From positions 252,001 through 316,000 of the forward strand of contig NC_013501.1 in NCBI RefSeq assembly GCF_000024845.1: DNA of 64,000 nt, given 5' to 3'. Shown here in pieces: positions 1 through 64,000 of the stretch (its first letter is position 1; the number at the start of each line of letters is the position of its first letter). Below the pieces are notes generated by a model, which did no database searches, was not told the DNA's origin, and saw nothing but the letters and a program-made list of their open reading frames with translations. The position numbers and the translations under genes are program-made. The DNA is from Rhodothermus marinus DSM 4252. Its GTDB lineage: Bacteria > Bacteroidota > Rhodothermia > Rhodothermales > Rhodothermaceae.

Positions 1-2234
1 AAGTTCTGCAGGTTGAGCTGGCCGTCGGGGCTGACCGTGACGGCAAAGTAGATGGGGCGCTCCCAGTCGCGCTCGGCGTTGGTGCGGAGCATGTCGAGCA
101 CGGCGATGTCGGCTGCATAGAGCAGGTGCAGGTCGCGCGTGTAGGGCCGGCCCTCCAGGCGCCAGCGCATCGGACGCATGACGCGGCTGCTGTCTTCCGG
201 CGCAATGCCCAGGCGCTCGTAGTCGGTGGCCGGATTGAGCCGGACCGGCAGTTCGATCTCGCGTGGCTCCCAGGCCACCACGCTGAGGCGGTCGATCTGG
301 GCATCGCTCAGCGAGATGGGCAGCGGCGCCGACTTGCGGGCCCACTGGTGCTTGAGCTGCTTGATGTACCACGAGGTGTTCAGCAGCGACAGGTTGGCCA
401 CGCGCACGTCCTGACGCACGGCCTCGACCTCCTGCAGGTACCAGAGCGGATAGGTGTCGTTGTCGCCGTTGGTGAAGACGATGGCGTTGTCGTCCAGGCT
501 CATCAACAGATTCCAGGCGTAGTCGCGGGCCACGTAGCGGCCGCTCCGGTCGTGGTCGTCGTAGTTCTGCAGCAGCATGTGCAGCGGCACGGCCGCAAAG
601 ATCACCACGGCCGCACCCCAGAGCAACGGTCGCCGCAGCGTCTCTTTGAGCCGGTCTCGCAGGATTTCCAGCAATCCGGCCGCGCCGATACCCACCCACA
701 GGCTGAAGGCAAAGAAGCTCCCGACGTAGGAGTAGTCGCGTTCGCGCGGTTGCAGCGGCGTCTGGTTCAGGTAGAGAATGATCCCCACGCCGGTCACGAG
801 AAACAGTACGAGCACGCTGAAGGCCCGCCGCCAGTCGTGGTTGAAGTGGAACGCCATGCCCAGCAGGCCCAGCAACAGCGGCAGCGCGTAGTAAACGTTG
901 CGGGAGGCGCGCTCGCTGGGCGTCTGGAAGAAGTAGAGGTCTTTCTCACCGGGCAGAAAGCCTGTGATGGCGGGTGCGTCCTGCACGTCGCTGGCCTTTC
1001 CGACGAAGTTCCACAGGAAGTAGCGGATGTACATGTGGCCGAGCTGGTAGCGCAGGAAGAAGTCCAGGTCCGAGTCGTACTGGGCGTAGACGCGCAGGTG
1101 GCTCGGGTCCGGCGACCAGCGACGCGGAAAGAGCACCTGACGCGACTGGTCGATCTGGCCTGTCTGGTTGTTGTAGGTGGCGCCGCGCAGCAGGGGCGTT
1201 TCGCCGTACTGCTCGCGCTTCAGGTAGGAGACGAAGGCGTGGGGTGTCTCCGGGTCGTTCAGGTCGATGGGCGGATCGACGCTGCTCCGGATGATGATGA
1301 GCGCGTAGCTCGAATAGCCCAGCAGGATCATCGCCAGGCAGAGCATGGCCAGGTTGGCCGCGGGCTTCCGCTGGCGATGGGTGTAGTAGACGCCGCCCAC
1401 GACCAGCGCCAGCACTACCAGTCCGAACAGCAGCGGATCGCCACTCTTACCGGCCCAGTCGGGCAGCTCCTGAATGATGCCGGGATAGATGATCAGAAAG
1501 ATGATCGAAGAGACCACCAGTGCCCCGAAGATGCGCAGCCAGCGTTGCGCGGGGGTCCATTCCGGCCGCTCGAACTCCGTGAAAAAGACCAGCAGCGCCA
1601 CGAAAAACAGCGCCAGCAGGCTGAGCAGGTGTACCCCGATGGCCAGACCGAACAGGTAGGCGATGAGCACCAGGTAGCGGTTGGCCGAAAGGGCCGAGAG
1701 CGTGCCGCCGCGCCGCAGCATGGCCACTTCGGCGGCCGCCTGCTCGCTCCACCGCAACCCCAGCCACACCACCAGCGCGGTGAAGAGCATGGACATCGCG
1801 TACACCTCGGCCTCGACGGCATTGAACCAGAACGAATCGGTCACGGCGAACGTGCAGGCGCCCACCACGCCACCCGCCAGTGCGATGAAGTCGTCCGTCC
1901 ACGTGCGCTGGTCGGCCGGCGGTTGCCAGTGGCGGATCAGGCGCACGATAATCAGAAAGGTCAGCAGGACGGTGACCGCGCTCGAAAGCGCCGACACCCA
2001 GTTGACGGCCAGGGCTACCAGTTCGCGCGACGGCGCCAGCATCGAGAAAAGCCGGGCCACCAGCATGTAGAAGGGCGCACCCGGCGGATGCATCACCTCC
2101 AGACCAAAGACGCTGGCAATGAACTCGCCGGAATCCCAGAACGAAACGGTCGGGGCAATGGTCAGGCCGTAGAGAACCAGCGCGTACAGGAAAACCGCAG
2201 CGGCTACGAAACGCTCAATCAGGGTGCGACGCAT
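1..2234 (-). CDS. DUF2723 / TMEM260-like polytopic membrane protein (C-terminus beyond window)
   Basis: About 744 codons are visible; the reading frame stays open to the window edge, so the C-terminus is missing. The N-terminus reads MRRTLIERFVAAAVFLYALV, and a first membrane segment is followed by the family hallmark TVSFWDSGEFIAS and then HPPGAPFYML. Many hydrophobic segments follow through about residue 450, then a more soluble tail. DUF2723 proteins are GT-C-fold membrane proteins related to protein O-mannosyltransferases and common in Bacteroidota. The acidic DSGE motif after the first helix is what would be expected of a GT-C active site. The glycosyl donor and acceptor are unknown. The gene begins 66 bp after rtcA on the same strand and may be cotranscribed with it. 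The family call is strong; activity is inferred. Confidence 0.85.
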   Translation of the reverse strand, partial: MRRTLIERFVAAAVFLYALVLYGLTIAPTVSFWDSGEFIASVFGLEVMHPPGAPFYMLVARLFSMLAPSRELVALAVNWVSALSSAVTVLLTFLIIVRLIRHWQPPADQRTWTDDFIALAGGVVGACTFAVTDSFWFNAVEAEVYAMSMLFTALVVWLGLRWSEQAAAEVAMLRRGGTLSALSANRYLVLIAYLFGLAIGVHLLSLLALFFVALLVFFTEFERPEWTPAQRWLRIFGALVVSSIIFLIIYPGIIQELPDWAGKSGDPLLFGLVVLALVVGGVYYTHRQRKPAANLAMLCLAMILLGYSSYALIIIRSSVDPPIDLNDPETPHAFVSYLKREQYGETPLLRGATYNNQTGQIDQSRQVLFPRRWSPDPSHLRVYAQYDSDLDFFLRYQLGHMYIRYFLWNFVGKASDVQDAPAITGFLPGEKDLYFFQTPSERASRNVYYALPLLLGLLGMAFHFNHDWRRAFSVLVLFLVTGVGIILYLNQTPLQPRERDYSYVGSFFAFSLWVGIGAAGLLEILRDRLKETLRRPLLWGAAVVIFAAVPLHMLLQNYDDHDRSGRYVARDYAWNLLMSLDDNAIVFTNGDNDTYPLWYLQEVEAVRQDVRVANLSLLNTSWYIKQLKHQWARKSAPLPISLSDAQIDRLSVVAWEPREIELPVRLNPATDYERLGIAPEDSSRVMRPMRWRLEGRPYTRDLHLLYAADIAVLDMLRTNAERDWERPIYFAVTVSPDGQLNLQN

Positions 2235-2300
2235 CGGGGCAGGGGTTGGTCTCTCCTGAAAAAACGCCTTTCTAACGCCGCCTGCTATGGCGGGTTGCGA

Positions 2301-3386
2301 TCAGGGAGCCGTCGCCGTCCTATCGGGAATCGGCTGCAGCGCTGTGCCCTCGACCGAAAGCCTTCGCCCCTGCAATTCCACGGTCACGTTGAAGAACGCT
2401 TCCACGAGCCAGCAGCTCGAAGCCACGTGATCGGTCACTTCAGGCACATGGTAGGCCGACGTTCCGTCGGCCAGTGCGACGTAGGGGATGAGCTGGTCGG
2501 CCAGGTGGCGATCGACGGTGGCACCGCTTCGCAGGTCTTCGAGGAGCATGCGGGCCACGTTGTCGGCGATGGCCTCCGAAGGGCGTCCGGGTGCGCCGGC
2601 CTGATCGGCGCCCAGCAGCGCGCCGGTGTCGGTCTCGACGAAAACGGCCAGCGCGGCGCCTGGCTGGTAGGCGCTCGTGTCGTCGATCGTCTCAATGTGT
2701 GGCTCCGGAAGTCCGGCTTCGAGCAGGCGCTGGCGACAGCGATCGGCCATGCGCCGGGCCACGCGGCGTTGCTTCAGGTGGGAGGCCAGCGCCACGCCGA
2801 AAACGCGCACGGGACGTCCCTGCTGCTCCAGGCGGAGCGGACGCAGCGGCGCCTGGAGCGGTGTCACGTCCAGCAGCAGCTCGCCGCCGCCCCGAGGCAC
2901 GTAGCCCGGCCGTAGCATCTCCAGTCGGGCTACCAGTCCCATGCGATGCAGCAAGGGCAGCAGCGCATGGCGCAGGTGAAAGTAGGTCGGGGCGAAGTCC
3001 TGAAAAAGCCCGCCGCGGATAAGTGCCCGGCTCGGGCCGTCGGCGAAGGCCAGCACAGGCAGCACGGTCTGCACCAGCAGCGTGGCGGAGCCGGCCGTGC
3101 CGATATCCCATCGATACGTGCCGCCGCGCGGACGACGGCGAGGCACGAAGGTCAGCCGTTGACTTCCGACCTCGGCACCCTCCAGACGGGCATCGACCAG
3201 CTCGGCCACGGCCTCGACGGCCTTCAGGTGCTGGGGACGCAGGCCCGGCGGCTGGCGGCGTGCCCGCACATTGTAGAGACGGAGCGGACGGCCCACCAGG
3301 GCTGCCAGTGCCACGGCCTGGCGCACGAGCGTGCCGCTTCCGGAGTGCCGGCTTCCGTCGAGACTCAGCGGTGCAGGTGTGCTCAT
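2301..3386 (-). CDS. rtcA: RNA 3'-terminal phosphate cyclase
   Basis: This 361-residue protein has the length of RtcA, which uses ATP through a histidyl-AMP intermediate to convert RNA 3'-phosphate ends to 2',3'-cyclic phosphates. The key segment GATVDRHLADQLIPYVALAD carries the expected nucleophile, His294. YVPRGGGELLL (162-172) is the conserved central motif. The N-terminal glycine loop is altered: DGSRHSGSGTLVR replaces the usual DG(E)GGGQ-type loop. The ATG at 3386 was chosen because it overlaps the rsmI stop (ATGA), implying translational coupling; the open frame upstream of it is only a shadow inside rsmI. No RtcB ligase or RtcR regulator is in the window. Family assignment is strong; the altered loop leaves some doubt about full activity. 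Confidence 0.88.
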   Translation of the reverse strand: MSTPAPLSLDGSRHSGSGTLVRQAVALAALVGRPLRLYNVRARRQPPGLRPQHLKAVEAVAELVDARLEGAEVGSQRLTFVPRRRPRGGTYRWDIGTAGSATLLVQTVLPVLAFADGPSRALIRGGLFQDFAPTYFHLRHALLPLLHRMGLVARLEMLRPGYVPRGGGELLLDVTPLQAPLRPLRLEQQGRPVRVFGVALASHLKQRRVARRMADRCRQRLLEAGLPEPHIETIDDTSAYQPGAALAVFVETDTGALLGADQAGAPGRPSEAIADNVARMLLEDLRSGATVDRHLADQLIPYVALADGTSAYHVPEVTDHVASSCWLVEAFFNVTVELQGRRLSVEGTALQPIPDRTATAP

Positions 3387-4123
3387 GAGGTGGTCTCCGA
3401 GGTGTAGGACGAAACGACCACGGCCCGGTCGCGCGGCCAGTCGGGATCGGGCCGGTAACCCGTCCCGGCCACAACGAGCACCAGCTCGCCCCGGACGCGC
3501 GGTTGCGCGGCATAGTACGCATGGAGCGTGCGCAGCGTGCCCCGCGCGAATTCTTCGAACGCCTTGGTCAGCTCGCGGGCCACGACGGCCGGACGTTCGT
3601 CGCCCAGCGCGCGGGCCAGGTCGTCCAGCGTGCGCAGCAGCCGGTGAGGCGATTCGTACAGCACGATCGTGCGCGGCTCGGAAGCCAGCTCGGTCAGCCG
3701 TTTCTGACGCCCCTTTTTGGTCGGCAGAAAGCCTTCGAACACGAACCGATCGGTGGGCAGCCCGCTGGCGGCCAGCGCCGGCACGAAGGCCGTCGGACCC
3801 GGCAGCGCCACGACCGGAATGCGCCGCCGCAGGCACTCGCGCACCAGGTAAAAACCGGGATCGCTGATGCCGGGCGTGCCGGCGTCGGTGATCAGCGCCA
3901 CCCGCGCTCCGGCTTCCATGCGGGCCACCAGTTCGGCCGCTTTCCGGGCTTCGTTGTGGGCGTGGTAGCTCATGGTGGGCGTCGTGATGCCGTAGTGCCG
4001 GAGCAGCTTGGCCGAAGTGCGCGTGTCCTCACACGCGATCAGGTCCACCTCGCGCAGAATGCGCAGTGCCCGCAGCGTGAGGTCTTCCAGATTACCGATG
4101 GGCGTAGGAACGAGATAGAGCAT
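3383..4123 (-). CDS. rsmI: 16S rRNA (cytidine1402-2'-O)-methyltransferase
   Basis: This 246-residue SAM-dependent tetrapyrrole-methylase-fold enzyme 2'-O-methylates C1402 of 16S rRNA in the ribosomal P site. It opens with MLYLVPTPIGNLEDLTLRAL, the RsmI signature, has CEDTRTSAKLL at 31-41 and the SAM-binding DAGTPGISDPG at 80-90. The protein is somewhat shorter than E. coli RsmI (286 residues) and lacks most of the C-terminal extension. Its start lies 32 bp inside the 3' end of the LptF/G gene, and its stop overlaps the rtcA start, so three genes are tightly packed. Confidence 0.95.
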   Translation of the reverse strand: MLYLVPTPIGNLEDLTLRALRILREVDLIACEDTRTSAKLLRHYGITTPTMSYHAHNEARKAAELVARMEAGARVALITDAGTPGISDPGFYLVRECLRRRIPVVALPGPTAFVPALAASGLPTDRFVFEGFLPTKKGRQKRLTELASEPRTIVLYESPHRLLRTLDDLARALGDERPAVVARELTKAFEEFARGTLRTLHAYYAAQPRVRGELVLVVAGTGYRPDPDWPRDRAVVVSSYTSETTS

Positions 4124-5537
4124 GGCGCAGCGCCTTGAGTTTGCAGGTCAGCCAGGTCAGTGGGCGCGTCACGCGCAGGTCGAACGAAACGTACACGAAC
4201 AGCGCCACCCCGAGCAACCCCATCACCAGATTGGGCAGCCACATGCCGATCCAGGGGGTCAGATAGCCCCGGTCGGCCAGCTTTTCGCCCTGCACGAGCG
4301 TGATCCAGTAGAACAGAAAAATTGCCAGCGCCAGACCGCCGGCCAGTCCCAGGCCGCCCCGACGTACGCTCAGCCCCAGCGGCATGCCGATGAGCACAAA
4401 GATCAGACAGGCGACCGCAATGGAAAACTTCTTGTGGATCTCGACGCGGTAGCGGTCGGCGCGCCGCTCGGTCCACTGAATCGAACGCTGCAGGTCTTCG
4501 ATCTCGGTCTGAAGCCGGCGGGTTTGCTGGAGGGCCAGTTCGTAGAGCGTGGCCCGCTGGCTTTCCGAAAGACCCCGAAGGGCCGGTCGCGTGGCCTGAC
4601 GGGCGGAGTCGGCTGCAGCCCGTTGTAGAGGCGGCGGTTCAGGTGCAGGCGCAGCGCTCACCGTGTCGCCCAGCACGCGCAGCAGGAGCTGGCGAATGCG
4701 GGCCCGGTTGCGCTGCACTTCCGCCGCCATCGAATCGACCAGCGCCAGCATCTGGGGCGTGGGCGTCGTGCGGTCGGTGCGGTAGCCTTCTTCCTGGCTC
4801 CGGGTGAACACGAAGTCCGACAGGTCCAGCCGCAGCCGGTAGCGGGCAAACGCCAGCCGTTCGTACCGCTCCTGTCCTTCGAGGCGACGCAGTCGGTGAA
4901 ATTCGCCGTCTTCCAGAATCAGATCGATGAAGCGTCCGCCTGCGATGGGTTGAAGCAGGCCCCGTTGCGCCTTCAGCACGGCATGTTCGCCGCTGTTGCG
5001 GTAGTCGTAGATCGTCACGTCCCGCAGCGAGTCGGTTTCGGGATCGCGATGCTGCACGAGGATGCTGTAGCCTTCGATCCCGTCGTAGAAGACACCGGGC
5101 TGGAGCTGAAAGCCGGGCTTTTTGCGCTGGATGTCGATCCAGAGGTTGCGGGCGCGGTGATTGGCCTCGGGCAGGATCAGGTTGTTGAAGTACATCATGG
5201 CGCCGGTGAGCACCAGCCCCACGATGAGCAGCGGCCAGGTCAGTTGCGGCAGCGAGATGCCCGCACTTTTGATCACCTGATAGGCGTTTGACTCGGCCAG
5301 CCGCCCGAACGTCATGATCATGGCGATCAGCGTGGCCATGGGCACGGCCAGCACCACCATGTAAGCCAGGTTGTAGCTGATCAGCTCCAGGATGACGCCC
5401 AGCGGCAGGCCTTTGCCGACCAGATCGGGCAGGTACTTGATGAGAAATTGCATGATAAGGAGAAACATCAGCGTGCCGAACCAGCCCAGAAACGGGCCGG
5501 GCAGCATGCCGAGCGTCATGCGGTGGAGCCGCTTCAT
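4092..5537 (-). CDS. LptF/LptG family permease (YjgP/YjgQ)
   Basis: This 481-residue inner-membrane protein belongs to the LptF/LptG family, which pairs with the ATPase LptB to extract lipopolysaccharide towards the outer membrane. Three N-terminal helices lie at roughly 15-35, 55-80 and 100-120, with the family segment GRLAESNAYQVIKSAGIS between them. A periplasmic domain follows, then HKKFSIAVACLIFVLIGMPLG and two further C-terminal helices. The periplasmic part is enlarged by a charged, probably coiled-coil stretch at about 250-360 that E. coli LptF/G do not have. Bacteroidota often carry a single such gene or two unlinked ones, so F versus G cannot be decided. It starts 10 bp after the upstream phosphoesterase gene. 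Confidence 0.9.
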   Translation of the reverse strand: MKRLHRMTLGMLPGPFLGWFGTLMFLLIMQFLIKYLPDLVGKGLPLGVILELISYNLAYMVVLAVPMATLIAMIMTFGRLAESNAYQVIKSAGISLPQLTWPLLIVGLVLTGAMMYFNNLILPEANHRARNLWIDIQRKKPGFQLQPGVFYDGIEGYSILVQHRDPETDSLRDVTIYDYRNSGEHAVLKAQRGLLQPIAGGRFIDLILEDGEFHRLRRLEGQERYERLAFARYRLRLDLSDFVFTRSQEEGYRTDRTTPTPQMLALVDSMAAEVQRNRARIRQLLLRVLGDTVSAAPAPEPPPLQRAAADSARQATRPALRGLSESQRATLYELALQQTRRLQTEIEDLQRSIQWTERRADRYRVEIHKKFSIAVACLIFVLIGMPLGLSVRRGGLGLAGGLALAIFLFYWITLVQGEKLADRGYLTPWIGMWLPNLVMGLLGVALFVYVSFDLRVTRPLTWLTCKLKALRHALSRSYAHR

Positions 5538-5547
5538 GGCGGGCCGT

Positions 5548-6804
5548 TCAGGCGCGGCGCAACGTGACCAGCGTGATTTCGGGGCGGATGCCCAGCCGGA
5601 GCGGCGGGCCGACGGTACCCACGCCCCGGTTGACGTACAGGTACTGGCGGCCCCGGCGGGATGGCGCGGGTTCGACGTAGAGCCCGGCCCAGCGCTGGTA
5701 GACGAGCCGGGCCAGTCCCCAGCGCAACGGACCCAGCTCGACGCCGATCTGGCCGCCGTGCGTGTGGCCGCAGAGCATCAGGTCGATGTCGGGATAGCCG
5801 GGCCGCACCTCCAGATCCCAGAACGTCGGGTCGTGCGCCAGCAGCAGCCGGAACTCCTCGCCGTTCGGGTCGGGCTCCAGGCCCTGGAGTGCCCGGGGCA
5901 GATCGGCAAAGCGCTGGTGGAAGCCCGTGTTGTCGGTACCGATCAGGTGCAGGCGGGCTCCGTCGATCTGGAACGTATGGTGGGCATTGATGAGCAGCCG
6001 CAACGGGGTCTGCTCGTGCAGTCGTCGCACCACGTCGGGCGTGTGGGCGTAGTGGTCGTGGTTGCCCAGGCAACCCCAGACGCCCAGTTCGGCCTTCAGC
6101 TTACGCAGCGCCGGGAGGATGATGGGCAGTTCGTCGGCGTCGTGGTTGACGTAGTCGCCCGTGATGACGATCAGGTCGGGCTTGAGCGCCAGCAGCAGTT
6201 CGACGGCCTCGTGGGCCGGCCGCTCGTCGAAAAACGAGCCGGCGTGCAGGTCCGAAATCTGACCGATGGTCAGTCCGTCAAGCGCCCGGGGCAGGTCGGG
6301 GACGGGCAGCGTCACGCGATGGACGGTGAAGTCGTACAGCGTGCGCAGCACGCCGTGTCCGACGGCCAAGAACGGCAGGGCGGCGGCCGACCAGCCCAGC
6401 TTCTGCAGAAATTCGGCGCGACTCATGCGGCGGGCAGGGTTCGTTGAGGGAGCGGAAGGTGTCGGCGACGCCGGACGCAGGCGCGCCATCAGGCGGGAAA
6501 TCAGTCGCAGGCCGTCTTTGAGCAACAGCACCAGCGCGATGGGCACCTTGGGCACATAGTAAAAGGCCCAGAAGCCGAAAAACAGCGCGCGGGCCAGCTT
6601 GGGCTCCACCTCCCACCACCGAAACAGCAGAAAGTAGCCCGGTAGTGCCAGCGGCATCGTCCACAGCAGCACCCGGTAGATGGCCAGCGTCCAGCGCAGC
6701 GCCGGTCGGGGCCGGGCAAAGCGACGCCAGTTCACGTACACGTATCCGTCGATGGCCAGCGTCAGCAGCACGAGCCCGACCGAAAACAGCGCAAACCGCC
6801 CCAT
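5548..6804 (-). CDS. Membrane-anchored metallophosphoesterase (YkuE/YaeI-like)
   Basis: This 418-residue protein has several N-terminal membrane segments (about 1-20, 42-62, 72-98) and a calcineurin-type phosphoesterase domain from about 175. Metal ligands are visible in order: ISDLHAG (Asp185, His187), ITGDYVNHD (Asp217), CLGNHDHY (Asn248, His249) and a late CGHTHGGQIG. Relatives of this type act on phospholipid or lipid A-type substrates at the membrane surface (YaeI is a phosphodiesterase), but the substrate here is unknown. SRAEFLQKLGWSAAALPFLA at about 128-147 looks like a Tat-type or internal signal, suggesting the catalytic domain is outside the cytoplasm. It lies 10 bp upstream of the LptF/G gene, which hints at an envelope-lipid role. 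Confidence 0.82.
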   Translation of the reverse strand: MGRFALFSVGLVLLTLAIDGYVYVNWRRFARPRPALRWTLAIYRVLLWTMPLALPGYFLLFRWWEVEPKLARALFFGFWAFYYVPKVPIALVLLLKDGLRLISRLMARLRPASPTPSAPSTNPARRMSRAEFLQKLGWSAAALPFLAVGHGVLRTLYDFTVHRVTLPVPDLPRALDGLTIGQISDLHAGSFFDERPAHEAVELLLALKPDLIVITGDYVNHDADELPIILPALRKLKAELGVWGCLGNHDHYAHTPDVVRRLHEQTPLRLLINAHHTFQIDGARLHLIGTDNTGFHQRFADLPRALQGLEPDPNGEEFRLLLAHDPTFWDLEVRPGYPDIDLMLCGHTHGGQIGVELGPLRWGLARLVYQRWAGLYVEPAPSRRGRQYLYVNRGVGTVGPPLRLGIRPEITLVTLRRA

Positions 6805-6909
6805 ACGTACGACGTTCGTTTCCTTCCGGTCGTTGGCCTAAGCAGCACGGAAAGGCCCTGGAGATGTTCCGCCTCGTGCCGAGCGCCGCGTGAAAAACCG
6901 GTCAGCCGC

Positions 6910-6940
6910 TTTCAAAAACGCCGTGGGCGTGATAAGTTTG
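6910..6940 (+). promoter_or_regulatory. Bacteroidota-type promoter of the MBL hydrolase gene
   Basis: TAAGTTTG at 6933-6940 matches the Bacteroidota -7 consensus TAnnTTTG exactly, with a TTTC -33-like element about 20 bp upstream (6910-6913). The start codon at 6966 follows 25 bp downstream, leaving a short leader. Confidence 0.5.
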
Positions 6941-6965
6941 CCCGAAACCGACGGAACCGGTCGCC

Positions 6966-7613
6966 ATGAAAATCCACCGCTTCACGTTCAACCCGTTTCA
7001 GACGAACTGTTACATCTGTCACGACGGCGACGAGGCCGTGCTGATCGATCCGTCCTGCCACACGCGTGCCGAGCAGCAGGCCGTGGTCGATTACCTGGAA
7101 CGCAACGGATTGCGGCTGCGCCATCTGCTGCTGACGCACGGCCACATCGATCACATCTTCGGATGCCGGTTTTTCAGCGAGTATGCGGGGAAAGGCTTCT
7201 GGATGCACCGGGCCGACGTGCCGTTTCTGGAGCAGGCCGAAGCGCAGGGGCAGTTCTTCGGCGTGTCGGTCGAGCCGCCTCCGCCGCCGGAAGGCTTTCT
7301 GGACGAAGGCGACACGATCACGTTCGGCCAGACCACCTGGACGGTGCTGCACACGCCGGGGCACTCGCCGGGCTCCATCAGCTTCTACGATGAAAAGCAT
7401 AAACTGGTGATCGTGGGCGACGTGCTCTTTCAGGGATCGATCGGACGCACCGACCTGCCCGGCGGCAGCCTGCCCGTGCTCATGCAGTCGATCTTTCAGA
7501 AGCTGGTCCCGCTGGGCGACGACACGCGCGTCTATCCGGGGCACGGACCCGAGACCACCATCGGCCGGGAGCGGCGGCACAATCCGTTTCTGACCGGTGC
7601 TTTTCCGTTGTAA
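6966..7613 (+). CDS. MBL-fold hydrolase, glyoxalase II-like
   Basis: This 215-residue cytoplasmic metallo-beta-lactamase-fold protein resembles short YcbL/GloB-type hydroxyacylglutathione hydrolases. The dinuclear metal motif is THGHIDH (His58, His60, Asp62, His63), with later ligands in HTPGHSPGSI, IVGDVLF and YPGHGPETT. It lacks the C-terminal glutathione-binding helices of classical glyoxalase II. In an organism that probably makes bacillithiol it may act on a bacillithiol thioester, but this is inference. It is transcribed alone, convergent with the next gene (26 bp gap). Confidence 0.85.
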   Translation: MKIHRFTFNPFQTNCYICHDGDEAVLIDPSCHTRAEQQAVVDYLERNGLRLRHLLLTHGHIDHIFGCRFFSEYAGKGFWMHRADVPFLEQAEAQGQFFGVSVEPPPPPEGFLDEGDTITFGQTTWTVLHTPGHSPGSISFYDEKHKLVIVGDVLFQGSIGRTDLPGGSLPVLMQSIFQKLVPLGDDTRVYPGHGPETTIGRERRHNPFLTGAFPL

Positions 7614-7639
7614 AAAAGGCGGCGGCGCGTGCTTTTCGT

Positions 7640-8716
7640 TCAGGGGTGGCCCATAACGGCCCGGAGGTAGAAAGCCACCGAGGCCGGACGGCTCCGCTCG
7701 AGCACGATCTGCGTGGAGCACCATACCAGTTCGCCCATGGTCAGGCAGCGCTCGAAGCGGGCGTCGCCGTAATGCTCGGCCAGTTGCGCGCCCAGGCGGC
7801 GGACGTTCTCCTCGGGTGCGATCAGGTCTTCCTGCATCACCTCCATGAGCGCCTGGAAGCGCCCGTGCGAGACGCGCATCCGATTGGCGATCAGCGCCCG
7901 CTCTTCCTTCTGGTACTGGACGATCGTCTCTTCGGGCAGGTACTCGGCCACCAGTTCCACGAAAGGCGCATTCTGCGGAAAGCATTCGGGCAGATAGACC
8001 TCCTTGCGCCAGTGGTGGCTCTGCTGGTCGAAGTCGATCGGCCGGATCCGGTAATGCCACTTTTCGAGATCGGGCGTGCCGTCGATGACGAAGTTGCCCG
8101 CGTGCATGTCGCCCAGCAGCCGCACGAAGCAGCGCTCGTTGAACTTGACGAACTCTTTGGCCAGCCGCACCTGGTCGAACCGGTTCGTCGGCATGTGGTC
8201 TTTAAGAAAGTCGTCGCCGGGAATGCCGATGATGTGCTCTTCGATGATCGTGTCGCCCCAGACGAAGTAGTTGATGCGGTTGGGCGAGAGAATGTGTTCC
8301 AGTTCGAGGCCGTAGATGCGGTTGGCATCGACACGCTTGACGTAGAAGTAGTCGAAGTTGTCGTTGAGCGCGTTGACGATGCGCACGCGAAACGGCGAGG
8401 TGTTGCCGTAGAGGCACAGGTCGATGCGGTCGATGTAGAGGTGGTCGGCGATGGAGAAGTCGCCGTCGGCCTTCAGGAGCGCGTAGGTGAGCCGCAGGCG
8501 GTCGTGGATTTCTTTCTGTTCCAGTTCCGGATAGAAGACCGTGGACCAGAGCGTGTCGCGGCCCTGCTCGTCGTAGAACGGGATGGCGTTGTTGTAGCGA
8601 AGCAGGTCGTCGTAGCGGATGCCGCCGTCGTAGATGCGGCCGTAGCGTTCCAGATAGGAACGCAGGTAGTCGCTGATCGGGTAGGCCGGCTTTTTACGGC
8701 TGATCAGATGCGCCAT
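7640..8716 (-). CDS. Conserved hypothetical with kinase-like motifs, bshA neighbour
   Basis: I do not recognise this 358-residue cytoplasmic protein as a named family. It has no signal or membrane segment. Residues 201-231 read LGDMHAGNFVID, then IRPIDFDQQ, which resembles the catalytic loop (HxDxxxxN-like: Asp203, His205, Asn208) and the metal-binding DFD (Asp228-Asp230) of aminoglycoside-phosphotransferase or HipA-type kinases. FYVKRVD near 124-130 could supply the ATP-contacting lysine (Lys127). The gene lies 6 bp downstream of bshA on the same strand, so the two are almost certainly cotranscribed. A small-molecule or sugar kinase role is a guess; a structure prediction would decide whether the kinase fold is real. 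Confidence 0.6.
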   Translation of the reverse strand: MAHLISRKKPAYPISDYLRSYLERYGRIYDGGIRYDDLLRYNNAIPFYDEQGRDTLWSTVFYPELEQKEIHDRLRLTYALLKADGDFSIADHLYIDRIDLCLYGNTSPFRVRIVNALNDNFDYFYVKRVDANRIYGLELEHILSPNRINYFVWGDTIIEEHIIGIPGDDFLKDHMPTNRFDQVRLAKEFVKFNERCFVRLLGDMHAGNFVIDGTPDLEKWHYRIRPIDFDQQSHHWRKEVYLPECFPQNAPFVELVAEYLPEETIVQYQKEERALIANRMRVSHGRFQALMEVMQEDLIAPEENVRRLGAQLAEHYGDARFERCLTMGELVWCSTQIVLERSRPASVAFYLRAVMGHP

Positions 8717-8722
8717 GATCGG

Positions 8723-9871
8723 TCAGACCATGCGGGGTGCGGCCTGGGCCAGCACCTGCTCGTAGTAGGCTTCGTAGCGGGGAACGATGCGCTCCGTGTC
8801 GAAATGTTCCACGGCGCGGCGGCGGGCGGCCCGGCTCATGCGCGCCCAGAGTTCGTCATCGGTGAGGATGCGACGGGTGCGTTCGGTGAAAGCGTCCAGG
8901 TCGCCCAGCGGGCACAGGAAGCCGGTCTCGCCGTCGACGATCAGTTCGGGCAGGCCGCCGATGTTGCTGGCCACGACGGGCACGCCGCAGGCCATCGCTT
9001 CGAGCGCGGCCAGGCCGAACGTCTCGGAGCCGCTGGGCATCAGGAAGACGTCCGCAATGGAAAGAATCTCCTCGACCGGATCCTGCTTGCCCAGAAAGCG
9101 CACGTCGTCGTAGACGCCCAGCTCACGGGCCAGGTGCTCGGTCGGGACGCGGTCGGGCCCGTCGCCCACCAGCAGCAGCTTGACGGCCAGCCCTTCCTGC
9201 CGGAGTCGGTGGAAGACGCGCACTACTTCCGGCACGCGCTTGACCGGCCGGAAGTTGGACACGTGTACGATCACCTTTTCGCCCTGGGGGCACAGGGCCT
9301 GCTTGAAATGCAGCTTGTTCAGCCGGCGAAAGCGCCGCGTGTTGACGAAGTTGGGAATCACCTCGATGGGGCGGGTGATTTCGAAGTGGGTGAGCGTCTC
9401 GCGGCGCAGGTAGTCGGAAACGGCCGTGACGCCGTCCGATTCGTTGATCGAATAGGTGACCACCGGGTTGAACGATGGGTCCTGCCCCACGATCGTGATG
9501 TCGGTGCCGTGCAGCGTGGTGATGACCGGCACGTAGATGCCCTGTTTTTCCAGAATCTGGCGGGCCAGGACGGCGCTGGTGGCGTGCGGGATCGCGTAGT
9601 GGACGTGCAGCAGGTCCAGCTTTTCATACTTGACCACGTCCACCATCTTGCTGGTCAGCGCCAGATCGTAGGGCGGGTATTCGAAAAGCGGATAGGTGTT
9701 GACGTTCACTTCGTGAAAATAGATACGCTCGGTGATGTGCGAGAGCCGAAACGGCATGGAGTATGCGATAAAATGAATCTCGTGGCCGCGGGCGGCCAGG
9801 GCTTTGCCCAGCTCGGTGGCCACCACGCCGCTGCCTCCGTAGACCGGGTAGCAGGAAATTCCAATGCGCAT
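8723..9871 (-). CDS. bshA: N-acetyl-alpha-D-glucosaminyl L-malate synthase
   Basis: This 382-residue GT4 glycosyltransferase joins UDP-GlcNAc and L-malate in the first step of bacillithiol synthesis. It opens with MRIGISCYPVYGGSGVVATE, the BshA signature loop, followed by LGKALAARGHEIHFI. The C-terminal Rossmann half has HVSNFRPVKR, VGDGPDR and the nucleotide-sugar motif GSETFGLAALEAMACGVPVV. The ATG at 9871 aligns with B. subtilis BshA; an open frame extends 14 codons further to 9913 but lacks family similarity. BshB and BshC are not in this window. The product implies bacillithiol as the low-molecular-weight thiol, relevant to the persulfide module at 26-31 kb. Confidence 0.93.
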   Translation of the reverse strand: MRIGISCYPVYGGSGVVATELGKALAARGHEIHFIAYSMPFRLSHITERIYFHEVNVNTYPLFEYPPYDLALTSKMVDVVKYEKLDLLHVHYAIPHATSAVLARQILEKQGIYVPVITTLHGTDITIVGQDPSFNPVVTYSINESDGVTAVSDYLRRETLTHFEITRPIEVIPNFVNTRRFRRLNKLHFKQALCPQGEKVIVHVSNFRPVKRVPEVVRVFHRLRQEGLAVKLLLVGDGPDRVPTEHLARELGVYDDVRFLGKQDPVEEILSIADVFLMPSGSETFGLAALEAMACGVPVVASNIGGLPELIVDGETGFLCPLGDLDAFTERTRRILTDDELWARMSRAARRRAVEHFDTERIVPRYEAYYEQVLAQAAPRMV

Positions 9872-9975
9872 GGGGATGGCGGGTGGTATTTTTTCAAGGC
9901 GGCGTGTTAGCATGAACCCGACAGGGGGGTTCAGGTTGCACCGCAGACGTAACCATTCACCAAACCGAAACAGGG

Positions 9976-10617
9976 ATGCTTATGGTCAGACAGACGGTTG
10001 TCTCGCGTCTTTTCTCGTATGGGTTGCTTTTGCTGCTGCTCGCGTTACCGACCGCCGCGCAGGCGCAACTCGGCGTTTCGCTGGGACTCAACTTCAACCA
10101 GCTCAGTGACATCAAAACCGGCGACACCCGGGCCACGTTCGACAACAGCCAGGGCTGGCACGTGGCCGTCTGGTTCGATCTGCCGCTGGGACCGGTGGCC
10201 ATTCGCCCCGGATTGCGTTACATGGACGCCGGATCTCTGTACCGGGGATTTCGGGAAGATCTTTCTGATCCATCTGTTCAGGAAGGGTTCGACGTGACCC
10301 TGCTGGAGATTCCTATCGATGTGCGCTACCGGATGCCGCTGCCGTTTCTGACCCCATACGTGATGGCCGGTCCGGTGCTGCGCTTTCCGTCCGGTGACGA
10401 GGCCATCAAGGATAATCTGAAAGAATTCAGTCTGGCCGGTAGCCTGGGGGTCGGTGTAGAGGTGAGCCTGCTGGGACTGCGGCTCTATCCTGAATTGCAG
10501 TATACTTTCGGCGTCACAGAGTTTACTAAAGGATTTGAGGTAGGTGGAGTCGAGATCAATCCGGATGCCCGCCAGCACCTGAACGTGGTAATGCTGCGCG
10601 TGGGGGTAGCGCTGTAA
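9976..10617 (+). CDS. Small outer-membrane beta-barrel protein
   Basis: This 213-residue protein has a signal peptide (hydrophobic run ending LPTAAQAQ, cleavage near residue 30) followed by alternating amphipathic strands typical of the porin-like outer-membrane beta-barrel family of Bacteroidota. The opening LGVSLGLNFNQLSDI and the closing NVVMLRVGVAL are typical first and last strands. Start is ATG 9976 or 9982. It is followed at once by a strong intrinsic terminator, so it is a single-gene unit. Substrate and role are unknown. Confidence 0.8.
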   Translation: MLMVRQTVVSRLFSYGLLLLLLALPTAAQAQLGVSLGLNFNQLSDIKTGDTRATFDNSQGWHVAVWFDLPLGPVAIRPGLRYMDAGSLYRGFREDLSDPSVQEGFDVTLLEIPIDVRYRMPLPFLTPYVMAGPVLRFPSGDEAIKDNLKEFSLAGSLGVGVEVSLLGLRLYPELQYTFGVTEFTKGFEVGGVEINPDARQHLNVVMLRVGVAL

Positions 10618-10633
10618 TCTGGCACATCCCGCA

Positions 10634-10668
10634 GAAGGCCGCTCCGATCCCGGAGCGGCCTTCTTTTT
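10634..10668 (+). terminator. Intrinsic terminator after the barrel gene
   Basis: A perfect 13-bp stem (GAAGGCCGCTCCG pairs with CGGAGCGGCCTTC) with a 4-nt loop at 10647-10650 is followed by five Ts. It works in the plus direction only and overlaps the last bases of the convergent gene. Confidence 0.95.
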
Positions 10669-11683
10669 AGCGCGGAGCCAGCGTGACGACAATCGGAAAG
10701 TGGTCGGTGACGGTACGCGGATCGTAGGCCTGCACGTAGTGCACCTCGCGTAGACGGGCGCGGAGCCGGGGCGAAAGCAGCACGTGGTCGATGGCGGCCA
10801 GCTCCGGCCACTCCACCTGCCAGTCCTCGTCGGCGTCGTAGAAGACGGTGAAACGATCGTGCTGTGGCACCTCGGCCATCACGTTGTAAAGGTCGTCGTC
10901 GGGGCCCGGTCCGGCCGCTTTGACCAGCGCCAGCGTGCGGGTGATCGGCCGGTGCCCGTTCAGATCAAGCACCGACTCGTCATAGTCGTTGAAGTCGCCG
11001 AGCACGGCCACGGCGCGTCCGGCGGCCAGTTCACGTTCGACCAGCCGGCGGATGACCTCGGCCTGGGCTTCGCGGCGGGGCTTGCGACGCGAGTCGTCTG
11101 GCTGCGCCAGAAAGTGCACGCCGATGATCGTGGCGGGCAGATCGCCCAGATAGAGCCGCACCCAGATGTTTTTGCTCACGCCGTAGGTGTCGTCGGTGCC
11201 CTCTACCGGCACGCGCTCTTCGGTGCGGCCGATCTTTTCGACGGGAAGGCGGGACAGTACAGCCACATCCTGGCCGGTGAACGTGTCGTGCCCCTGGACG
11301 AAGTGGACCTCGTAGTTCAGATCGGGCAGATCCTCGGTCACCATGCGCCGGAGCACCTCTTCGTTTTCCACCTCCTGCAGGACGACGAGGTCCGCGTTGA
11401 TCATGCGCAGTACCTGTGCAATGCGTGCGCGGTGGCGACGGGCCGCTTCGGGATTGCCCTTGTGCGGAAAGTCGGTCTGGCCTTCGTCGCCGTAGCCATC
11501 GAACAGGAAGAACGTGTTGAGCGTCGCGATCCGGATGCCTTCGGCCCGGTACTCGGGCGGCGGTTCGGGTACGAAAAGTCCTTCCCGCGGATACTCGACG
11601 ACTTCCGGTTCCGGCTCGGTCTGCCGGCAGGCAGGAACCAGCAGGAAGATGGTCAGCAAAAGGGGCGTCAGACGGCGCAGCAT
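10667..11683 (-). CDS. Exported endonuclease/exonuclease/phosphatase-fold lipoprotein
   Basis: This 338-residue protein has a lipoprotein signal (lipobox LVPAC, Cys19) and a DNase I-like EEP domain from about residue 48. Motifs in order are RIATLNTFFLF, VVLQEVENEEVL (catalytic Glu), AVLGDFNDYDES, IDHVLLSP and TDHFPIV (catalytic Asp-His). The family includes nucleases, sphingomyelinases and inositol-phosphate phosphatases; the exported location would fit extracellular nucleic acid or phosphodiester scavenging. The fold is secure, the substrate is not. A minus-strand terminator just upstream separates it from the next gene. Confidence 0.85.
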   Translation of the reverse strand: MLRRLTPLLLTIFLLVPACRQTEPEPEVVEYPREGLFVPEPPPEYRAEGIRIATLNTFFLFDGYGDEGQTDFPHKGNPEAARRHRARIAQVLRMINADLVVLQEVENEEVLRRMVTEDLPDLNYEVHFVQGHDTFTGQDVAVLSRLPVEKIGRTEERVPVEGTDDTYGVSKNIWVRLYLGDLPATIIGVHFLAQPDDSRRKPRREAQAEVIRRLVERELAAGRAVAVLGDFNDYDESVLDLNGHRPITRTLALVKAAGPGPDDDLYNVMAEVPQHDRFTVFYDADEDWQVEWPELAAIDHVLLSPRLRARLREVHYVQAYDPRTVTDHFPIVVTLAPR

Positions 11684-11712
11684 GGGACGTTCGGAAGGTC
11701 TGCTCTCGGAAC

Positions 11713-11749
11713 AAAAAAGGCCCGCGTCTCTGTAGCGCGGGCCTTCAAG
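11713..11749 (-). terminator. Intrinsic terminator of the SleB-like gene
   Basis: On the minus strand AAGGCCCGCG pairs with CGCGGGCCTT (10 bp, 9-nt loop at 11727-11735), followed by a run of six Ts. It sits 23 bp after the stop of the SleB-like gene and before the nuclease-fold gene. Confidence 0.9.
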
Positions 11750-11771
11750 TTACGGAAAGCGTGGCGATGTG

Positions 11772-12428
11772 TCAGGAGATATCTTCGTAAAACCGGAAAC
11801 GCTGTGCGTCCACCCGGTAGCGCATGGGTTGTACGGGATGGACACCTTCGGCCCAGACGGGCAGCAGGCGGCCGGTCATAGACTGCTCGCTGTAAAAATG
11901 GCGCGTGCGGATGGAAAACGGCCGATGCGTTGTATCCGCAAAGCGTACGTAGTAGGCGATGCTGAGCGCCTGCTGCCAGCCGGGCGCCCTGGAATGGGGC
12001 GTCAGGCGCATGTAATACTGCCGGCGCGGGTTGTAGGGAATGAAGGCGCTGAACTGGAATGGATCGAGCACGACGTCTCGATAGGTGGCCTTGCCACGGA
12101 ACCGCGTCTCGACGCGGTTCCGGACCACCCAGGCCACCAGTTCCATCTCTTCGGGACGCTTCGTCTCGGAGTAGATGACCCGTGCCAGCCAGAGCGTCTC
12201 CGAGTCGATCGCTTCGGGAGGCACCGGCGGCAACCGGCGTGCACCCAGCTGAACCAGCTGGGCCCGTACCGTCTGCAGCGAGTCCAGCTCTGAATACACA
12301 AACGATGGGTCCTCATCCGTCAGGGGAGCGGTGTCCCCCATCAGTAGATTTGTATGGAACGCCAGAACGCCGGTCATTAGCAGGAGCAGCGCCAGCAGCA
12401 GGATACCTGCTGTTCGCCTGCTTCTCAT
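11772..12428 (-). CDS. SleB-like cell-wall hydrolase
   Basis: This 218-residue protein starts MRSRRTAGILLLALLLL, a signal anchor, followed by a Hydrolase_2 (SleB-type) domain. The family core is visible as WLARVIYSETKRPEEMELVA, then WVVRNRVETR and the aromatic motif DPFQFSAF. SleB-type domains are lytic transglycosylases of cortex or peptidoglycan; non-sporulating bacteria use them for wall remodelling. The Glu of IYSET is the expected catalytic residue. An alternative ATG at 12449 adds seven residues. An unusual nested inverted repeat lies 13-34 bp upstream of the possible starts. Confidence 0.8.
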   Translation of the reverse strand: MRSRRTAGILLLALLLLMTGVLAFHTNLLMGDTAPLTDEDPSFVYSELDSLQTVRAQLVQLGARRLPPVPPEAIDSETLWLARVIYSETKRPEEMELVAWVVRNRVETRFRGKATYRDVVLDPFQFSAFIPYNPRRQYYMRLTPHSRAPGWQQALSIAYYVRFADTTHRPFSIRTRHFYSEQSMTGRLLPVWAEGVHPVQPMRYRVDAQRFRFYEDIS

Positions 12429-12461
12429 AGTCGTACCGGGTTGGTTCATAAAACAAACCGA

Positions 12462-12513
12462 GTCGTCAACAGCCAGACAGCCTGCGGCTGTGATGAACCT
12501 GCCTGTTGACGAC
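12462..12513. repeat. Nested inverted repeat (two-tier stem-loop)
   Basis: An outer perfect 11-bp inverted repeat (GTCGTCAACAG at 12462-12472, CTGTTGACGAC at 12503-12513) encloses an inner perfect 6-bp hairpin (ACAGCC/GGCTGT, 12477-12491). It lies in the divergent gap upstream of both the SleB-like gene and the propeller gene. No T-run follows, so it is not an intrinsic terminator. It could be a leader structure or a protein-binding site. Confidence 0.6.
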
Positions 12514-12708
12514 CCGGCAGCCCTTGACGGCACTAATGACGCAACACGTGGGGGGTTTCCCTAAATGCCAAATATCGGTGAGCATGCAGCGAAAATCCGG
12601 TGAATGCACGCCGATCCTTTCCTCAAAACCTGTGCCGATGGACAGGCTTGTCTTTGAAGGGGACGTTTCGTATGCTAAAAAGACAGATCCATCAAATGGA
12701 ATAAAACA

Positions 12709-14202
12709 ATGTGGGCGTTGCTACTGGGAGGCTGGCTGCTGATTGTTGTGAACGCACAGGCGCAACCGCTGGGACCGTTCGAAGCCCATGGCAATGTCGG
12801 CGAAGTAAAGCGACCGGGAACGGTCGCCTATGACCCTGAGGAGCAGGTTTTTGTGGTGGCCGGCTCGGGTGCCAACATGTGGGGCGATCGGGATGCATTC
12901 CACTTTCTCTGGCGGCGCATGACGGGCCGCTTTATGCTGCAGGCGCGCGGTCACTTCCTCGGGGAAGGGGTGGATCCGCACCGCAAGATGGGCTGGATCA
13001 TCCGGGCCGGACTGGGGCCGGACGATCCCTACGTGGACATTGCCATTCACGGCGACGGACTGGCTGCGGTGCAGTTCCGCCGCGTCCGCGGTGGTCCCAC
13101 CGAAGAGATTCGCTTTGCCGTGAAGGGACCGGACGTTTTTCAGCTGGAACGCGACGAGGATCGCTACGTCGCCTCGGTCGCCCGTTTTGGCGAACCGTTC
13201 GTTCAGCAAGAACTGAGCGGTCTGGCGCTGGGCGATACCGTCTATGCCGGTTTGTTCGTCTGTGCGCACAACGATACGGTACTGGAGCGGGCCCTGTTCG
13301 ATAACGTCCGACTGATCGTGCCGGCCCCTGAAGACTTCGTGCCCTACCAGGACTACATCGGCAGCCTGCTGGAAGTGCTGGACGTGGAGACCGGCCGCCG
13401 CAAGGTGCTCTACACGAGCGAGGCATCCATCCAGGCGCCCAACTGGACGCCGGACGGACGCGCCCTCATTTACAACCAGGACGGTCTGCTCTACCGGTTC
13501 GATCTGGCCACGCGCAGGCCTTCGGTGATTCCGACCGGCTTTGCCACCCAGAACAACAACGACCACGTGCTTTCACCGGACGGTCGCTGGCTGGGACTGA
13601 GTCATCATGCCCCGGAGTACGGGGGACGTTCCATCATCTACGTGGTGCCGATCGAAGGCGGCACGCCCCGTCAGGTAACGCCCACCGGTCCGTCGTACCT
13701 GCATGGCTGGTCTCCAGACGGCCGCTATCTGGTCTACACGGCCGAACGCGACGGTGACTACGACATCTACCGCATCCCGGTAGAAGGTGGCGAGGAGGTA
13801 CGGCTGACGGACACACCCGGGCTGGACGACGGGCCGGAGTACTCGCCGGATGGCCGGTATATCTACTTCAACTCGGTGCGGAGCGGCACCATGCAGATCT
13901 GGCGTATGCGGCCGGACGGGACCGAGCCCGAACAGCTTACGGATGACGCGTTCAACAACTGGTTTCCACATGTTTCTCCGGATGGCCGCTGGGTGCTGTT
14001 TCTCTCGTACCTGCCGGACGTCGATCCGAGCGATCATCCATTCTATCGGCTGGTGTACCTGCGCATGATGCCGGCAGCGGGCGGTTCCCCGCGCGTCGTG
14101 GCTTATCTCTACGGTGGGCAGGGTACGCTGAACGTGAACAGCTGGGCCCCGGACAGCCGCCATGCCGCCTTCGTAAGCAACAGCGACAAATTGCGGCCCT
14201 GA
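12709..14202 (+). CDS. Exported TolB-like (PD40) beta-propeller with N-terminal jelly-roll domain
   Basis: This 497-residue protein starts with a signal peptide (ALLLGGWLLIVVNAQAQ). Residues of about 20-215 look like a DUF1349/concanavalin-type domain (GPFEAHGNVGEVKRPGTVAY...WGDRDAFHFLWRRM). Residues of about 230-497 carry repeated PD40 motifs of the TolB type: APNWTPDGRALIY, HGWSPDGRYLVYT, GPEYSPDGRYIYF, FPHVSPDGRWVLF. Such propellers act as binding scaffolds; no catalytic domain is evident. It is probably periplasmic or surface exposed. Function unknown. Confidence 0.78.
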   Translation: MWALLLGGWLLIVVNAQAQPLGPFEAHGNVGEVKRPGTVAYDPEEQVFVVAGSGANMWGDRDAFHFLWRRMTGRFMLQARGHFLGEGVDPHRKMGWIIRAGLGPDDPYVDIAIHGDGLAAVQFRRVRGGPTEEIRFAVKGPDVFQLERDEDRYVASVARFGEPFVQQELSGLALGDTVYAGLFVCAHNDTVLERALFDNVRLIVPAPEDFVPYQDYIGSLLEVLDVETGRRKVLYTSEASIQAPNWTPDGRALIYNQDGLLYRFDLATRRPSVIPTGFATQNNNDHVLSPDGRWLGLSHHAPEYGGRSIIYVVPIEGGTPRQVTPTGPSYLHGWSPDGRYLVYTAERDGDYDIYRIPVEGGEEVRLTDTPGLDDGPEYSPDGRYIYFNSVRSGTMQIWRMRPDGTEPEQLTDDAFNNWFPHVSPDGRWVLFLSYLPDVDPSDHPFYRLVYLRMMPAAGGSPRVVAYLYGGQGTLNVNSWAPDSRHAAFVSNSDKLRP

Positions 14203-14221
14203 AAAGGGACGGCCTCTGGCG

Positions 14222-14247
14222 TTCGGGACATTTCCTTTGTACTTTTA
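14222..14247 (+). promoter_or_regulatory. Candidate promoter of pdxB
   Basis: TACTTTTA at 14240-14247 matches seven of the eight -7 consensus positions (TAnnTTTG), 13 bp before the first ATG. The -33 element is weak, so the call is tentative. Confidence 0.3.
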
Positions 14248-14260
14248 GGCAACCCAGGCA

Positions 14261-15484
14261 ATGGCCGGACCCATGTTGCTGCACCCCGGGCTGCAGCGCC
14301 CCCTGCGCATCGTTGCCGACGAGAACATCCCCTTTGCACGTGAAGCTTTCAGGGGGTTCGGGGTCGTGCGGCCGTTGCCCGCCGATCAGATCACGCCGGC
14401 TACAGTGCGCAATTGCGACGTGCTGCTGGTGCGTAGCGTGACCCGCGTCGATGCGGCCCTGCTGGAAGGTAGTCGTGTGCAGTTCGTGGGCTCGGCCACC
14501 AGCGGGATCGATCACGTCGATCTGGCCTATCTGCAGAAGCGGGGTATTGCGTTTGCCCATGCGCCCGGTGCCAATGCAGATGCCGTCGTCGAGTACGTGC
14601 TGGCGGCGCTGCTGGAGCTGGCCGTGCGTCGAAACGTGCCGCTGCGGGGGCGAGTGGCCGGCATCGTCGGTTGCGGCCACATCGGGGGACGACTGGCTCG
14701 GCGGCTTCCCGCGCTGGGGCTGGAAGTGCTCTGCTGCGATCCGCCGCTGGCCGAGCAGACCGGACGCTCCGACTTCGTGTCGCTCGAGACCATCCTGGCC
14801 GAAGCCGACATTGTAACGCTGCACGTGCCGCTGACGCGCACCGGCCCGCATGCCACCTATCACCTGATCGACGCAGCGGCACTGGCCCGCCTGCGTCCTT
14901 CGGCCTGGCTGCTGAACACGTCACGCGGAGCCGTCGTGGACGGAAGGTCTCTGCTGGAAGCCCGACGCCAGGGGCGTCCGGAGGCGGTCGTGCTGGACGT
15001 CTGGGAAGGCGAACCGGCGCCCGATCCGGAACTGGTCGCCCATGTGGACCTCGCCACGCCACACATCGCCGGACATTCCTACGACGGCAAGGTGCGGGCC
15101 ACGCTCATGCTGGCCGAAGCGCTGGCCCGGCATCTGAACCTGCCGCTGCGGGCGGACGACAGCGAGCTGCTCCAGCCTCAGCCCGGCGATCGGCTGGACC
15201 TGATCCCGCCCGATTATCGGCTGCCTGAAGCGCAATGGCTCGCCGAACTGGTGCGTCAGATGTACGACATTGCCGCCGACGATGCCCGCTTTCGAATCGT
15301 CATGCAGAACGGCACGCCGGAGCGACGGGCCGAGCGCTTTCTGGAACTGCGCCGCACCTATCCCCGCCGCCGGAGCTTTTCGGTGCACCGGATCGACCGC
15401 GCCTTCGTCCCAGAGCCCTTGCAGGAAGCCGTGGCGGTCGGGCTGGGCGTGCAGCTGGTCGCGGCGGAAACAATGGCTCAGTAG
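14261..15484 (+). CDS. pdxB: 4-phosphoerythronate dehydrogenase
   Basis: This 407-residue D-2-hydroxyacid dehydrogenase oxidises 4-phospho-D-erythronate in the DXP-dependent pyridoxal phosphate pathway. RIVADENIPFAREAF is the PdxB-type N-terminus. The NAD Rossmann loop is GIVGCGHIGGRLA, the substrate segment VGSATSGIDHVD, and the catalytic Arg/Glu/His triad lies in NTSRGAVVD, VWEGEPAPD and TPHIAGHS. A PdxB-type C-terminal domain follows. The start may be ATG 14261 or 14273 (MLLHPGLQ). The 3' end overlaps the convergent era gene by 7 bp. pdxJ of the same pathway lies 0.9 kb downstream on the other strand. Confidence 0.9.
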   Translation: MAGPMLLHPGLQRPLRIVADENIPFAREAFRGFGVVRPLPADQITPATVRNCDVLLVRSVTRVDAALLEGSRVQFVGSATSGIDHVDLAYLQKRGIAFAHAPGANADAVVEYVLAALLELAVRRNVPLRGRVAGIVGCGHIGGRLARRLPALGLEVLCCDPPLAEQTGRSDFVSLETILAEADIVTLHVPLTRTGPHATYHLIDAAALARLRPSAWLLNTSRGAVVDGRSLLEARRQGRPEAVVLDVWEGEPAPDPELVAHVDLATPHIAGHSYDGKVRATLMLAEALARHLNLPLRADDSELLQPQPGDRLDLIPPDYRLPEAQWLAELVRQMYDIAADDARFRIVMQNGTPERRAERFLELRRTYPRRRSFSVHRIDRAFVPEPLQEAVAVGLGVQLVAAETMAQ

Positions 15485-16413
15485 CCGTAGGAGCGCAGCA
15501 GTCGGTCGCGGTTGCGCCAGTCCTCGCGCACTTTGACGTGCAGTTGCAGGTAAACCGGCCGCCCCAGAAACGCCTCGATCTCCTGACGGGCCGCCGTACC
15601 CAGCCGCTTGAGCGCCTGGCCGCCCTTGCCGATCAGGATGGCTTTCTGCGTGGGCCGCTCGACGATGATCTCTGCATCGATGAAATCTTTGCCCTCCGGC
15701 CGCTCCTTGTAGTCCACGATGTTGACCTGCGCGGCGTAGGGAATCTCTTCGCGAAACTGCTCGAAGATTTTCTCCCGGATGATCTCGGCCACGAAGAAGC
15801 GCTCAGGATGCTCGCTGAGCTGGTCTTTGGGATAAAACGGCGGGCCCGGCGGCAGGCGATGGATGATTTCCTTGAGCAATACATCCAGGTTGTAACCGGT
15901 CAGCGCCGAAATGGGCACCACCGCCTCGAAAGGATACTGCTTCATGTAGGCGTCCACGAGCGGCAGCACCTGCTCCTGGTTACGCACCAGGTCCATTTTG
16001 TTGAGGGCCAGAATGGCCGGGCGATTTCCCAGATGGCCCAGGCTGATCGTGTCGGGTGCCTTCTGCGTGGCTTCAGCCATGAACAGCACGAGATCGGCGT
16101 CGGCCACCGCCCGATCGACGGTGCGGAGCATGTGCTCGTGGAGCTTGTAGCGAGCCTTTTTGAGCACGCCGGGCGTGTCCAGGAAGACGATCTGGTAGGT
16201 GTCGCCCGAGAGAATGCCCAGAACGCGATGGCGGGTCGTCTGCGGCTTGGGCGTGACGATCGACAGTTTGTGGCCCAGCAGGGCGTTCATCAGCGTGCTT
16301 TTGCCCACGTTGGGCTTACCCACGATGGCGACGTAGCCGCTCCGATGTTCGGGCGGGAGCTGCGAGGGATCAATCAGCAGCGAGGGTTGTGATGGCGTTT
16401 TTTCCGGTTCCAT
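15478..16413 (-). CDS. era: GTPase Era
   Basis: This 311-residue essential GTPase binds the 3' end of 16S rRNA during 30S assembly. The G1 loop GKPNVGKST is at 32-40, the switch region PQTTRHRV near 58-64, G3 DTPG at 79-82 and G4 NKMD at 138-141. The KH domain follows, with AILIGKGGQALKRLG near residue 250. A 25-residue N-terminal extension precedes the usual start. It is 10 bp downstream of pdxJ and probably cotranscribed with it. Confidence 0.97.
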   Translation of the reverse strand: MEPEKTPSQPSLLIDPSQLPPEHRSGYVAIVGKPNVGKSTLMNALLGHKLSIVTPKPQTTRHRVLGILSGDTYQIVFLDTPGVLKKARYKLHEHMLRTVDRAVADADLVLFMAEATQKAPDTISLGHLGNRPAILALNKMDLVRNQEQVLPLVDAYMKQYPFEAVVPISALTGYNLDVLLKEIIHRLPPGPPFYPKDQLSEHPERFFVAEIIREKIFEQFREEIPYAAQVNIVDYKERPEGKDFIDAEIIVERPTQKAILIGKGGQALKRLGTAARQEIEAFLGRPVYLQLHVKVREDWRNRDRLLRSYGY

Positions 16414-16423
16414 GGCGTATGAA

Positions 16424-17161
16424 TCAGTAACCCTTCACGAGCCGACGCATTTCGCGCACGGCGGTTTCCAGCCCCACCAGTACGGCCCGGGCGATGATGG
16501 CAAAGCCGATCGACACTTCGTGGACGTGGGGGACGGTTTCGCGAAAGAGCGGATAGTTGTGGTAGTCGAGGCCGTGTCCGGCGTGGACCTGCAGGCCCAG
16601 CTCGTGCGCCACACGGGCAGCGGCGGCCAGCTTTTCGGCTTCGGCGCGGCGGGCCGCTTCGGTGGGTGCGTTGGCGAAGTCGCCCGTATGCAGCTCGATG
16701 GCATTGGCGCCCACTTCGCGGGCTGCCTCGATCTGGCGCGGATCTGGATCGACGAACAGCGCCACTTCTTCGATGCCGGCGTCGAACAGACGGGGAATGA
16801 CCTGCTGCAGGCGGGCCCGATTGGCGAGTACGTCCAGCCCCCCTTCGGTGGTGATCTCTTCCCGGCGCTCGGGCACCAGCGTGGCCAGGTGTGGCCGCAC
16901 CTGACAGCAGATCGACACGATCTCTTCGTTGGTGGACAGTTCAAAGTCCAGCTTGCCCTGCACGACTTCCTTCAGGCGGAAGACGTCGCGGTCGGTGATG
17001 TGCCGCCGGTCTTCCCGCAGGTGAAAGACGATCCCGTCGGCGCCGGCCAGTTCGCACAGCACGGCCGCCTGCACCGGATCGGGAAACGTCTCGCGCCGGG
17101 CATTGCGCAGCGTGGCTACGTGGTCGATGTTGACAAGCAGACGGGTCACGGCAAGGCGCAT
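16424..17161 (-). CDS. pdxJ: Pyridoxine 5'-phosphate synthase
   Basis: This 245-residue TIM-barrel enzyme condenses 1-deoxyxylulose 5-phosphate with 3-amino-2-oxopropyl phosphate to make pyridoxine 5'-phosphate. LLVNIDHVATLRNARR at 8-23 and GADGIVFHLREDRRHI are signature segments; HAGHGLDYHNYP holds late active-site residues. Length is normal. Together with pdxB it shows the DXP-dependent B6 route. Confidence 0.97.
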   Translation of the reverse strand: MRLAVTRLLVNIDHVATLRNARRETFPDPVQAAVLCELAGADGIVFHLREDRRHITDRDVFRLKEVVQGKLDFELSTNEEIVSICCQVRPHLATLVPERREEITTEGGLDVLANRARLQQVIPRLFDAGIEEVALFVDPDPRQIEAAREVGANAIELHTGDFANAPTEAARRAEAEKLAAAARVAHELGLQVHAGHGLDYHNYPLFRETVPHVHEVSIGFAIIARAVLVGLETAVREMRRLVKGY

Positions 17162-17250
17162 TCGGTTTGACGGACCGGGCCCTTAAACCGGAGCGCAGGC
17201 AGACGGGTTGCAGCGCGGCCGAAAAGGCCGCGTCCGTGAAAAGAAAGTGG

Positions 17251-17281
17251 TTGCATTTCGCGGGCGTGTCCTGTATTTTCG
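17251..17281 (+). promoter_or_regulatory. Bacteroidota-type promoter upstream of the 17.4-19.8 kb operon
   Basis: TTG at 17251-17253 and TATTTTCG at 17274-17281 (one mismatch to TAnnTTTG) are spaced about 20 bp apart, the normal -33/-7 spacing. The first gene starts 76 bp downstream. Confidence 0.4.
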
Positions 17282-17356
17282 GAGCCGACATGGCCTCCCA
17301 TGTCGCCTCTTTGCTTTACCGTTGAACGATTCAGCCATCAGAGGAGCACGCGACGC

Positions 17357-17815
17357 ATGGCAACCGGTCGTCAGATTACGCGCATTGTTCTCCAGATTGT
17401 GTTGGGCGTGGTGATCGTGATCCTGGCGTATTACCTGTACCTGTCGATCACCGAGCCCTACAAGGCGGTGAAGCGTGAGCAGGAGTTGACGCGCCTGACA
17501 CGTGACCGCATGAGCGACATCCGCACGGCCCTCATCCGCTACGAGTTGCTGTACGATCACTATCCGCCGACGCTCGACTCGCTGGTGGCCTGGATCCGTC
17601 AGGATTCGTTCATGATGGCCAAGGCCGACAGCATCTTCGGGCCCGGTTTCATTCTGGATTCGCTGATCTACTCGCCGCGCGACGGCAAATTCGAATACGC
17701 CGTCAACGATACGGGACGTGTGGAGATCTACTATCTGAAGGATCCGGCCTCCGATGACCACATCGGTTCGCTGGAGCCGGACGTTACCAAGCTGAACGCG
17801 GCCAGTTGGGAATAA
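17357..17815 (+). CDS. Single-pass membrane protein of unknown function
   Basis: This 152-residue protein has one N-terminal membrane helix (about 9-30, ITRIVLQIVLGVVIVILAYY) and a soluble extracytoplasmic domain with YELLYDHYPPTLDSLVAWIR, a segment reminiscent of pseudopilin-type proteins where short peptides define a size threshold. I do not recognise a family. The ATG at 17357 was preferred to the open frame start at 17300 because it gives a clean signal anchor. It heads a probable operon with the actin-fold-like gene, rsmD and coaD. Confidence 0.7.
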   Translation: MATGRQITRIVLQIVLGVVIVILAYYLYLSITEPYKAVKREQELTRLTRDRMSDIRTALIRYELLYDHYPPTLDSLVAWIRQDSFMMAKADSIFGPGFILDSLIYSPRDGKFEYAVNDTGRVEIYYLKDPASDDHIGSLEPDVTKLNAASWE

Positions 17816-17847
17816 GGTCGTCCACAGGCGGCCAGGAGCGCTGGCTT

Positions 17848-18753
17848 ATGGAGGCCCGGGCACGGGCGGGGATTGAACTGCACGACGCGGTCCTGCGCTA
17901 CGCCGAACTGGAGCGACGCGGCGATCGCTACCAGCTCCTGCGGCTGGGAAGTTGCGACTTCGACTTTGGCGTGCTGGACGAGCTGCAGGCCGAGGCGCCG
18001 CGCTACCTGGACATCGTGGGCGAGGCGCTGCGGGACGTGCTGGCCGGTCTGGTCGCCGACGAGCTGGACGTGGCGCTGCACCCTTCCCGCGGCGTGACAG
18101 CCTTCGCCAGCCTGCAGCCCGAAGCGCTCGAGCCGGACGCATTGCGCGGCCGCCTGCTTGCCGAGGCTTCCTGGATCACCGGGCAATCAGCCGATTCGCT
18201 GCACCTGCACGCCGAGCCCGGCATGCACCAGCCGCTGTCGGAAGACGAGCGGGCGCGCTGGTATCAGGTGCTCGTGCTGCCCCGCCACGTGCAGGCGCAT
18301 CTGGAACGCGTGCTCCAGCAGGCGCCCTGCCGCCGATACCGTGTCCGGCTCAGCACGGCCGGTGCGGCCGAGACGTTACGCCGCCTGCCCGGTCCGGAAC
18401 CCGAGGTGCCGCCCGAGGTCGCGCTGGCCATCGGTTGCTACGAGACGCACACCGAGTTTACGCTCTGCCGCCGGGGTCACTGGTACCTGAGCCACTTCGC
18501 GCCCGGAACCGAAGACGTGGCCTATTTCTGCATGGCGCTCCTGCATCGGCTCGGGCTGAGCGCGGTCATGGTCGAGCAGGTGGCGCTCTACGGCACGCAC
18601 GTGCCCGAAGCGCTCTCGGAGCAACTCCGGCTCCTGTTTCCGGTGGAGCCCATGCTGCTCAATCCCTTGGTGCTGACTACGCTGGACCCGAAGGCGTTGA
18701 ACCCGGCGGAAGCCGTGGCGTACGTGCCCTGCATCGGGGTTGCTTTAAGCTGA
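17848..18753 (+). CDS. Hypothetical protein, possibly DUF3822/actin-like fold
   Basis: This 301-residue cytoplasmic protein has no recognised motif of its own. Its place immediately upstream of rsmD and coaD is that of the Bacteroidota DUF3822 family, whose members are thought to adopt an actin/PilM-like fold. The opening ARAGIELHDAVLRYAELERR and the mid-protein VALAIGCYETHTEFTLCRRGHW (strand-turn-strand patterns) fit two related ATPase-fold halves. The ATG at 17848 aligns with that beginning. Function unknown; family assignment is based mainly on context. Confidence 0.55.
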   Translation: MEARARAGIELHDAVLRYAELERRGDRYQLLRLGSCDFDFGVLDELQAEAPRYLDIVGEALRDVLAGLVADELDVALHPSRGVTAFASLQPEALEPDALRGRLLAEASWITGQSADSLHLHAEPGMHQPLSEDERARWYQVLVLPRHVQAHLERVLQQAPCRRYRVRLSTAGAAETLRRLPGPEPEVPPEVALAIGCYETHTEFTLCRRGHWYLSHFAPGTEDVAYFCMALLHRLGLSAVMVEQVALYGTHVPEALSEQLRLLFPVEPMLLNPLVLTTLDPKALNPAEAVAYVPCIGVALS

Positions 18754-18769
18754 GCGAGGAGACGTCGCC

Positions 18770-19318
18770 ATGCGGATCATTGCCGGACGATTTCGCCGTA
18801 AAACGCTGCGAGCACCCAAGGGACACCTGACCCGCCCCACCACCGACCGCACGCGCGAGTCGCTTTTCCATCTGGTCGAAAGCCGGATGGATCTGGAAGG
18901 AGCCGACGTGCTCGATCTGTTTGCCGGCACCGGCGCGCTCGGACTGGAGGCCATCAGCCGGGGCGCCGTGGCTGTGACGTTCGTCGAGCTGCAGGGACCG
19001 GTCCTGGCCTGCGTCCGGGAAAACGCACGGGCGCTGGGTGTTGAGGAAGCCTGCGAATTCATCCGGGGCGACGCCGTCGAGTACCTGCGCCGTTACAGCG
19101 GGCCGCCGTTCGACCTGATCCTGGCCGATCCGCCCTACGATCTGCCCGAGCTGCCGCAGCTTCCGGAGCTGGCATTCCCTCACCTGAAGCCACATGGCCT
19201 GTTCGTGCTCGAACACGACAAGCGCCATAACTTCGAGGGGCACCCCCACCTGGATACAAGCCGGCGCTACGGCCGCACGATCGTCTCGGTGTTTCGTCCG
19301 CAACCCGTCGAACGCTGA
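18770..19318 (+). CDS. rsmD: 16S rRNA (guanine966-N2)-methyltransferase
   Basis: This 182-residue SAM-dependent methyltransferase modifies G966 of 16S rRNA. MRIIAGRFRRKTLRAPKG and TRPTTDRTRESLFH are RsmD signatures, DLFAGTGALGLEAISRG is SAM motif I, and LADPPYD is the catalytic NPPY-type loop. It ends 5 bp before coaD, a pairing conserved in many bacteria. Confidence 0.97.
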   Translation: MRIIAGRFRRKTLRAPKGHLTRPTTDRTRESLFHLVESRMDLEGADVLDLFAGTGALGLEAISRGAVAVTFVELQGPVLACVRENARALGVEEACEFIRGDAVEYLRRYSGPPFDLILADPPYDLPELPQLPELAFPHLKPHGLFVLEHDKRHNFEGHPHLDTSRRYGRTIVSVFRPQPVER

Positions 19319-19323
19319 AGTCC

Positions 19324-19812
19324 ATGCGCGAACGCCTGGCCCTCTACCCCGGCTCGTTCGATCCGTTCACCTACGGCCATCTCGACATCGTCGAGCGTGC
19401 CCTGCGGATCTTCGACCGGGTAGAGGTGACCGTGGCGGTCAACATCGGCAAGGAGCCGCTGTTTTCCATCGAGGAACGCTGTGAGCTGATCCGCCAGTGC
19501 ACGGCGCACCTGGACCGCGTCGAGGTGGTGGCTTTCGAAGGGCTGCTGGTCGATCACGCGCGGGCCCGCGGCGCTACGGCGCTGGTGCGCGGATTGCGTC
19601 AGGTGAGTGATTTTGAGTACGAATTTCGCATGGCATTTGCCAACCGTCGCCTGTACCCCGAGCTGGAAACGGTTTTCCTGATGACCTCCGAAGAATATGC
19701 AATGATCAGCTCTTCGATCGTGCGCGAGATCCATCGCTGGGGCGGCGACGTGAGCCTGTTCGTGCCGCCGCCTGTTGTTGAAGCGCTGCGGAAGAAACGT
19801 GCAGCCCGTTGA
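19324..19812 (+). CDS. coaD: Pantetheine-phosphate adenylyltransferase
   Basis: This 162-residue nucleotidyltransferase transfers AMP to 4'-phosphopantetheine, the penultimate step in CoA synthesis. LYPGSFDPFTYGH at 7-19 contains the (T/H)xGH motif with His19; RGLRQVSDFEYE and ISSSIVREI are the substrate- and ATP-binding segments. Length matches the family. Confidence 0.97.
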   Translation: MRERLALYPGSFDPFTYGHLDIVERALRIFDRVEVTVAVNIGKEPLFSIEERCELIRQCTAHLDRVEVVAFEGLLVDHARARGATALVRGLRQVSDFEYEFRMAFANRRLYPELETVFLMTSEEYAMISSSIVREIHRWGGDVSLFVPPPVVEALRKKRAAR

Positions 19813-19823
19813 AGCCGGCGCAT

Positions 19824-19853
19824 TTTGCATTTAACTTTTCGCGCAAATCTTTG
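19824..19853 (+). promoter_or_regulatory. Candidate promoter of the aminotransferase gene
   Basis: TTTG at 19824-19827 and AATCTTTG at 19846-19853 (one mismatch to TAnnTTTG) are 18 bp apart, 32 bp before the start codon. Confidence 0.4.
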
Positions 19854-19885
19854 CCGTAAAAATTCCTGCCCAATCGAGAGCGTCC

Positions 19886-21094
19886 ATGTCGCTGCAGCTC
19901 GACACGTTCAATCCCCGGGTGATGGCCGTGCAGCCGTCGGCCACGCTGGCCATGACGGCACGGGCCAAGCAGTTGCGTCGTGAAGGCAAGCCGGTCATCG
20001 GTCTGAGCGCCGGTGAGCCGGACTTCGACACACCGGCACCCATCGCCGAGGCCGCCATTCAGGCCATCCGGGAGGGCTTCACGCACTACACGGAAAACGC
20101 GGGCATGCTCGAGCTCCGCGAGGCCATCTGCCGCAAGCTGGCCGAGGAGAACGGGCTGACCTACGAGCCGGACCAGATCCTCTGCACGAACGGGGCCAAG
20201 CAGGCCGTGGCGATGGCCATCGAGGTGCTCTGCCGGCCCGAGGACGAAGTGCTGATCCCGGCGCCTTACTGGGTCAGCTACCCCGAGATGGTCCGGCTGG
20301 CCGGAGCCACGCCGGTCATCCTGCCCACCTCGGTCGAAACCGGCTACCGGCTGACGCCGGAGCAACTGGAGGCGGCCATCACCGAGCGTACGCGCCTGCT
20401 GATTCTCTGCTCGCCGTCGAACCCGACGGGGACGGTCTACACGCCTGAAGAACTGGAAGCGCTGGCCGACGTGCTGCGCCGCCACGAGCACGTCTACGTG
20501 CTTTCGGACGAGATCTACGAATACATCCTGTTCGACGCGAAGCACGTGTCGTTTGCGAGCCTGCCCGGCATGAAGGAGCGGACGATCACGGTGAACGGCT
20601 TCTCGAAGGGATTCGCCATGACGGGTTGGCGGCTGGGCTACCTGGCGGCCGAGCGGCCCATCGTCAAAGCGGCGGCCAAGGTGCAGAGTCAGTTCACCTC
20701 GGCGCCCTGCAGCATCTCGCAGAAGGCCGGGCTGGCCGCGCTGCAGATGGACAAAGGGCCGATCCGGGAGATGGTGGCCGCCTTCCGCCAGCGGCGCGAC
20801 TTCGTGCTGGAGCGGCTGCAGGCCATTGACGGCATCACCTGTCCGAAGCCGGAAGGGGCGTTCTATCTCTTTCCGCAGGTGTCGGCCTTCTACGGGCGGC
20901 GCACGCCGGACGGCCGGACGATCACCGACAGCGAGTCGCTTTGCCTGTACCTGCTGGAGCAGTGCCATGTGGCGCTGGTACCCGGCCAGGCCTTCGGCGA
21001 TCCGAACGGCGTGCGCATCTCGTATGCCGCGTCGATGGAAAACCTGGCCGAGGCCATGCGGCGCATCGAAGCCGGGCTGGCGGCCCTGCAATGA
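19886..21094 (+). CDS. PLP-dependent class I aminotransferase (aspartate-type)
   Basis: This 402-residue fold-type I enzyme resembles the Ib-subgroup aspartate/prephenate aminotransferases of thermophiles. Visible are SAGEPDFDTP (41-50), SPSNPTGTVY (177-186), LSDEIYEY, the Schiff-base lysine Lys241 in NGFSKGFAMTGWRLGY, and a late GVRISYA with the carboxylate-binding arginine. It probably transfers amino groups between aspartate and 2-oxoglutarate; use on prephenate cannot be excluded. Transcribed from its own promoter after coaD. Confidence 0.9.
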   Translation: MSLQLDTFNPRVMAVQPSATLAMTARAKQLRREGKPVIGLSAGEPDFDTPAPIAEAAIQAIREGFTHYTENAGMLELREAICRKLAEENGLTYEPDQILCTNGAKQAVAMAIEVLCRPEDEVLIPAPYWVSYPEMVRLAGATPVILPTSVETGYRLTPEQLEAAITERTRLLILCSPSNPTGTVYTPEELEALADVLRRHEHVYVLSDEIYEYILFDAKHVSFASLPGMKERTITVNGFSKGFAMTGWRLGYLAAERPIVKAAAKVQSQFTSAPCSISQKAGLAALQMDKGPIREMVAAFRQRRDFVLERLQAIDGITCPKPEGAFYLFPQVSAFYGRRTPDGRTITDSESLCLYLLEQCHVALVPGQAFGDPNGVRISYAASMENLAEAMRRIEAGLAALQ

Positions 21095-21162
21095 GCGGCG
21101 GGAAGCATTCGGGCGCTCGGATCGTATGAGCGGGTCGATGTCGAACGAAGTCGGAGAGACCT

Positions 21163-22356
<1,194 letters not shown>

Positions 22357-22381
22357 TGGTGCACCGAAGCCTCCCGTTTTT

Positions 22382-22389
22382 TATCTTTG
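22382..22389 (+). promoter_or_regulatory. Bacteroidota -7 element of the 22.5-25.9 kb operon
   Basis: TATCTTTG is an exact match to TAnnTTTG, 75 bp before the lipoprotein start. The -33 region is GC-rich and shows only a weak TGG. Confidence 0.45.
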
Positions 22390-22463
22390 CAGAAAAGATC
22401 CGCCCGCGCCTATGACGCTTCGGTACCACGTAAGCTGCTGAACAGACGTACGGAGCGGTGTCG

Positions 22464-23273
22464 ATGCGACACGTCTTCTGGTTGCTGGCACTGGCGGGCG
22501 GATTGCTCTGGGGGTGCGATACGCTTCCGGGCGCGCCCTCGCTGGAGGGACGTCCTCCGGTGGTTTCGAACCTTTCCTTTGCGCCGGACTCGGTCGACTT
22601 CAACACCTTACCTTCGGAGCAAATCCGGGGCGATACGGCACTCATCCCGCTTTCGCTGGCGGTGACGGCGCGCGATCCGGACGGCCGGATTGCCCGCGTG
22701 GCGTTCGTCGTACGGGCGCCGCTGAACACCACCGAACCCGTGGCCATGGGCACGCTGGAGGCGTCCGGCACGGATCGCTACACGGGCGAGACGACGCTCC
22801 GGCTGCATCGGGCGCAGGTGGGCCCCTACACGGTGCTGGTCTATGCCGTGGACGACGAGGAGCGCCTGAGCAATCAGGTGCGCGGTACGCTCTGGTTCTG
22901 GGCGACCGGCGGTCCGCCCGTGATCGAGGAGGTGCAGGTACCCGACACGCTCCGGCGTCCGGCGCCCGGCGAGCCGCCCGTTGTCTTCCAGGTGGTGGCG
23001 CGGGTTTCGGACCCAGACGGCCTGGAAAACATTCTGCGCGTGGAGCTGCGCGTCAACAACGGCGCGCCGATCCTGCTGTGCGACGATGGAGGCGAAGGCC
23101 TCTGCGGCGGCATCCCCAACAGCGGCGATGCGGTGGCCGGCGACGGGCTGTTCACCATGACACTTTCGCTGGCCAGCGACAACGTGCCGGGCACCTACAC
23201 GTTCGTCTTCCAGGCCATCGATCGAACCGGACTCACCAGCGAGGAGGTACGCCGTCATGTGGTCGTGGAGTAA
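22464..23273 (+). CDS. Surface or periplasmic lipoprotein with Ig-like repeats
   Basis: This 269-residue lipoprotein (lipobox LLWGC, Cys18) has two similar beta-sandwich-type segments, marked by TARDPDGRIARVAFVVR at about 72-88 and ARVSDPDGLENILRVELRVN in the second half. The sequence DGGEGLCGGIPNSGDAVAGDGLFTM is an acidic, Ca-binding-like loop. It has no enzyme motif. Its stop lies 17 bp inside the next gene, so it is translationally linked to the Asp-box protein and the PorV-like barrel. Function unknown; probably a surface adhesin-type accessory. Confidence 0.75.
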   Translation: MRHVFWLLALAGGLLWGCDTLPGAPSLEGRPPVVSNLSFAPDSVDFNTLPSEQIRGDTALIPLSLAVTARDPDGRIARVAFVVRAPLNTTEPVAMGTLEASGTDRYTGETTLRLHRAQVGPYTVLVYAVDDEERLSNQVRGTLWFWATGGPPVIEEVQVPDTLRRPAPGEPPVVFQVVARVSDPDGLENILRVELRVNNGAPILLCDDGGEGLCGGIPNSGDAVAGDGLFTMTLSLASDNVPGTYTFVFQAIDRTGLTSEEVRRHVVVE

Positions 23274-24840
23274 ACGGCTGGTCTGGGTGGGGTTGCTGCT
23301 GGGCCTGACGGCCGGCGACGGGCGGGCGCAGTCAAAAGCCGACTGGAGCCGGCGCGTGGCCGAGCTGATTCCGGTCCCGGGCATCGCCGAGAACTTCGTC
23401 AGCAACCTGGCCGCCCGCGGCGACTCGCTCTGGGTGGGGCCGCGCCTGGACCTGACCTTCGACGGGGGACAGACCTGGTACCGGGCCGATGTCGATTCGA
23501 TCACGCAGGGACGCGGCCGCGTCTATGCGCTGCTGGTAGTGGGCGACACGATCTGGGCCAGCCTGGGCACGCGCTACCAGGCCGACCTGAACGGCGACGG
23601 CGTGGACGACGACGTGTTCGAGGCCGTGGGGCTGGTCTATTCCACCGACGGCGGCAACACGTGGGGCTTCCGCTTTCCGCCGCTCGACGCACCCACCGAC
23701 ACGGTGATCACCTACGGCGTCTCGCGATTGCTGGCCGAGCCGGTCGTCTCCCCGCAGCTCACCACGACGTTCGACCTGGCCTACGATCGGCGGCGCGGCC
23801 GGCTCTGGGCGGCGAGCTGGTACGGCGGCCTGCGCTACTCGGACGACTTCGGCCGCACCTGGCATCGGGCCGTGCTCCCGCCCGACTCGCTCGACGCGCT
23901 TCGTCCCGATCAGCCCTATTTCTTCCGCGTAGCGCCGCCCGTCAGCGCGCTGGACCGCTACGACAACTACTTCGCCTTTGCCGTGCATGTGGACGACGAG
24001 GGGACCGTCTGGGCCGGCACGGCCGGAGGCATCAACCGCTCGGTGGACGGCGGACTGAGCTGGGATCGCTTCTTCAACGACGGCCGCCCCAACGCGCCCA
24101 CCGGCAACTGGATCGTGGCCATCGCCGAGCAGCGCCGACCCAACGGCCAGCGTGTGCTGTGGTTCGCCACGCGGCCGGCCGGCGCCACACCCGGCGAGAC
24201 GTTCGGCATCACGCGGACGGCCGACGGTGGCCGCACCTTCCAGCAGGTGCTGCTGGGCGAGCGCATCAACGACTTCGCCTTCCGGGGCGACACCGTCTAC
24301 GCCGCGGGCGACAACGGGCTGTTCGTCTCGACGGATCAGGGGCGCACCTGGCGCACCATTCGCGACTTTTACGATCCCGCTTCGAACCGCATCGTGCGAC
24401 CCGACGTGCGCGTGCTGGCCGTGGCCGTGACGCGCTCGCATCTGTGGATCGGGACTTCCGACGGCCTGCTTCGAAGCGACGACGGCGGGCGCACCTGGCG
24501 GCTGTTCCGGGCCGATGTGCCGCTTCGTCCCGACAATCCCTCGCCGGCCGTCCCCCGCGTCGATACCTACGCCTACCCGAACCCGTTCTCGCCCGCACTC
24601 GATGCGTTCGTGCGCATTCGCTACGAGCTGGACCGAGAGGCCACGGTGCGCGTGCACGTGTTCGACTTCGGCCTGCAGCGCGTGCGCACGCTCTTCGAAG
24701 GAACGCAGCCGGCCGGCCCGCACGAAGTGATCTGGGACGGACTCGACGCCCGCGGCGTGCGTGTGGCCAACGGCGTGTACTTCTACGCGGTGGAGACGGG
24801 CTCGGCCACCTACTGGGGCAAAATTCTGGTGATCGAATGA
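23257..24840 (+). CDS. Asp-box/BNR repeat protein with C-terminal T9SS-type (FlgD-like) domain
   Basis: This 527-residue exported protein (signal MWSWSKRLVWVGLLLGLTAG) carries repeated Asp-box motifs of sortilin/sialidase-type propellers: LTFDGGQTW, STDGGNTWGF, SVDGGLSWDRF, TADGGRTFQQ, STDQGRTWRT, RSDDGGRTWRLF. The last ~85 residues begin YPNPFSP and end GVYFYAVETG...GKILVIE, a FlgD-like/T9SS type A sorting domain that targets cargo across the outer membrane. It has no sialidase catalytic triad, so it is probably a binding or structural propeller. It overlaps both neighbours (17 bp and 4 bp). Confidence 0.82.
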   Translation: MWSWSKRLVWVGLLLGLTAGDGRAQSKADWSRRVAELIPVPGIAENFVSNLAARGDSLWVGPRLDLTFDGGQTWYRADVDSITQGRGRVYALLVVGDTIWASLGTRYQADLNGDGVDDDVFEAVGLVYSTDGGNTWGFRFPPLDAPTDTVITYGVSRLLAEPVVSPQLTTTFDLAYDRRRGRLWAASWYGGLRYSDDFGRTWHRAVLPPDSLDALRPDQPYFFRVAPPVSALDRYDNYFAFAVHVDDEGTVWAGTAGGINRSVDGGLSWDRFFNDGRPNAPTGNWIVAIAEQRRPNGQRVLWFATRPAGATPGETFGITRTADGGRTFQQVLLGERINDFAFRGDTVYAAGDNGLFVSTDQGRTWRTIRDFYDPASNRIVRPDVRVLAVAVTRSHLWIGTSDGLLRSDDGGRTWRLFRADVPLRPDNPSPAVPRVDTYAYPNPFSPALDAFVRIRYELDREATVRVHVFDFGLQRVRTLFEGTQPAGPHEVIWDGLDARGVRVANGVYFYAVETGSATYWGKILVIE

Positions 24841-25853
24841 AGCGGATCGCGCTGCTGATCGTGCTGAGCTGGGCCGTCGCGGCCCGGGCGCAGGAAGTGG
24901 GTGTCTTCGCCCGGATGGGGCTCGACGCCCGGGCGCTGGCGCTCGGACAGGCCCTGGTGGCCGACGTCGAAGGTGCTGCCGCCTACTACAACCCGGCGCT
25001 GGCCGTGTTTACCGAACGACCTGAGCTGGCGCTCAGCACGGCGTTTATGGCACTCGATCGCGAGCTGCAGAGCGCACAACTGTCCACGCGCATGCCGCCG
25101 CGCGCGGGCATCGCGGTCGTGCTCCGGCACGCCGGGGTGCGCAACATCGACGGACGCGACGCCAGCGGCTACCACACGCAGAGCTACAGCACGGACGAGT
25201 ATGCGCTGCTGGTGGCCTTCGGCACGCGGGTGAGCGATCGGGTCACGCTGGGGCTCGGCCTGCAGTTCTTCCGTGCGGATCTGTTCGAAGGGCTACGGCC
25301 GGTGCAGAGCATCGGGCTCGACCTGGGGCTGCTCTACCGCGCCACCGAAACGCTGCACCTGGGACTGGCCGTCGACGATCTGCTGGCCCGCTACACCTGG
25401 AACACGTCGGATCTCTACGGGCCGCAGCAGGGCAGCACCACGTCGGACCGCTTCCCGATGCGCGTGCGGCTGGGCGCTTCGTGGACGGCCCCGGCCGGGC
25501 GGCTCCGGCTGCTGGGCGAGTACGAGGCGTCGTTTACGTCCGTCGAGGTGCGACAGCGGCGCGTACAACTCGTGGGCGACACGCCCCGCGAGGCGCTGGT
25601 CTCCGAACGGCGCTGGGCACGGGGCGGGCAGCTCCGGCTGGGCGCCACCTATCGGCTCAGTGAGGCGTTCGCGCTGCTGGGCGGACTCGACCGCATCGGT
25701 CGCCTGCCCGAGGCCGGCGGCTGGCAACCGGCGCTGGGCTTTTCGCTGGCTACCCGGCTGGGCAATCTACCCTTCCGGGCCGGTTACACCGTCCGGCTCG
25801 AACACACCGCCCTTCCCCCGATGCACATGCTGTCGGTGGGGTTGTTTCTCTGA
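24837..25853 (+). CDS. PorV/PorQ-like outer-membrane barrel
   Basis: This 338-residue protein has a signal peptide (IALLIVLSWAVAARAQ) and begins the mature part with VFARMGLDARALALGQALVA, followed by EGAAAYYNPAL, the typical start of PorV/PorQ (FadL-like) barrels. The C-terminal FRAGYTVRLEH and HMLSVGLFL look like closing strands. PorV-type barrels escort T9SS cargo at the outer membrane. The ATG overlaps the stop of the T9SS-type Asp-box gene (ATGA), suggesting a dedicated cargo-shuttle pair. The longer open frame upstream is a shadow. Confidence 0.8.
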   Translation: MKRIALLIVLSWAVAARAQEVGVFARMGLDARALALGQALVADVEGAAAYYNPALAVFTERPELALSTAFMALDRELQSAQLSTRMPPRAGIAVVLRHAGVRNIDGRDASGYHTQSYSTDEYALLVAFGTRVSDRVTLGLGLQFFRADLFEGLRPVQSIGLDLGLLYRATETLHLGLAVDDLLARYTWNTSDLYGPQQGSTTSDRFPMRVRLGASWTAPAGRLRLLGEYEASFTSVEVRQRRVQLVGDTPREALVSERRWARGGQLRLGATYRLSEAFALLGGLDRIGRLPEAGGWQPALGFSLATRLGNLPFRAGYTVRLEHTALPPMHMLSVGLFL

Positions 25854-26028
25854 CCGGGGCGGTTCGGCACTCCGGGATCCAGGTGCGTTTCGGTAGCGGC
25901 CTCGCCAAAGCGTCGCAGATCAGGGGCATGAGGGCGCAACACAGGTGCCCTGGTGTAATGCGCGGGTACGCAGGGTGCACGCCGCGATTTCAGTCCGGGA
26001 AAGGAAGCAGGAGGCGCAGGAAATCCTA

Positions 26029-26457
26029 TCAACGCGCCACTTCGGCGCCGGCACGGGCCAGGTCCTCGAAGCCGCCGATGTTGTAAAGCTGGCGGAATCC
26101 CATTTCACGCAGGATTTCGGCGGCCCGCTGGCTCCGGCGACCGGAGCGGCAGTAGAGGTAAACGGGCCGGTTCGGATCCAGTCCGCGCGCCTGGATCTGC
26201 TCCCGGAAGTCGGGCGCCTGCACGTTGATGTTCAATGCACCCTTCAGGTGGCCCTGCGCGAATTCCTCGGGCGTGCGCACGTCGATCACGACGGCGTCCG
26301 GCGTGTAGCGGGCCAGAAACTCCTCGGCCGTGAGGCGCACGATTGCCGTCGTGTCGGCCACCGCAGTCGTCGTGGTCTGCGGTGCTTCGGTGCGCTCGGT
26401 CGTGCAGGCGGCCGGACCAGATAGCAATGCCAGCAGCAAAAGGATACGGGTCTTCAT
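26029..26457 (-). CDS. Rhodanese-domain lipoprotein
   Basis: This 142-residue protein has a lipoprotein signal (lipobox GPAAC, Cys18) and one rhodanese domain from about residue 38 to the end. The active-site loop is CRSGRRSQ with Cys103. AVVIDVRTPEEFAQGHLKGA and YNIGGFEDLARAGAE are shared almost word for word with the next gene upstream, showing a tandem duplication. Being lipidated, it acts in the periplasm or at the cell surface and could accept sulfane sulfur there. An alternative ATG at 26466 adds three residues. Confidence 0.87.
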   Translation of the reverse strand: MKTRILLLLALLSGPAACTTERTEAPQTTTTAVADTTAIVRLTAEEFLARYTPDAVVIDVRTPEEFAQGHLKGALNINVQAPDFREQIQARGLDPNRPVYLYCRSGRRSQRAAEILREMGFRQLYNIGGFEDLARAGAEVAR

Positions 26458-26472
26458 AGCAGCCATGGGTTT

Positions 26473-26823
26473 TCAGCGGACGATGGTAGCTCCGGCACGG
26501 GCCAGGTCTTCCAACCCGCCGATGTTGTAGGCTTCCAGGCCGCGTTTGCGCAGCAGCCGTGCGGCCTGTCCGCTTCGATTGCCGGAGCGACAGTAAAGAT
26601 AGTACGTCCGGTTCGGATCGAGGCGTGCAACTTTTTCGTGGAAGTCAGACGCCATCAGATCGAGATTGATCGCTCCTTCCAGATGCCCCTGCGCGAATTC
26701 CTCGGGCGTGCGCACATCGATCACGACGTCTTCCGGACGCCGGCGGTGTAGAAAAACTTCCGGCCGTAGCACGTCGTGCGTTTCAGCCGGTCGCGTCAGT
26801 AATCTCAGCAGGTGAGTCCACAT
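26473..26823 (-). CDS. Cytoplasmic rhodanese
   Basis: This 116-residue single-domain sulfurtransferase has the active-site loop CRSGNRSG with Cys78 and no export signal. It shares VVIDVRTPEEFAQGHLEGA and YNIGGLEDLARAGAT with the adjacent lipoprotein rhodanese; DNA identity is especially high around the EEFAQGH codons. The ATG at 26823 was chosen because the longer open frame upstream is antisense-like sequence inside the spacer. It probably shuttles sulfane sulfur within the persulfide module. Confidence 0.88.
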   Translation of the reverse strand: MWTHLLRLLTRPAETHDVLRPEVFLHRRRPEDVVIDVRTPEEFAQGHLEGAINLDLMASDFHEKVARLDPNRTYYLYCRSGNRSGQAARLLRKRGLEAYNIGGLEDLARAGATIVR

Positions 26824-26899
26824 GGTTGTTTTCGTTGAAAATGGTTTCAGGAGACGGTAAGTCCACCCGGATTCCTGCTGACCAGACAGGGCGTCTGCT

Positions 26900-27469
26900 T
26901 CAAAAAGATGTCTGCAGCAGCGAATCCGGTACGAAGACGCTGTAGAGACCGCGCAGATCGCCGGGCCGGAAGTCGTAGGCCCGGTCTTCGGGATAGTTCT
27001 GCACGATGAAGGCTGGGCGCCGATCGCGCGGGCCGTGACAGGCCAGGCACTGAGGCCGGACCGTGATGCGGCGCAGGTAGCGCCAGCCCGGCGTGCCGTT
27101 CCAGGTGGCGCGAACCCAGAGGCTGTCGAGCGACGGATCGGCCTCGAAGCGGGCAAACAGCGCAGCCGCTTGGGAGTCGGGCCGATGCGCCGGGTTCCGG
27201 TATTTCACGGCCAGTTGCTGCACGATCCAGCCGTTCGTTTCGGCCAGTTGCCGGGCCTGCTGGCCGACAGGTCGGCAGACGCGGTTGAACGTGGCCGCGT
27301 CGATCGTCTCGCCGGCCGTGATGGTCCGGGCCAGTCCGGCCCGCAGGGCGTCGAGCGCCCGGATCGCTTCTTCCACCTGTTGCCGGACCGCCGCGGGCGG
27401 GGCGTCCGATGCAGGCTCCCGCCCGCAGGCGGCCAGGAGCAGCACGGCCATTATCAGAAAAGCACGCAT
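26900..27469 (-). CDS. DUF3365 c-type haem lipoprotein
   Basis: This 189-residue protein has lipobox LLAAC (Cys15) and a Tll0287-like DUF3365 domain. A single haem c motif, CLACH at 141-145, follows the expected strands; PAFIVQNYPEDRAYDFRPGD follows it. DUF3365 domains are periplasmic redox or sensor modules. Its place between thioredoxin and the rhodaneses suggests that it passes electrons during sulfur oxidation or senses redox state. The larger open frame on this strand includes thioredoxin shadow sequence and is not real. Confidence 0.8.
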   Translation of the reverse strand: MRAFLIMAVLLLAACGREPASDAPPAAVRQQVEEAIRALDALRAGLARTITAGETIDAATFNRVCRPVGQQARQLAETNGWIVQQLAVKYRNPAHRPDSQAAALFARFEADPSLDSLWVRATWNGTPGWRYLRRITVRPQCLACHGPRDRRPAFIVQNYPEDRAYDFRPGDLRGLYSVFVPDSLLQTSF

Positions 27470-27486
27470 AGCCGGTCGCGCAGGCT

Positions 27487-27819
27487 TCAGGAAGCGCTCG
27501 GTTCCGGCACGTGCTGCTGGAGCCAGCGACGGACGGCCGGCTCCGGCAGCGCCCCCACGAACTCGTCCACCACCTCGCCGTTGCGGAACAGTTTGACGGT
27601 CGGAATGCCCCGCACGCCGTAGTGCATGGCCAGTTCGGGGTGCTGATCCGTGTTGACCTTCACCAGGCGCCAGGCCCCTTTGCTTTCCCGGGCCAGCTTT
27701 TCGAGCACCGGCCCGAGGATGCGGCAGGGGCCGCACCAGGGCGCCCAGAAGTCCACCACCACGGGCTTTTCGTGGCTTTTTTCGATCACCTCTTTCTGAA
27801 AGAATTCCGGAAGCGTCAT
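27487..27819 (-). CDS. Thioredoxin
   Basis: This 110-residue cytoplasmic thioredoxin has the classical WCGPC site (Cys29, Cys32), VDFWAPWCGPC and the cis-proline loop GIPTVKLFRNGE. The ATG at 27819 gives the normal length; an upstream ATG would add a non-conserved tail. Within this cluster it is well placed to reduce protein or bacillithiol persulfides. Confidence 0.92.
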   Translation of the reverse strand: MTLPEFFQKEVIEKSHEKPVVVDFWAPWCGPCRILGPVLEKLARESKGAWRLVKVNTDQHPELAMHYGVRGIPTVKLFRNGEVVDEFVGALPEPAVRRWLQQHVPEPSAS

Positions 27820-27869
27820 GGCTGTTTTTCTGCTTTTGGTTTGGTCGGAGTAAGGAGACACCCTGTGTG

Positions 27870-28667
27870 TTATCCCGTCAGCATACCCAGGTTCTGGTAG
27901 AGAATCCAGAGGCCCATCACGACCAGGAAGACGGCAAAGCCGCGCTGCAGTCGGTGCTGGGGGATCCGCCCGCCGATCCAGTTGCCGGCAAACGATCCGG
28001 CAATGCCCACGATGGCGAACAGGCCCACCACCTCCCAGTTGACGGCCAGGCCCAGGTCGGCCAGTACGTCGAGGTATTTCAGGTAGCCGGCCACGCTCTT
28101 GAGCGCGATGATGATCAGGCTGGTGCCGACGGCCCGGCGCATGTCGAGCCCGCCCAGCAGCACGAGCGCCGGCACGATCAGAAAGCCGCCGCCGACGCCC
28201 ACCAGGCCGGTGAGCACGCCCACGCTGACGCCTTCGAGCATGATCTTCCAGGCCGCGTGTTTGCGGGCGGTCACGGTCACGCCCCCCGCGCTGGGCGGTG
28301 TCGGCACCGGTCGGGGTGTGCTCCGGCGGTACATGAGCACGGCGGCCAGCAACATGACGCCGGCAAAGAGCACGAGCTGCACCGGCCCCGACACGAAGCG
28401 CGACAGCCAGGCACCGCCGTAGGTGCCCACGATGCCCGGAATGCCGAAAAACAGCACGCTTCGCCAGTCGATCGTACGCTGGCGGGCGTAGGGCAGGGCA
28501 CCGGCCGCCGCAATGGCCGCCACGATGCCCAGACTCTCGGCAATGGCCACCTTGTCGGGCTCACCCACCAGATACACCAGCACGGGCACCGTGAGGATAC
28601 TTCCGCCCGAGCCCAGCAGGCCCAGCGAAAGCCCCACCAGTAGCGCCCCGATCAATGCAATCCACAT
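27870..28667 (-). CDS. Sulfite/sulfur exporter, TauE/SafE family
   Basis: This 265-residue polytopic protein has about eight hydrophobic segments and the family repeats GLSLGLLGSGGSILTVPVLV near the start and TGLVGVGGGFLIVPALVLLG in the second half. TauE/SafE proteins export sulfite, sulfoacetate or related anions. In the cst operon of Staphylococcus a TauE sits beside the persulfide dioxygenase, as here, consistent with export of sulfite produced by that enzyme. Confidence 0.88.
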   Translation of the reverse strand: MWIALIGALLVGLSLGLLGSGGSILTVPVLVYLVGEPDKVAIAESLGIVAAIAAAGALPYARQRTIDWRSVLFFGIPGIVGTYGGAWLSRFVSGPVQLVLFAGVMLLAAVLMYRRSTPRPVPTPPSAGGVTVTARKHAAWKIMLEGVSVGVLTGLVGVGGGFLIVPALVLLGGLDMRRAVGTSLIIIALKSVAGYLKYLDVLADLGLAVNWEVVGLFAIVGIAGSFAGNWIGGRIPQHRLQRGFAVFLVVMGLWILYQNLGMLTG

Positions 28668-28717
28668 GGTTACATGTACATTGTTTTGCTGAAAGACTCA
28701 GAGGCGACCTTCCCTGA

Positions 28718-28745
28718 CCCCCGCCCCGCATGTGCGGGGCGGGGG
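28718..28745. repeat. Perfect 13-bp GC inverted repeat between CstB-like and TauE genes
   Basis: CCCCCGCCCCGCA pairs with TGCGGGGCGGGGG around a 2-nt loop. A second partial pair (GACCTTCC upstream, GGAAGGTC downstream) extends it. There is no T-run on either strand, so it may be an mRNA-processing or attenuation hairpin setting relative expression of the two genes. Confidence 0.65.
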
Positions 28746-28779
28746 AACCCAACCGGAGGAAGGTCCTGGCGCTGTCGCG

Positions 28780-30234
28780 TCAGGCCGTGACGGGCTGACC
28801 GCTTTCCACGGGCCCGATCTGCTGGTAGGTGGCAAAGTCGTCCGCGACGTACTGCACGCGGTAGCCCTGAGCGGCCAGGAACGAGGCGGCCGCCGCACTC
28901 CGGCCCCCTGTGACGCAGTGCACCAGCAGCGTCCGGTCCTTCGGGATGCGGTCCAGGTATTCCGGCAGCCGGGTGTAGGAGGCGTTGATGGCGCCGGGGA
29001 TGTGACCGGCTTCGTATTCCGAAGCGTAGCGTACGTCCAGCACGGCCACGTCCGGCTGCTCGCGCAGGCGGACGACGTCCTCGAACGTGATCGTCGGGAT
29101 CGAGGCGCGGGCGCCGCCCTCGTTGAAGTAGCGCACGAGCGTTTCCGGTGTGGCGTAGGCTTCGATGCGGTCGTAGCCGATGCGGACCAGATCGCGCACG
29201 GCCTGCTCCACGTCTTCGTCGTCGATGATCAGCACGAGCGGCGTCTGGTCGTCGGCTACGAGCGAGCCCACCGTCGTGTTGAAGCTCCGGTTGAAGGGCG
29301 CGTAGAGAGCGCCGGGCAGGTGCGCCAGCATGAAGGCCATGCGGTCCAGCCGCGTATCGACAAAGGTCACCTCGCCCTGCTTCACCAGGCGGTCCAGTTC
29401 GGCCACCGAGAGGCGACGCGGCGCTGGCAGACGGCCCAGCAGGGGCACGCCGTCGCGGTTGTAGGCCTTCATGCGGGCGTAGTAGAGCGGCGGTTCGGGC
29501 TGGCCGCTCAGGATGGCCTGTACGAAGGCGTCTTCGCCTTCACGCGCCGGGGCCAGCGAGGCGTTGAAGCGTTTCTCGTAGCCCACCGTCGATTCGGGCA
29601 CGGCACCCAGCGCCTTGCCGCAGGCCGATCCGGCGCCGTGGCCGGGCCAGACCTGCAGGTAATCGGGCAGCTCCAGGAAGCGCAGCACGGATTGGTAGAG
29701 CCGACGGGCCGAAGGCTCCTTCATGCCCGAGATCCTGGCGGCCGATTCGAGCAGGTCCGGGCGTCCCAGGTCGCCCACGAACACGAAGTCGCCCGTGACG
29801 AGCCCCATGGGTTCGGTGGCGCCGCCGCCCCGATCGGTCACCAGGTAGCACAGGTGCTCCGGCGTGTGACCGGGCGTGTGCACGGCCTTGAATTCGATGT
29901 TTCCGATCCGGAACGTGTCGCCGTCGCGCAGGAAGGTGACGTCGTAGCGGCCGTTTTTGGCCCAGTTGGAGGCCCAGCCGTCCGCTTCGCCTTCGGCCGA
30001 AAGGTAGAGCCGGGCACCGACGCGCTCGGCCAGTTCACGCGCGCCCGAGAGGAAGTCGGCGTGAATGTGCGTTTCGGCTACGGCCACGATGCGCAGCCCT
30101 TCTTCCTCGGCCAGGCGCAGGTACTGATCGACATCCCGCTCCGGATCGATCACGATCGCTTCTTTCGTCTGCTGACAGCCGATCAGGTAGGCGTACTGGG
30201 CCAGCTTGGGGTCGAAAATCTGTCGAAAGAGCAT
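28780..30234 (-). CDS. CstB-like persulfide dioxygenase-rhodanese fusion
   Basis: This 484-residue protein combines an N-terminal MBL-fold persulfide dioxygenase domain (THIHADFLSG with His56, His58, Asp60; later GHTPEH and VTGDFVFVGD) with two rhodanese domains. The first rhodanese (about 285-365) lacks the active cysteine: its loop is LVLIIDDEDVEQA. The second ends HCVTGGRSAAA with Cys440 as the probable active site. This MBL, pseudo-rhodanese, rhodanese order is that of Staphylococcus CstB, which oxidises low-molecular-weight persulfides to sulfite and thiosulfate. The ATG at 30234 aligns with the family N-terminus (MLFRQIFDPKLAQYAYLIG). Confidence 0.9.
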   Translation of the reverse strand: MLFRQIFDPKLAQYAYLIGCQQTKEAIVIDPERDVDQYLRLAEEEGLRIVAVAETHIHADFLSGARELAERVGARLYLSAEGEADGWASNWAKNGRYDVTFLRDGDTFRIGNIEFKAVHTPGHTPEHLCYLVTDRGGGATEPMGLVTGDFVFVGDLGRPDLLESAARISGMKEPSARRLYQSVLRFLELPDYLQVWPGHGAGSACGKALGAVPESTVGYEKRFNASLAPAREGEDAFVQAILSGQPEPPLYYARMKAYNRDGVPLLGRLPAPRRLSVAELDRLVKQGEVTFVDTRLDRMAFMLAHLPGALYAPFNRSFNTTVGSLVADDQTPLVLIIDDEDVEQAVRDLVRIGYDRIEAYATPETLVRYFNEGGARASIPTITFEDVVRLREQPDVAVLDVRYASEYEAGHIPGAINASYTRLPEYLDRIPKDRTLLVHCVTGGRSAAAASFLAAQGYRVQYVADDFATYQQIGPVESGQPVTA

Positions 30235-30331
30235 GGCAGTCGTTCGGGTTGGTTTACATGTTATTACAAGTTGCTTCAATAAAAAAGGCCGTTTTCAGGA
30301 GCGTACGTATTTCCTCCTTCGCTGTCAACCC

Positions 30332-30850
30332 TCAGTGAGGCAGGCGGGGACGCAGCACGGCGTAGGCCCAGGTGCCCAGCATGGCGCTGGCGATGGCCAC
30401 CACCATGACGGTCACGCCGCTTCCCAGCAGCGCGAACATCGGGCCCGGGCAGGCGCCCAGCAGGCCCCAGCCCAGGCCAAACAGGATCCCGCCCAGCCAG
30501 TAGCGGACCCCTTTGCCCCAGATTTTGGGCTGGATCTCGATCGGCTCGCCGTGGATCGTCTTCAGCCGCAGCCGCTTGATGAGCTGCACCGACAGTCCGG
30601 CCACCACGACGGCCGAGCCGATCACGCCGTACATGTGGAAGCTCTGGAAGCGAAACATCTCCTGGATGCGAAACCAGGAGGCCACCTCGCTCTTGATCAG
30701 CACGATTCCGAAGAAGATGCCCAGCAGCAGGTAGGCCAGCAGGCTACCGGGCCGATTGCCGGCTTCCTGCGCCTGCGCTTCGTAGTCCGGCGCTACCTGC
30801 TCGATGTCGATGCAGGCTTCGGGCCGGGTATCACGTACCAGTTCGGCCAT
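30332..30850 (-). CDS. YeeE/YedE-type sulfur transporter half (DUF6691-like)
   Basis: This 172-residue membrane protein has four to five helices and the conserved GLGWGLLGACPGPMFALLG with a cysteine in the GACPG loop, the position used to pass sulfur or thiosulfate through YeeE/TsuA. It has a 45-residue charged N-terminal extension before the first helix. It forms the second half of a pair with the next gene, as in the PmpA/PmpB arrangement. Confidence 0.85.
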   Translation of the reverse strand: MAELVRDTRPEACIDIEQVAPDYEAQAQEAGNRPGSLLAYLLLGIFFGIVLIKSEVASWFRIQEMFRFQSFHMYGVIGSAVVVAGLSVQLIKRLRLKTIHGEPIEIQPKIWGKGVRYWLGGILFGLGWGLLGACPGPMFALLGSGVTVMVVAIASAMLGTWAYAVLRPRLPH

Positions 30851-30871
30851 GGTCGTTTGCAGGGTTGAGGG

Positions 30872-31435
30872 TTACAGAATCAGGGGCAGAATCAGGTAGG
30901 TGGCGATCAGGCCGCCGATGAAGAAGCCGATCGTAGCCACCAGCGAGGGCAACTGCAGATCGGCCAGGCCCATGATGGCGTGCCCCGAGGTGCAGCCACC
31001 GGCGTAGCGGGCGCCGAAGCCGATCAGGAAGCCGCCGAGCACGACCATGATCAGGCCCGGCAGCGTGGTCAGGCCCTTCCAGCTGATGAACTCCGAAGGC
31101 ACCAGGCCCCGGAAGTCCGTGATGCCCAGTGCGGCCAGATCGGCGCGCGTGGCTTCGGAAATGTGCACGTAGGGGTCCGGCGAGGCCAGCAGCGTGGCGG
31201 CGATGAATCCGCCCAGCACGATGCCCAGCGCGAAGGTCAGATTCCACAGGCCCTGACGTTTCCAGTCGTAGCGCAGAAAGTCCACGCGCGTCGGGAGCAC
31301 CGCCGCGCACAGGTGGCGCAGGTTGGCCGACACGCCGAACGACTTGCCGCCGATCAGCAGCAGCAGCGGCACGATCAGGCCGATCAGCGGACCGGCCACG
31401 TACCAGGGCCATGGTTGCGAAAGCCACTCCAGCAT
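30872..31435 (-). CDS. YeeE/YedE-type sulfur transporter half
   Basis: This 187-residue polytopic protein contains [20 protein letters not shown], with the GGCTSGH cysteine loop characteristic of YeeE/YedE thiosulfate or sulfane-sulfur permeases. The ATG at 31435 ([19 protein letters not shown]) was chosen over an upstream frame start. It is the first gene of the minus-strand sulfur unit and faces the ArsR gene across a 178-bp regulatory gap. Confidence 0.88.
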
Positions 31436-31473
31436 GGTTTGCTCCGGGTTGCGTTTTTCGTGTTCGGAAGCGA

Positions 31474-31501
31474 CGAACAACTATCTGGTTATATTGTTTC
31501 C
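31474..31501 (-). promoter_or_regulatory. Candidate ArsR-family operator A (sulfur operon side)
   Basis: Read on the minus strand, this 28-bp site contains GGAAACAATATAAC, then C-A-G-A-T-A, then GTTGTT. It matches site B at 25 or so of 28 positions once a single-base gap is allowed, but points the other way. The core ATAAC-N6-GTTRT is an imperfect palindrome of the size used by ArsR/SmtB dimers. It lies 39 bp upstream of the YeeE start. Confidence 0.5.
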
Positions 31502-31550
31502 GGTGTCAATCAAAATTTAATGGCCATGTCTATAAAACATCAATGGTGAA

Positions 31551-31579
31551 GGAAACAAATATAACTGAATGGTTATTTC
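31551..31579 (+). promoter_or_regulatory. Candidate ArsR-family operator B (arsR side)
   Basis: GGAAACAAATATAAC, then TGAATG, then GTTAT: a 5-6-5 perfect palindrome ATAAC-N6-GTTAT at 31561-31576 inside a longer block shared with site A. It ends 34 bp before the arsR start, suited to autorepression. Confidence 0.55.
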
Positions 31580-31613
31580 ATGGCCTGCGAGTTGACTTGA
31601 AAAAAAGAAATCG

Positions 31614-31922
31614 ATGAAGACCCTGATTCCGCGAGAGCAGCTCGAACAGGTGGCCCGGCGCTTTCGGCTGCTGGGCGATCCGGTGCGGCTGGAGATCCTG
31701 AACCTTTTGCACGTGCGGGGCGAGATGACCGTACAGGATCTGGTGGCGGCCACCGGGCAGAGCCAGGCAAACGTGAGCAAGCACCTCCGGTTGCTCCGTG
31801 AGGCCGGACTGGTGGCCCGCCGCCAGGAAGGGCCCTATGCGTACTACCGGATCAACGATCCGATGCTGGCGGCCTTGTGCGTGCTCGTCTGCAGTCAGGT
31901 GCCGGAAGCCACCGCGCTATAG
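31614..31922 (+). CDS. ArsR/SmtB-family transcriptional regulator
   Basis: This 102-residue winged-helix repressor has RRFRLLGDPVRLEILNLL and the recognition helix QSQANVSKHLRLLREAGLV, then a wing GPYAYYRI. It lacks the ELCVCDL metal site of ArsR/CadC, but has a vicinal pair Cys89/Cys93 (CVLVC) in the C-terminal helix. Sulfur-responsive members (BigR, SqrR) use a cysteine pair elsewhere. Placement opposite the sulfur unit suggests control by persulfide or redox state through Cys89/Cys93; this is inference. Its stop codon abuts a MITE-like element. Confidence 0.88.
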   Translation: MKTLIPREQLEQVARRFRLLGDPVRLEILNLLHVRGEMTVQDLVAATGQSQANVSKHLRLLREAGLVARRQEGPYAYYRINDPMLAALCVLVCSQVPEATAL

Positions 31923-32366
31923 AACTTATCCGGAAAACAGGGGGAGATCTGGTAGGCCAGTGCTTTGCGCTGCGTCTCATATGGAATCGCTGATTTACCA
32001 GTGCATGGAGGGTGCCACACCTCGAGTGGTGGACGTGATCCGGTGGGTATGATCGGGCGGACACAGGGGTCCGCCCCTACGTGGTAGGAAGGTCGTCGTT
32101 TGCCCGGTAGGGGCGCACCGCAGTGTGCGCCCGTGCTTTCTCACATGCACTATGATTTCCCGGAATTCGTATCAGAAGCACGGGTTTGTAGTAAGCCACG
32201 AAGGCGCCAGCCAGAGTGGCGTCACCCGAGACGGCACTCCGCTTCGCTCCGTGCCTGACTACGAGCGCGCTGGTCGTGCTTCAAACGGCAGGCTGTAAAG
32301 CTCAGCGAAGCGCTATGCAGGTCGAAATCGCGAACTCCTTCAAGATTATTTTTCGGATGACTTCTG
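31920..32366. mobile_element. MITE-like element, copy 1 (interrupted)
   Basis: Left part 31920-31974 and right part 32172-32366 match copy 2 (37055-37296) at roughly 85%, with the terminal sequences TAGAACTTATCCGG at the left and ATTTTTCGGATGACTTCT at the right. These ends are inverted repeats of each other with few mismatches. The middle (about 31975-32171) is an unrelated insertion. No transposase is encoded. The element overlaps the arsR stop on the left and supplies the last codons (about SSEK and stop) of the convergent protease gene on the right. This entry also accounts for the 423-bp stretch without a gene. Confidence 0.75.
31975..32171. repeat. REP/BIME-like double hairpin nested in the MITE
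   Basis: About 197 bp absent from the other MITE copy. It holds two 8-bp hairpins with 6-nt loops: GGGCGGAC/GTCCGCCC (32055-32076) and GGGCGCAC/GTGCGCCC (32111-32132). They face each other with CCCCTAC after the first and GTAGGGG before the second, the head-to-head layout of REP pairs. Confidence 0.65.
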
Positions 32367-34883
32367 GTCAATGAGCGCACAGCCGGGATCGTAGGTGGCT
32401 TCCAGCAGCCGGCGGGGCCTTTCCAGTACCTGTTCCAGCAGACCGATCGGCGCGCCGGGGGGCAGCGCCAGTTCCGGGGCCCCCGGCTCGTCGGGCGTGT
32501 AGGGACGCTCTAGGAAGCGCCGGATCCAGTCGCGATGGAAACGGCGGTGGGCCCGGGTGGCCGCGTCGGTGCCCGGGTTTTGCGTGAGCCAGTCGGCCAA
32601 CCGGCGCAGGTGGGCTTCCAGCTCGACGCGCACGTCCACGGGCGTGCGGGCGTCCCGCGCCCGTTCCAGCAGGCCGGCCGTCCAGGCCGTCTGCACCACG
32701 CGCTGCAGGTGAGCGTCGTAGGGATCGTCGGGCACGGGCGCAGCCCAGACGTTTCGGCTGACCTGCTCCAGCACCTCGCTTAGCGAGGGAAGCGACGGAT
32801 CCTGCAGGGCCTGATCGTGCAGGCGGCTCAGCCGTTCCGGTTGGAGCAGCAGGTCGAACACCTGTCGGGCGGCCGCCTTGGCTGGCGCGACCGGATCGAA
32901 CAGCGGAGCCGTCTGGCGGGCAAACAGCTCGCGGTGCGCCGGATAGCCCGGCGGGCGCGGCGGAATGAGCCCGCGCAGGGTTTCGGGAAGGCGCAGCGTG
33001 GCGGGCTGCACGATCGTGAGCAGGGCTTCGAGCGCCGCCCGTTGCGTGGCACCCGGAACCGGGCGCACCACCGGCGCTTCGGGCATATCCGGCGTGCGCA
33101 CCGCGTACGTGTAGAACGCGCCGCCGAGCAGCTTGACCGTGGCCTCGGTCTGATACCGGTGCCAGAGGTAGATGGGCACCAGCACTTCTTCGAGCGTGGC
33201 CAGCGGACGTCCTGCCCGCAGGTTCCGGAGGCCAAAGCGCTCCAACGCCACCTTGCGTACCTGCAGCTCGCGGTGCAGGGCCGCGACGGCGTCGGTGCCG
33301 TTGTCCCACAGGTGCGCCAGCGGATGGGCCCCGCCCGGCGGCCGCGCGTCGGCGTCGGTGATGAAATGCAGGCCCTGGCGTGCGGCCTCTTCCAGAATGG
33401 CTTCCAGCGCGGCCGTCTCGTCGGTGCCGGGCGGGAATTCGCTGTAGGCGTAGCGAATGGCCACTTTGTCCCAGGCGCCGATGCCCGTATCATAGGCTTC
33501 CGAAACATCCAGCAAGCCGTCGGGGCGCACGCGCACGTAGGGCGCCGGATAGTCCATGACCGAGGCGCGGTCGTTCACCGAGGCGGCGAAGTTGTGTTGC
33601 AGGCCCAGCGTGTGGCCCACTTCGTGGGCGGCCAGTTGCCGGATGCGGGCCAGCGCCAGCTGCAGCATGGGGTCGGATTCAGGCGGATAGCCGTGGGCAT
33701 GCGCGCTGTCGTAGGGAGCCAGCAGGCCCTCGAAGATCAGGTAGTCCTGGCGGATGCGCAGCGAGCCCAGCGTCACGTGGCCCTTGATGATCTCGCCCGT
33801 GCGCGGATCGACGATCGTACGGCCGTAGCTCCAGCCGCGCGTGGCCCGGTGCACCCACTGGATCACGTTGTAGCGTACGTCGAGCGGATCGGCCGTGTCG
33901 GGCAGCACCTCCACGCGGAAGGCGTTGCGGAAACCGGCTGCCTCGAACGCCTCGGCCCACCACGAAGCGCCATCAATCAGTGCCTGACGGATCGGCTCAG
34001 GTGCGCCGGGGTCCACATAGTAGACGATGGGCTTTACCGGCTCGCTGACCGGCGCGTTCGGGTCTTTTTTCTGGAGTCGATGTCGGACGATCCACCGCCG
34101 GGCCAGCGGCTCGCCTACCGGACTCGTGTAATCGTAGAACGTGATGGAAAACAGGCCACTCCGCGGATCGTGCGCCCGGGGCCGATAGCCCGGTGGCGGC
34201 AGGGCCACAAACATCAGGCGCTGGCGCAGCGTGACGTGCTCGGGCACGGCCGCTACCTGACGCACGAAGCGACCCGGCTGCTCGCTCGAAAACGTGAGCA
34301 GCGCTTCGATGACCGTGTTGCGGGGAAAGGCCTTGACCGCCTCGAAAAGGATCGTGCTCCGGTCGCGGTCCAGCCGAAACGTACCCTGATCGGTCTGGCG
34401 CAGACGGCCGACCACGTCCATGGCGTCGTGCAGGGCAAAGTCGGTGGCATCGATCAGAAACCGATCGCCCTGGCGGGCCACGATCGGAAAGCGCCACAGC
34501 ACGGAGGCTGCAAAGGCTTCTTCGACGGCCCGTCGGGCCGGCGCATCGCCTTCGAGTGCCCGGTAGGTCAGATTGGGCGCATAGAGCAGGATCTGGTTGC
34601 CGGTCCGTCGGAACTGCACGACGCGTTCCTCGCCGAACAATCCCCGGTCGAGCCCCACATCGTTGGAGCCCAGTCCGGCCGGGAGCGCCGGCACCAGCAA
34701 CAGGTCTGCGCCCGAGGGGATGACTTCCAGGTAGAGCTTGCCTTTCAGCGTGTCGAGGTACACCGGAATCAGGCCGTCCCGGCGGACCATATCGCGGGTG
34801 AACGTGTCGATGTCCGGCAGTTGCGCAACCGACAGGTGAACCCAGAGCAGCGACAGCGTCGCGAGCAGGAGGCGGCGCAGCAT
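32346..34883 (-). CDS. Exported zinc metalloprotease, metzincin-like (DUF5117/DUF4953 type)
   Basis: This 845-residue protein has a signal peptide (LLLATLSLLWVHLSVAQ) and the domain order of the large Bacteroidota zinc-dependent metalloproteases: an N-terminal beta-rich domain, then the catalytic core. HEVGHTLGLQH at 420-430 fits HExxHxxGxxH and ASVMDY about 15 residues later is the Met-turn, so the enzyme looks like an active metzincin. The C-terminal third is helical. Its final codons come from the MITE copy 1. It is divergent from the S9 peptidase with a shared 113-bp gap holding a perfect 14-bp palindrome. Probably periplasmic or secreted peptide degradation. Confidence 0.88.
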   Translation of the reverse strand: MLRRLLLATLSLLWVHLSVAQLPDIDTFTRDMVRRDGLIPVYLDTLKGKLYLEVIPSGADLLLVPALPAGLGSNDVGLDRGLFGEERVVQFRRTGNQILLYAPNLTYRALEGDAPARRAVEEAFAASVLWRFPIVARQGDRFLIDATDFALHDAMDVVGRLRQTDQGTFRLDRDRSTILFEAVKAFPRNTVIEALLTFSSEQPGRFVRQVAAVPEHVTLRQRLMFVALPPPGYRPRAHDPRSGLFSITFYDYTSPVGEPLARRWIVRHRLQKKDPNAPVSEPVKPIVYYVDPGAPEPIRQALIDGASWWAEAFEAAGFRNAFRVEVLPDTADPLDVRYNVIQWVHRATRGWSYGRTIVDPRTGEIIKGHVTLGSLRIRQDYLIFEGLLAPYDSAHAHGYPPESDPMLQLALARIRQLAAHEVGHTLGLQHNFAASVNDRASVMDYPAPYVRVRPDGLLDVSEAYDTGIGAWDKVAIRYAYSEFPPGTDETAALEAILEEAARQGLHFITDADARPPGGAHPLAHLWDNGTDAVAALHRELQVRKVALERFGLRNLRAGRPLATLEEVLVPIYLWHRYQTEATVKLLGGAFYTYAVRTPDMPEAPVVRPVPGATQRAALEALLTIVQPATLRLPETLRGLIPPRPPGYPAHRELFARQTAPLFDPVAPAKAAARQVFDLLLQPERLSRLHDQALQDPSLPSLSEVLEQVSRNVWAAPVPDDPYDAHLQRVVQTAWTAGLLERARDARTPVDVRVELEAHLRRLADWLTQNPGTDAATRAHRRFHRDWIRRFLERPYTPDEPGAPELALPPGAPIGLLEQVLERPRRLLEATYDPGCALIDQKSSEK

Positions 34884-34957
34884 GGCACTTTCCTGATTGG
34901 ATTGCTTTGTCCGGTGGAAGATACGGTCTGCATGAAAATAACAGATTGCGTATTTTT

Positions 34958-34971
34958 AGAAAGCGCTTTCT
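34958..34971. promoter_or_regulatory. Perfect 14-bp palindrome in the divergent peptidase promoter
   Basis: AGAAAGCGCTTTCT sits 26 bp before the S9 peptidase start and 75 bp from the metalloprotease start. The preceding TATTTTTA at 34951 resembles a -7 box, so the palindrome would cover the transcription start. The core AGCGCT is that of LacI-type operators, as at 45052. Confidence 0.5.
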
Positions 34972-34996
34972 GGAAAAACCAGACCTGCAGGCCGCC

Positions 34997-37057
34997 ATGC
35001 GTCGCGCCCTTCTTTTTCTGCTGTTTCTGGTGGTGATCGCTCCGGCAAGCCATGCGCAATCGGATCGGTTGACGCTGGAGCGCTACCTGGAATGGGAAGA
35101 CGTCAACGATCCGCAGATTTCGCCCGATGGGCGGCGCATTGTTTTCACGCGCCGCTGGGTGGACCAACAGAAAGATCGCTGGCAGTCGGCGCTCTGGATT
35201 ATGAACGCCGACGGTTCGCAGCAGCGCTTTCTGGTCGAAGGCCGTTCACCGCGCTGGTCGCCGGACGGGACACGGATCGCCTTTATTGCAAATGATGCCG
35301 AAGGCCGTCCGCAGATTTTCGTCAAGTGGGTCGATCTTCCCGAGCCGCCCACGCAGTTGACGCACCTGACGGAGGCGCCGGGCAGCATTACCTGGTCGCC
35401 GGACGGCCGGATGATCGCCTTCACGATGAACGTGCCGGTCGAGGTGCGCTGGAACGTCGACTTACCCAAACCGCCCGAAGGCGCCACGTGGACCAAACCG
35501 CCCCGGCTGGTGCGGCGTCTGCACTACCGGGCCGATCGCCGCGGCTTCATGGAGGAAGCCTACACGCACCTGTTCGTGATTCCGGCCGAGGGCGGCACAC
35601 CCCGCCAGCTCACCGAGGGCACCTGGCACGTGGGACCGCGCTTCGACGGACTCCCGGCCGGGGCAACGCTGAGCTGGACGCCGGACGGCCGCACGATCGT
35701 CTTCGACGGCTTCAAAGCCTCGGCCGACTCGGTGGATCGCAATTACCGGAACGCCCACCTCTACGCCGTCGATGTGGCCACGCGGCAGCTTCGCCAGCTC
35801 ACCCGAGAGCCGGGGCGCTGGACGCAGCCGGCCGTCTCGCCGGACGGACGCTGGGTAGCCTTTACCGGCTATGCCGAAACACGCCAGACCTACCACGCCG
35901 CCGATCTCTGGCTGATGCCGCTCGACGGCAGCGCCGCGCCGCGCAATCTGACCCGAGCGCTCGACCGGGACGTCAGCAATCTGCACTGGGCGCCGGACGG
36001 CTCGGGCGTCTACTTCACGATCGACGACCGGGGCACGCGCAACGTCTACTTCGCTTCGGTCCGCGGCGAGGTGCGGCAGGTCACGCGCGGCGTGCACATG
36101 CTGACGCTCTCGTCGATTTCCCGCAACGGCGTGGCCGTCGGCGTGCGCACGAGCTACCACGAGCCGGACGACGTGGTGCGCTTTGCGCTGAATCGGCCCG
36201 ACCAGATCGAACGGCTGACCGCCGTCAACGATGACGTGCTGCAGGATGTGAAGCTGGGCGAGGTCGAGGAGATCTGGTACGCCTCGCGCGACGGCACGCG
36301 CATTCAAGGCTGGATCGTCAAGCCACCGGACTTTGATCCTGCTCAGAAGTATCCGCTGATCCTGCACATCCACGGCGGCCCCCATGCCATGTACAACGTG
36401 GGCTTCAACTATTCCTTCCAGAATTTCGCCGCCAACGGCTACGTCGTGCTCTACACGAACCCGCGCGGAAGCACGGGCTACGGCACCGAATTCGGCGCGG
36501 CCATCAGTCAGGCCTATCCGGGCGTGGACCATGAAGACCTGATGGCCGGGGTCGATGCGGTGCTGGCGCGGGGCTACATCGACCCGGATCGGCTGTTCGT
36601 GACCGGATGCAGTGGCGGGGGCGTGCTTTCGAGCTGGGCCATCGGCCAGACCGATCGGTTTGCGGCGGCCGCCGTGCGCTGCCCGGTCACCGACTGGATC
36701 AGCATGGCCGGCACGACCGACGTTCCGCTGTTCACGTTCAACTGGTTCGACCGGCCCTTCTGGGAGGATCCTTCGGAGTGGCTGGCCCGCTCGCCGCTGA
36801 TGCTGGCCGGCAAGGTCAAAACGCCCACGCTGCTGATGACCGGCGAGCTGGACCTGCGCACGCCGATGAGCCAGACCGAAGAGTACTACGTGGCGCTGAA
36901 GATGCGGGGCGTACCGGTCGTGCTGCTTCGCTTCAACGAGGAGTACCACGGGACGGGCTCGCGGCCGTCCAACTTCATGCGGACGCAGGCCTACATCATG
37001 GACTGGTTCGAGAAGAAAGGCCGTATTCCGGGCGTGACCGTCGAAGCGGAAGAGTAG
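34997..37057 (+). CDS. S9 family prolyl oligopeptidase-type peptidase
   Basis: This 686-residue exported serine peptidase has a signal peptide (FLLFLVVIAPASHAQ), an N-terminal propeller with PD40-type blades (ISPDGRRIVFTR, WSPDGTRIAF, WSPDGRMIAF, VSPDGRWVAF, WAPDGSGVYF) and a C-terminal alpha/beta-hydrolase domain. The catalytic triad is Ser539 (GCSGGG), Asp619 (GELDLRTP) and His651 (EEYHGTG), close to acylaminoacyl-peptidase and DPP-type enzymes. The ATG at 34997 was taken over a frame start at 34907 because it begins the signal peptide. A MITE-like element starts at its stop codon. Confidence 0.93.
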   Translation: MRRALLFLLFLVVIAPASHAQSDRLTLERYLEWEDVNDPQISPDGRRIVFTRRWVDQQKDRWQSALWIMNADGSQQRFLVEGRSPRWSPDGTRIAFIANDAEGRPQIFVKWVDLPEPPTQLTHLTEAPGSITWSPDGRMIAFTMNVPVEVRWNVDLPKPPEGATWTKPPRLVRRLHYRADRRGFMEEAYTHLFVIPAEGGTPRQLTEGTWHVGPRFDGLPAGATLSWTPDGRTIVFDGFKASADSVDRNYRNAHLYAVDVATRQLRQLTREPGRWTQPAVSPDGRWVAFTGYAETRQTYHAADLWLMPLDGSAAPRNLTRALDRDVSNLHWAPDGSGVYFTIDDRGTRNVYFASVRGEVRQVTRGVHMLTLSSISRNGVAVGVRTSYHEPDDVVRFALNRPDQIERLTAVNDDVLQDVKLGEVEEIWYASRDGTRIQGWIVKPPDFDPAQKYPLILHIHGGPHAMYNVGFNYSFQNFAANGYVVLYTNPRGSTGYGTEFGAAISQAYPGVDHEDLMAGVDAVLARGYIDPDRLFVTGCSGGGVLSSWAIGQTDRFAAAAVRCPVTDWISMAGTTDVPLFTFNWFDRPFWEDPSEWLARSPLMLAGKVKTPTLLMTGELDLRTPMSQTEEYYVALKMRGVPVVLLRFNEEYHGTGSRPSNFMRTQAYIMDWFEKKGRIPGVTVEAEE

Positions 37058-37296
37058 AACTTATCCGAAAAACAAGAGGGAGACCTGGTAAGCCAGGGCT
37101 TTGCGCTGCGCGTCAGAAGCACGGGTTTGTAGTACGCCACGAAGGCGTCAGCCGGAGTGGCGTCACCCGAGACGGCACTCCGCTGCGCTTCGTGCCTGAC
37201 TACAAGCGCGTTGGTCGCGTTGCAAACGGCAGGCTATAAAGCTATACAGGTCGAAATCGCGAACTTCTCCGACACTATTTTTCGGATGACTTCTAG
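37055..37296. mobile_element. MITE-like element, copy 2 (intact, 242 bp)
   Basis: Left end TAGAACTTATCCGAAAAAC and right end ATTTTTCGGATGACTTCTAG are about 20-bp terminal inverted repeats with three or four mismatches, bounded by TA. Inside are two short stems (ACGCCAC/GTGGCGT and GGCAC/GTGCC) and a short open frame that is kept in copy 1 (DGTPLRxVPDY, then NGRL and stop). The left end is the stop codon of the S9 peptidase and the right end stops 8 bp before the sbcD stop. No transposase. Confidence 0.78.
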
Positions 37297-37303
37297 CCCG
37301 CCG

Positions 37304-38542
37304 TTACTCGGGCAGGCGTCCGGCTTCGAGGCGGGCTTCGAGCGCCAGCGCCGCTTCGATGAGCTGCTCGCGCAGCGGGTGCAGCTTTTCATGCTGGTCG
37401 ATGTAGCGCGAAAGCGCCTCGCGCAGCGAGCTGTCGCGCTCGACGATCGTGCGGCGCTCGCGCACCACGGGCGTGACGGTGCGCTCGACGCCGGCAATGT
37501 GGGCGGCCGTACGCAGCGCCTCGCGGATGCGGCGCACGTCGACGCGGGCCACCTGGTCTTCGTCCACCTGGTAGCGCACGCGCACGATGGCGTCGGCCAC
37601 CGGCGCGCGGGCGATGGCGTTCAGGATGCGTTCGGTGGGGTCGTCGCTGTCGCGGGCGTCTATGTGCAGGTCCACGAAGCGGCGGGCGGGCGTCTCCACG
37701 AAGCGGTAGCGCGTCTGCTTGCGCGGGCCGTCGGACTGAATTTCCACCAGCACGAAGCCTTTCGGGTCGTCCGTTTCGCGGAACGTGACGCGCTCGATGC
37801 TGCTGCTGTAGACGACCGGGATGCCGTCGGGATTGAGGTTCTGATGCCGGTGAATGTGGCCCAGCGCCACGTAATCGATGGGCGGGAGCGCCAGCTGACC
37901 CACGGTGAACTTCGGCTCGTGGGCGATCAGGCTGGTGCGCTCCGAGCCGGAAAGCTCGGCGCCCTGCACGCTGAAGTGTCCGGCCAGCACGGTGGGCAGC
38001 GACGGATCGAGCCGCTCGACCGCCTTCTGTACGTATTCGACGTAGAGCTGCTCGATCACCTCGCGCACCTCGGACGCCGACTTTTGACGAAATTCTTCAC
38101 GACTCAGCAGCAGGCTCCGTACCGGCCAGGGCAGGGCGATGAGCTGGAGCGGCCCGCTTTTCGTCTGGATGGTGGCCACTTCGGGCCGTCGGAAGACGCG
38201 GGCCTGTCCTTCCAGATAGCGGAAGATGTCGATCGACGAGGCGCGGCCAAAGGTGACCGGGTGGTCGTGGTTGCCCACCAGCAGCACGATCGGGATGCCG
38301 CGCTCGGTCAGCGGCTGCAGGCACTCGGCAAAGATCGTCTGCTCGGTCGGGGAGGGATCGGGATTCCGGAAGGCGTCGCCGCAGAACAGAAACAGATCGA
38401 CATCTTCGGCGAGCGCCTGCTCCACCATGAACTCGAAGGCGCGGCGGAAGTCCTGCAGCCGCGTGTTGAGTCCCGTCGATGGATCGACGCGGCCGTAGGT
38501 GGTGATGCCCAGGTGGATGTCGGCCGTGTGCAGGATCTTCAT
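37304..38542 (-). CDS. SbcD/Mre11-like exonuclease subunit
   Basis: This 412-residue metallophosphoesterase-fold nuclease opens MKILHTADIHLG and carries FLFCGDAFRNPDP, GNHDHP, AGHFSVQGAELSG and VALGHIHRHQ, the five phosphoesterase motifs in Mre11/SbcD order. SbcD acts with the ATPase SbcC on hairpins and double-strand ends. SbcC is not adjacent, unlike in most bacteria. The C-terminal region is longer than minimal SbcD and partly helical. Confidence 0.9.
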   Translation of the reverse strand: MKILHTADIHLGITTYGRVDPSTGLNTRLQDFRRAFEFMVEQALAEDVDLFLFCGDAFRNPDPSPTEQTIFAECLQPLTERGIPIVLLVGNHDHPVTFGRASSIDIFRYLEGQARVFRRPEVATIQTKSGPLQLIALPWPVRSLLLSREEFRQKSASEVREVIEQLYVEYVQKAVERLDPSLPTVLAGHFSVQGAELSGSERTSLIAHEPKFTVGQLALPPIDYVALGHIHRHQNLNPDGIPVVYSSSIERVTFRETDDPKGFVLVEIQSDGPRKQTRYRFVETPARRFVDLHIDARDSDDPTERILNAIARAPVADAIVRVRYQVDEDQVARVDVRRIREALRTAAHIAGVERTVTPVVRERRTIVERDSSLREALSRYIDQHEKLHPLREQLIEAALALEARLEAGRLPE

Positions 38543-38607
38543 GGGAGAAAGACGGGCTGGCGATCAGCCAGAAGATACGGCAGCGGTCGATCGGATGCCA
38601 GCCCGCC

Positions 38608-40959
38608 TTACCAACCCACGCGGCGCTGGTTCAGTTCGGGCGTAATCCGACGTTCCTGGCGGAGCGAGTCGGTGCCCGGCTGGTGCAGGCCGATCGGGAG
38701 CGGGAACGTGGCGTTGCTGATTTCGATGTCCGGCGCCTGCTCCATGCGTCGCCAGAAATCGCCCACGATAAACAGGGCATTGTGGGCGCCCTGGCCCCAC
38801 CAGTGCGTGCGGAACGTGACGCGCGGGTCGTTGAAGCCCACCCAGGCGCCGGTGACCAGCTCGGGGTGCATCAGGATAAACCAGCCGTCGGCGCTGTTCT
38901 GCGTGGTGCCCGTCTTCCCGGCAAAGTCGTAACGCGTCAGCCCGAACTGCCAGCGGATGCGTGTGCCGGTCCCGTAGCGAATCACATCACGCAGCATGTC
39001 GACCACCGTGTAGGCGGTCTCTTCGGAGATGGCCTCGCGCGGTACCGGCCGGGCTTCGTAGAGCACGTTGCCGCTGGCATCTTCGATGCGGGTGACCACC
39101 GTGGGTTCGTAGTAGAGGCCGCCGCTGGCCAGCGTGGCATAGGCCGAGACCAGCTCCAGGAGCGTCACATTGCTGGTGCCCAGCGCCAGCGAGGGCACTT
39201 CTTTCAGCGGACTTTTGATGCCCATGCGCCGGGCGTAGAAGGCCACGTTGCGCGCGCCCACCTGCAGCACCAGCCGGGCCGAAACCGTGTTGACCGAGCG
39301 GGCCAGCGCCTCACGCAGTGTGAGGAGCTGGCCGGTCGATTCCCCCTCGGCGTTTCTGGGCTGCCAGACGTTTCCCGCCGGGTCCACGTAGGTCACCGAG
39401 CTGTCGGGCAGCACGTCGTAAGGCGACCAGCCGTTGTCGATGGCTGCCGTGTAGAGGAAGGGCTTGAACGTGGAACCCGGCTGGCGGCGGGCGATGGCCA
39501 CGTGGTCGTACCAGTCCCGCGTCAGATCGCGGCCGCCCACCCAGGCCCGGACGTAGCCGTTGCGCGGGTCAATCGCCACAAAACCGGCCTCCAGACGCGT
39601 CTTGACCGCTTTGAGCGAGTCCATGAAGGCCCGGTCGGCCCGGAGCCGACGGAGCGCTTCGTCGGGGGCCACGCCGCCGGCCACCAGGCGACGGTAATGT
39701 TCGGTTTCACGGATGAACTGATCGACCGTGTCGCGCTTGCTGGACCAGTAGTAGGCGAACGGTTCGTAGTTCTTCTGCTGGAGGTACAGGTTGACGTCCT
39801 GACCCAGGAAAAACCCGCTGCGGCGGCTCCATTCGTAGTCGACGACGGCCTGCAGGCCACGCATCTGTTCGTCGACGGCCTGGCGGGCCAGCTCCTGCAG
39901 TCGGCTGTCGAGCGTGGTGTAGACGCGCAGGCCGTCCGTATAGATGTTGTAGCCGTGCGCTTTCGCCCAGTTGACAAGCCAGCGCCGCACATATTCGGCA
40001 AAGTACGGGGCGATGCTGGCCGTGATCGCCGAGGTGCGAAAGTCCGTGACGATCGGATCGTCTTTATGCGCTTCGAAGAAATCCCGGTCCAGGTAGCCGT
40101 GCCGGACCATCTGCCAGAGCACGACGTTGCGCCGCTGGCGGGCACGCTCCGGAAAGCGGATCGGGTTGTAAAGGGCCGGGTTGCGCAGCATGCCCACGAG
40201 CGTGGCCGCCTCCAGCACGTTCAGATCCCGGGCCGGCTTGTTGAAGAACGTGCGGGCCGCCGACTCGATGCCGAACGCATTGTAGACGAACTCGACCGTG
40301 TTCAGGTACATTTCGATGATTTCCCGCTTGGTGTAGCGGCGCTCGAGTTCGACGGCCGTGACCATTTCCTTGAGCTTGCGCTCGATCGTCTGCGCCCGGC
40401 CGATCTGTTCGTTGTACAGGTTGCGGGCCAGCTGCTGCGTGATGGTCGAGCCGCCCTGCACCTCGCGGCCCAGGCTCAGGATCGTCTGCGTCACGGCCGA
40501 GGCTGTGCGAAACAGGTCGACGCCCCAGTGATCGTAGAAGCGGTGGTCTTCGGTAGCCAGCAGGGCCTGAATGACGTAGGGCGAGATTTCGTCGTAGGAA
40601 ACCCAGGTGCGATTCTGACGGGCGTAGCGGGCCAGTTCCTTACCGTCGGCCGTGTAGGCGATGGTGGCCAGCTCAAAGGTGGGGTTGTCGAGTTGCTGGA
40701 ACGAGGGCAGTTCGTCCGAAAGCGACCACACGTACAGACCCAGTGCCAGCACGCCCAGCAGGATCAGCCCCACCAGCACGCTCAGCACCAGCGCCGCCTG
40801 GGCTTTGCGTGGATCCCGGAAGCGTCGATAGAAAAAGCCAACCAATCCCCGGCGTTTCCGGGGCGCGTGGCCGTCGCCCTGTAGTCGGGCGTGCCGGAAG
40901 TTCGGGTCGCTGAAATACCGCCGCAATTCCTCCTCGGTGTGCGTCCAGCGGTCAGGCAT
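38608..40959 (-). CDS. Class A penicillin-binding protein (PBP1A-type)
   Basis: This 783-residue bifunctional peptidoglycan synthase has a cytoplasmic tail, one membrane helix (about 56-78), a GT51 transglycosylase domain with catalytic Glu137 in LLATEDHRFYDHWGVD and GGSTITQQLARNLY, and a transpeptidase domain with Ser496 in PGSTFKPFLY, the SVN motif and AGKTGTTQNSADGWF (KTG). It polymerises lipid II and cross-links the wall. It lies 25 bp downstream of the LpxH-like gene. Confidence 0.95.
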   Translation of the reverse strand: MPDRWTHTEEELRRYFSDPNFRHARLQGDGHAPRKRRGLVGFFYRRFRDPRKAQAALVLSVLVGLILLGVLALGLYVWSLSDELPSFQQLDNPTFELATIAYTADGKELARYARQNRTWVSYDEISPYVIQALLATEDHRFYDHWGVDLFRTASAVTQTILSLGREVQGGSTITQQLARNLYNEQIGRAQTIERKLKEMVTAVELERRYTKREIIEMYLNTVEFVYNAFGIESAARTFFNKPARDLNVLEAATLVGMLRNPALYNPIRFPERARQRRNVVLWQMVRHGYLDRDFFEAHKDDPIVTDFRTSAITASIAPYFAEYVRRWLVNWAKAHGYNIYTDGLRVYTTLDSRLQELARQAVDEQMRGLQAVVDYEWSRRSGFFLGQDVNLYLQQKNYEPFAYYWSSKRDTVDQFIRETEHYRRLVAGGVAPDEALRRLRADRAFMDSLKAVKTRLEAGFVAIDPRNGYVRAWVGGRDLTRDWYDHVAIARRQPGSTFKPFLYTAAIDNGWSPYDVLPDSSVTYVDPAGNVWQPRNAEGESTGQLLTLREALARSVNTVSARLVLQVGARNVAFYARRMGIKSPLKEVPSLALGTSNVTLLELVSAYATLASGGLYYEPTVVTRIEDASGNVLYEARPVPREAISEETAYTVVDMLRDVIRYGTGTRIRWQFGLTRYDFAGKTGTTQNSADGWFILMHPELVTGAWVGFNDPRVTFRTHWWGQGAHNALFIVGDFWRRMEQAPDIEISNATFPLPIGLHQPGTDSLRQERRITPELNQRRVGW

Positions 40960-40984
40960 GGATCGATCGATGCCGTTTTTCGGC

Positions 40985-41734
40985 TCAGGACAGTGCGTAT
41001 CGGATCAACGTCTGTGGGCCGTCCGGGGTCCAGCGACAGAGGGCCAGCATGTCGGTCTCCAGCACACCGAACGTCTGCTCCTGATACCAGCAGCCCGGAT
41101 TCAGGTACAGCCCTTCGGGCCAGCGAAGCAGTTCGGCCTGATGGCCGTGGCCCAGCACGACCACCTCGGCCTGCCTCTCCCGGAGCACCTGCCTGGCGTA
41201 GCGGCGCAGGCGTTCGACGGTGACCGGATTGAGCCGTTCCGGCCGCCATTGCGTGACGCGTCGCGCCAGCGCGAGCCCCAGATCGCCGGGCAGCAGCGTC
41301 CGGTAGAGCCAGACCGGTACCGGGTGGCGGAGCAACCGGCGCAGCGCCCGCGAGAACGGTCGGGCGATGGCCAGATCGCCGTGGTCCAGATAGACGCGGC
41401 ACCCCAGCAGTGAAACGACCGCCGCCTCGTGGAGCACCTGCACGCCCAGCTCCTGCTCGAAATAATCCCGGTGCCAGGGATCGTGGTTGCCGACTACGTA
41501 GGTGACAGGAATGCCCCGCGCGGTCCAGTCGGCCAGCAGTGCCTGAAAGCGCACAAAACCCCGGGGGATAAGGTAACGGTATTCGATGTAGTGATGAAAG
41601 ACATCGCCGACGAGCACCAGGTGCCGGACGCGATCGGCCAGCGCGGTCAGGCAGGCCAGCAACGACTGCTCGACTGCCCGCTCGGTGGCAGGATCGGCGC
41701 GTCCCAGATGCAGATCGGCGAAAAACAGGACCAC
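40985..41734 (-). CDS. LpxH-like UDP-2,3-diacylglucosamine diphosphatase
   Basis: This 249-residue cytoplasmic metallophosphoesterase has VLFFADLHLG, LVGDVFHHYIEYR, YVVGNHDPWHRD and VVLGHGHQAELL, and the LpxH-type insert between them. It fits hydrolysis of UDP-2,3-diacylglucosamine in lipid A synthesis, in line with the LptF/G gene at 4.1-5.5 kb. The second motif FHHYIEYRY and the overall length match the Bacteroidota LpxH group; a different nucleotide-sugar substrate is possible. Confidence 0.78.
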   Translation of the reverse strand: MVLFFADLHLGRADPATERAVEQSLLACLTALADRVRHLVLVGDVFHHYIEYRYLIPRGFVRFQALLADWTARGIPVTYVVGNHDPWHRDYFEQELGVQVLHEAAVVSLLGCRVYLDHGDLAIARPFSRALRRLLRHPVPVWLYRTLLPGDLGLALARRVTQWRPERLNPVTVERLRRYARQVLRERQAEVVVLGHGHQAELLRWPEGLYLNPGCWYQEQTFGVLETDMLALCRWTPDGPQTLIRYALS

Positions 41735-42057
41735 GGATCGTTGGCGTTCAGAAAAAGTGGACGTTCTCTGCGAAGGTTAAGCAGCGCTTTCTGCTCATTA
41801 CGGCAGTGCAATCATCCAGCTCGTATGCGGTTCAAAATCAACCCTTATTGCAGACGCTTTTTTGACGGCATTTCGCTCATGCTTCGTGCCGGACTACGAA
41901 CACGTTTTCAGTGGCCGCACGGCTGTCCCGGCCTGCCTTATCTTAACGCACGCGCCGCCCTTGTTCGCGCAGGCCGCCGGTGGGGTTCCAGCGGCGCACC
42001 CTTTCGGCGTCTGAAGCGTTGGAAGCGCGTCTGTCAACCGGTAGCCAGCTTCGGATC
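41735..42057. other. Intergenic region with a repeat fragment
   Basis: 323 bp between the divergent lpxH-like and rhomboid genes. From about 41861 to 41903 it carries a fragment of the MITE core (GACGGCATTTCGCTC, then GCTTCGTGCCGGACTACGAA). An imperfect palindrome around AGCAGCGCTTTCTGCT lies at 41780-41795. No gene is seen; the open frame ahead of the rhomboid start lacks a plausible product. Confidence 0.6.
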
Positions 42058-42720
42058 ATGTACCGCGACTACGACTACTATCAGCCGCCCACGCAGTTTG
42101 CGGTTTTTCCGCCGGTCGTCAAGAACCTGTTGATTCTGAACGGCCTGGTGTTTCTGGCGCAACTGGTGCCCACCACCGATCGGCTGCTCATCGAATGGTT
42201 TGCGCTCTGGCCGCTGGGCCTGCCGGACTTCTACCCGGGCTTCTGGCCCTGGCAGCTCATCACCTACAGTTTCCTGCACGGTGGCTTTGCCCACCTTTTC
42301 TTCAATATGTTCGCGCTCTGGATGTTTGGCGTGCCGATCGAGCGGGCCTGGGGCTCCCGGCGTTTCGGCGTGTACTACTTCGTATGTGTGGTCGGGGCGG
42401 GCCTGACGCAGTTGCTCGTCGTCACGCTCAGCGGGGCGGTGTATCCGACGGTAGGCGCTTCGGGCGGCGTGTTCGGGATCCTACTGGCCTTCGGGATGAT
42501 GTTTCCCAACACGCCCATCTACCTGTACTTTCTCTTTCCGATCAAGGCCAAGTGGCTCGTGATTGGCTACGGATTGCTGGAGCTATGGGCCGGCGTGACG
42601 GGCACGCAATCGGGCGTGGCGCACTTTGCCCATTTGGGGGGCATGCTGTTCGGCTTTCTGCTGATTCAGTACTGGCGGGGTCGGCTGCCCTGGCGGCCGT
42701 CGCGACGGCTGTACTGGTAA
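42058..42720 (+). CDS. Rhomboid family intramembrane serine protease 1
   Basis: This 220-residue polytopic protease has the catalytic dyad Ser135 in VGASGGVFG and His192 in VAHFAHLGG. The oxyanion-loop residues HGGFAHLFFNMFALWMFG (about 74-91) precede it. The ATG at 42058 (MYRDYDYYQPP) fits the family; the frame upstream is not conserved. It is the first of two adjacent rhomboid genes. Confidence 0.93.
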   Translation: MYRDYDYYQPPTQFAVFPPVVKNLLILNGLVFLAQLVPTTDRLLIEWFALWPLGLPDFYPGFWPWQLITYSFLHGGFAHLFFNMFALWMFGVPIERAWGSRRFGVYYFVCVVGAGLTQLLVVTLSGAVYPTVGASGGVFGILLAFGMMFPNTPIYLYFLFPIKAKWLVIGYGLLELWAGVTGTQSGVAHFAHLGGMLFGFLLIQYWRGRLPWRPSRRLYW

Positions 42721-42790
42721 GGCAAAACCTTTCGCCCGTCCGTGCAGTACACAACAGCAGATCCGTGGAACCACCCATCCTGAGCGATCC

Positions 42791-43699
42791 GTGAGCCGGT
42801 TTCTGGTCTGGTATCGCATGCAGCCGCCTGCGCTGCGGGCCTTGCTGACGATCAACGTGGGGGTCTATCTGCTGTGGATCCTGGCGCTCATGCACATCGA
42901 CGCCGTGCGCGGGTTCGTGTGGATGCAGCTGGCGCTGAACCCCGACTGGCCGGCCATCCTGACGCACCCCTGGCAGCTCGTCACCTATAACTTTCTGCAC
43001 CTGCAGCCGGGCTTCTGGGGGCTGCTGCACATTCTGTTCAACATGCTCTGGCTGGTGTGGATCGGCCGCGAATACGAGGAGCTGCACGGTTCGCACCAGC
43101 TCCTGGCGCTGTACCTGATCGCCGGCGTCGGCGGCGGGTTGCTCACCGTGCTGCTGCACGCGCTGTTTCCGGGCGTGGGCGCTTTCGGGGGGCTGGTGCA
43201 CGGCGCGTCGGCGTCGGTGCTGGGCGTGCTCATGGCCGTGGCCATTCTCTATCCGTTCAAGAGCGTGGCGCTGTTTTTGTTCGGGCCGATCCGGTTGCTC
43301 TACCTGGTGCTGATCTTCCTGGCGCTCGACGTGCTGTTCATGGCCGGCGGCGGCACGGCCGTCGGGGCGCACCTGGGCGGTGCGCTGTTCGGGTTCCTGT
43401 ACGCGAAGGCGGAGCAGCGGGGGCTCGATCTGGCCGGCTGGGCGCGCATCTTCTTCCAACCGCGCCGCGCGCGTCGGGGACGGCAACCCGTCACGGCCGA
43501 AACCGGCCGAATGCTGCGTCGGGTGGGCGCCTGGATGGAACAGCGACGTGGCGCCGCGGCCGAAGGGCGGAGCAGCTCGGCCGAGGAACGCTCGCTGGAG
43601 GAAGAGGTGGATCGCATCCTGGACAAGATCAGCGCGCACGGGTACGATTCGCTCACCGAAGAAGAGAAGCGGATCCTTTATGAAGCCAGTCGGCGTTGA
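42791..43699 (+). CDS. Rhomboid family intramembrane serine protease 2
   Basis: This 302-residue protein starts at GTG 42791 and has Ser140 in VHGASASVLG and His194 in VGAHLGGALFG as the probable dyad. The serine loop is GASAS rather than the usual GASGG, which may affect the oxyanion hole. A cytoplasmic tail of about 90 residues ends with DKISAHGYDSLTEEEKRILYEAS, a conserved DUF6576-like helix pair found on Bacteroidota rhomboids. Its relation to the adjacent rhomboid suggests duplication with divergence. Confidence 0.87.
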   Translation: MSRFLVWYRMQPPALRALLTINVGVYLLWILALMHIDAVRGFVWMQLALNPDWPAILTHPWQLVTYNFLHLQPGFWGLLHILFNMLWLVWIGREYEELHGSHQLLALYLIAGVGGGLLTVLLHALFPGVGAFGGLVHGASASVLGVLMAVAILYPFKSVALFLFGPIRLLYLVLIFLALDVLFMAGGGTAVGAHLGGALFGFLYAKAEQRGLDLAGWARIFFQPRRARRGRQPVTAETGRMLRRVGAWMEQRRGAAAEGRSSSAEERSLEEEVDRILDKISAHGYDSLTEEEKRILYEASRR

Positions 43700-43738
43700 A
43701 GCCCGGAGCCAACCGCGAACACAACCCCTGACGTTATC

Positions 43739-44854
43739 ATGGAGCGACCGCGTCGCTGGTCCCGGCCCGTCATGGTCGGGAATGTGCAGATAGGTGGTGG
43801 GGCCCCGATCTCCGTCCAGTCGATGACGACCACGAAGACGCACGATGTGGAGGCCACGCTGGCCCAGATCCGACAGCTGGCCGAGGCGGGGGCCGACATC
43901 GTGCGCGTGGCCGTCCCGCGCCCGGAAGACGCCGAGGCGCTGCGCGACATCGTGCAGGGCAGCCCGGTGCCCATCGTGGCCGACATCCACTTCAACTACC
44001 AGTATGCGCTGAAGGCCATCGAGGCCGGGGTGGCCAAGGTGCGCATCAACCCCGGCAACATCGGCAAAGAGGAGTGGGAACGCGAGGTGCTGCTGGCCGC
44101 CAAGGAGAAGGGCATCCCGATCCGAATCGGCGTCAATTCGGGCTCGCTCGAGCGCGACCTGCTCGACAAGTACGGCTACCCGAAGCCGGAGGCGCTCTTC
44201 GAAAGCGCCATGCGGCACGTGGAGATCTGCCGCAAACACGGCTTCGAGGATATCGTCATCTCCGTCAAGCATTCCGACGTCTACTACATGATCCAGGCCT
44301 ACCGGCTGATCGCCGAGCGCACGGACTTCCCGCTGCATCTCGGCGTGACCGAGGCCGGGTCTTTCGTCAGCGGTAGCATCAAGAGCGCCATCGGGATCGG
44401 GGCGTTGCTGGCCGAAGGCATCGGCGACACGATCCGGGTTTCGCTGGCCACGGACCCGGTCAAAGAGGTGGAAGTGGCGCATCAGATTCTGAAGGCGCTG
44501 CGGCTGGGTCCGCCGGGGGTGAACATCATCGCCTGCCCGACGTGCGGCCGCCTGACCGGCGATCTGTTCTCGATCGTGGAGGCCGTCGAGGAAGCCGTCA
44601 AGGCGCGCAAGTTCAAGAAGAACCTGAACGTCGCGCTGATGGGTTGTGCGGTGAACGGTCCGGGCGAGGCGGCCGGCGCCGATCTGGGCATTTCGCTGGG
44701 GCGTGGCCGGGCGCATCTGTTCATCCGGGGTAAGGTTGTGCGCGTGGTGCCTGAGGACCAGATCGTCGACGCCGTACTGGAAGCGATCGAGCAGTGGGAG
44801 GAGATGCCGGACGAGACGCCTGCACAAGCGAACGGACAGGCGGATGCCTCTTGA
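43739..44854 (+). CDS. ispG: 4-hydroxy-3-methylbut-2-enyl-diphosphate synthase
   Basis: This 371-residue iron-sulfur enzyme of the MEP isoprenoid pathway converts MEcPP to HMBPP. VGNVQIGGGAPISVQSMT is its N-terminal signature. The [4Fe-4S] cysteines are Cys266 and Cys269 (ACPTCGR) and Cys303 (MGCAVNGPGEA). It is the compact bacterial type, without the large insert domain present in other Bacteroidota (for example Bacteroides) and plants. Confidence 0.96.
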   Translation: MERPRRWSRPVMVGNVQIGGGAPISVQSMTTTKTHDVEATLAQIRQLAEAGADIVRVAVPRPEDAEALRDIVQGSPVPIVADIHFNYQYALKAIEAGVAKVRINPGNIGKEEWEREVLLAAKEKGIPIRIGVNSGSLERDLLDKYGYPKPEALFESAMRHVEICRKHGFEDIVISVKHSDVYYMIQAYRLIAERTDFPLHLGVTEAGSFVSGSIKSAIGIGALLAEGIGDTIRVSLATDPVKEVEVAHQILKALRLGPPGVNIIACPTCGRLTGDLFSIVEAVEEAVKARKFKKNLNVALMGCAVNGPGEAAGADLGISLGRGRAHLFIRGKVVRVVPEDQIVDAVLEAIEQWEEMPDETPAQANGQADAS

Positions 44855-44942
44855 CGGGGGCGATCCGCCACGTCGTCGGGCTGGCGAAAACGCATCGTGT
44901 GAAAGGTCGGCTGGCTTACATGTCCGGTTTCACAGGCGGGTT

Positions 44943-44992
44943 GCCTTTCTGTCAAAAAAAGACGAAAGGCCGAGGTCCGGATAGAATTTTTT
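44943..44992 (+). terminator. Possible terminator after ispG
   Basis: GCCTTTC-T-GTC pairs with GAC-GAAAGGC across a loop of seven As (10 bp with one bulge). A T-run (44987-44992) follows only 16 bp later, so the hairpin is clear but its terminator role is doubtful. Confidence 0.35.
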
Positions 44993-45014
44993 CTGCCGAA
45001 GTGACGCGGCGGGC

Positions 45015-45046
45015 TTGACAGGAGGCGCTTCGATGTTTTACTTATG
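45015..45046 (+). promoter_or_regulatory. Promoter of the LacI-type regulator
   Basis: TTGACA at 45015-45020 (containing the Bacteroidota TTG -33) and TACTTATG at 45039-45046 (TAnnTTTG with one mismatch) have the expected spacing. The operator begins 5 bp after it. Confidence 0.5.
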
Positions 45047-45051
45047 GACTG

Positions 45052-45063
45052 GTAAGCGCTTAC
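45052..45063. promoter_or_regulatory. LacI-family operator (autoregulation site)
   Basis: GTAAGCGCTTAC is a perfect 12-bp palindrome with the central CG of LacI/GalR-type operators. It lies just downstream of the -7 element and 27 bp before the regulator start, so binding would block initiation or early elongation. Confidence 0.75.
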
Positions 45064-45090
45064 GCAAGTTTGGATCAATCGGCCCGGCGC

Positions 45091-46146
45091 ATGGGACTGA
45101 CCATTTACGACATCGCCCGTGAAGCAGGCGTCTCGATCGCCACCGTCTCGCGTGTGTTCAACAACAGCCCCCGTGTGGCGCCGCACACGCGCAAGCGGGT
45201 GCTGGAAGTGGCCCGGCGACTGGGCTATCAGCCCCACGTGTCCGCCCAGAGCCTGGCCCGGCGACAGGCGCAGACGGTGGCAGCCATCGTCCCCATGCTG
45301 ACCAACTACTTCTTTGTCGAAGTGCTGCGGGGGCTGCAGGATCGGCTGGCCGAGACGAACTTCGACCTGCTGGTCTATGCCGCCCCCACGCTTTCGGACG
45401 TGGATGCCCACCTGGAACGGGCGCTGCAGCGGGGCCGATCGGCCGGCGTGATGATTTTTTCGACGCCGATGAGCCCGGAGCGCGTCGAGCGTCTGCAGCG
45501 CAGCCGCCAGCCCGTGGTGCTGGTGGATTCGTTCCACCCGGATTTCGACTCGGTTTCGATCGACAACGAACAGGGCGGGTATCTGGCGGCGCGCCATCTG
45601 CTCGAGCACGGCTATCGGCGCATCGGACTGCTCATGGCGCATCCCGACTCGGTCCCGGCGCGGGAACGCCGTCATGGCTACGAGCGGGCGCTGCGCGAGG
45701 CCGGCCTGGAGCCCGATCCGGACCTGATCGTCGCCAGCACCGACCCGCACAACCACGGCTACACGGAGGAAGGGGGCTACGAGGCGATGAAACAGCTCCT
45801 TGAACGGACGCCCCGTCCGGAGGCCGTGTTCGTCGTGTCCGACATCATGGCGCTGGGCGCGCTGCGGGCCGTCGAGGAGGCGGGGCTGCGGGTGCCGGAC
45901 GACCTGGGACTGATCGGCTTCGACGACCTGCGCGTGAGTCGCTTTCTGGGCCTGAGCACGCTGCGCCAGCCCATGTACGAAATGGGAAAACTGGCCGCTG
46001 AAAAGTTGCTCCGACGCATTGCCGAGCTGGAGCTGCCGGTGACCAGCACGGTCTTCGCGCCCCGCCTGATCTGTCGCCGCACCTGTGCACCGGGCGCGCG
46101 GGACGGTCAACCCGAAACGGCCGCGCTCTCTCAGAATCAGACATGA
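45091..46146 (+). CDS. LacI/GalR-family regulator of the alpha-glucan locus
   Basis: This 351-residue repressor has an N-terminal helix-turn-helix and hinge (MGLTIYDIAREAGVSIATVS, then RVFNNSPRVAPHTRKRV) and a periplasmic-binding-protein-like sensor domain (VAAIVPMLTNYFF, GVMIFSTPMS, GLIGFDDLRVSRFL). The ligand is probably a maltodextrin or related sugar given the neighbours, but no residue proves it. The ATG at 45091 is preferred to TTG 45070. Its stop overlaps the start of the foldase gene (ATGA), so the two are coupled. Confidence 0.92.
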   Translation: MGLTIYDIAREAGVSIATVSRVFNNSPRVAPHTRKRVLEVARRLGYQPHVSAQSLARRQAQTVAAIVPMLTNYFFVEVLRGLQDRLAETNFDLLVYAAPTLSDVDAHLERALQRGRSAGVMIFSTPMSPERVERLQRSRQPVVLVDSFHPDFDSVSIDNEQGGYLAARHLLEHGYRRIGLLMAHPDSVPARERRHGYERALREAGLEPDPDLIVASTDPHNHGYTEEGGYEAMKQLLERTPRPEAVFVVSDIMALGALRAVEEAGLRVPDDLGLIGFDDLRVSRFLGLSTLRQPMYEMGKLAAEKLLRRIAELELPVTSTVFAPRLICRRTCAPGARDGQPETAALSQNQT

Positions 46147-47828
46147 AGGCTGCGGGCTTCATAGCCGTTATGGGGTTGTTGTTGCTGGCCGGCTGCCATG
46201 CCGGCTCGGCGCAGCAGACGCTGCTGGCCGAAGGGCCGGGCGTGCACATCACGGCCGACGCCTTCCGGGAGGCGTACCTGGACTACCTGTTGCGCACCGG
46301 CCAGACCGACAGCCCGCGGTTGCGCCGACTGTTTCTCGAGCAGATGATCCGGGAGGCACTGGTGGCCTACGAAGCCCGGCGGCAGGGGCTGGATCGCACT
46401 CCGGCCTACGAAGAAGAGGCCCGGGCCGTCGAGACCAAGCTGCTCGTGGAGGCCTACGCCCGGCGCGTGCTCTACGACACGGTACGGGTGCGCGAAGCGG
46501 AGCTGGCCGAGGCGTTCGTGCGCATCAACACCGAGGTGCGGGCGCGTCACCTGTGGGCGCCCACCCGGGCGGCCGCCGAGTCGCTTTATGCCCGCCTCCA
46601 GGCCGGTGCGTCGTTCGAGGAGCTGGCCGCCGGGGTCTTCCGCGACACCGCACTGGCCCGGAGCGGCGGCGATCTGGGCTGGTTCTCGTTTGACGAAATG
46701 GATCCGGCCTTTGAGGACGTGGCCTTCCGGCTCAGGCCGGGCGAGATTTCGTCGCCGGTGCGCACGGCCTACGGCTACTCGATCATTCAGGTGACGGATC
46801 GGTTCACGAAGCCGATCCTGACCGAGACCGAGTTTGCGCAGAAACGGCCCCTTCTGGAGCGTTATCTGCGCTACCGGAAGCAGCAGGCCGCCCGGGAAGC
46901 CTGCGCACGTAGCCTGGCCGACTCGTTGCAGATTCGCTTTCACGAGGCGACGCTGCGTCGACTCTACGACCGGATTGCAGGGCGCGTGACGCAGGAGGAA
47001 ATGGAAGGGACAACCGAAGACTGGTTGCAGGAACCGCTGCTGACGTTCGGTCCCGCCGCAGAGCGTGTGACCTGGACGGTGGCCGACTTCCGGGAGCAGG
47101 CGCGGCGGACGAGTCGGGCGCAACGGGAGGCGGCCGCGCGCTCGCCGGAGGCGCTGGAGGAATTCGCCCGCGGACTGGTGGTGCGTCACGTGCTGGCCGA
47201 GCGCGCCCGCGCGGCCGGTCTGCACCGCAGCCCGGCCTTCGCGCAGGCCCGGCAGGAAGCACTCGATCGCTGGCTCTACCGGTACGTGCGACAGCAGGTG
47301 GAGTCCGGAGCCGCGGTGCCGGAGGACACGCTGCGGGCCTTCTACAAGGCGCACCGGGAGGACTTCCGGATGCCGGCCCGGCGGGCCGTCTGGGAAATTC
47401 TGGTGCCCACCGAAGCGGAGGCACAGCGCATCCGGACGCTGCTGACGGCCACGCCGTTCGAGGAGCTGGCCCGGCACTACTCGCGGCGACCGGGCGCGGC
47501 GGCGACAGGCGGCTATCTGGGTTTCGTGGCCGAAGCGCAGCTGGGTGCGGCGGGGAAGGCCGTCTTTGCCGCCCGCGAAGGGGAGGTGCTGGGGCCGCTG
47601 CGGATTGCCGACGGCTACGTATTGTTGAAAGTGGGTGCCGAGCAGCCCGAGCGTCCCATGACCTTCGAGGAAGCGCGGCCGCTCATCGAACGCCAGCTCC
47701 GGCCTTTCTTTGTGCGCAGGCGCTGGCAGGAGCACCTGGCGGAGCTGGCCGCGCGCCACGCAGACCGGATCACGCGCCATCTGTCCCGACTGGACACGCT
47801 ACGCCTGACATCCCCCACCGACGCCTGA
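46143..47828 (+). CDS. Parvulin-type peptidyl-prolyl isomerase lipoprotein (SurA/PpiC-like)
   Basis: This 561-residue lipoprotein (lipobox LLAGC, Cys18) has an N-terminal chaperone segment and two parvulin-like domains. The first (about 120-220) has ARHLWAPTRAAAESLYARLQ, DTALARSGGDLGWFS and PGEISSPVRTAYGYSIIQV. The second (about 405-515) has ARRAVWEILVPTEAEAQRI and ATGGYLGFVAEAQL. It is probably periplasmic and assists outer-membrane barrel folding, and placement between the regulator and the TonB receptor suggests that it serves this locus. Confidence 0.87.
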   Translation: MKAAGFIAVMGLLLLAGCHAGSAQQTLLAEGPGVHITADAFREAYLDYLLRTGQTDSPRLRRLFLEQMIREALVAYEARRQGLDRTPAYEEEARAVETKLLVEAYARRVLYDTVRVREAELAEAFVRINTEVRARHLWAPTRAAAESLYARLQAGASFEELAAGVFRDTALARSGGDLGWFSFDEMDPAFEDVAFRLRPGEISSPVRTAYGYSIIQVTDRFTKPILTETEFAQKRPLLERYLRYRKQQAAREACARSLADSLQIRFHEATLRRLYDRIAGRVTQEEMEGTTEDWLQEPLLTFGPAAERVTWTVADFREQARRTSRAQREAAARSPEALEEFARGLVVRHVLAERARAAGLHRSPAFAQARQEALDRWLYRYVRQQVESGAAVPEDTLRAFYKAHREDFRMPARRAVWEILVPTEAEAQRIRTLLTATPFEELARHYSRRPGAAATGGYLGFVAEAQLGAAGKAVFAAREGEVLGPLRIADGYVLLKVGAEQPERPMTFEEARPLIERQLRPFFVRRRWQEHLAELAARHADRITRHLSRLDTLRLTSPTDA

Positions 47829-47858
47829 ACGTGACCAACCGAGTTGCTGCAGGCCATC

Positions 47859-50717
47859 ATGAAAACACAGGCTATTATAAGTAAAGCGCTTATATTTTTC
47901 GCTGGACTACTGCTGGTCGGCGGGCCGATCGGTTCGGCCCTGGCGCAGACCACGGGCAAAATCACCGGCCGCGTCATCGATGCGGCCACGGGCGCGCCGC
48001 TGCCCGGCGTGAGCGTTTACATCGAGGGCACCACGCTGGGCGCCGCCACGGACGTCGACGGCGAGTATGTGATCATCGGCGTGCGGCCGGGCACCTACAC
48101 CGTCGTGGCCTCCTTCGTGGGCTATGCCACCGAGCGCCGCGAGGGCGTGCAGGTGGGCAGTGGCCTGACCACGCGCGTCGACTTTGCACTCCGCGAGGAG
48201 GTGATTCAGGGCGAAGAGATCGTGGTGGTTGCGCCGCCCATCACCGTGCGCAAGGACCTGACCAGCTCCGAGGCGCGCGTGACGGCCGAGACGATCGACC
48301 GCCTGCCCGTGCAGGAAGTCAGCCAGGTGCTGACGCTGCAGGCGGGCGTGACCGAACGCGGCGGGCTCCACATCCGCGGCGGCCGCGCCAGCGAAGTCGT
48401 CGTCATGGTCGACGGCGTGCCCGTCACGGACAACTTCGACGGCTCGACGGCCGTGCAGCTCGAAAACGAAGGGATCCAGGAGCTGCAGGTCATCTCGGGC
48501 ACCTTCAACGCCGAGTACGGCAACGCCATGTCGGGCGTGATCAACGTGGTGACGAAAGAAGGGCGCTCGGACCGATGGGCCGGTTCGATCAAGACCTACA
48601 GCGGTTCCTACCTGGTCTTCGGCGAAGGGGGCGAGGCTTACCTGCGCGGCGTCGAAGTGGAGCGCTACACGCGGCAGGGCATTCAGTACCGAGACGTCGA
48701 TCCCTACGGCTATCTGCCGATCAATCCCACGCACTACTACAACTTCGAGGCGGCCCTCGAGGGGCCGATCTTCACGCCGCGGCTGACGCTTTTCGGGCTC
48801 GTCCGCTACTTCCACAACGACGGCTGGCTCTACGGCGCCCGCATGTTCAACATGGACGGCACCTACGGCGACTCGTCGCTGGTGCCCATGAACACCTACT
48901 CGAAACTGAGCTGGCAGGGTAACCTGCGCTTTCAGGTGACGCCCAACCTGTTCCTGAACCTGATCGGCCTTGGCTCGGTCACGCGCAGCCGACCCTACGA
49001 CCTCTACTGGCGCTGGAATCCTGACGGTCGCACGCGCAACTACGACCTGGGCTACAACCTGAAGTTGCAGCTCAAGCACCTGCTCAGCTCCCGCACCTTC
49101 TACACAGTCCATCTGGCCACCTTCCGGCGGCACGCCTGGAGCCGACGGTTCGACGATCCGCTCGATCCACGCTACAACGGGCTGGCCATCCTGACGCCGG
49201 ACTCCATCGAAGTCGCGCCGGGCGTCTGGGTACCCTACGTGACGGGTGGAGGACGCTTCGCCCGTGGGGGCATGGACATGAACCACTTCGAGCGTACCTC
49301 GCAGGCTTATTTTGCCAAGGCCGACCTGACCAGCCAGGTGGCGCGCAACCACCTGGTCAAGCTCGGCGCCGAGGTGCGCATCGACCGGCTGGACTTCACG
49401 GCCTTCAGCCTGATTCCGGCCACCGACGCCGAGGGCAACGTCATCCAGCCCTTCCAGCCGGCCATCCCGCCCGAGACGTCCCCGCAGTACCAGCACTACG
49501 AGGACGTTTCGCCGATCACGGCCAGCGCCTACGTGCAGGACAAGATCGAATTCGAGGACTTCGTCGTGAACGTGGGGCTTCGCTTCGATTACTTCGACGC
49601 CCGCACACCGGTCCCGGCCGATCCTGAAGACCCGAACATCTACTTTCCCTTCAAAAAAATCCACATTTACAGAGACCTGAACGGCGACGGCGTGATCACC
49701 GTCGATGAGGAGCGCGAGGACAATCGCTACACGCTGGAAGAACGGGAGACGTTCTGGTGGAAGGAGCCGAAACCCAAGTTTCAGCTTTCGCCCCGGCTGG
49801 GCATTTCCTATCCGATCACCGAGGCCGGCGTGCTACACTTTTCCTACGGGCACTTTCTCCAGATTCCCACGCTGAACCTGCTTTTTGCCGGCTACGGCTA
49901 CAAGATTCAGAACCAGTCGGGCCAGTACGGGCCCTACGGCAATCCGGACCTCGACGCGCAGCGGACCGTCATGTACGAGATCGGCTTCCGCCAGGGGCTG
50001 GGTCCCTTCCTGTTCGACGTGACGGCCTACTATCGGGACGTACGCGACTGGGTCTCGACCTCCACGCCGATCGAAACGGAGATTCCCGGCGTCGTCTATG
50101 TGATCTACACGAATCGCGACTACGCGAGCACGCGCGGCGTGACGGCCACCTTCTCGCGGCGCTTCGAGGACGGCTGGGGCTTCGACGTCAGCTACACCTA
50201 CCAGGTGGCCGAAGGCTCCAACTCGAACCCGGACGAAGAATTCTTCGCGCGGCTGAACAACCAGCAACCCACGCTGACGCTGCTGCCGCTCGACTGGGAC
50301 CAGCGGCACAAGGTGGCTGCCGCCTTCTATCTGGGCGGAAAGAACTGGGGCGCCTCGATGGTGAGCGTCTGGGGTTCCGGCTTCCCCTACACGCCGTCGT
50401 TCCCCGAAGCGGCCATCGCCGGACCCGACGTGCCCCCGACCTTTCCGCGCAATGCACGCCGCATGCCGTCCACCTGGCAGGTGGACCTCTACGCCTACCG
50501 GGACTTCGAGATCGCCGGGGTGCGGCCGCGTCTGTTCGTGCAGGTGTACAACCTGCTGGATCGGCGCAACCCGGTGGCCGTCTTCAGCGACACGGGGCGG
50601 CCCGACGTGACGCTGCCCCAGCAGCAGGCTGCCTCGTTCGATCCGGGCTACTTCGTCCGGCCCGAACACTACAGCGAGCCCCGACGGCTTCACGTAGGAC
50701 TGGAACTGCGGTTTTGA
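47859..50717 (+). CDS. TonB-dependent receptor of the alpha-glucan locus
   Basis: This 952-residue outer-membrane transporter has a signal peptide, a carboxypeptidase-regulatory-like domain (about 30-115: GKITGRVIDAATGAPLPGVS...GEYVIIGVRPGTYTVVASFVGY), a plug (LTLQAGVTERGGLHIRGGRASE, then VVMVDGVPVTDNF and NAMSGVINVVTKEG) and a beta-barrel ending in LHVGLELRF. The plug is of the BtuB/CirA type rather than SusC, and no SusD gene lies beside it. It probably imports maltodextrins through TonB-ExbBD energy. The first codons include an operator-like AAAGCGCTTATA. Confidence 0.9.
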   Translation: MKTQAIISKALIFFAGLLLVGGPIGSALAQTTGKITGRVIDAATGAPLPGVSVYIEGTTLGAATDVDGEYVIIGVRPGTYTVVASFVGYATERREGVQVGSGLTTRVDFALREEVIQGEEIVVVAPPITVRKDLTSSEARVTAETIDRLPVQEVSQVLTLQAGVTERGGLHIRGGRASEVVVMVDGVPVTDNFDGSTAVQLENEGIQELQVISGTFNAEYGNAMSGVINVVTKEGRSDRWAGSIKTYSGSYLVFGEGGEAYLRGVEVERYTRQGIQYRDVDPYGYLPINPTHYYNFEAALEGPIFTPRLTLFGLVRYFHNDGWLYGARMFNMDGTYGDSSLVPMNTYSKLSWQGNLRFQVTPNLFLNLIGLGSVTRSRPYDLYWRWNPDGRTRNYDLGYNLKLQLKHLLSSRTFYTVHLATFRRHAWSRRFDDPLDPRYNGLAILTPDSIEVAPGVWVPYVTGGGRFARGGMDMNHFERTSQAYFAKADLTSQVARNHLVKLGAEVRIDRLDFTAFSLIPATDAEGNVIQPFQPAIPPETSPQYQHYEDVSPITASAYVQDKIEFEDFVVNVGLRFDYFDARTPVPADPEDPNIYFPFKKIHIYRDLNGDGVITVDEEREDNRYTLEERETFWWKEPKPKFQLSPRLGISYPITEAGVLHFSYGHFLQIPTLNLLFAGYGYKIQNQSGQYGPYGNPDLDAQRTVMYEIGFRQGLGPFLFDVTAYYRDVRDWVSTSTPIETEIPGVVYVIYTNRDYASTRGVTATFSRRFEDGWGFDVSYTYQVAEGSNSNPDEEFFARLNNQQPTLTLLPLDWDQRHKVAAAFYLGGKNWGASMVSVWGSGFPYTPSFPEAAIAGPDVPPTFPRNARRMPSTWQVDLYAYRDFEIAGVRPRLFVQVYNLLDRRNPVAVFSDTGRPDVTLPQQQAASFDPGYFVRPEHYSEPRRLHVGLELRF
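47881..47894. promoter_or_regulatory. Candidate LacI operator half-site in the receptor 5' coding region
   Basis: GTAAAGCGCTTATA shares AGCGCTTA with the palindrome at 45052; the left half is altered. It lies 22 bp inside the reading frame, adjacent to TATATTTTT, so a regulator bound here would act as a roadblock. Confidence 0.35.
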
Positions 50718-50730
50718 AAGTGTAACCGCT

Positions 50731-53700
50731 ATGCGTAAGCGTTTATTTCTGATCCATGGCCTTGTCCTGATCCTGCTGGCCGGAGCCGCCGACCGGAGCG
50801 CGGTACGTGCCCAGACAATCGAGCGCGGGCACGTCCCCAGTAAAGAACGCGTCGATCCGCTGGAGCGTCGGCGCGACGACATCGACGGCAACAACGTCCG
50901 CGCCACGATCACGAACTGGCTCCAGACGGCGCAGTCGGGCAATCCCGGTGACTTCTGGTACGAATGGCCCAAAAACACGCGCCGCATCTACGTGTCGTTG
51001 ACGCAGCTCTGGGTGGGCGCGCAGGTGAAGGCCAATGTGGGGAGCAACCCGGGTCAGACGCTCTACATCGTCGATGTGGCCGACTTCCGCCAGAATCGCT
51101 TCGGCGGTACGAATTCCTGGACGTTCGAGCCTATCAAAGGCTACGTCAACCCGGCCGGAAGCGAATACGGCATCGCGCAGAGCGACGACCCGGAGAGCTG
51201 GCCACCCTTCTGGCCCGACAAGCTGGCCGACAAGAACGATCCCGGCTGGCGCGGCTCGTGGAACGGTTTCTTTGGCAAGAACATCTTCAACGCCGACCAG
51301 GAGTTCTTCTTCAAAGCGGGCGACGACCAGTACGACCGCTACCTGAACGCCTACCGGCCCGACTCGACCGATCCCTCGCGTGGCGGACTGGGGCTGATCG
51401 TCGAGGCCCGCTACATGGCCTGGACGCAGATCCTGATCGACGACGTCGTCTTTCTGCTCTACGAGGTCAAAAACGACGGTACCGAAGACCTGGAGCGCGT
51501 CGGCTTTACGGTCTGGCTGGCCGACTGCGTCGGTGGCGACTGTGGCGACGACATTCCCTTCTTCGACATTCTCGAAGACGTCGCCTTCATGACCGACCGC
51601 GATGGTGTGGGCGACCAGAACTTCGGGCCGGATCCCGTCGGTGTGGCGGCCATCACGTTTCTGGAGACGCCCGGCAACGGCATCGACCGGATCGACAACG
51701 ACGCCGACGGCTCAACGGGCAAGCCGGACTGCTCGGTGGCCGAGTGCAACAGCCCCGTCGTGCCCGAAGCTTTCCTGGAAGGCGAAAACCCGCTAAACGG
51801 GATCGACGACAACAACAATGGTCTCATCGACGAGAACGCCTCGCACGTGCCCTTCCAGGCCGAGCAGGGTTCCAGCCCCGGCGTGGGCTATGCGGACTAC
51901 ATTGACAATGACGACGACGGCGAAGCGGACAGCCCGGTGGTAACCGAGGCCATGGTGGCAGCGGCTGCCTCGGACGCCTGGAACCGCTGGCCGCCGAATC
52001 CGGAGTCCGATCCGCTTCAGCAGCGGGCCGACGGCCGGCCGATCGTGCACCTCGTGGGCGTGGGCCAGGAAGACGTGGGGCATGGCTTCAAGGATGGAAT
52101 CGACAACAACAACACGTGCGACGCACAGGGGCACATTCTGGCCGAGCCGGGCTCGCCGCGCGTGACGCAGGAGATGATCGACGCGGCCGCCTCCGATCCC
52201 TATCGTCGCTACCGCCTGCCCGGCACCGACATCATTCTGTACGACGTGGGGCCGGAAGATCTGGGCAAGTGCTATGCGGACGGCGTGGACAACGACGGCG
52301 ACGGAGCCGTGGACGAGGGGATCGACGAAGGCATTGACGAGATGATCGACGAGCGCCGCGACGACGGACTCGACAACGACGGGGACTGGAATCCGCTCCG
52401 CGACGACACAGGCCTCGACGGGGTGGCTTTCTCCGGCGATCCGGGCGAGGCCGACGGGCTGCCCACCAGCGGCGCCGGCACGCCGTTCCCCGGCGAGCGC
52501 AACATCGACAAAACCGACGTGTCCGAGTCGGACCAGATCGGCATCACGAACGTGCAAGTATTTGGAGCGAATACTCTAGATCTATCCAACACGGCCGATC
52601 AGACGCTCTTCAACACGTTCATGCTGCCCGGCGATCTGGAGCTGGAGCGGCCGCCTGCCGGCGATAACGACCTGGCCGTCTCCAGCGGGCTGTTCCCGCT
52701 CCGGGCCGGACAGATCGAGCGCATCTCGCTGGCCATCGTGCTGGCGGCCAATCGAACCGAAGCGCTTAAGGGCCGCGACTACGCACTGAGCGCCTACTCG
52801 GAGGATTACCAGTTCGCCCAGGCGCCGCTGACGCCCACCGTGGTCGCCGTGCCGGGCGACGGCCGCGTGACGCTCTACTGGGATTCGAAAGCCGAGGAGT
52901 CCGTCGACTCCTATCTGGAAAGCATCGGGCTCAACGGTCGGGACTTCGAGGGCTACCGGATCTACCGGGCCACCGATCCGGCCTTCCTCGACGCACTGGT
53001 CATCACCGACGGCTTCGGCAACCTGACCTTCCGCAAGCCGATCGCCCAGTTCGACCTGAAAGACGGCATCCGGGGCTTCCACCCCGTCGACATCAACGGG
53101 ATCAAGTTCTATCTGGGCGACGACACCGGCATCCGGCACGTGTTCGTCGACACGACCGTCACGAACGGTATCACCTACTACTATGCCGTGACGGCCTACG
53201 ACTTCGGCGCGGCCGAGGCGAACATCGCCCCCACCGAGACGCCCATTCGCATCCGGCGGCTGCCCGACGGCACGATCGAGACCGGCCCGAACGTGGTGCG
53301 CGTAACGCCCACGGCGCCCGTGGCCGGCTATCGGAATGCCGAGCTGGAAAACGTCGACGGCTTCCTGCCGCGCGTGCAGGGCTTTACGACCAGCCGCATC
53401 GGCTATCAGATCATCGACCCGCGGGCCGTGCGCGACGGGGCGCGTTATCGCGTCGTGTTTGAGGACACGTTGATCCCCGGCACGCGCACCGCGCCCGACA
53501 CGCTCACGACGAAGAACTTCTCGCTGATCGACATCACGGATCCGGACAACCCCGACACGCTCATCCGTCGCTCGACGGCCTTCAAGCCCGGCCGCGAGGT
53601 GCCCATCGTCGACGGCTTCCAGCTCATCTTCTTCCCGGATCCCTATGTGGTGCAGGACCGCACAAAGTCGGGCTGGAACAACCCGGACGTGTACGACCCG

Positions 53701-54519
53701 GTGATGGAGCCCTTCGTGCAGCCGCCCTTCGTCAAGGGGCTACGAAATCCGGCCGACTATCGGGTCGAGATCGTGGGTGACGGCGAGGTGATGTCCGAGC
53801 CGCTCCGGATCGGGGCACAGGTCATCCCTGCGCGGCCCACGAACGTCCGGGTGGTCAATATTTCCACCGGCCAGGAAGTGAAATTCGCCTTCCTGGATCG
53901 GGACGGGAGCGACGTAGATCGCGATACAGCTCGCTTTACAGCGAATCCAGAGGCGAAGCCGCCGGCCAGCGACTACCTGGTGCTGATCGAACCGTTGCCC
54001 GGCGGCGGCGAGGGCGTCACCTGGCGCATTTCGCTCGACATCACGCAGACGGGGCGGCGCAATCCGCAGCAGGGCGACGTGGCCACGCTGATCACGCGCA
54101 AGCCGTTCCTTTCATCCGACGTGTTTGAATTCACGGCACGAGGACCGACGGCGGATCGCGAGGCGGCTCGCTCGCTGCTCGATCAGATTCGCGTGGTGCC
54201 CAACCCGTACATCGCCACGAACCGCTTCGAGCAGCAGAACCCCTACTCGACGGGGCGGGGCCCGCGGGCCATCCACTTCATCCACCTGCCGCCACAGGCC
54301 ACCGTACGCATCTTCACGATCAGCGGGCGGCTGGTGCGCACACTTCGCCTGAACGAGGGCTCCAACGACGGGCTCGACGCTGCCTCGCTGATGAACGGAA
54401 CGCTCGTGTGGGACCTGCTCACCGAGGACGGGCTCGAGGTCTCCTACGGCGTCTACCTCTACCACGTGGAAGCGCCGGGCATCGGCGAAAAAACCGGAAC
54501 CTTTGCCATCATCAAATGA
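50731..54519 (+). CDS. Giant T9SS-type exported protein with acidic Ca-binding-like repeats
   Basis: This 1262-residue protein has a signal peptide (FLIHGLVLILLAGAADRSAVRAQ). Residues of about 320-560 carry acidic repeats that look like Ca loops: NDADGSTGKPD, DDNNNGLIDEN, DNDDDGEADSP, DNDGDGAVDEG, DNDGDWNPLRDD. A fibronectin III-like domain (about 705-840: GDGRVTLYWDSKAEE, FEGYRIYRATDP) follows. The C-terminal ~90 residues (VPNPYIATNRFEQ ... GVYLYHVEAPGIGEKTGTFAIIK) form a FlgD/T9SS-type sorting domain. It takes the place that SusD has in canonical loci; it has no catalytic motif. It may be a cell-surface glucan-binding scaffold. Confidence 0.8.
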   Translation: MRKRLFLIHGLVLILLAGAADRSAVRAQTIERGHVPSKERVDPLERRRDDIDGNNVRATITNWLQTAQSGNPGDFWYEWPKNTRRIYVSLTQLWVGAQVKANVGSNPGQTLYIVDVADFRQNRFGGTNSWTFEPIKGYVNPAGSEYGIAQSDDPESWPPFWPDKLADKNDPGWRGSWNGFFGKNIFNADQEFFFKAGDDQYDRYLNAYRPDSTDPSRGGLGLIVEARYMAWTQILIDDVVFLLYEVKNDGTEDLERVGFTVWLADCVGGDCGDDIPFFDILEDVAFMTDRDGVGDQNFGPDPVGVAAITFLETPGNGIDRIDNDADGSTGKPDCSVAECNSPVVPEAFLEGENPLNGIDDNNNGLIDENASHVPFQAEQGSSPGVGYADYIDNDDDGEADSPVVTEAMVAAAASDAWNRWPPNPESDPLQQRADGRPIVHLVGVGQEDVGHGFKDGIDNNNTCDAQGHILAEPGSPRVTQEMIDAAASDPYRRYRLPGTDIILYDVGPEDLGKCYADGVDNDGDGAVDEGIDEGIDEMIDERRDDGLDNDGDWNPLRDDTGLDGVAFSGDPGEADGLPTSGAGTPFPGERNIDKTDVSESDQIGITNVQVFGANTLDLSNTADQTLFNTFMLPGDLELERPPAGDNDLAVSSGLFPLRAGQIERISLAIVLAANRTEALKGRDYALSAYSEDYQFAQAPLTPTVVAVPGDGRVTLYWDSKAEESVDSYLESIGLNGRDFEGYRIYRATDPAFLDALVITDGFGNLTFRKPIAQFDLKDGIRGFHPVDINGIKFYLGDDTGIRHVFVDTTVTNGITYYYAVTAYDFGAAEANIAPTETPIRIRRLPDGTIETGPNVVRVTPTAPVAGYRNAELENVDGFLPRVQGFTTSRIGYQIIDPRAVRDGARYRVVFEDTLIPGTRTAPDTLTTKNFSLIDITDPDNPDTLIRRSTAFKPGREVPIVDGFQLIFFPDPYVVQDRTKSGWNNPDVYDPVMEPFVQPPFVKGLRNPADYRVEIVGDGEVMSEPLRIGAQVIPARPTNVRVVNISTGQEVKFAFLDRDGSDVDRDTARFTANPEAKPPASDYLVLIEPLPGGGEGVTWRISLDITQTGRRNPQQGDVATLITRKPFLSSDVFEFTARGPTADREAARSLLDQIRVVPNPYIATNRFEQQNPYSTGRGPRAIHFIHLPPQATVRIFTISGRLVRTLRLNEGSNDGLDAASLMNGTLVWDLLTEDGLEVSYGVYLYHVEAPGIGEKTGTFAIIK
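50735..50746. promoter_or_regulatory. Weak operator-like site in the giant protein 5' coding region
   Basis: GTAAGCGTTTAT shares GTAAGCG with the operator at 45052, in the second to fifth codons. It also encodes a basic signal-peptide n-region (Arg-Lys-Arg), so it could be coincidence. Confidence 0.2.
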
Positions 54520-55565
54520 GCGCCATGCGTGGACATAGATCGATTGCAGCGACGCTCTGGCTGCTGGTGCTGACCGCCGGCGTGGCGCAGGCGCAGTTTG
54601 CCAGCGAGACGCGCACGGTCACGCGGGCCGGTACGGCCGCGGCCGAGTTTCTGAGCATTCCGATCGGAGCGCGTGCTACCGCCATGGGTAGCGCCGTCAG
54701 TGCAACGATCGACGACCCGACGGCCATCTACTGGAATCCGGCCGGTCTGACCGGGCTGACGCGCGGCACCTTCACGGCCGAATATGCGCAGTGGCTGGCC
54801 GACATCTCGGTCAACTACGTGGCCGTGGCGACGCCGCTGGGCGCCGGCACGGTGGGTATCGGCGTGACGGCCGTGCGCACGCCGGAAATGGAAGAAACCA
54901 CCGTCGAGCAGCAGGAGGGCACCGGACGCACCTTCACGGCCGCCTCCTACGCCGTGGCGTTGAGCTATGCGCGGGCACTCACCGACCGGTTCTCGATCGG
55001 CGGTTCGGTCAAGTTCATCACCGAGCGCATTTCCTTCTCGACGGCCAGCGGACTGGCGCTCGACATCGGGACGCTGTTCGTGACGCCGTTCCGGGGCATT
55101 CGCCTGGGGGCGGCCATCACGAACTTCGGCACGAAGATGCGCATGCGGGGCGACGACCTGCTGACGATCGTCGACATCGACCCGAACAACCGGGGCAACA
55201 ACACGAGCAACCGGGCCGAGCTGCGCACCGACCCGTTCGATCTACCGCTGACGATGCGCATCGGGCTGGCCGGCGAGGTCTGGCAGCGCGACGGCTACCG
55301 GCTGACGCTGGCCGTTGATGCGCTCAGCCCGAGCAACAGCAGCCAGTACGTGAACGTGGGGGCCGAACTCGGGCTGCTGGGCGACCTGCTCCTGCTGCGC
55401 GGCGGCTACAGCGAGCTGTTTCTGACCGACAGCGCCCACACGTTTTCGCTGGGCGGTGGCCTGCGCTATCGGTTCGGTGCCTTCCACGTGACTTTCGACT
55501 ACGCCTACGAAGGCTGGCGCTATTTCAACGGCGTCAACCGCTTTACGCTGATGGTCGGCTTCTGA
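54516..55565 (+). CDS. PorV/PorQ-like outer-membrane barrel of the alpha-glucan locus
   Basis: This 349-residue protein has a signal peptide (LWLLVLTAGVAQAQ) and the PorV-type start of the mature chain: AAAEFLSIPIGARATAMGSA, then DDPTAIYWNPAGL. The strands continue to YFNGVNRFTLMVGF at the C-terminus. Its ATG overlaps the stop of the giant T9SS-type gene (ATGA), repeating the arrangement at 24837. PorV-type proteins hand T9SS cargo to the surface attachment machinery; this one is likely dedicated to the locus. ATG 54525 is an alternative start. Confidence 0.83.
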   Translation: MSAMRGHRSIAATLWLLVLTAGVAQAQFASETRTVTRAGTAAAEFLSIPIGARATAMGSAVSATIDDPTAIYWNPAGLTGLTRGTFTAEYAQWLADISVNYVAVATPLGAGTVGIGVTAVRTPEMEETTVEQQEGTGRTFTAASYAVALSYARALTDRFSIGGSVKFITERISFSTASGLALDIGTLFVTPFRGIRLGAAITNFGTKMRMRGDDLLTIVDIDPNNRGNNTSNRAELRTDPFDLPLTMRIGLAGEVWQRDGYRLTLAVDALSPSNSSQYVNVGAELGLLGDLLLLRGGYSELFLTDSAHTFSLGGGLRYRFGAFHVTFDYAYEGWRYFNGVNRFTLMVGF

Positions 55566-55610
55566 CCATACCCCGAACCAGACCCCAACAACCAAACCGG
55601 TGAAACCGCC

Positions 55611-57650
55611 ATGGTAAGCGCTACCACAAAAATCGGCGGCCGCCTGGCACTGCTGCTCCTGGCGGCGGTGCTGATGGCCGGCCAGGCGCTGGCGCAGCGC
55701 ACCGTCACGCTGCGCCTGAACACGGCCACGCTGCCCGACACGACGGGCACGGCCGACGGCCTCATCCAGGTACGCGGCCAGATCACGAACCAGGACTGGC
55801 CCTTCACGCTGCCCGACGGCAACGTGATCTCCTGGGACGATCAGACCACGCTCAAGCCCATGAACGTGGGCGGGGACTACTGGGAGATCAGCTTCCAGAT
55901 CCCCGACAACGAAGAACTGCAGTTCAAATTCTTCTCCTCGCAGGCCGAGGCGACCGGCATCGGCGGCTGGGAAGATGGTGGCAACCACGTGCTGGCCGCC
56001 GGTACGGGCGACACCACGCTGGTGCTCCACTTCTTCGAAAAAGGCTTCGACACGACTTATGCCTGGCGGCCCTGGGAGCAGAAGCCCGACACGGTAGCCG
56101 TCTGGTTCCGCGTTTACGTGAGTACCGAAGAGGGCATTCTCAACGGTTATGACCCGAACGCTGAGAATATCGTCGTGGGCGTGCGGGGTGACCCGCTCAA
56201 CGGCGCCGGTCCGCTGGACTGGGGCACGACCCGGGTAATCCTGCAGCGTGAATCCAGCGATCCAAACCGGCCTGGCTATCATCTGTTCTCCGGCGTGGCC
56301 TATTACCCGGCCTCGCTGGCAGGTACGACGCAGGAGTACAAGTTTTTCATTGAACCCAACGGCTGGGAATTGAATGGTAAACCTAACCGGTCGTTTGTCA
56401 TCCCCGACAAAGACACGACGCTGCACTGGGTCTACTACGGCAATACGAAACCTGTTCAGCAGCTTGTTTCGGCCGAGGTGATCTTCACTGTTGACATCGA
56501 TCCACTGGTGAACGCCGGCCTGTTCGATAAGCAACGGGGCGACACCATCATTGTGCTGGGTGGGTTTAATGGATGGACCAATTGTCTGAGCACCAATCCA
56601 GACGCGTGTGCCCTGTTCGAGTCGATCGATCCTACGCAGTATACTTCGTCGATCACGCTAAGAGCTGCACCGAATTCAGAAGTAGAGTACAAATTCTACG
56701 TGGACTTTGAGGCCGAAGGATGGCCGGATGGCTGGGAGGAGCCGCTGGACTACGGCGGGAGCAACCGTCGGTTCGTCTTTACGGGCGAGGACCCGCTGGA
56801 TCTGGGTGTGCAGTTCTTCAACGACGTGCGGGAGGGGAACGTGATTCCGGAGGGCACGCAGATCGATGTGACCTTCCAGGTCGATATGAGCCCGGCGCTG
56901 AACTTCCAGGTCAAGCGCGCTTTCGATCCGGAAAAGGACAGCGTCTATGTGGTCTTCGAGGATCCGCTCTGGCGGCTGACGCAGGCGATGCCGCTGGGCC
57001 TGAGCGACCTGGAGCCGCTGCTGCTCTCGGACGAAGACGGCGACCTGATCTACACGGGCACGCTCACGGTGACCGGTCCGACCTACAACGGCATCGGCTT
57101 CCGCTACCGCTATGGCAATGTGCTAGATGGTTATGAGAATGAAGGCCCCGTTGGCGATTTCTACGGGCCTGGGCGCCGTCGCTACCAGTACATCCTGCCC
57201 TCGGCGGCCAAGAACTGGCCGACCGAATACACGATGCCGCTGGTGCAGTTTCAGGAAAGCGGCCCGCTGCCGTTCGAGTGCAATCCGACGGCCGACGTGG
57301 CCTCGCTGCCGCAGGACGTGCAGGACCTCTGCTATCCGGCCGGCACCTCGCCCACGGCCGTCGAGCCAATCGACGGCACGCGGCCCGAGCGTTTCGCGCT
57401 GAGCCGCAACTACCCGAACCCGTTCGCGGACCGCACGACGTTCGAGTACACGCTGCCCGAGACGCAGCCCGTGCGCGTGCGCGTCTACGACCTGCTGGGC
57501 CGCGTGGTGGCCACGCTCGTCGACGAGGTCCAGCCGGCCGGCACCTACCGGGTCACCTTCCGCGCCGAGGGGCTCTCGAGCGGCATCTACGTCTACCGAC
57601 TGGAGACACCTTCGGGCATCTTCGCCCGCAAAATGATGATCGTCCGATAA
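55611..57650 (+). CDS. SusE/SusF-like starch-binding surface protein with T9SS sorting domain
   Basis: This 679-residue exported protein (signal LALLLLAAVLMAGQALAQ) has three similar beta-sandwich segments of the type that bind starch in SusE/F and CBM20-type modules: about 28-140 (EISFQIPDNEELQFKFFSSQ), 160-265 and 285-420 (VLGGFNGWTNC ... EVEYKFYVDF). The C-terminal domain begins ALSRNYPNPFADRTTFEYTL and ends GIFARKMMIVR, a classic T9SS type A sorting domain. It is probably anchored on the surface to hold glucan near the receptor. Confidence 0.85.
   Translation: MVSATTKIGGRLALLLLAAVLMAGQALAQRTVTLRLNTATLPDTTGTADGLIQVRGQITNQDWPFTLPDGNVISWDDQTTLKPMNVGGDYWEISFQIPDNEELQFKFFSSQAEATGIGGWEDGGNHVLAAGTGDTTLVLHFFEKGFDTTYAWRPWEQKPDTVAVWFRVYVSTEEGILNGYDPNAENIVVGVRGDPLNGAGPLDWGTTRVILQRESSDPNRPGYHLFSGVAYYPASLAGTTQEYKFFIEPNGWELNGKPNRSFVIPDKDTTLHWVYYGNTKPVQQLVSAEVIFTVDIDPLVNAGLFDKQRGDTIIVLGGFNGWTNCLSTNPDACALFESIDPTQYTSSITLRAAPNSEVEYKFYVDFEAEGWPDGWEEPLDYGGSNRRFVFTGEDPLDLGVQFFNDVREGNVIPEGTQIDVTFQVDMSPALNFQVKRAFDPEKDSVYVVFEDPLWRLTQAMPLGLSDLEPLLLSDEDGDLIYTGTLTVTGPTYNGIGFRYRYGNVLDGYENEGPVGDFYGPGRRRYQYILPSAAKNWPTEYTMPLVQFQESGPLPFECNPTADVASLPQDVQDLCYPAGTSPTAVEPIDGTRPERFALSRNYPNPFADRTTFEYTLPETQPVRVRVYDLLGRVVATLVDEVQPAGTYRVTFRAEGLSSGIYVYRLETPSGIFARKMMIVR
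55614..55625. promoter_or_regulatory. Operator-like site at the starch-binding protein start
   Basis: GTAAGCGCTACC keeps GTAAGCGCT of the operator at 45052 with an altered right arm. It occupies codons 2-5, so it is again within the 5' coding end. Confidence 0.3.
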
Positions 57651-57667
57651 GCCCGGGTGCATGAAAT

Positions 57668-57728
57668 GGGCGGGGTCGGGGCAATACATACCCGTAGGTC
57701 CGGCCGCCTCGACCCCGCCCGATTTTTT
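57668..57728 (+). terminator. Intrinsic terminator closing the receptor-to-starch-binding unit
   Basis: GGGCGGGGTCG (57668-57678) pairs perfectly with CGACCCCGCCC (57710-57720) around a 31-nt loop, followed by GA and six Ts. It separates the surface-protein unit from the amylase genes. Confidence 0.85.
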
Positions 57729-57745
57729 CTGAAGACTGTTTGGTG

Positions 57746-57870
57746 CAAGCCGCGAAGGCGCAGCCGAAGTGGCGCGTTGTCTTGACGGCACTTCGCTGCG
57801 CTTCGTGCCTGACTACGAGCCCAGACGCGCTGGAGCAAGCCGCAAGGGCATAGCCGAAGTGGTGCCGGGA
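57746..57870. repeat. Repeat fragment related to the MITE core, with internal tandem unit
   Basis: GACGGCACTTCGCTGCGCTTC, then GTGCCTGACTACGAGC, matches the core of the 37.1-kb element, but the terminal inverted repeats are missing. A ~28-bp unit (GCAAGCCGCGAAGGCGCAGC, then CGAAGTGG) is present twice (about 57752 and 57833). It lies in the leader of the first amylase gene. Confidence 0.6.
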
Positions 57871-57924
57871 GGTGGCACCCTGCTTACAGGCACGGGTGAA
57901 TCCGTGGAGAAAAATCCGAAAGTC

Positions 57925-60897
57925 ATGCGCAGGTTCTGGCTGTTTGCGCTGCTGTTCTGGTATGGCGCGACCGTCGCTTCCGGACAGGTGGTCTGGACCG
58001 ATCCCGCTGTGGTGCGCGTGGATCGGCCCGTCACGATCTACTTCAATGCAAAGGAAGGCACGGGCGGGCTGGCCGGCTACACGGGCGACGTCTACGCGCA
58101 CACGGGCGTCATCACGAATGAAAGCCGCACCGACACCGACTGGCGCTATGTGAAAGCGGACTGGGGCGAAAACCGTGCGGACATCCGCATGGAGCGCATC
58201 GGCGAAGACCTCTATCGCCTGCACATCCCCGACATTCGCGCCTACTATCAGGATTACTCGGGCACGCCGCCGCCCGGGGCGCCGCCGTGGGACAACATCT
58301 ACGACGAGCAGATCCTCAAGCTGGCTTTCGTCTTTCGGAATGCCGACGGCTCGCGTGAGGGCAAAGACGTGGGTGGCCGCGACATTTTCGTGGACGTGGC
58401 GCCGCCCGGTCTGGCCGTCACGTTTGCCGCGCCGAGCGTGACGCCGCTGCGCCCGCTCATCGCACCGCGCGACACCAGCGTGGAGGTCGTCGCCGTGGCC
58501 GATCCGGGGGCCGGCGCCACGCTGACGGCCTTCCGCCTGCTGGTCGAAGGCGTCGAAGTAGCGCAGACCACCGACGACACGCTTCGCTACACGCTGACGC
58601 TGAACGTGCCCGGTCGTTTCGACGTGCTGGCCATCGCCGAAAACTCGCTGGGCGAGGCCGATACGGCCGCCTTCTACGCCGTCCGCAACCCTGCCGTCGA
58701 GGACCGGCCGCGTCCGCCCGGCATCGAAGACGGGATCAACTACGACCCGAACGATCCCACACGGGTCACGCTCTCGCTTTACGCGCCGGGCAAGTCGTTC
58801 GTCTACGTGATCGGCGACTTCACGAACTGGGAGGTGGACCCGGCCTACTTCATGTACCGCGACGCACCGCGGCCCGACAGTGTCCACTGGTGGATCACCA
58901 TCGAAGGACTCACGCCGGGGCAGGAGTACGCTTTCCAGTACTTTATCGACGGCGAGTTGCGGCTGGCCGATCTGTTCGCGCACAAGGTGCTCGATCCCTG
59001 GCACGATCCGTTCATCCCGAGCAGCACGTACCCGAACCTGAAGCCCTACCCGACCGGCAAGACCGAAGGGATCGTGGCCGTGCTGCAACCCGGCGCGCCA
59101 CAGTATCAATGGCAGGTGACCGACTTCGAGCGGCCGCCCGCGCACGAGCTGGTCATCTACGAGCTGCTCCTTCGCGACTTCGTGGCGAAGCACGACTACG
59201 CCACGCTTATCGACACGCTCGACTACCTGGAGCGCCTGGGCGTCAACGCCATCGAACTGATGCCCGTGGCCGAGTTCGATGGCAACATCAGCTGGGGCTA
59301 CAACCCGGCCTTTCATCTGGCGCCCGACAAGTACTACGGTCCGGCCGACGACCTCAAGCGCTTCGTGGACGAGTGTCACCGCCGCGGCATTGCCGTCATC
59401 CTTGATGTCGTCTACAACCATGCCACGGGCAATTCGCCGCTGGTGCAGCTCTACGGCCCCACCGCAGACAATCCTTTCATCAACATCCCCGCCCGCCATC
59501 CCTTCAACGTATTCTACGACCTGAACCACGAGCACCCCTACATCCAGTACTGGCTTGACCGGGCCAACCGTTACTGGCTGGAGGAATTCCGCGTGGACGG
59601 CTTCCGCTTCGACCTTTCGAAAGGCTTTACGCAGAAATACACCGACAACGACGTCGGCGCCTGGAGCGCCTACGACGCCTCGCGCATCCGGCTGCTCAAG
59701 CGCATGGCCGATGCGATCTGGGCGGTCGATTCCACGGCCTACATCATTCTGGAGCATTTTGCGGACAATCAGGAAGAAAAAGAACTGGCCGCCTACGGGC
59801 AGGATCGTGGACGCGCCGGGATGCTGCTCTGGCATAACCTGAACCGCGCCTTCAGCCAGAGCGTGATGGGGTACCTGAACGACCCGAACTTTTCGTCCGA
59901 TCTGACCACGATCTATTACAAAAACCGGGGTTTCCCGACGCCGAACCTGATCGCCTACATGGAAAGCCACGACGAACAGTGGCTTATGTACCGGATGCGG
60001 GCCTACGGGGCGCGGCAGGGATCCTACGACGTGCGGAGCCTGCCCGTGGCGCTGGATCGGATGAAGCTGGCCGGGGCGTTTTTCTTCACAGTGCCCGGAC
60101 CGAAAATGATCTGGCAGTTCGGCGAGCTGGGTTATGGCTACGGCGAGCGCGGCGAGCAGTGCCTGGAAGGCGCGGGCGATAGCTGTCCGTCCATTGCGCC
60201 CGGCCGTATCGATCCGAAGCCCATCCGCTGGGACTATCGCAACGATCCGCTCCGGATGAAGCTGTACAAGACCTGGGCCGAGCTGCTCAGGCTTCGGCGC
60301 GAACATGCCGTGTTCCGCAGCCCGGAAACGCAGGTGCGCATGCGATTGCAGCACGGCGTGCCCGGTCGGTGGCTCTCGCTCACGCATCCGGAGCTGAGCG
60401 TTGTGGTGGTGGGCAACTTCGGCCTGGAGCCGCTGGTGGTCACGCCCACGTTCCCGCAGACGGGCACCTGGTACGACTACTTCAACGGCGACTCGCTGGT
60501 GGTCGACGATCCGAATACAGGCATCGAACTGCTGCCCGGCGAGTTCCGGCTCTACACAAACCGTTATGTGGGGCAGGCCGAGCCAGGCCTGATCACCGTG
60601 GGCGTCGCTTCGGGCGATGCGTCGACGCGGCCGGAACGCGTGCGGCTGGAGACGCCATTTCCGAACCCGTTCCGCACGCAGGTTACGCTCCGCTATGCGC
60701 TGCCCGAGCCGATGCGGGTAAAGCTGGCCGTTTACGATCTGCTGGGCCGTCGGATTGCCACGCTGGCAGACGGCCTGCAGGCGGCCGGACGACACACGAT
60801 CACCTGGATGCCTGAGAAGCTGGCGGCCGGGCTGTATCTGGTGCGGCTCGAAGCCGGCGGCCACACGGAAACCCGCCCGGTGCTGTTTGCTCCCTGA
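57925..60897 (+). CDS. Exported GH13 alpha-amylase with CBM48 and T9SS sorting domain
   Basis: This 990-residue enzyme has a signal peptide (FWLFALLFWYGATVASGQ), N-terminal beta domains, a CBM48-like module (about 280-350: SFVYVIGDFTNWEVDP), a GH13 catalytic barrel and a C-terminal T9SS domain (TPFPNPFRTQVTLRYAL). GH13 conserved regions are DVVYNHA, DGFRFDLSKG (nucleophile Asp563), LEHFAD (acid/base Glu610) and ESHDEQ (Asp683). It should hydrolyse alpha-1,4-glucans at the cell surface. The ATG at 57925 starts the signal peptide; the frame from 57769 begins in repeat sequence. Confidence 0.92.
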   Translation: MRRFWLFALLFWYGATVASGQVVWTDPAVVRVDRPVTIYFNAKEGTGGLAGYTGDVYAHTGVITNESRTDTDWRYVKADWGENRADIRMERIGEDLYRLHIPDIRAYYQDYSGTPPPGAPPWDNIYDEQILKLAFVFRNADGSREGKDVGGRDIFVDVAPPGLAVTFAAPSVTPLRPLIAPRDTSVEVVAVADPGAGATLTAFRLLVEGVEVAQTTDDTLRYTLTLNVPGRFDVLAIAENSLGEADTAAFYAVRNPAVEDRPRPPGIEDGINYDPNDPTRVTLSLYAPGKSFVYVIGDFTNWEVDPAYFMYRDAPRPDSVHWWITIEGLTPGQEYAFQYFIDGELRLADLFAHKVLDPWHDPFIPSSTYPNLKPYPTGKTEGIVAVLQPGAPQYQWQVTDFERPPAHELVIYELLLRDFVAKHDYATLIDTLDYLERLGVNAIELMPVAEFDGNISWGYNPAFHLAPDKYYGPADDLKRFVDECHRRGIAVILDVVYNHATGNSPLVQLYGPTADNPFINIPARHPFNVFYDLNHEHPYIQYWLDRANRYWLEEFRVDGFRFDLSKGFTQKYTDNDVGAWSAYDASRIRLLKRMADAIWAVDSTAYIILEHFADNQEEKELAAYGQDRGRAGMLLWHNLNRAFSQSVMGYLNDPNFSSDLTTIYYKNRGFPTPNLIAYMESHDEQWLMYRMRAYGARQGSYDVRSLPVALDRMKLAGAFFFTVPGPKMIWQFGELGYGYGERGEQCLEGAGDSCPSIAPGRIDPKPIRWDYRNDPLRMKLYKTWAELLRLRREHAVFRSPETQVRMRLQHGVPGRWLSLTHPELSVVVVGNFGLEPLVVTPTFPQTGTWYDYFNGDSLVVDDPNTGIELLPGEFRLYTNRYVGQAEPGLITVGVASGDASTRPERVRLETPFPNPFRTQVTLRYALPEPMRVKLAVYDLLGRRIATLADGLQAAGRHTITWMPEKLAAGLYLVRLEAGGHTETRPVLFAP

Positions 60898-60932
60898 AGA
60901 TCGACCATCTTCTGCACAAAAGACCTTGCGCC

Positions 60933-62768
60933 ATGCGACGCCTGTTGCTGCTGACGCTGCTGCTGATCGGATGCGCGCCGGAGCGTCCCTCCGGTCCCCG
61001 GGTGCCCGACTGGGCGGCCGATGCCGTCTGGTACCAGATTTTCCCCGAGCGCTTCTGGAACGGCGATCCCACGAACGATCCCACCCGCGAATCGCTGGAG
61101 TATCCGCCCGCGTTGCCCGAGGCGCCGCCTTCGTGGCGGATTTCGCCCTGGACCGGCGACTGGTACGCCCGCGACGACTGGGAACGGGAAATGGGCGACG
61201 ACTTCTACGAGAGCTATGCGGTCTTTCACCGGCGCTACGGCGGCGACCTGCAGGGCGTGATCGATCGACTCGACTATCTGCAGGAGCTGGGCATCACGGC
61301 CATCTACTTCAACCCGGTCTTCTACGCCCGCTCGCTGCACAAGTACGACGGCAACACCTATCACCACATCGACCCGTACTTCGGGCCCGATCCGGAAGGC
61401 GACCTGGCACTCATGGCGCAGGAAACCGAAGACCCGAACACCTGGCACTGGACGGCCGCCGATAGCCTGTTTCTGCGGCTGATCCGGGAAGCCCATGCCC
61501 GCGGCATCCGCGTGATCATCGACGGCGTGTTCAACCACACGGGTCGCGACTTTTTCGCCTTTGCCGACCTGCGCCGCCGCCAGCAGGACTCGCCCTACAG
61601 GGACTGGTACATCGTCTACAGCTTCGACGACCCGGCCACACCCGACACGAACGAATTTGACTACGAGGGCTGGTGGGGCGTCAAGACGCTCCCCGTCTTT
61701 GCCGACAACGAGGACGGCACCGACCTGCATCCCGGTCCCAAACGCTACATCTTCCACGCCACGGCTCGCTGGATGGACCCCGACGGCGACGGCGATCCGT
61801 CCGATGGCATCGACGGCTGGCGGCTCGACGTGACGAACGAGGTGCCCGTGGGCTTCTGGGCCGACTGGAACGCGTACGTGCGGGAACTGAACCCGAACGC
61901 CTACACGGTCACCGAACTCTGGCAGGACGCCAGCGAGATGATCGTGCAGGGCGGCTTTTCGGCCACGATGAACTACTATGCATTTGCCTTTCCGGTGAAG
62001 GCGTTTCTGATCGACTTCGGACTGGAGGCGCCCGAGTTTGCCCGCCTGCTTGACGAACGACGCAATCGCTACCCGGTGGCCGTGCAGTACGCCATGCAGA
62101 ACCTGATCGACTCGCACGACACGGATCGGCTGGCGTCGATGATCGTCAACCGGGATCCGGCGGACGTGCACCGCGAACAGTTCGGCTACGATCGGGATAA
62201 CTCGCCGCGCCACAACCCGGATTACGACGTGCAGGCGCCCGACGCCACCGACCGGGCCATTCAGCGCCTGGTGGCGCTTTTCCAGATGACCTACGTGGGC
62301 GCGCCGATGATCTACTACGGCACGGAGGCGGGCATGTGGGGCGCCGACGACCCGGACGATCGCAAGCCCATGGTCTGGCCCGAGCTGACCTACGCCGACG
62401 AGGCATCCGATCCGCTGGGGCGGCCGCGCCGGCCCGATCCGGTGCGCTTCGACAGCACGCTCTTTCGCTTCTACCGGCAGGCAATCGCCCTGCGGAAGCA
62501 ATCGGCCGCGCTGCGTCGCGGCACGTTCGAGGTGCTGATGGCCGACGGCGGGCTGTTCGTGTTCCGGCGGGCACTCGCGGACGAACAGGTGCTGGTGGCG
62601 CTCAACCGTGAGGAAAACGCACGGGAGGTGGCCCTGTCGTTGCCTGAAGCGGACCGTTTCCGGGTGCGTCTGGCAACGGTGTCCGAAGGCTATGCCGTCA
62701 CCGCCACAGCCGATACGCTTCGCCTGACGCTACCCTCGCTGAGCGGTCTTGTGCTGGTCGGGCAGTGA
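60933..62768 (+). CDS. GH13 lipoprotein glycosidase (neopullulanase/cyclomaltodextrinase-like)
   Basis: This 611-residue lipoprotein (lipobox LLIGC, Cys14) is a GH13 enzyme with the catalytic residues Asp299 (DGWRLDVTNE), Glu328 (TVTELWQDA) and Asp396 (IDSHDTDRL) and the FNHTG region. Its sequence (WYQIFPERFWNGD near the N-terminus) is that of the neopullulanase/cyclomaltodextrinase subgroup, though it lacks that group's usual N-terminal dimerisation domain. It probably degrades maltodextrins in the periplasm or at the cell surface after the larger amylase. It begins 35 bp after that gene. Confidence 0.93.
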   Translation: MRRLLLLTLLLIGCAPERPSGPRVPDWAADAVWYQIFPERFWNGDPTNDPTRESLEYPPALPEAPPSWRISPWTGDWYARDDWEREMGDDFYESYAVFHRRYGGDLQGVIDRLDYLQELGITAIYFNPVFYARSLHKYDGNTYHHIDPYFGPDPEGDLALMAQETEDPNTWHWTAADSLFLRLIREAHARGIRVIIDGVFNHTGRDFFAFADLRRRQQDSPYRDWYIVYSFDDPATPDTNEFDYEGWWGVKTLPVFADNEDGTDLHPGPKRYIFHATARWMDPDGDGDPSDGIDGWRLDVTNEVPVGFWADWNAYVRELNPNAYTVTELWQDASEMIVQGGFSATMNYYAFAFPVKAFLIDFGLEAPEFARLLDERRNRYPVAVQYAMQNLIDSHDTDRLASMIVNRDPADVHREQFGYDRDNSPRHNPDYDVQAPDATDRAIQRLVALFQMTYVGAPMIYYGTEAGMWGADDPDDRKPMVWPELTYADEASDPLGRPRRPDPVRFDSTLFRFYRQAIALRKQSAALRRGTFEVLMADGGLFVFRRALADEQVLVALNREENAREVALSLPEADRFRVRLATVSEGYAVTATADTLRLTLPSLSGLVLVGQ

Positions 62769-62825
62769 GGAAGAACGGCAATCCTTTGCGCTAAATACTG
62801 GATAGAATAAAGCACAAAATCCTGT

Positions 62826-63278
62826 TTACCTGAGAAAGGCAAACAGGAGGGCAACGAGTGTTCCGATCTGTCCCACCCAGAAGATAAACATCCACCGGAT
62901 CAGGTCGGCGCGTGTTGCGGCCATCTGTGTACTCAACCTCGTCTCCAGACGAGCGACTTCTTCGGTGAGGCGACGGTCCAGGCAAGCTACCTCCTCTGTG
63001 AGTCGGCTATCCAGTTTGGCAATTTCCTCGGTGATCCGGTTGTCCAGCTTGGCCACCTCCTCCGTGATTCGATAATCCAGACGCTTTTCCGTCTCGGCCA
63101 TCTGCACCTCCAGCCGCTTACCTTCCTCCGTCACCCGCCGCTCGAAGCGTTCCTCCAGAATACCCAGCAGGTTGTTGCGCTCGTGATGGGCCGCTTCGTT
63201 CAAAAGCGCGATGAGCGCCTCGACGCCATCGTCGCCGAGTTTTTCGCGGAGCACTTTAGGAACGGTCAGAATGGCCAT
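62826..63278 (-). CDS. Hendecad coiled-coil protein with C-terminal membrane anchor
   Basis: This 150-residue protein has a helical N-terminal part, then about four 11-residue repeats between residues 66 and 109 (KLDNRITEEIA, KLDSRLTEEVA, CLDRRLTEEVA) and a C-terminal membrane helix (MFIFWVGQIGTLVALLFAFL). Hendecad repeats give a nearly straight coiled coil; the pattern resembles DUF1640/CCDC90-type or LA_3696-type proteins. It is probably a membrane-anchored oligomer. Function unknown. Confidence 0.82.
   Translation of the reverse strand: MAILTVPKVLREKLGDDGVEALIALLNEAAHHERNNLLGILEERFERRVTEEGKRLEVQMAETEKRLDYRITEEVAKLDNRITEEIAKLDSRLTEEVACLDRRLTEEVARLETRLSTQMAATRADLIRWMFIFWVGQIGTLVALLFAFLR
62951..63082. 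repeat. In-frame 33-bp tandem repeat (four units) in the coiled-coil gene
   Basis: Four consecutive units (62951, 62984, 63017, 63050) each encode one hendecad. Units differ mainly at the third codon position and in one or two residues. Confidence 0.8.
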
Positions 63279-63339
63279 GGCACCTGGCGATCAGCAGCTA
63301 CTTTTGCAGAAATTGTGATGTTGTGATAAAGGTTCCGGC

Positions 63340-64000
63340 TCAGGAAGGTAGCACTTTCAGAACGACCAGGGTGAAGTCGTCGTCGCTGTTGGCCGGGCGA
63401 CCGGTGAACTGCTCGACGGCCTGGCGTACGGCCTCGACGATGGCCCGGGCCGAGGCGTGGCGGTGGGCCTGCAGGCAGGCCAGCAGGCGGTCTTCGCCGA
63501 AGGGTTCGTCGCCGGGTCCCATCGCTTCGGTGACGCCGTCGGTGAACAGCACGAGCAGGTCGCCCGGCGCAAGGGAGAGGCGTTCGGCTTCGTAGCGGGC
63601 GTCGGGAAGCACGCCCAGCAGCAGGCCGCCGCGGCTCAGCCGCTCCGCCCGGCCGGACGCGCGGAGCAGCATCGGCGGATTGTGGCCGGCGTTCACGTAG
63701 GCAAGCTGACGGGTGGAGGGGGTGTAGCGTGCCTGGAAAAACGTGATGAAGCGGTCGGCCTCGGTGTTTTCGCAGACGACGCGGTTGATCTGAGACGTGC
63801 TCCGTTCCAGCGTGCTTTCGAGCGGCACGAGCACGTGCAGGCAGGCCTGCAGGTTGGCCATGAGCAGGGCGGCGGCCATGCCTTTGCCGGCCACGTCGGC
63901 GATGGCCAGGCGCAGACTCCCGTCGGGTTCGCGCAGTACATCATAATAATCGCCGCCCACCTCCTGGCTGGGCAGGGCACAGGCGGCCAGCTCCACGCCC
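63340..64000 (-). CDS. SpoIIE/PP2C-type serine phosphatase, C-terminal part (N-terminus beyond window)
   Basis: About 220 residues are visible and the reading frame continues past the window edge, so sensor or linker domains are unknown. The phosphatase motifs are VGGDYYDV, IADVAGKGMAAALLMA, YVNAGHNPPMLL and LVLFTDGVTEA, with acidic residues for two Mn ions. Such proteins act in partner-switching systems by dephosphorylating an anti-sigma-factor antagonist. No antagonist gene is in the window. Confidence 0.92.
   Translation of the reverse strand, partial: GVELAACALPSQEVGGDYYDVLREPDGSLRLAIADVAGKGMAAALLMANLQACLHVLVPLESTLERSTSQINRVVCENTEADRFITFFQARYTPSTRQLAYVNAGHNPPMLLRASGRAERLSRGGLLLGVLPDARYEAERLSLAPGDLLVLFTDGVTEAMGPGDEPFGEDRLLACLQAHRHASARAIVEAVRQAVEQFTGRPANSDDDFTLVVLKVLPS

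What the first reader, a model, noticed from the sequence alone, without database searches (positions are those of the whole stretch)
31920..37296. Undescribed MITE-like element in two copies flanking a peptidase pair
Two ~242-bp copies (one carrying an insert) share ~20-bp terminal inverted repeats (TAGAACTTATCCGAAAAA at one end, its near-complement at the other), conserved internal stems and no transposase. Both left ends sit exactly on the TAG stop codon of the upstream gene, and the right end of copy 1 supplies the last codons of the facing gene. Core fragments also occur near 41.86 and 57.75 kb. The copies are in the same orientation and could recombine, deleting or circularising the 5 kb with the two peptidases.
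Basis: seen in the sequence. Interest (0 to 1): 0.7.

Follow-up and report, generated by a model that had tools for sequence, protein, structure and literature searches.

The report
IS5-driven mini-transposon in Rhodothermus marinus
The two repeats are genuine small non-autonomous transposons (MITEs) evidently moved by a common type of bacterial insertion sequence; they land on TA dinucleotides and, at gene ends, rebuild the stop codon they hit, so this is a well-resolved new member of a known kind.

Summary
Confirmed and explained. The window is from Rhodothermus marinus DSM 4252. The two repeats (31922-32364, 37057-37293) are copies of a ~237-bp MITE with about ten near-full-length copies in this genome (chromosome and plasmid), and more in two close relatives. 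Most full copies have TA duplications. Both window sites are empty in a relative; copy 2 gives a perfect TA-duplication comparison. The likely autonomous partner is an 837-bp IS5-family element (IS427-group-like: two overlapping transposase frames, TA duplication) present in six near-identical copies in that relative. It has the same two asymmetric ends as the MITE (GAACTTATCCGGAAAA and GAAGTCATCCGAAAAA). DSM 4252 keeps only broken remnants of it, so its MITEs look stranded. The 'insert' in copy 1 is a second, more abundant MITE-like family with its own TCA duplication. The core fragments belong to a REP-like palindrome family in which MITE and IS copies often sit. The stop-codon coincidence follows from TA target plus leading G = TAG. 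Recombination loss of the peptidase pair is unsupported.

The parts
31920..31921 (.). TA target duplication, left of MITE copy 1 (part of the TAG stop of the ArsR-type gene)
31922..32364 (+). MITE copy 1 (443 bp including a nested 192-bp element)
   Evidence: site empty in relative G002, occupied by a variant copy in G005
31980..32171 (+). Nested second MITE-like element (E2), flanked by TCA/TCA (31977-31979, 32172-32174)
   Evidence: at least 40 matches each in G000, G002 and G005; 3-bp TNA duplications in many of the copies read
32365..32366 (.). Decayed right target duplication of copy 1 (TG, ancestral TA)
   Evidence: G002 empty site CTCAGTAGTCAATGAG
32346..34883 (-). Met-zincin-type metallopeptidase (DUF4953/DUF5117); its last residues KSSEK and stop TAA come from the right end of MITE copy 1
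31614..31922 (+). ArsR-type regulator whose TAG stop is TA duplication plus first base (G) of copy 1
34907..37057 (+). S9 prolyl-oligopeptidase-family peptidase whose TAG stop is TA duplication plus first base of copy 2
37055..37056 (.). TA target duplication, left of MITE copy 2
37057..37293 (+). MITE copy 2 (237 bp, intact)
   Evidence: empty in G002, and absent at this place in G001, G003, G004 and G005
37294..37295 (.). TA target duplication, right of MITE copy 2
37121..37211 (+). REP-like palindromic core carried by the MITE (also found without MITE ends)
57738..57820 (+). Stand-alone core repeat (no MITE ends seen)
41864..41906 (+). Core-repeat fragment

Best explanation
The repeats are copies of a ~237-bp MITE made of the two ends of an IS5-family (IS427-group-like) insertion sequence around an unrelated body that contains a REP-like palindrome. 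Inferred mechanism: the IS transposase, made by a -1 frameshift between two overlapping frames, binds the asymmetric ends (GAACTTATCCGGAAAA / GAAGTCATCCGAAAAA) of either the IS or the MITE and inserts it at TA, duplicating TA. Because both element ends begin with G, each junction reads TAG; an insertion into the TA of a stop codon therefore restores a stop and leaves the gene intact, and such insertions survive selection. Shown here: shared ends, TA duplications, empty sites, the IS with recently amplified copies in a relative, and no intact copy of that IS in DSM 4252. Inferred: that this transposase moved the MITE, the frameshift, and the selective reason for gene-end positions.
For: Ends and TA duplications in most full copies. 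Six 837-bp IS copies in G002, ~99.6-99.8% identical, and one 839-bp copy in G005 carry the same end pair; four of the six and the G005 copy are flanked by TA on both sides. Outside the terminal ~16 bp, MITE and IS show no significant similarity. The transposase frames pass the NF033580 IS5 cutoff (110.4 and 128.4 against 110) and can join by a -1 shift at AAAAAGGGGGG. Transposase relatives in other phyla have the related ends TA|GAAGYYATCTCATAAA. Empty sites at both window positions in G002. Only remnants of this IS type are left in DSM 4252.
Against: No transposition was observed, and DSM 4252 has no intact partner today. The partner was found in G002 and G005, which also hold the MITE, so linkage is by ends and duplication type, not by experiment. 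Some copies lack a clean TA duplication (L005, L006, L013, L054, L058 and others). The other strong copies in DSM 4252 are 74-92% identical to copy 2, so most insertions look old. The stop-codon pattern was not tested against a formal null.
Confidence: 0.93

Rival explanations
1. MITE mobilised by an IS630/Tc1-like (TA-inserting) transposase.
For: TA duplication fits; DDE_3 transposases of that type exist in the genome (L033 9406-10515, L031 4544-5598).
Against: An IS5-family element with both exact asymmetric ends and TA duplication exists in the same genus; no IS630-like element with these ends was seen, although the ends of the DDE_3 elements were not mapped.
Confidence: 0.03
2. Ancient tandem or segmental duplication of intergenic DNA conserved with the flanking genes, not mobility.
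For: Two same-orientation copies 5 kb apart; one other copy (L009) is shared with G002 with matching flanks.
Against: Precise empty sites for both window copies; copies dispersed over chromosome and plasmid with different flanks and TA duplications.
Confidence: 0.01
3. The unit is mainly a REP/BIME-type palindrome, with the IS ends as secondary additions.
For: The core occurs alone and in arrays; MITE and IS copies lie in or beside cores.
Against: Full copies share both IS ends and TA duplications outside the core; no Y1 (RAYT) transposase in any MITE-bearing genome.
Confidence: 0.1

Closest known systems
IS5 family, IS427 group
   Same: 837 bp, two overlapping transposase frames with a frameshift motif, 2-bp duplication; published members are 832-865 bp, most with 2-bp repeats (PMC3281130)
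   Different: Group assignment rests on size, frame layout and duplication; no tree against group type elements and no ISfinder check was made
Bacterial MITEs with TA termini, e.g. RUP (pneumococcus, moved by IS630-Spn1) and Correia elements (Neisseria)
   Same: Short, non-coding, inverted ends, TA at the termini, strongly folded; RUP ends match a resident IS (PMC2229807)
   Different: Unrelated sequence; IS5-family partner; carries a REP-like palindrome; junctions read TAG
REP/BIME repeats as IS targets
   Same: Palindromic intergenic repeats in which IS elements preferentially insert (PMC1525189)
   Different: No REP-associated Y1 transposase found in the MITE-bearing genomes; the palindrome is also carried inside the MITE

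Membership tests
MITE of an IS5-family (IS427-like) element | Short, no transposase | tested here: met
   Copy 2 is 237 bp
MITE of an IS5-family (IS427-like) element | Ends shared with an autonomous element | tested here: met
   Left and right 16-mers match the 837-bp IS end for end
MITE of an IS5-family (IS427-like) element | Same target duplication as the partner (TA) | tested here: met
MITE of an IS5-family (IS427-like) element | Multiple dispersed copies and empty sites | tested here: met
MITE of an IS5-family (IS427-like) element | Mobilised in trans by the partner transposase | not testable with these tools
   needs a transposition assay
IS5 family (partner) | IS5-type DDE transposase | tested here: met
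   NF033580 above cutoff for both frames, DUF4096, DDE_Tnp_1
IS427 group (partner) | Two overlapping frames, ~830-865 bp, 2-bp duplication | tested here: met
   group features from PMC3281130; no phylogeny done
IS630/Tc1 | IS630-type transposase with matching ends | tested here: inconclusive
   Matching ends belong to an IS5 element; ends of the resident DDE_3 elements were not mapped
REP/RAYT system (core) | Y1 REP-associated transposase in the genome | tested here: not met
   PF01797 absent in G000, G002 and G005

The most novel reading that the evidence does not exclude
Two unrelated MITE families in Rhodothermus (TA-type with leading G, and E2 with TNA duplications) share a gene-end niche because their target duplications rebuild stop codons (TAG; TAA/TGA), and both nest in a third, REP-like palindrome family, so that stop codons and palindromes act as a safe landing zone in a compact GC-rich genome.
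Probability: 0.25. Interest if true: 0.45.

Novelty: new member of a known kind. Interest (0 to 1): 0.3.

Why it matters
It gives a well-resolved case in a deep-branching thermophile lineage: MITE, likely autonomous partner, empty sites, stranded state in one strain and recent IS amplification in another. It also shows how the element's own first base plus its TA duplication regenerates a stop codon, and how decay of one duplication then let a peptidase gain five residues from a transposon end. It mainly serves annotation of Rhodothermus genomes.

Tried and rejected
Looked for a full transposon with these ends in DSM 4252: only remnants on the plasmid (C2:99112 on) and fragments of 75 and 30 bp. 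Rfam on the region: no match. RAYT as mobiliser of the core: none in the MITE-bearing genomes. MITE in phage records: none; in plasmid records only R. marinus SG0.5JP17-172. Autonomous partner for the second element E2: the three G002 candidates with E2-like left ends look like further non-autonomous variants, one of them interrupted by an element with an IS4-like (Tn5-type) transposase.

Full report
Source. The genome holding the window is 3,386,737 bp in two replicons of 3,261,604 and 125,133 bp, the size published for Rhodothermus marinus DSM 4252 (PMC3035238). G002, a same-genus genome with 95% identity over a 655-bp gene stretch, and G005 (its IS contig C170 has the length of WFPM01000170.1, MAG Rhodothermus sp. 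S012_61) are the close relatives used below.

Observation. Copy 2 is a 237-bp element at 37057-37293 with TA on both sides; copy 1 is a 443-bp version at 31922-32364 that contains a 192-bp insert. The ends are inverted but not identical: GAACTTATCCGRAAAA at the left and GAAGTCATCCGAAAAA at the right. Copy 2 finds 40 matches in its own genome, about ten of them near full length, two of these on the plasmid. The end motif gives 50 hits against 8 for a reversed control. Among 40 genomes, real matches occur only in DSM 4252, G002 and G005; four other Rhodothermus genomes and the rest of the order have none, apart from a 24-base chance match.

Mobility. In G002 the copy 2 site reads GAGGAGTAGCCGGGG where DSM 4252 has GAAGAGTA[MITE]TAGCCCG: a clean insertion with a TA duplication. 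The copy 1 site in G002 reads CTCAGTAGTCAATGAG; in DSM 4252 the right TA has become TG. G005 carries a longer variant at the copy 1 site. More distant relatives lack the element at both places. Most of the full copies examined in the three genomes have TA on both sides. One copy (L009) is shared with G002, with identical upstream flank.

Partner. A truncated relative on the DSM 4252 plasmid led to an 837-bp element in G002 (six copies, ~99.6-99.8% identical) and an 839-bp one in G005. Its ends are the same asymmetric pair as the MITE, and beyond about 16 terminal bases the two share nothing significant. It encodes two overlapping frames (126 and 146 aa) that can join by a -1 shift at AAAAAGGGGGG. 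Both match NF033580 (IS5 family) above cutoff, and Pfam DUF4096 / DDE_Tnp_1. Size, frame layout and 2-bp duplication match the IS427 group as published (PMC3281130). Transposase relatives occur in many phyla, the nearest outside the genus in Rubrobacter (78%), and several of these have ends TA|GAAGYYATCTCATAAA. In DSM 4252 only the broken plasmid copy and short fragments remain, so the MITE appears stranded there.

Stop codons. Both element ends begin with G after the TA duplication, so each clean junction reads TAG. An insertion into the TA of a stop codon therefore restores a stop. In the empty site of copy 1 the convergent ArsR-type and metallopeptidase genes overlap at that TA; in G005 the peptidase now stops at the junction (ALID*), in G002 it reads ALIDY*, and in DSM 4252 the decayed TG duplication lets it read on to ALIDQKSSEK*, the last five residues coming from the MITE end. 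Open frames of at least 100 codons end exactly on a junction TAG in six of 17 MITE copies examined and in one IS copy. This was not tested against a formal null.

Nested elements. The insert in copy 1 (31980-32171, TCA on both sides) belongs to a second family, E2, with at least 40 matches in each of the three genomes and 3-bp TNA duplications in many of the copies read. Its autonomous partner was not found. The palindromic core of the MITE (about 37121-37211) also occurs without MITE ends, alone and in arrays, including 57738-57820 and 41864-41906 in the window. Six MITE copies and one IS copy lie in or beside such cores, as known for REP repeats and IS elements elsewhere (PMC1525189). No Y1 transposase is present in the MITE-bearing genomes. 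Copy 2 folds far better than shuffles as single-stranded DNA (z = -7.1).

Recombination claim. The two copies share at most 30 identical bases in a row. The S9 peptidase gene is found in all six other Rhodothermus genomes searched and the metallopeptidase in five of six, with or without MITEs. There is no sign that the segment is lost or circularised.

Verdict. A real, well-resolved MITE with an IS5-family partner: a new member of a known kind, with an instructive stop-codon detail. No description was found in the open literature searched; ISfinder was not available.

Noticed in passing
31980-32171 and many genome sites: Second MITE-like family E2 (~192 bp, ends TATGGGATCGCTGATTT / GAAATCGTA, TNA duplications, hairpins GGGCGGACACAGGGGTCCGCCC and GGGGCGCACCGCAGTGTGCGCCC), more abundant than the MITE in the finding; partner unknown.
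   Followed up: partly
L200-L202 (G002): Further E2-like variants starting TATGTGATCGCTGATTTAC, one interrupted by an element with an IS4-like (Tn5-type) transposase.
   Followed up: partly
L037, L038 (DSM 4252 chromosome ~0.999-1.001 Mb and ~3.214 Mb): Clusters of REP-like core repeats, with MITE pieces at the first place and an E2 copy at the second.
   Followed up: partly
L032 2613-3400 (plasmid): Broken IS5-family element directly beside what look like restriction-system genes and near an IS4-like element.
   Followed up: partly
L083 (G005): MITE copy at the copy 1 site contains tandemly repeated cores, so the palindrome can expand inside the MITE.
   Followed up: no
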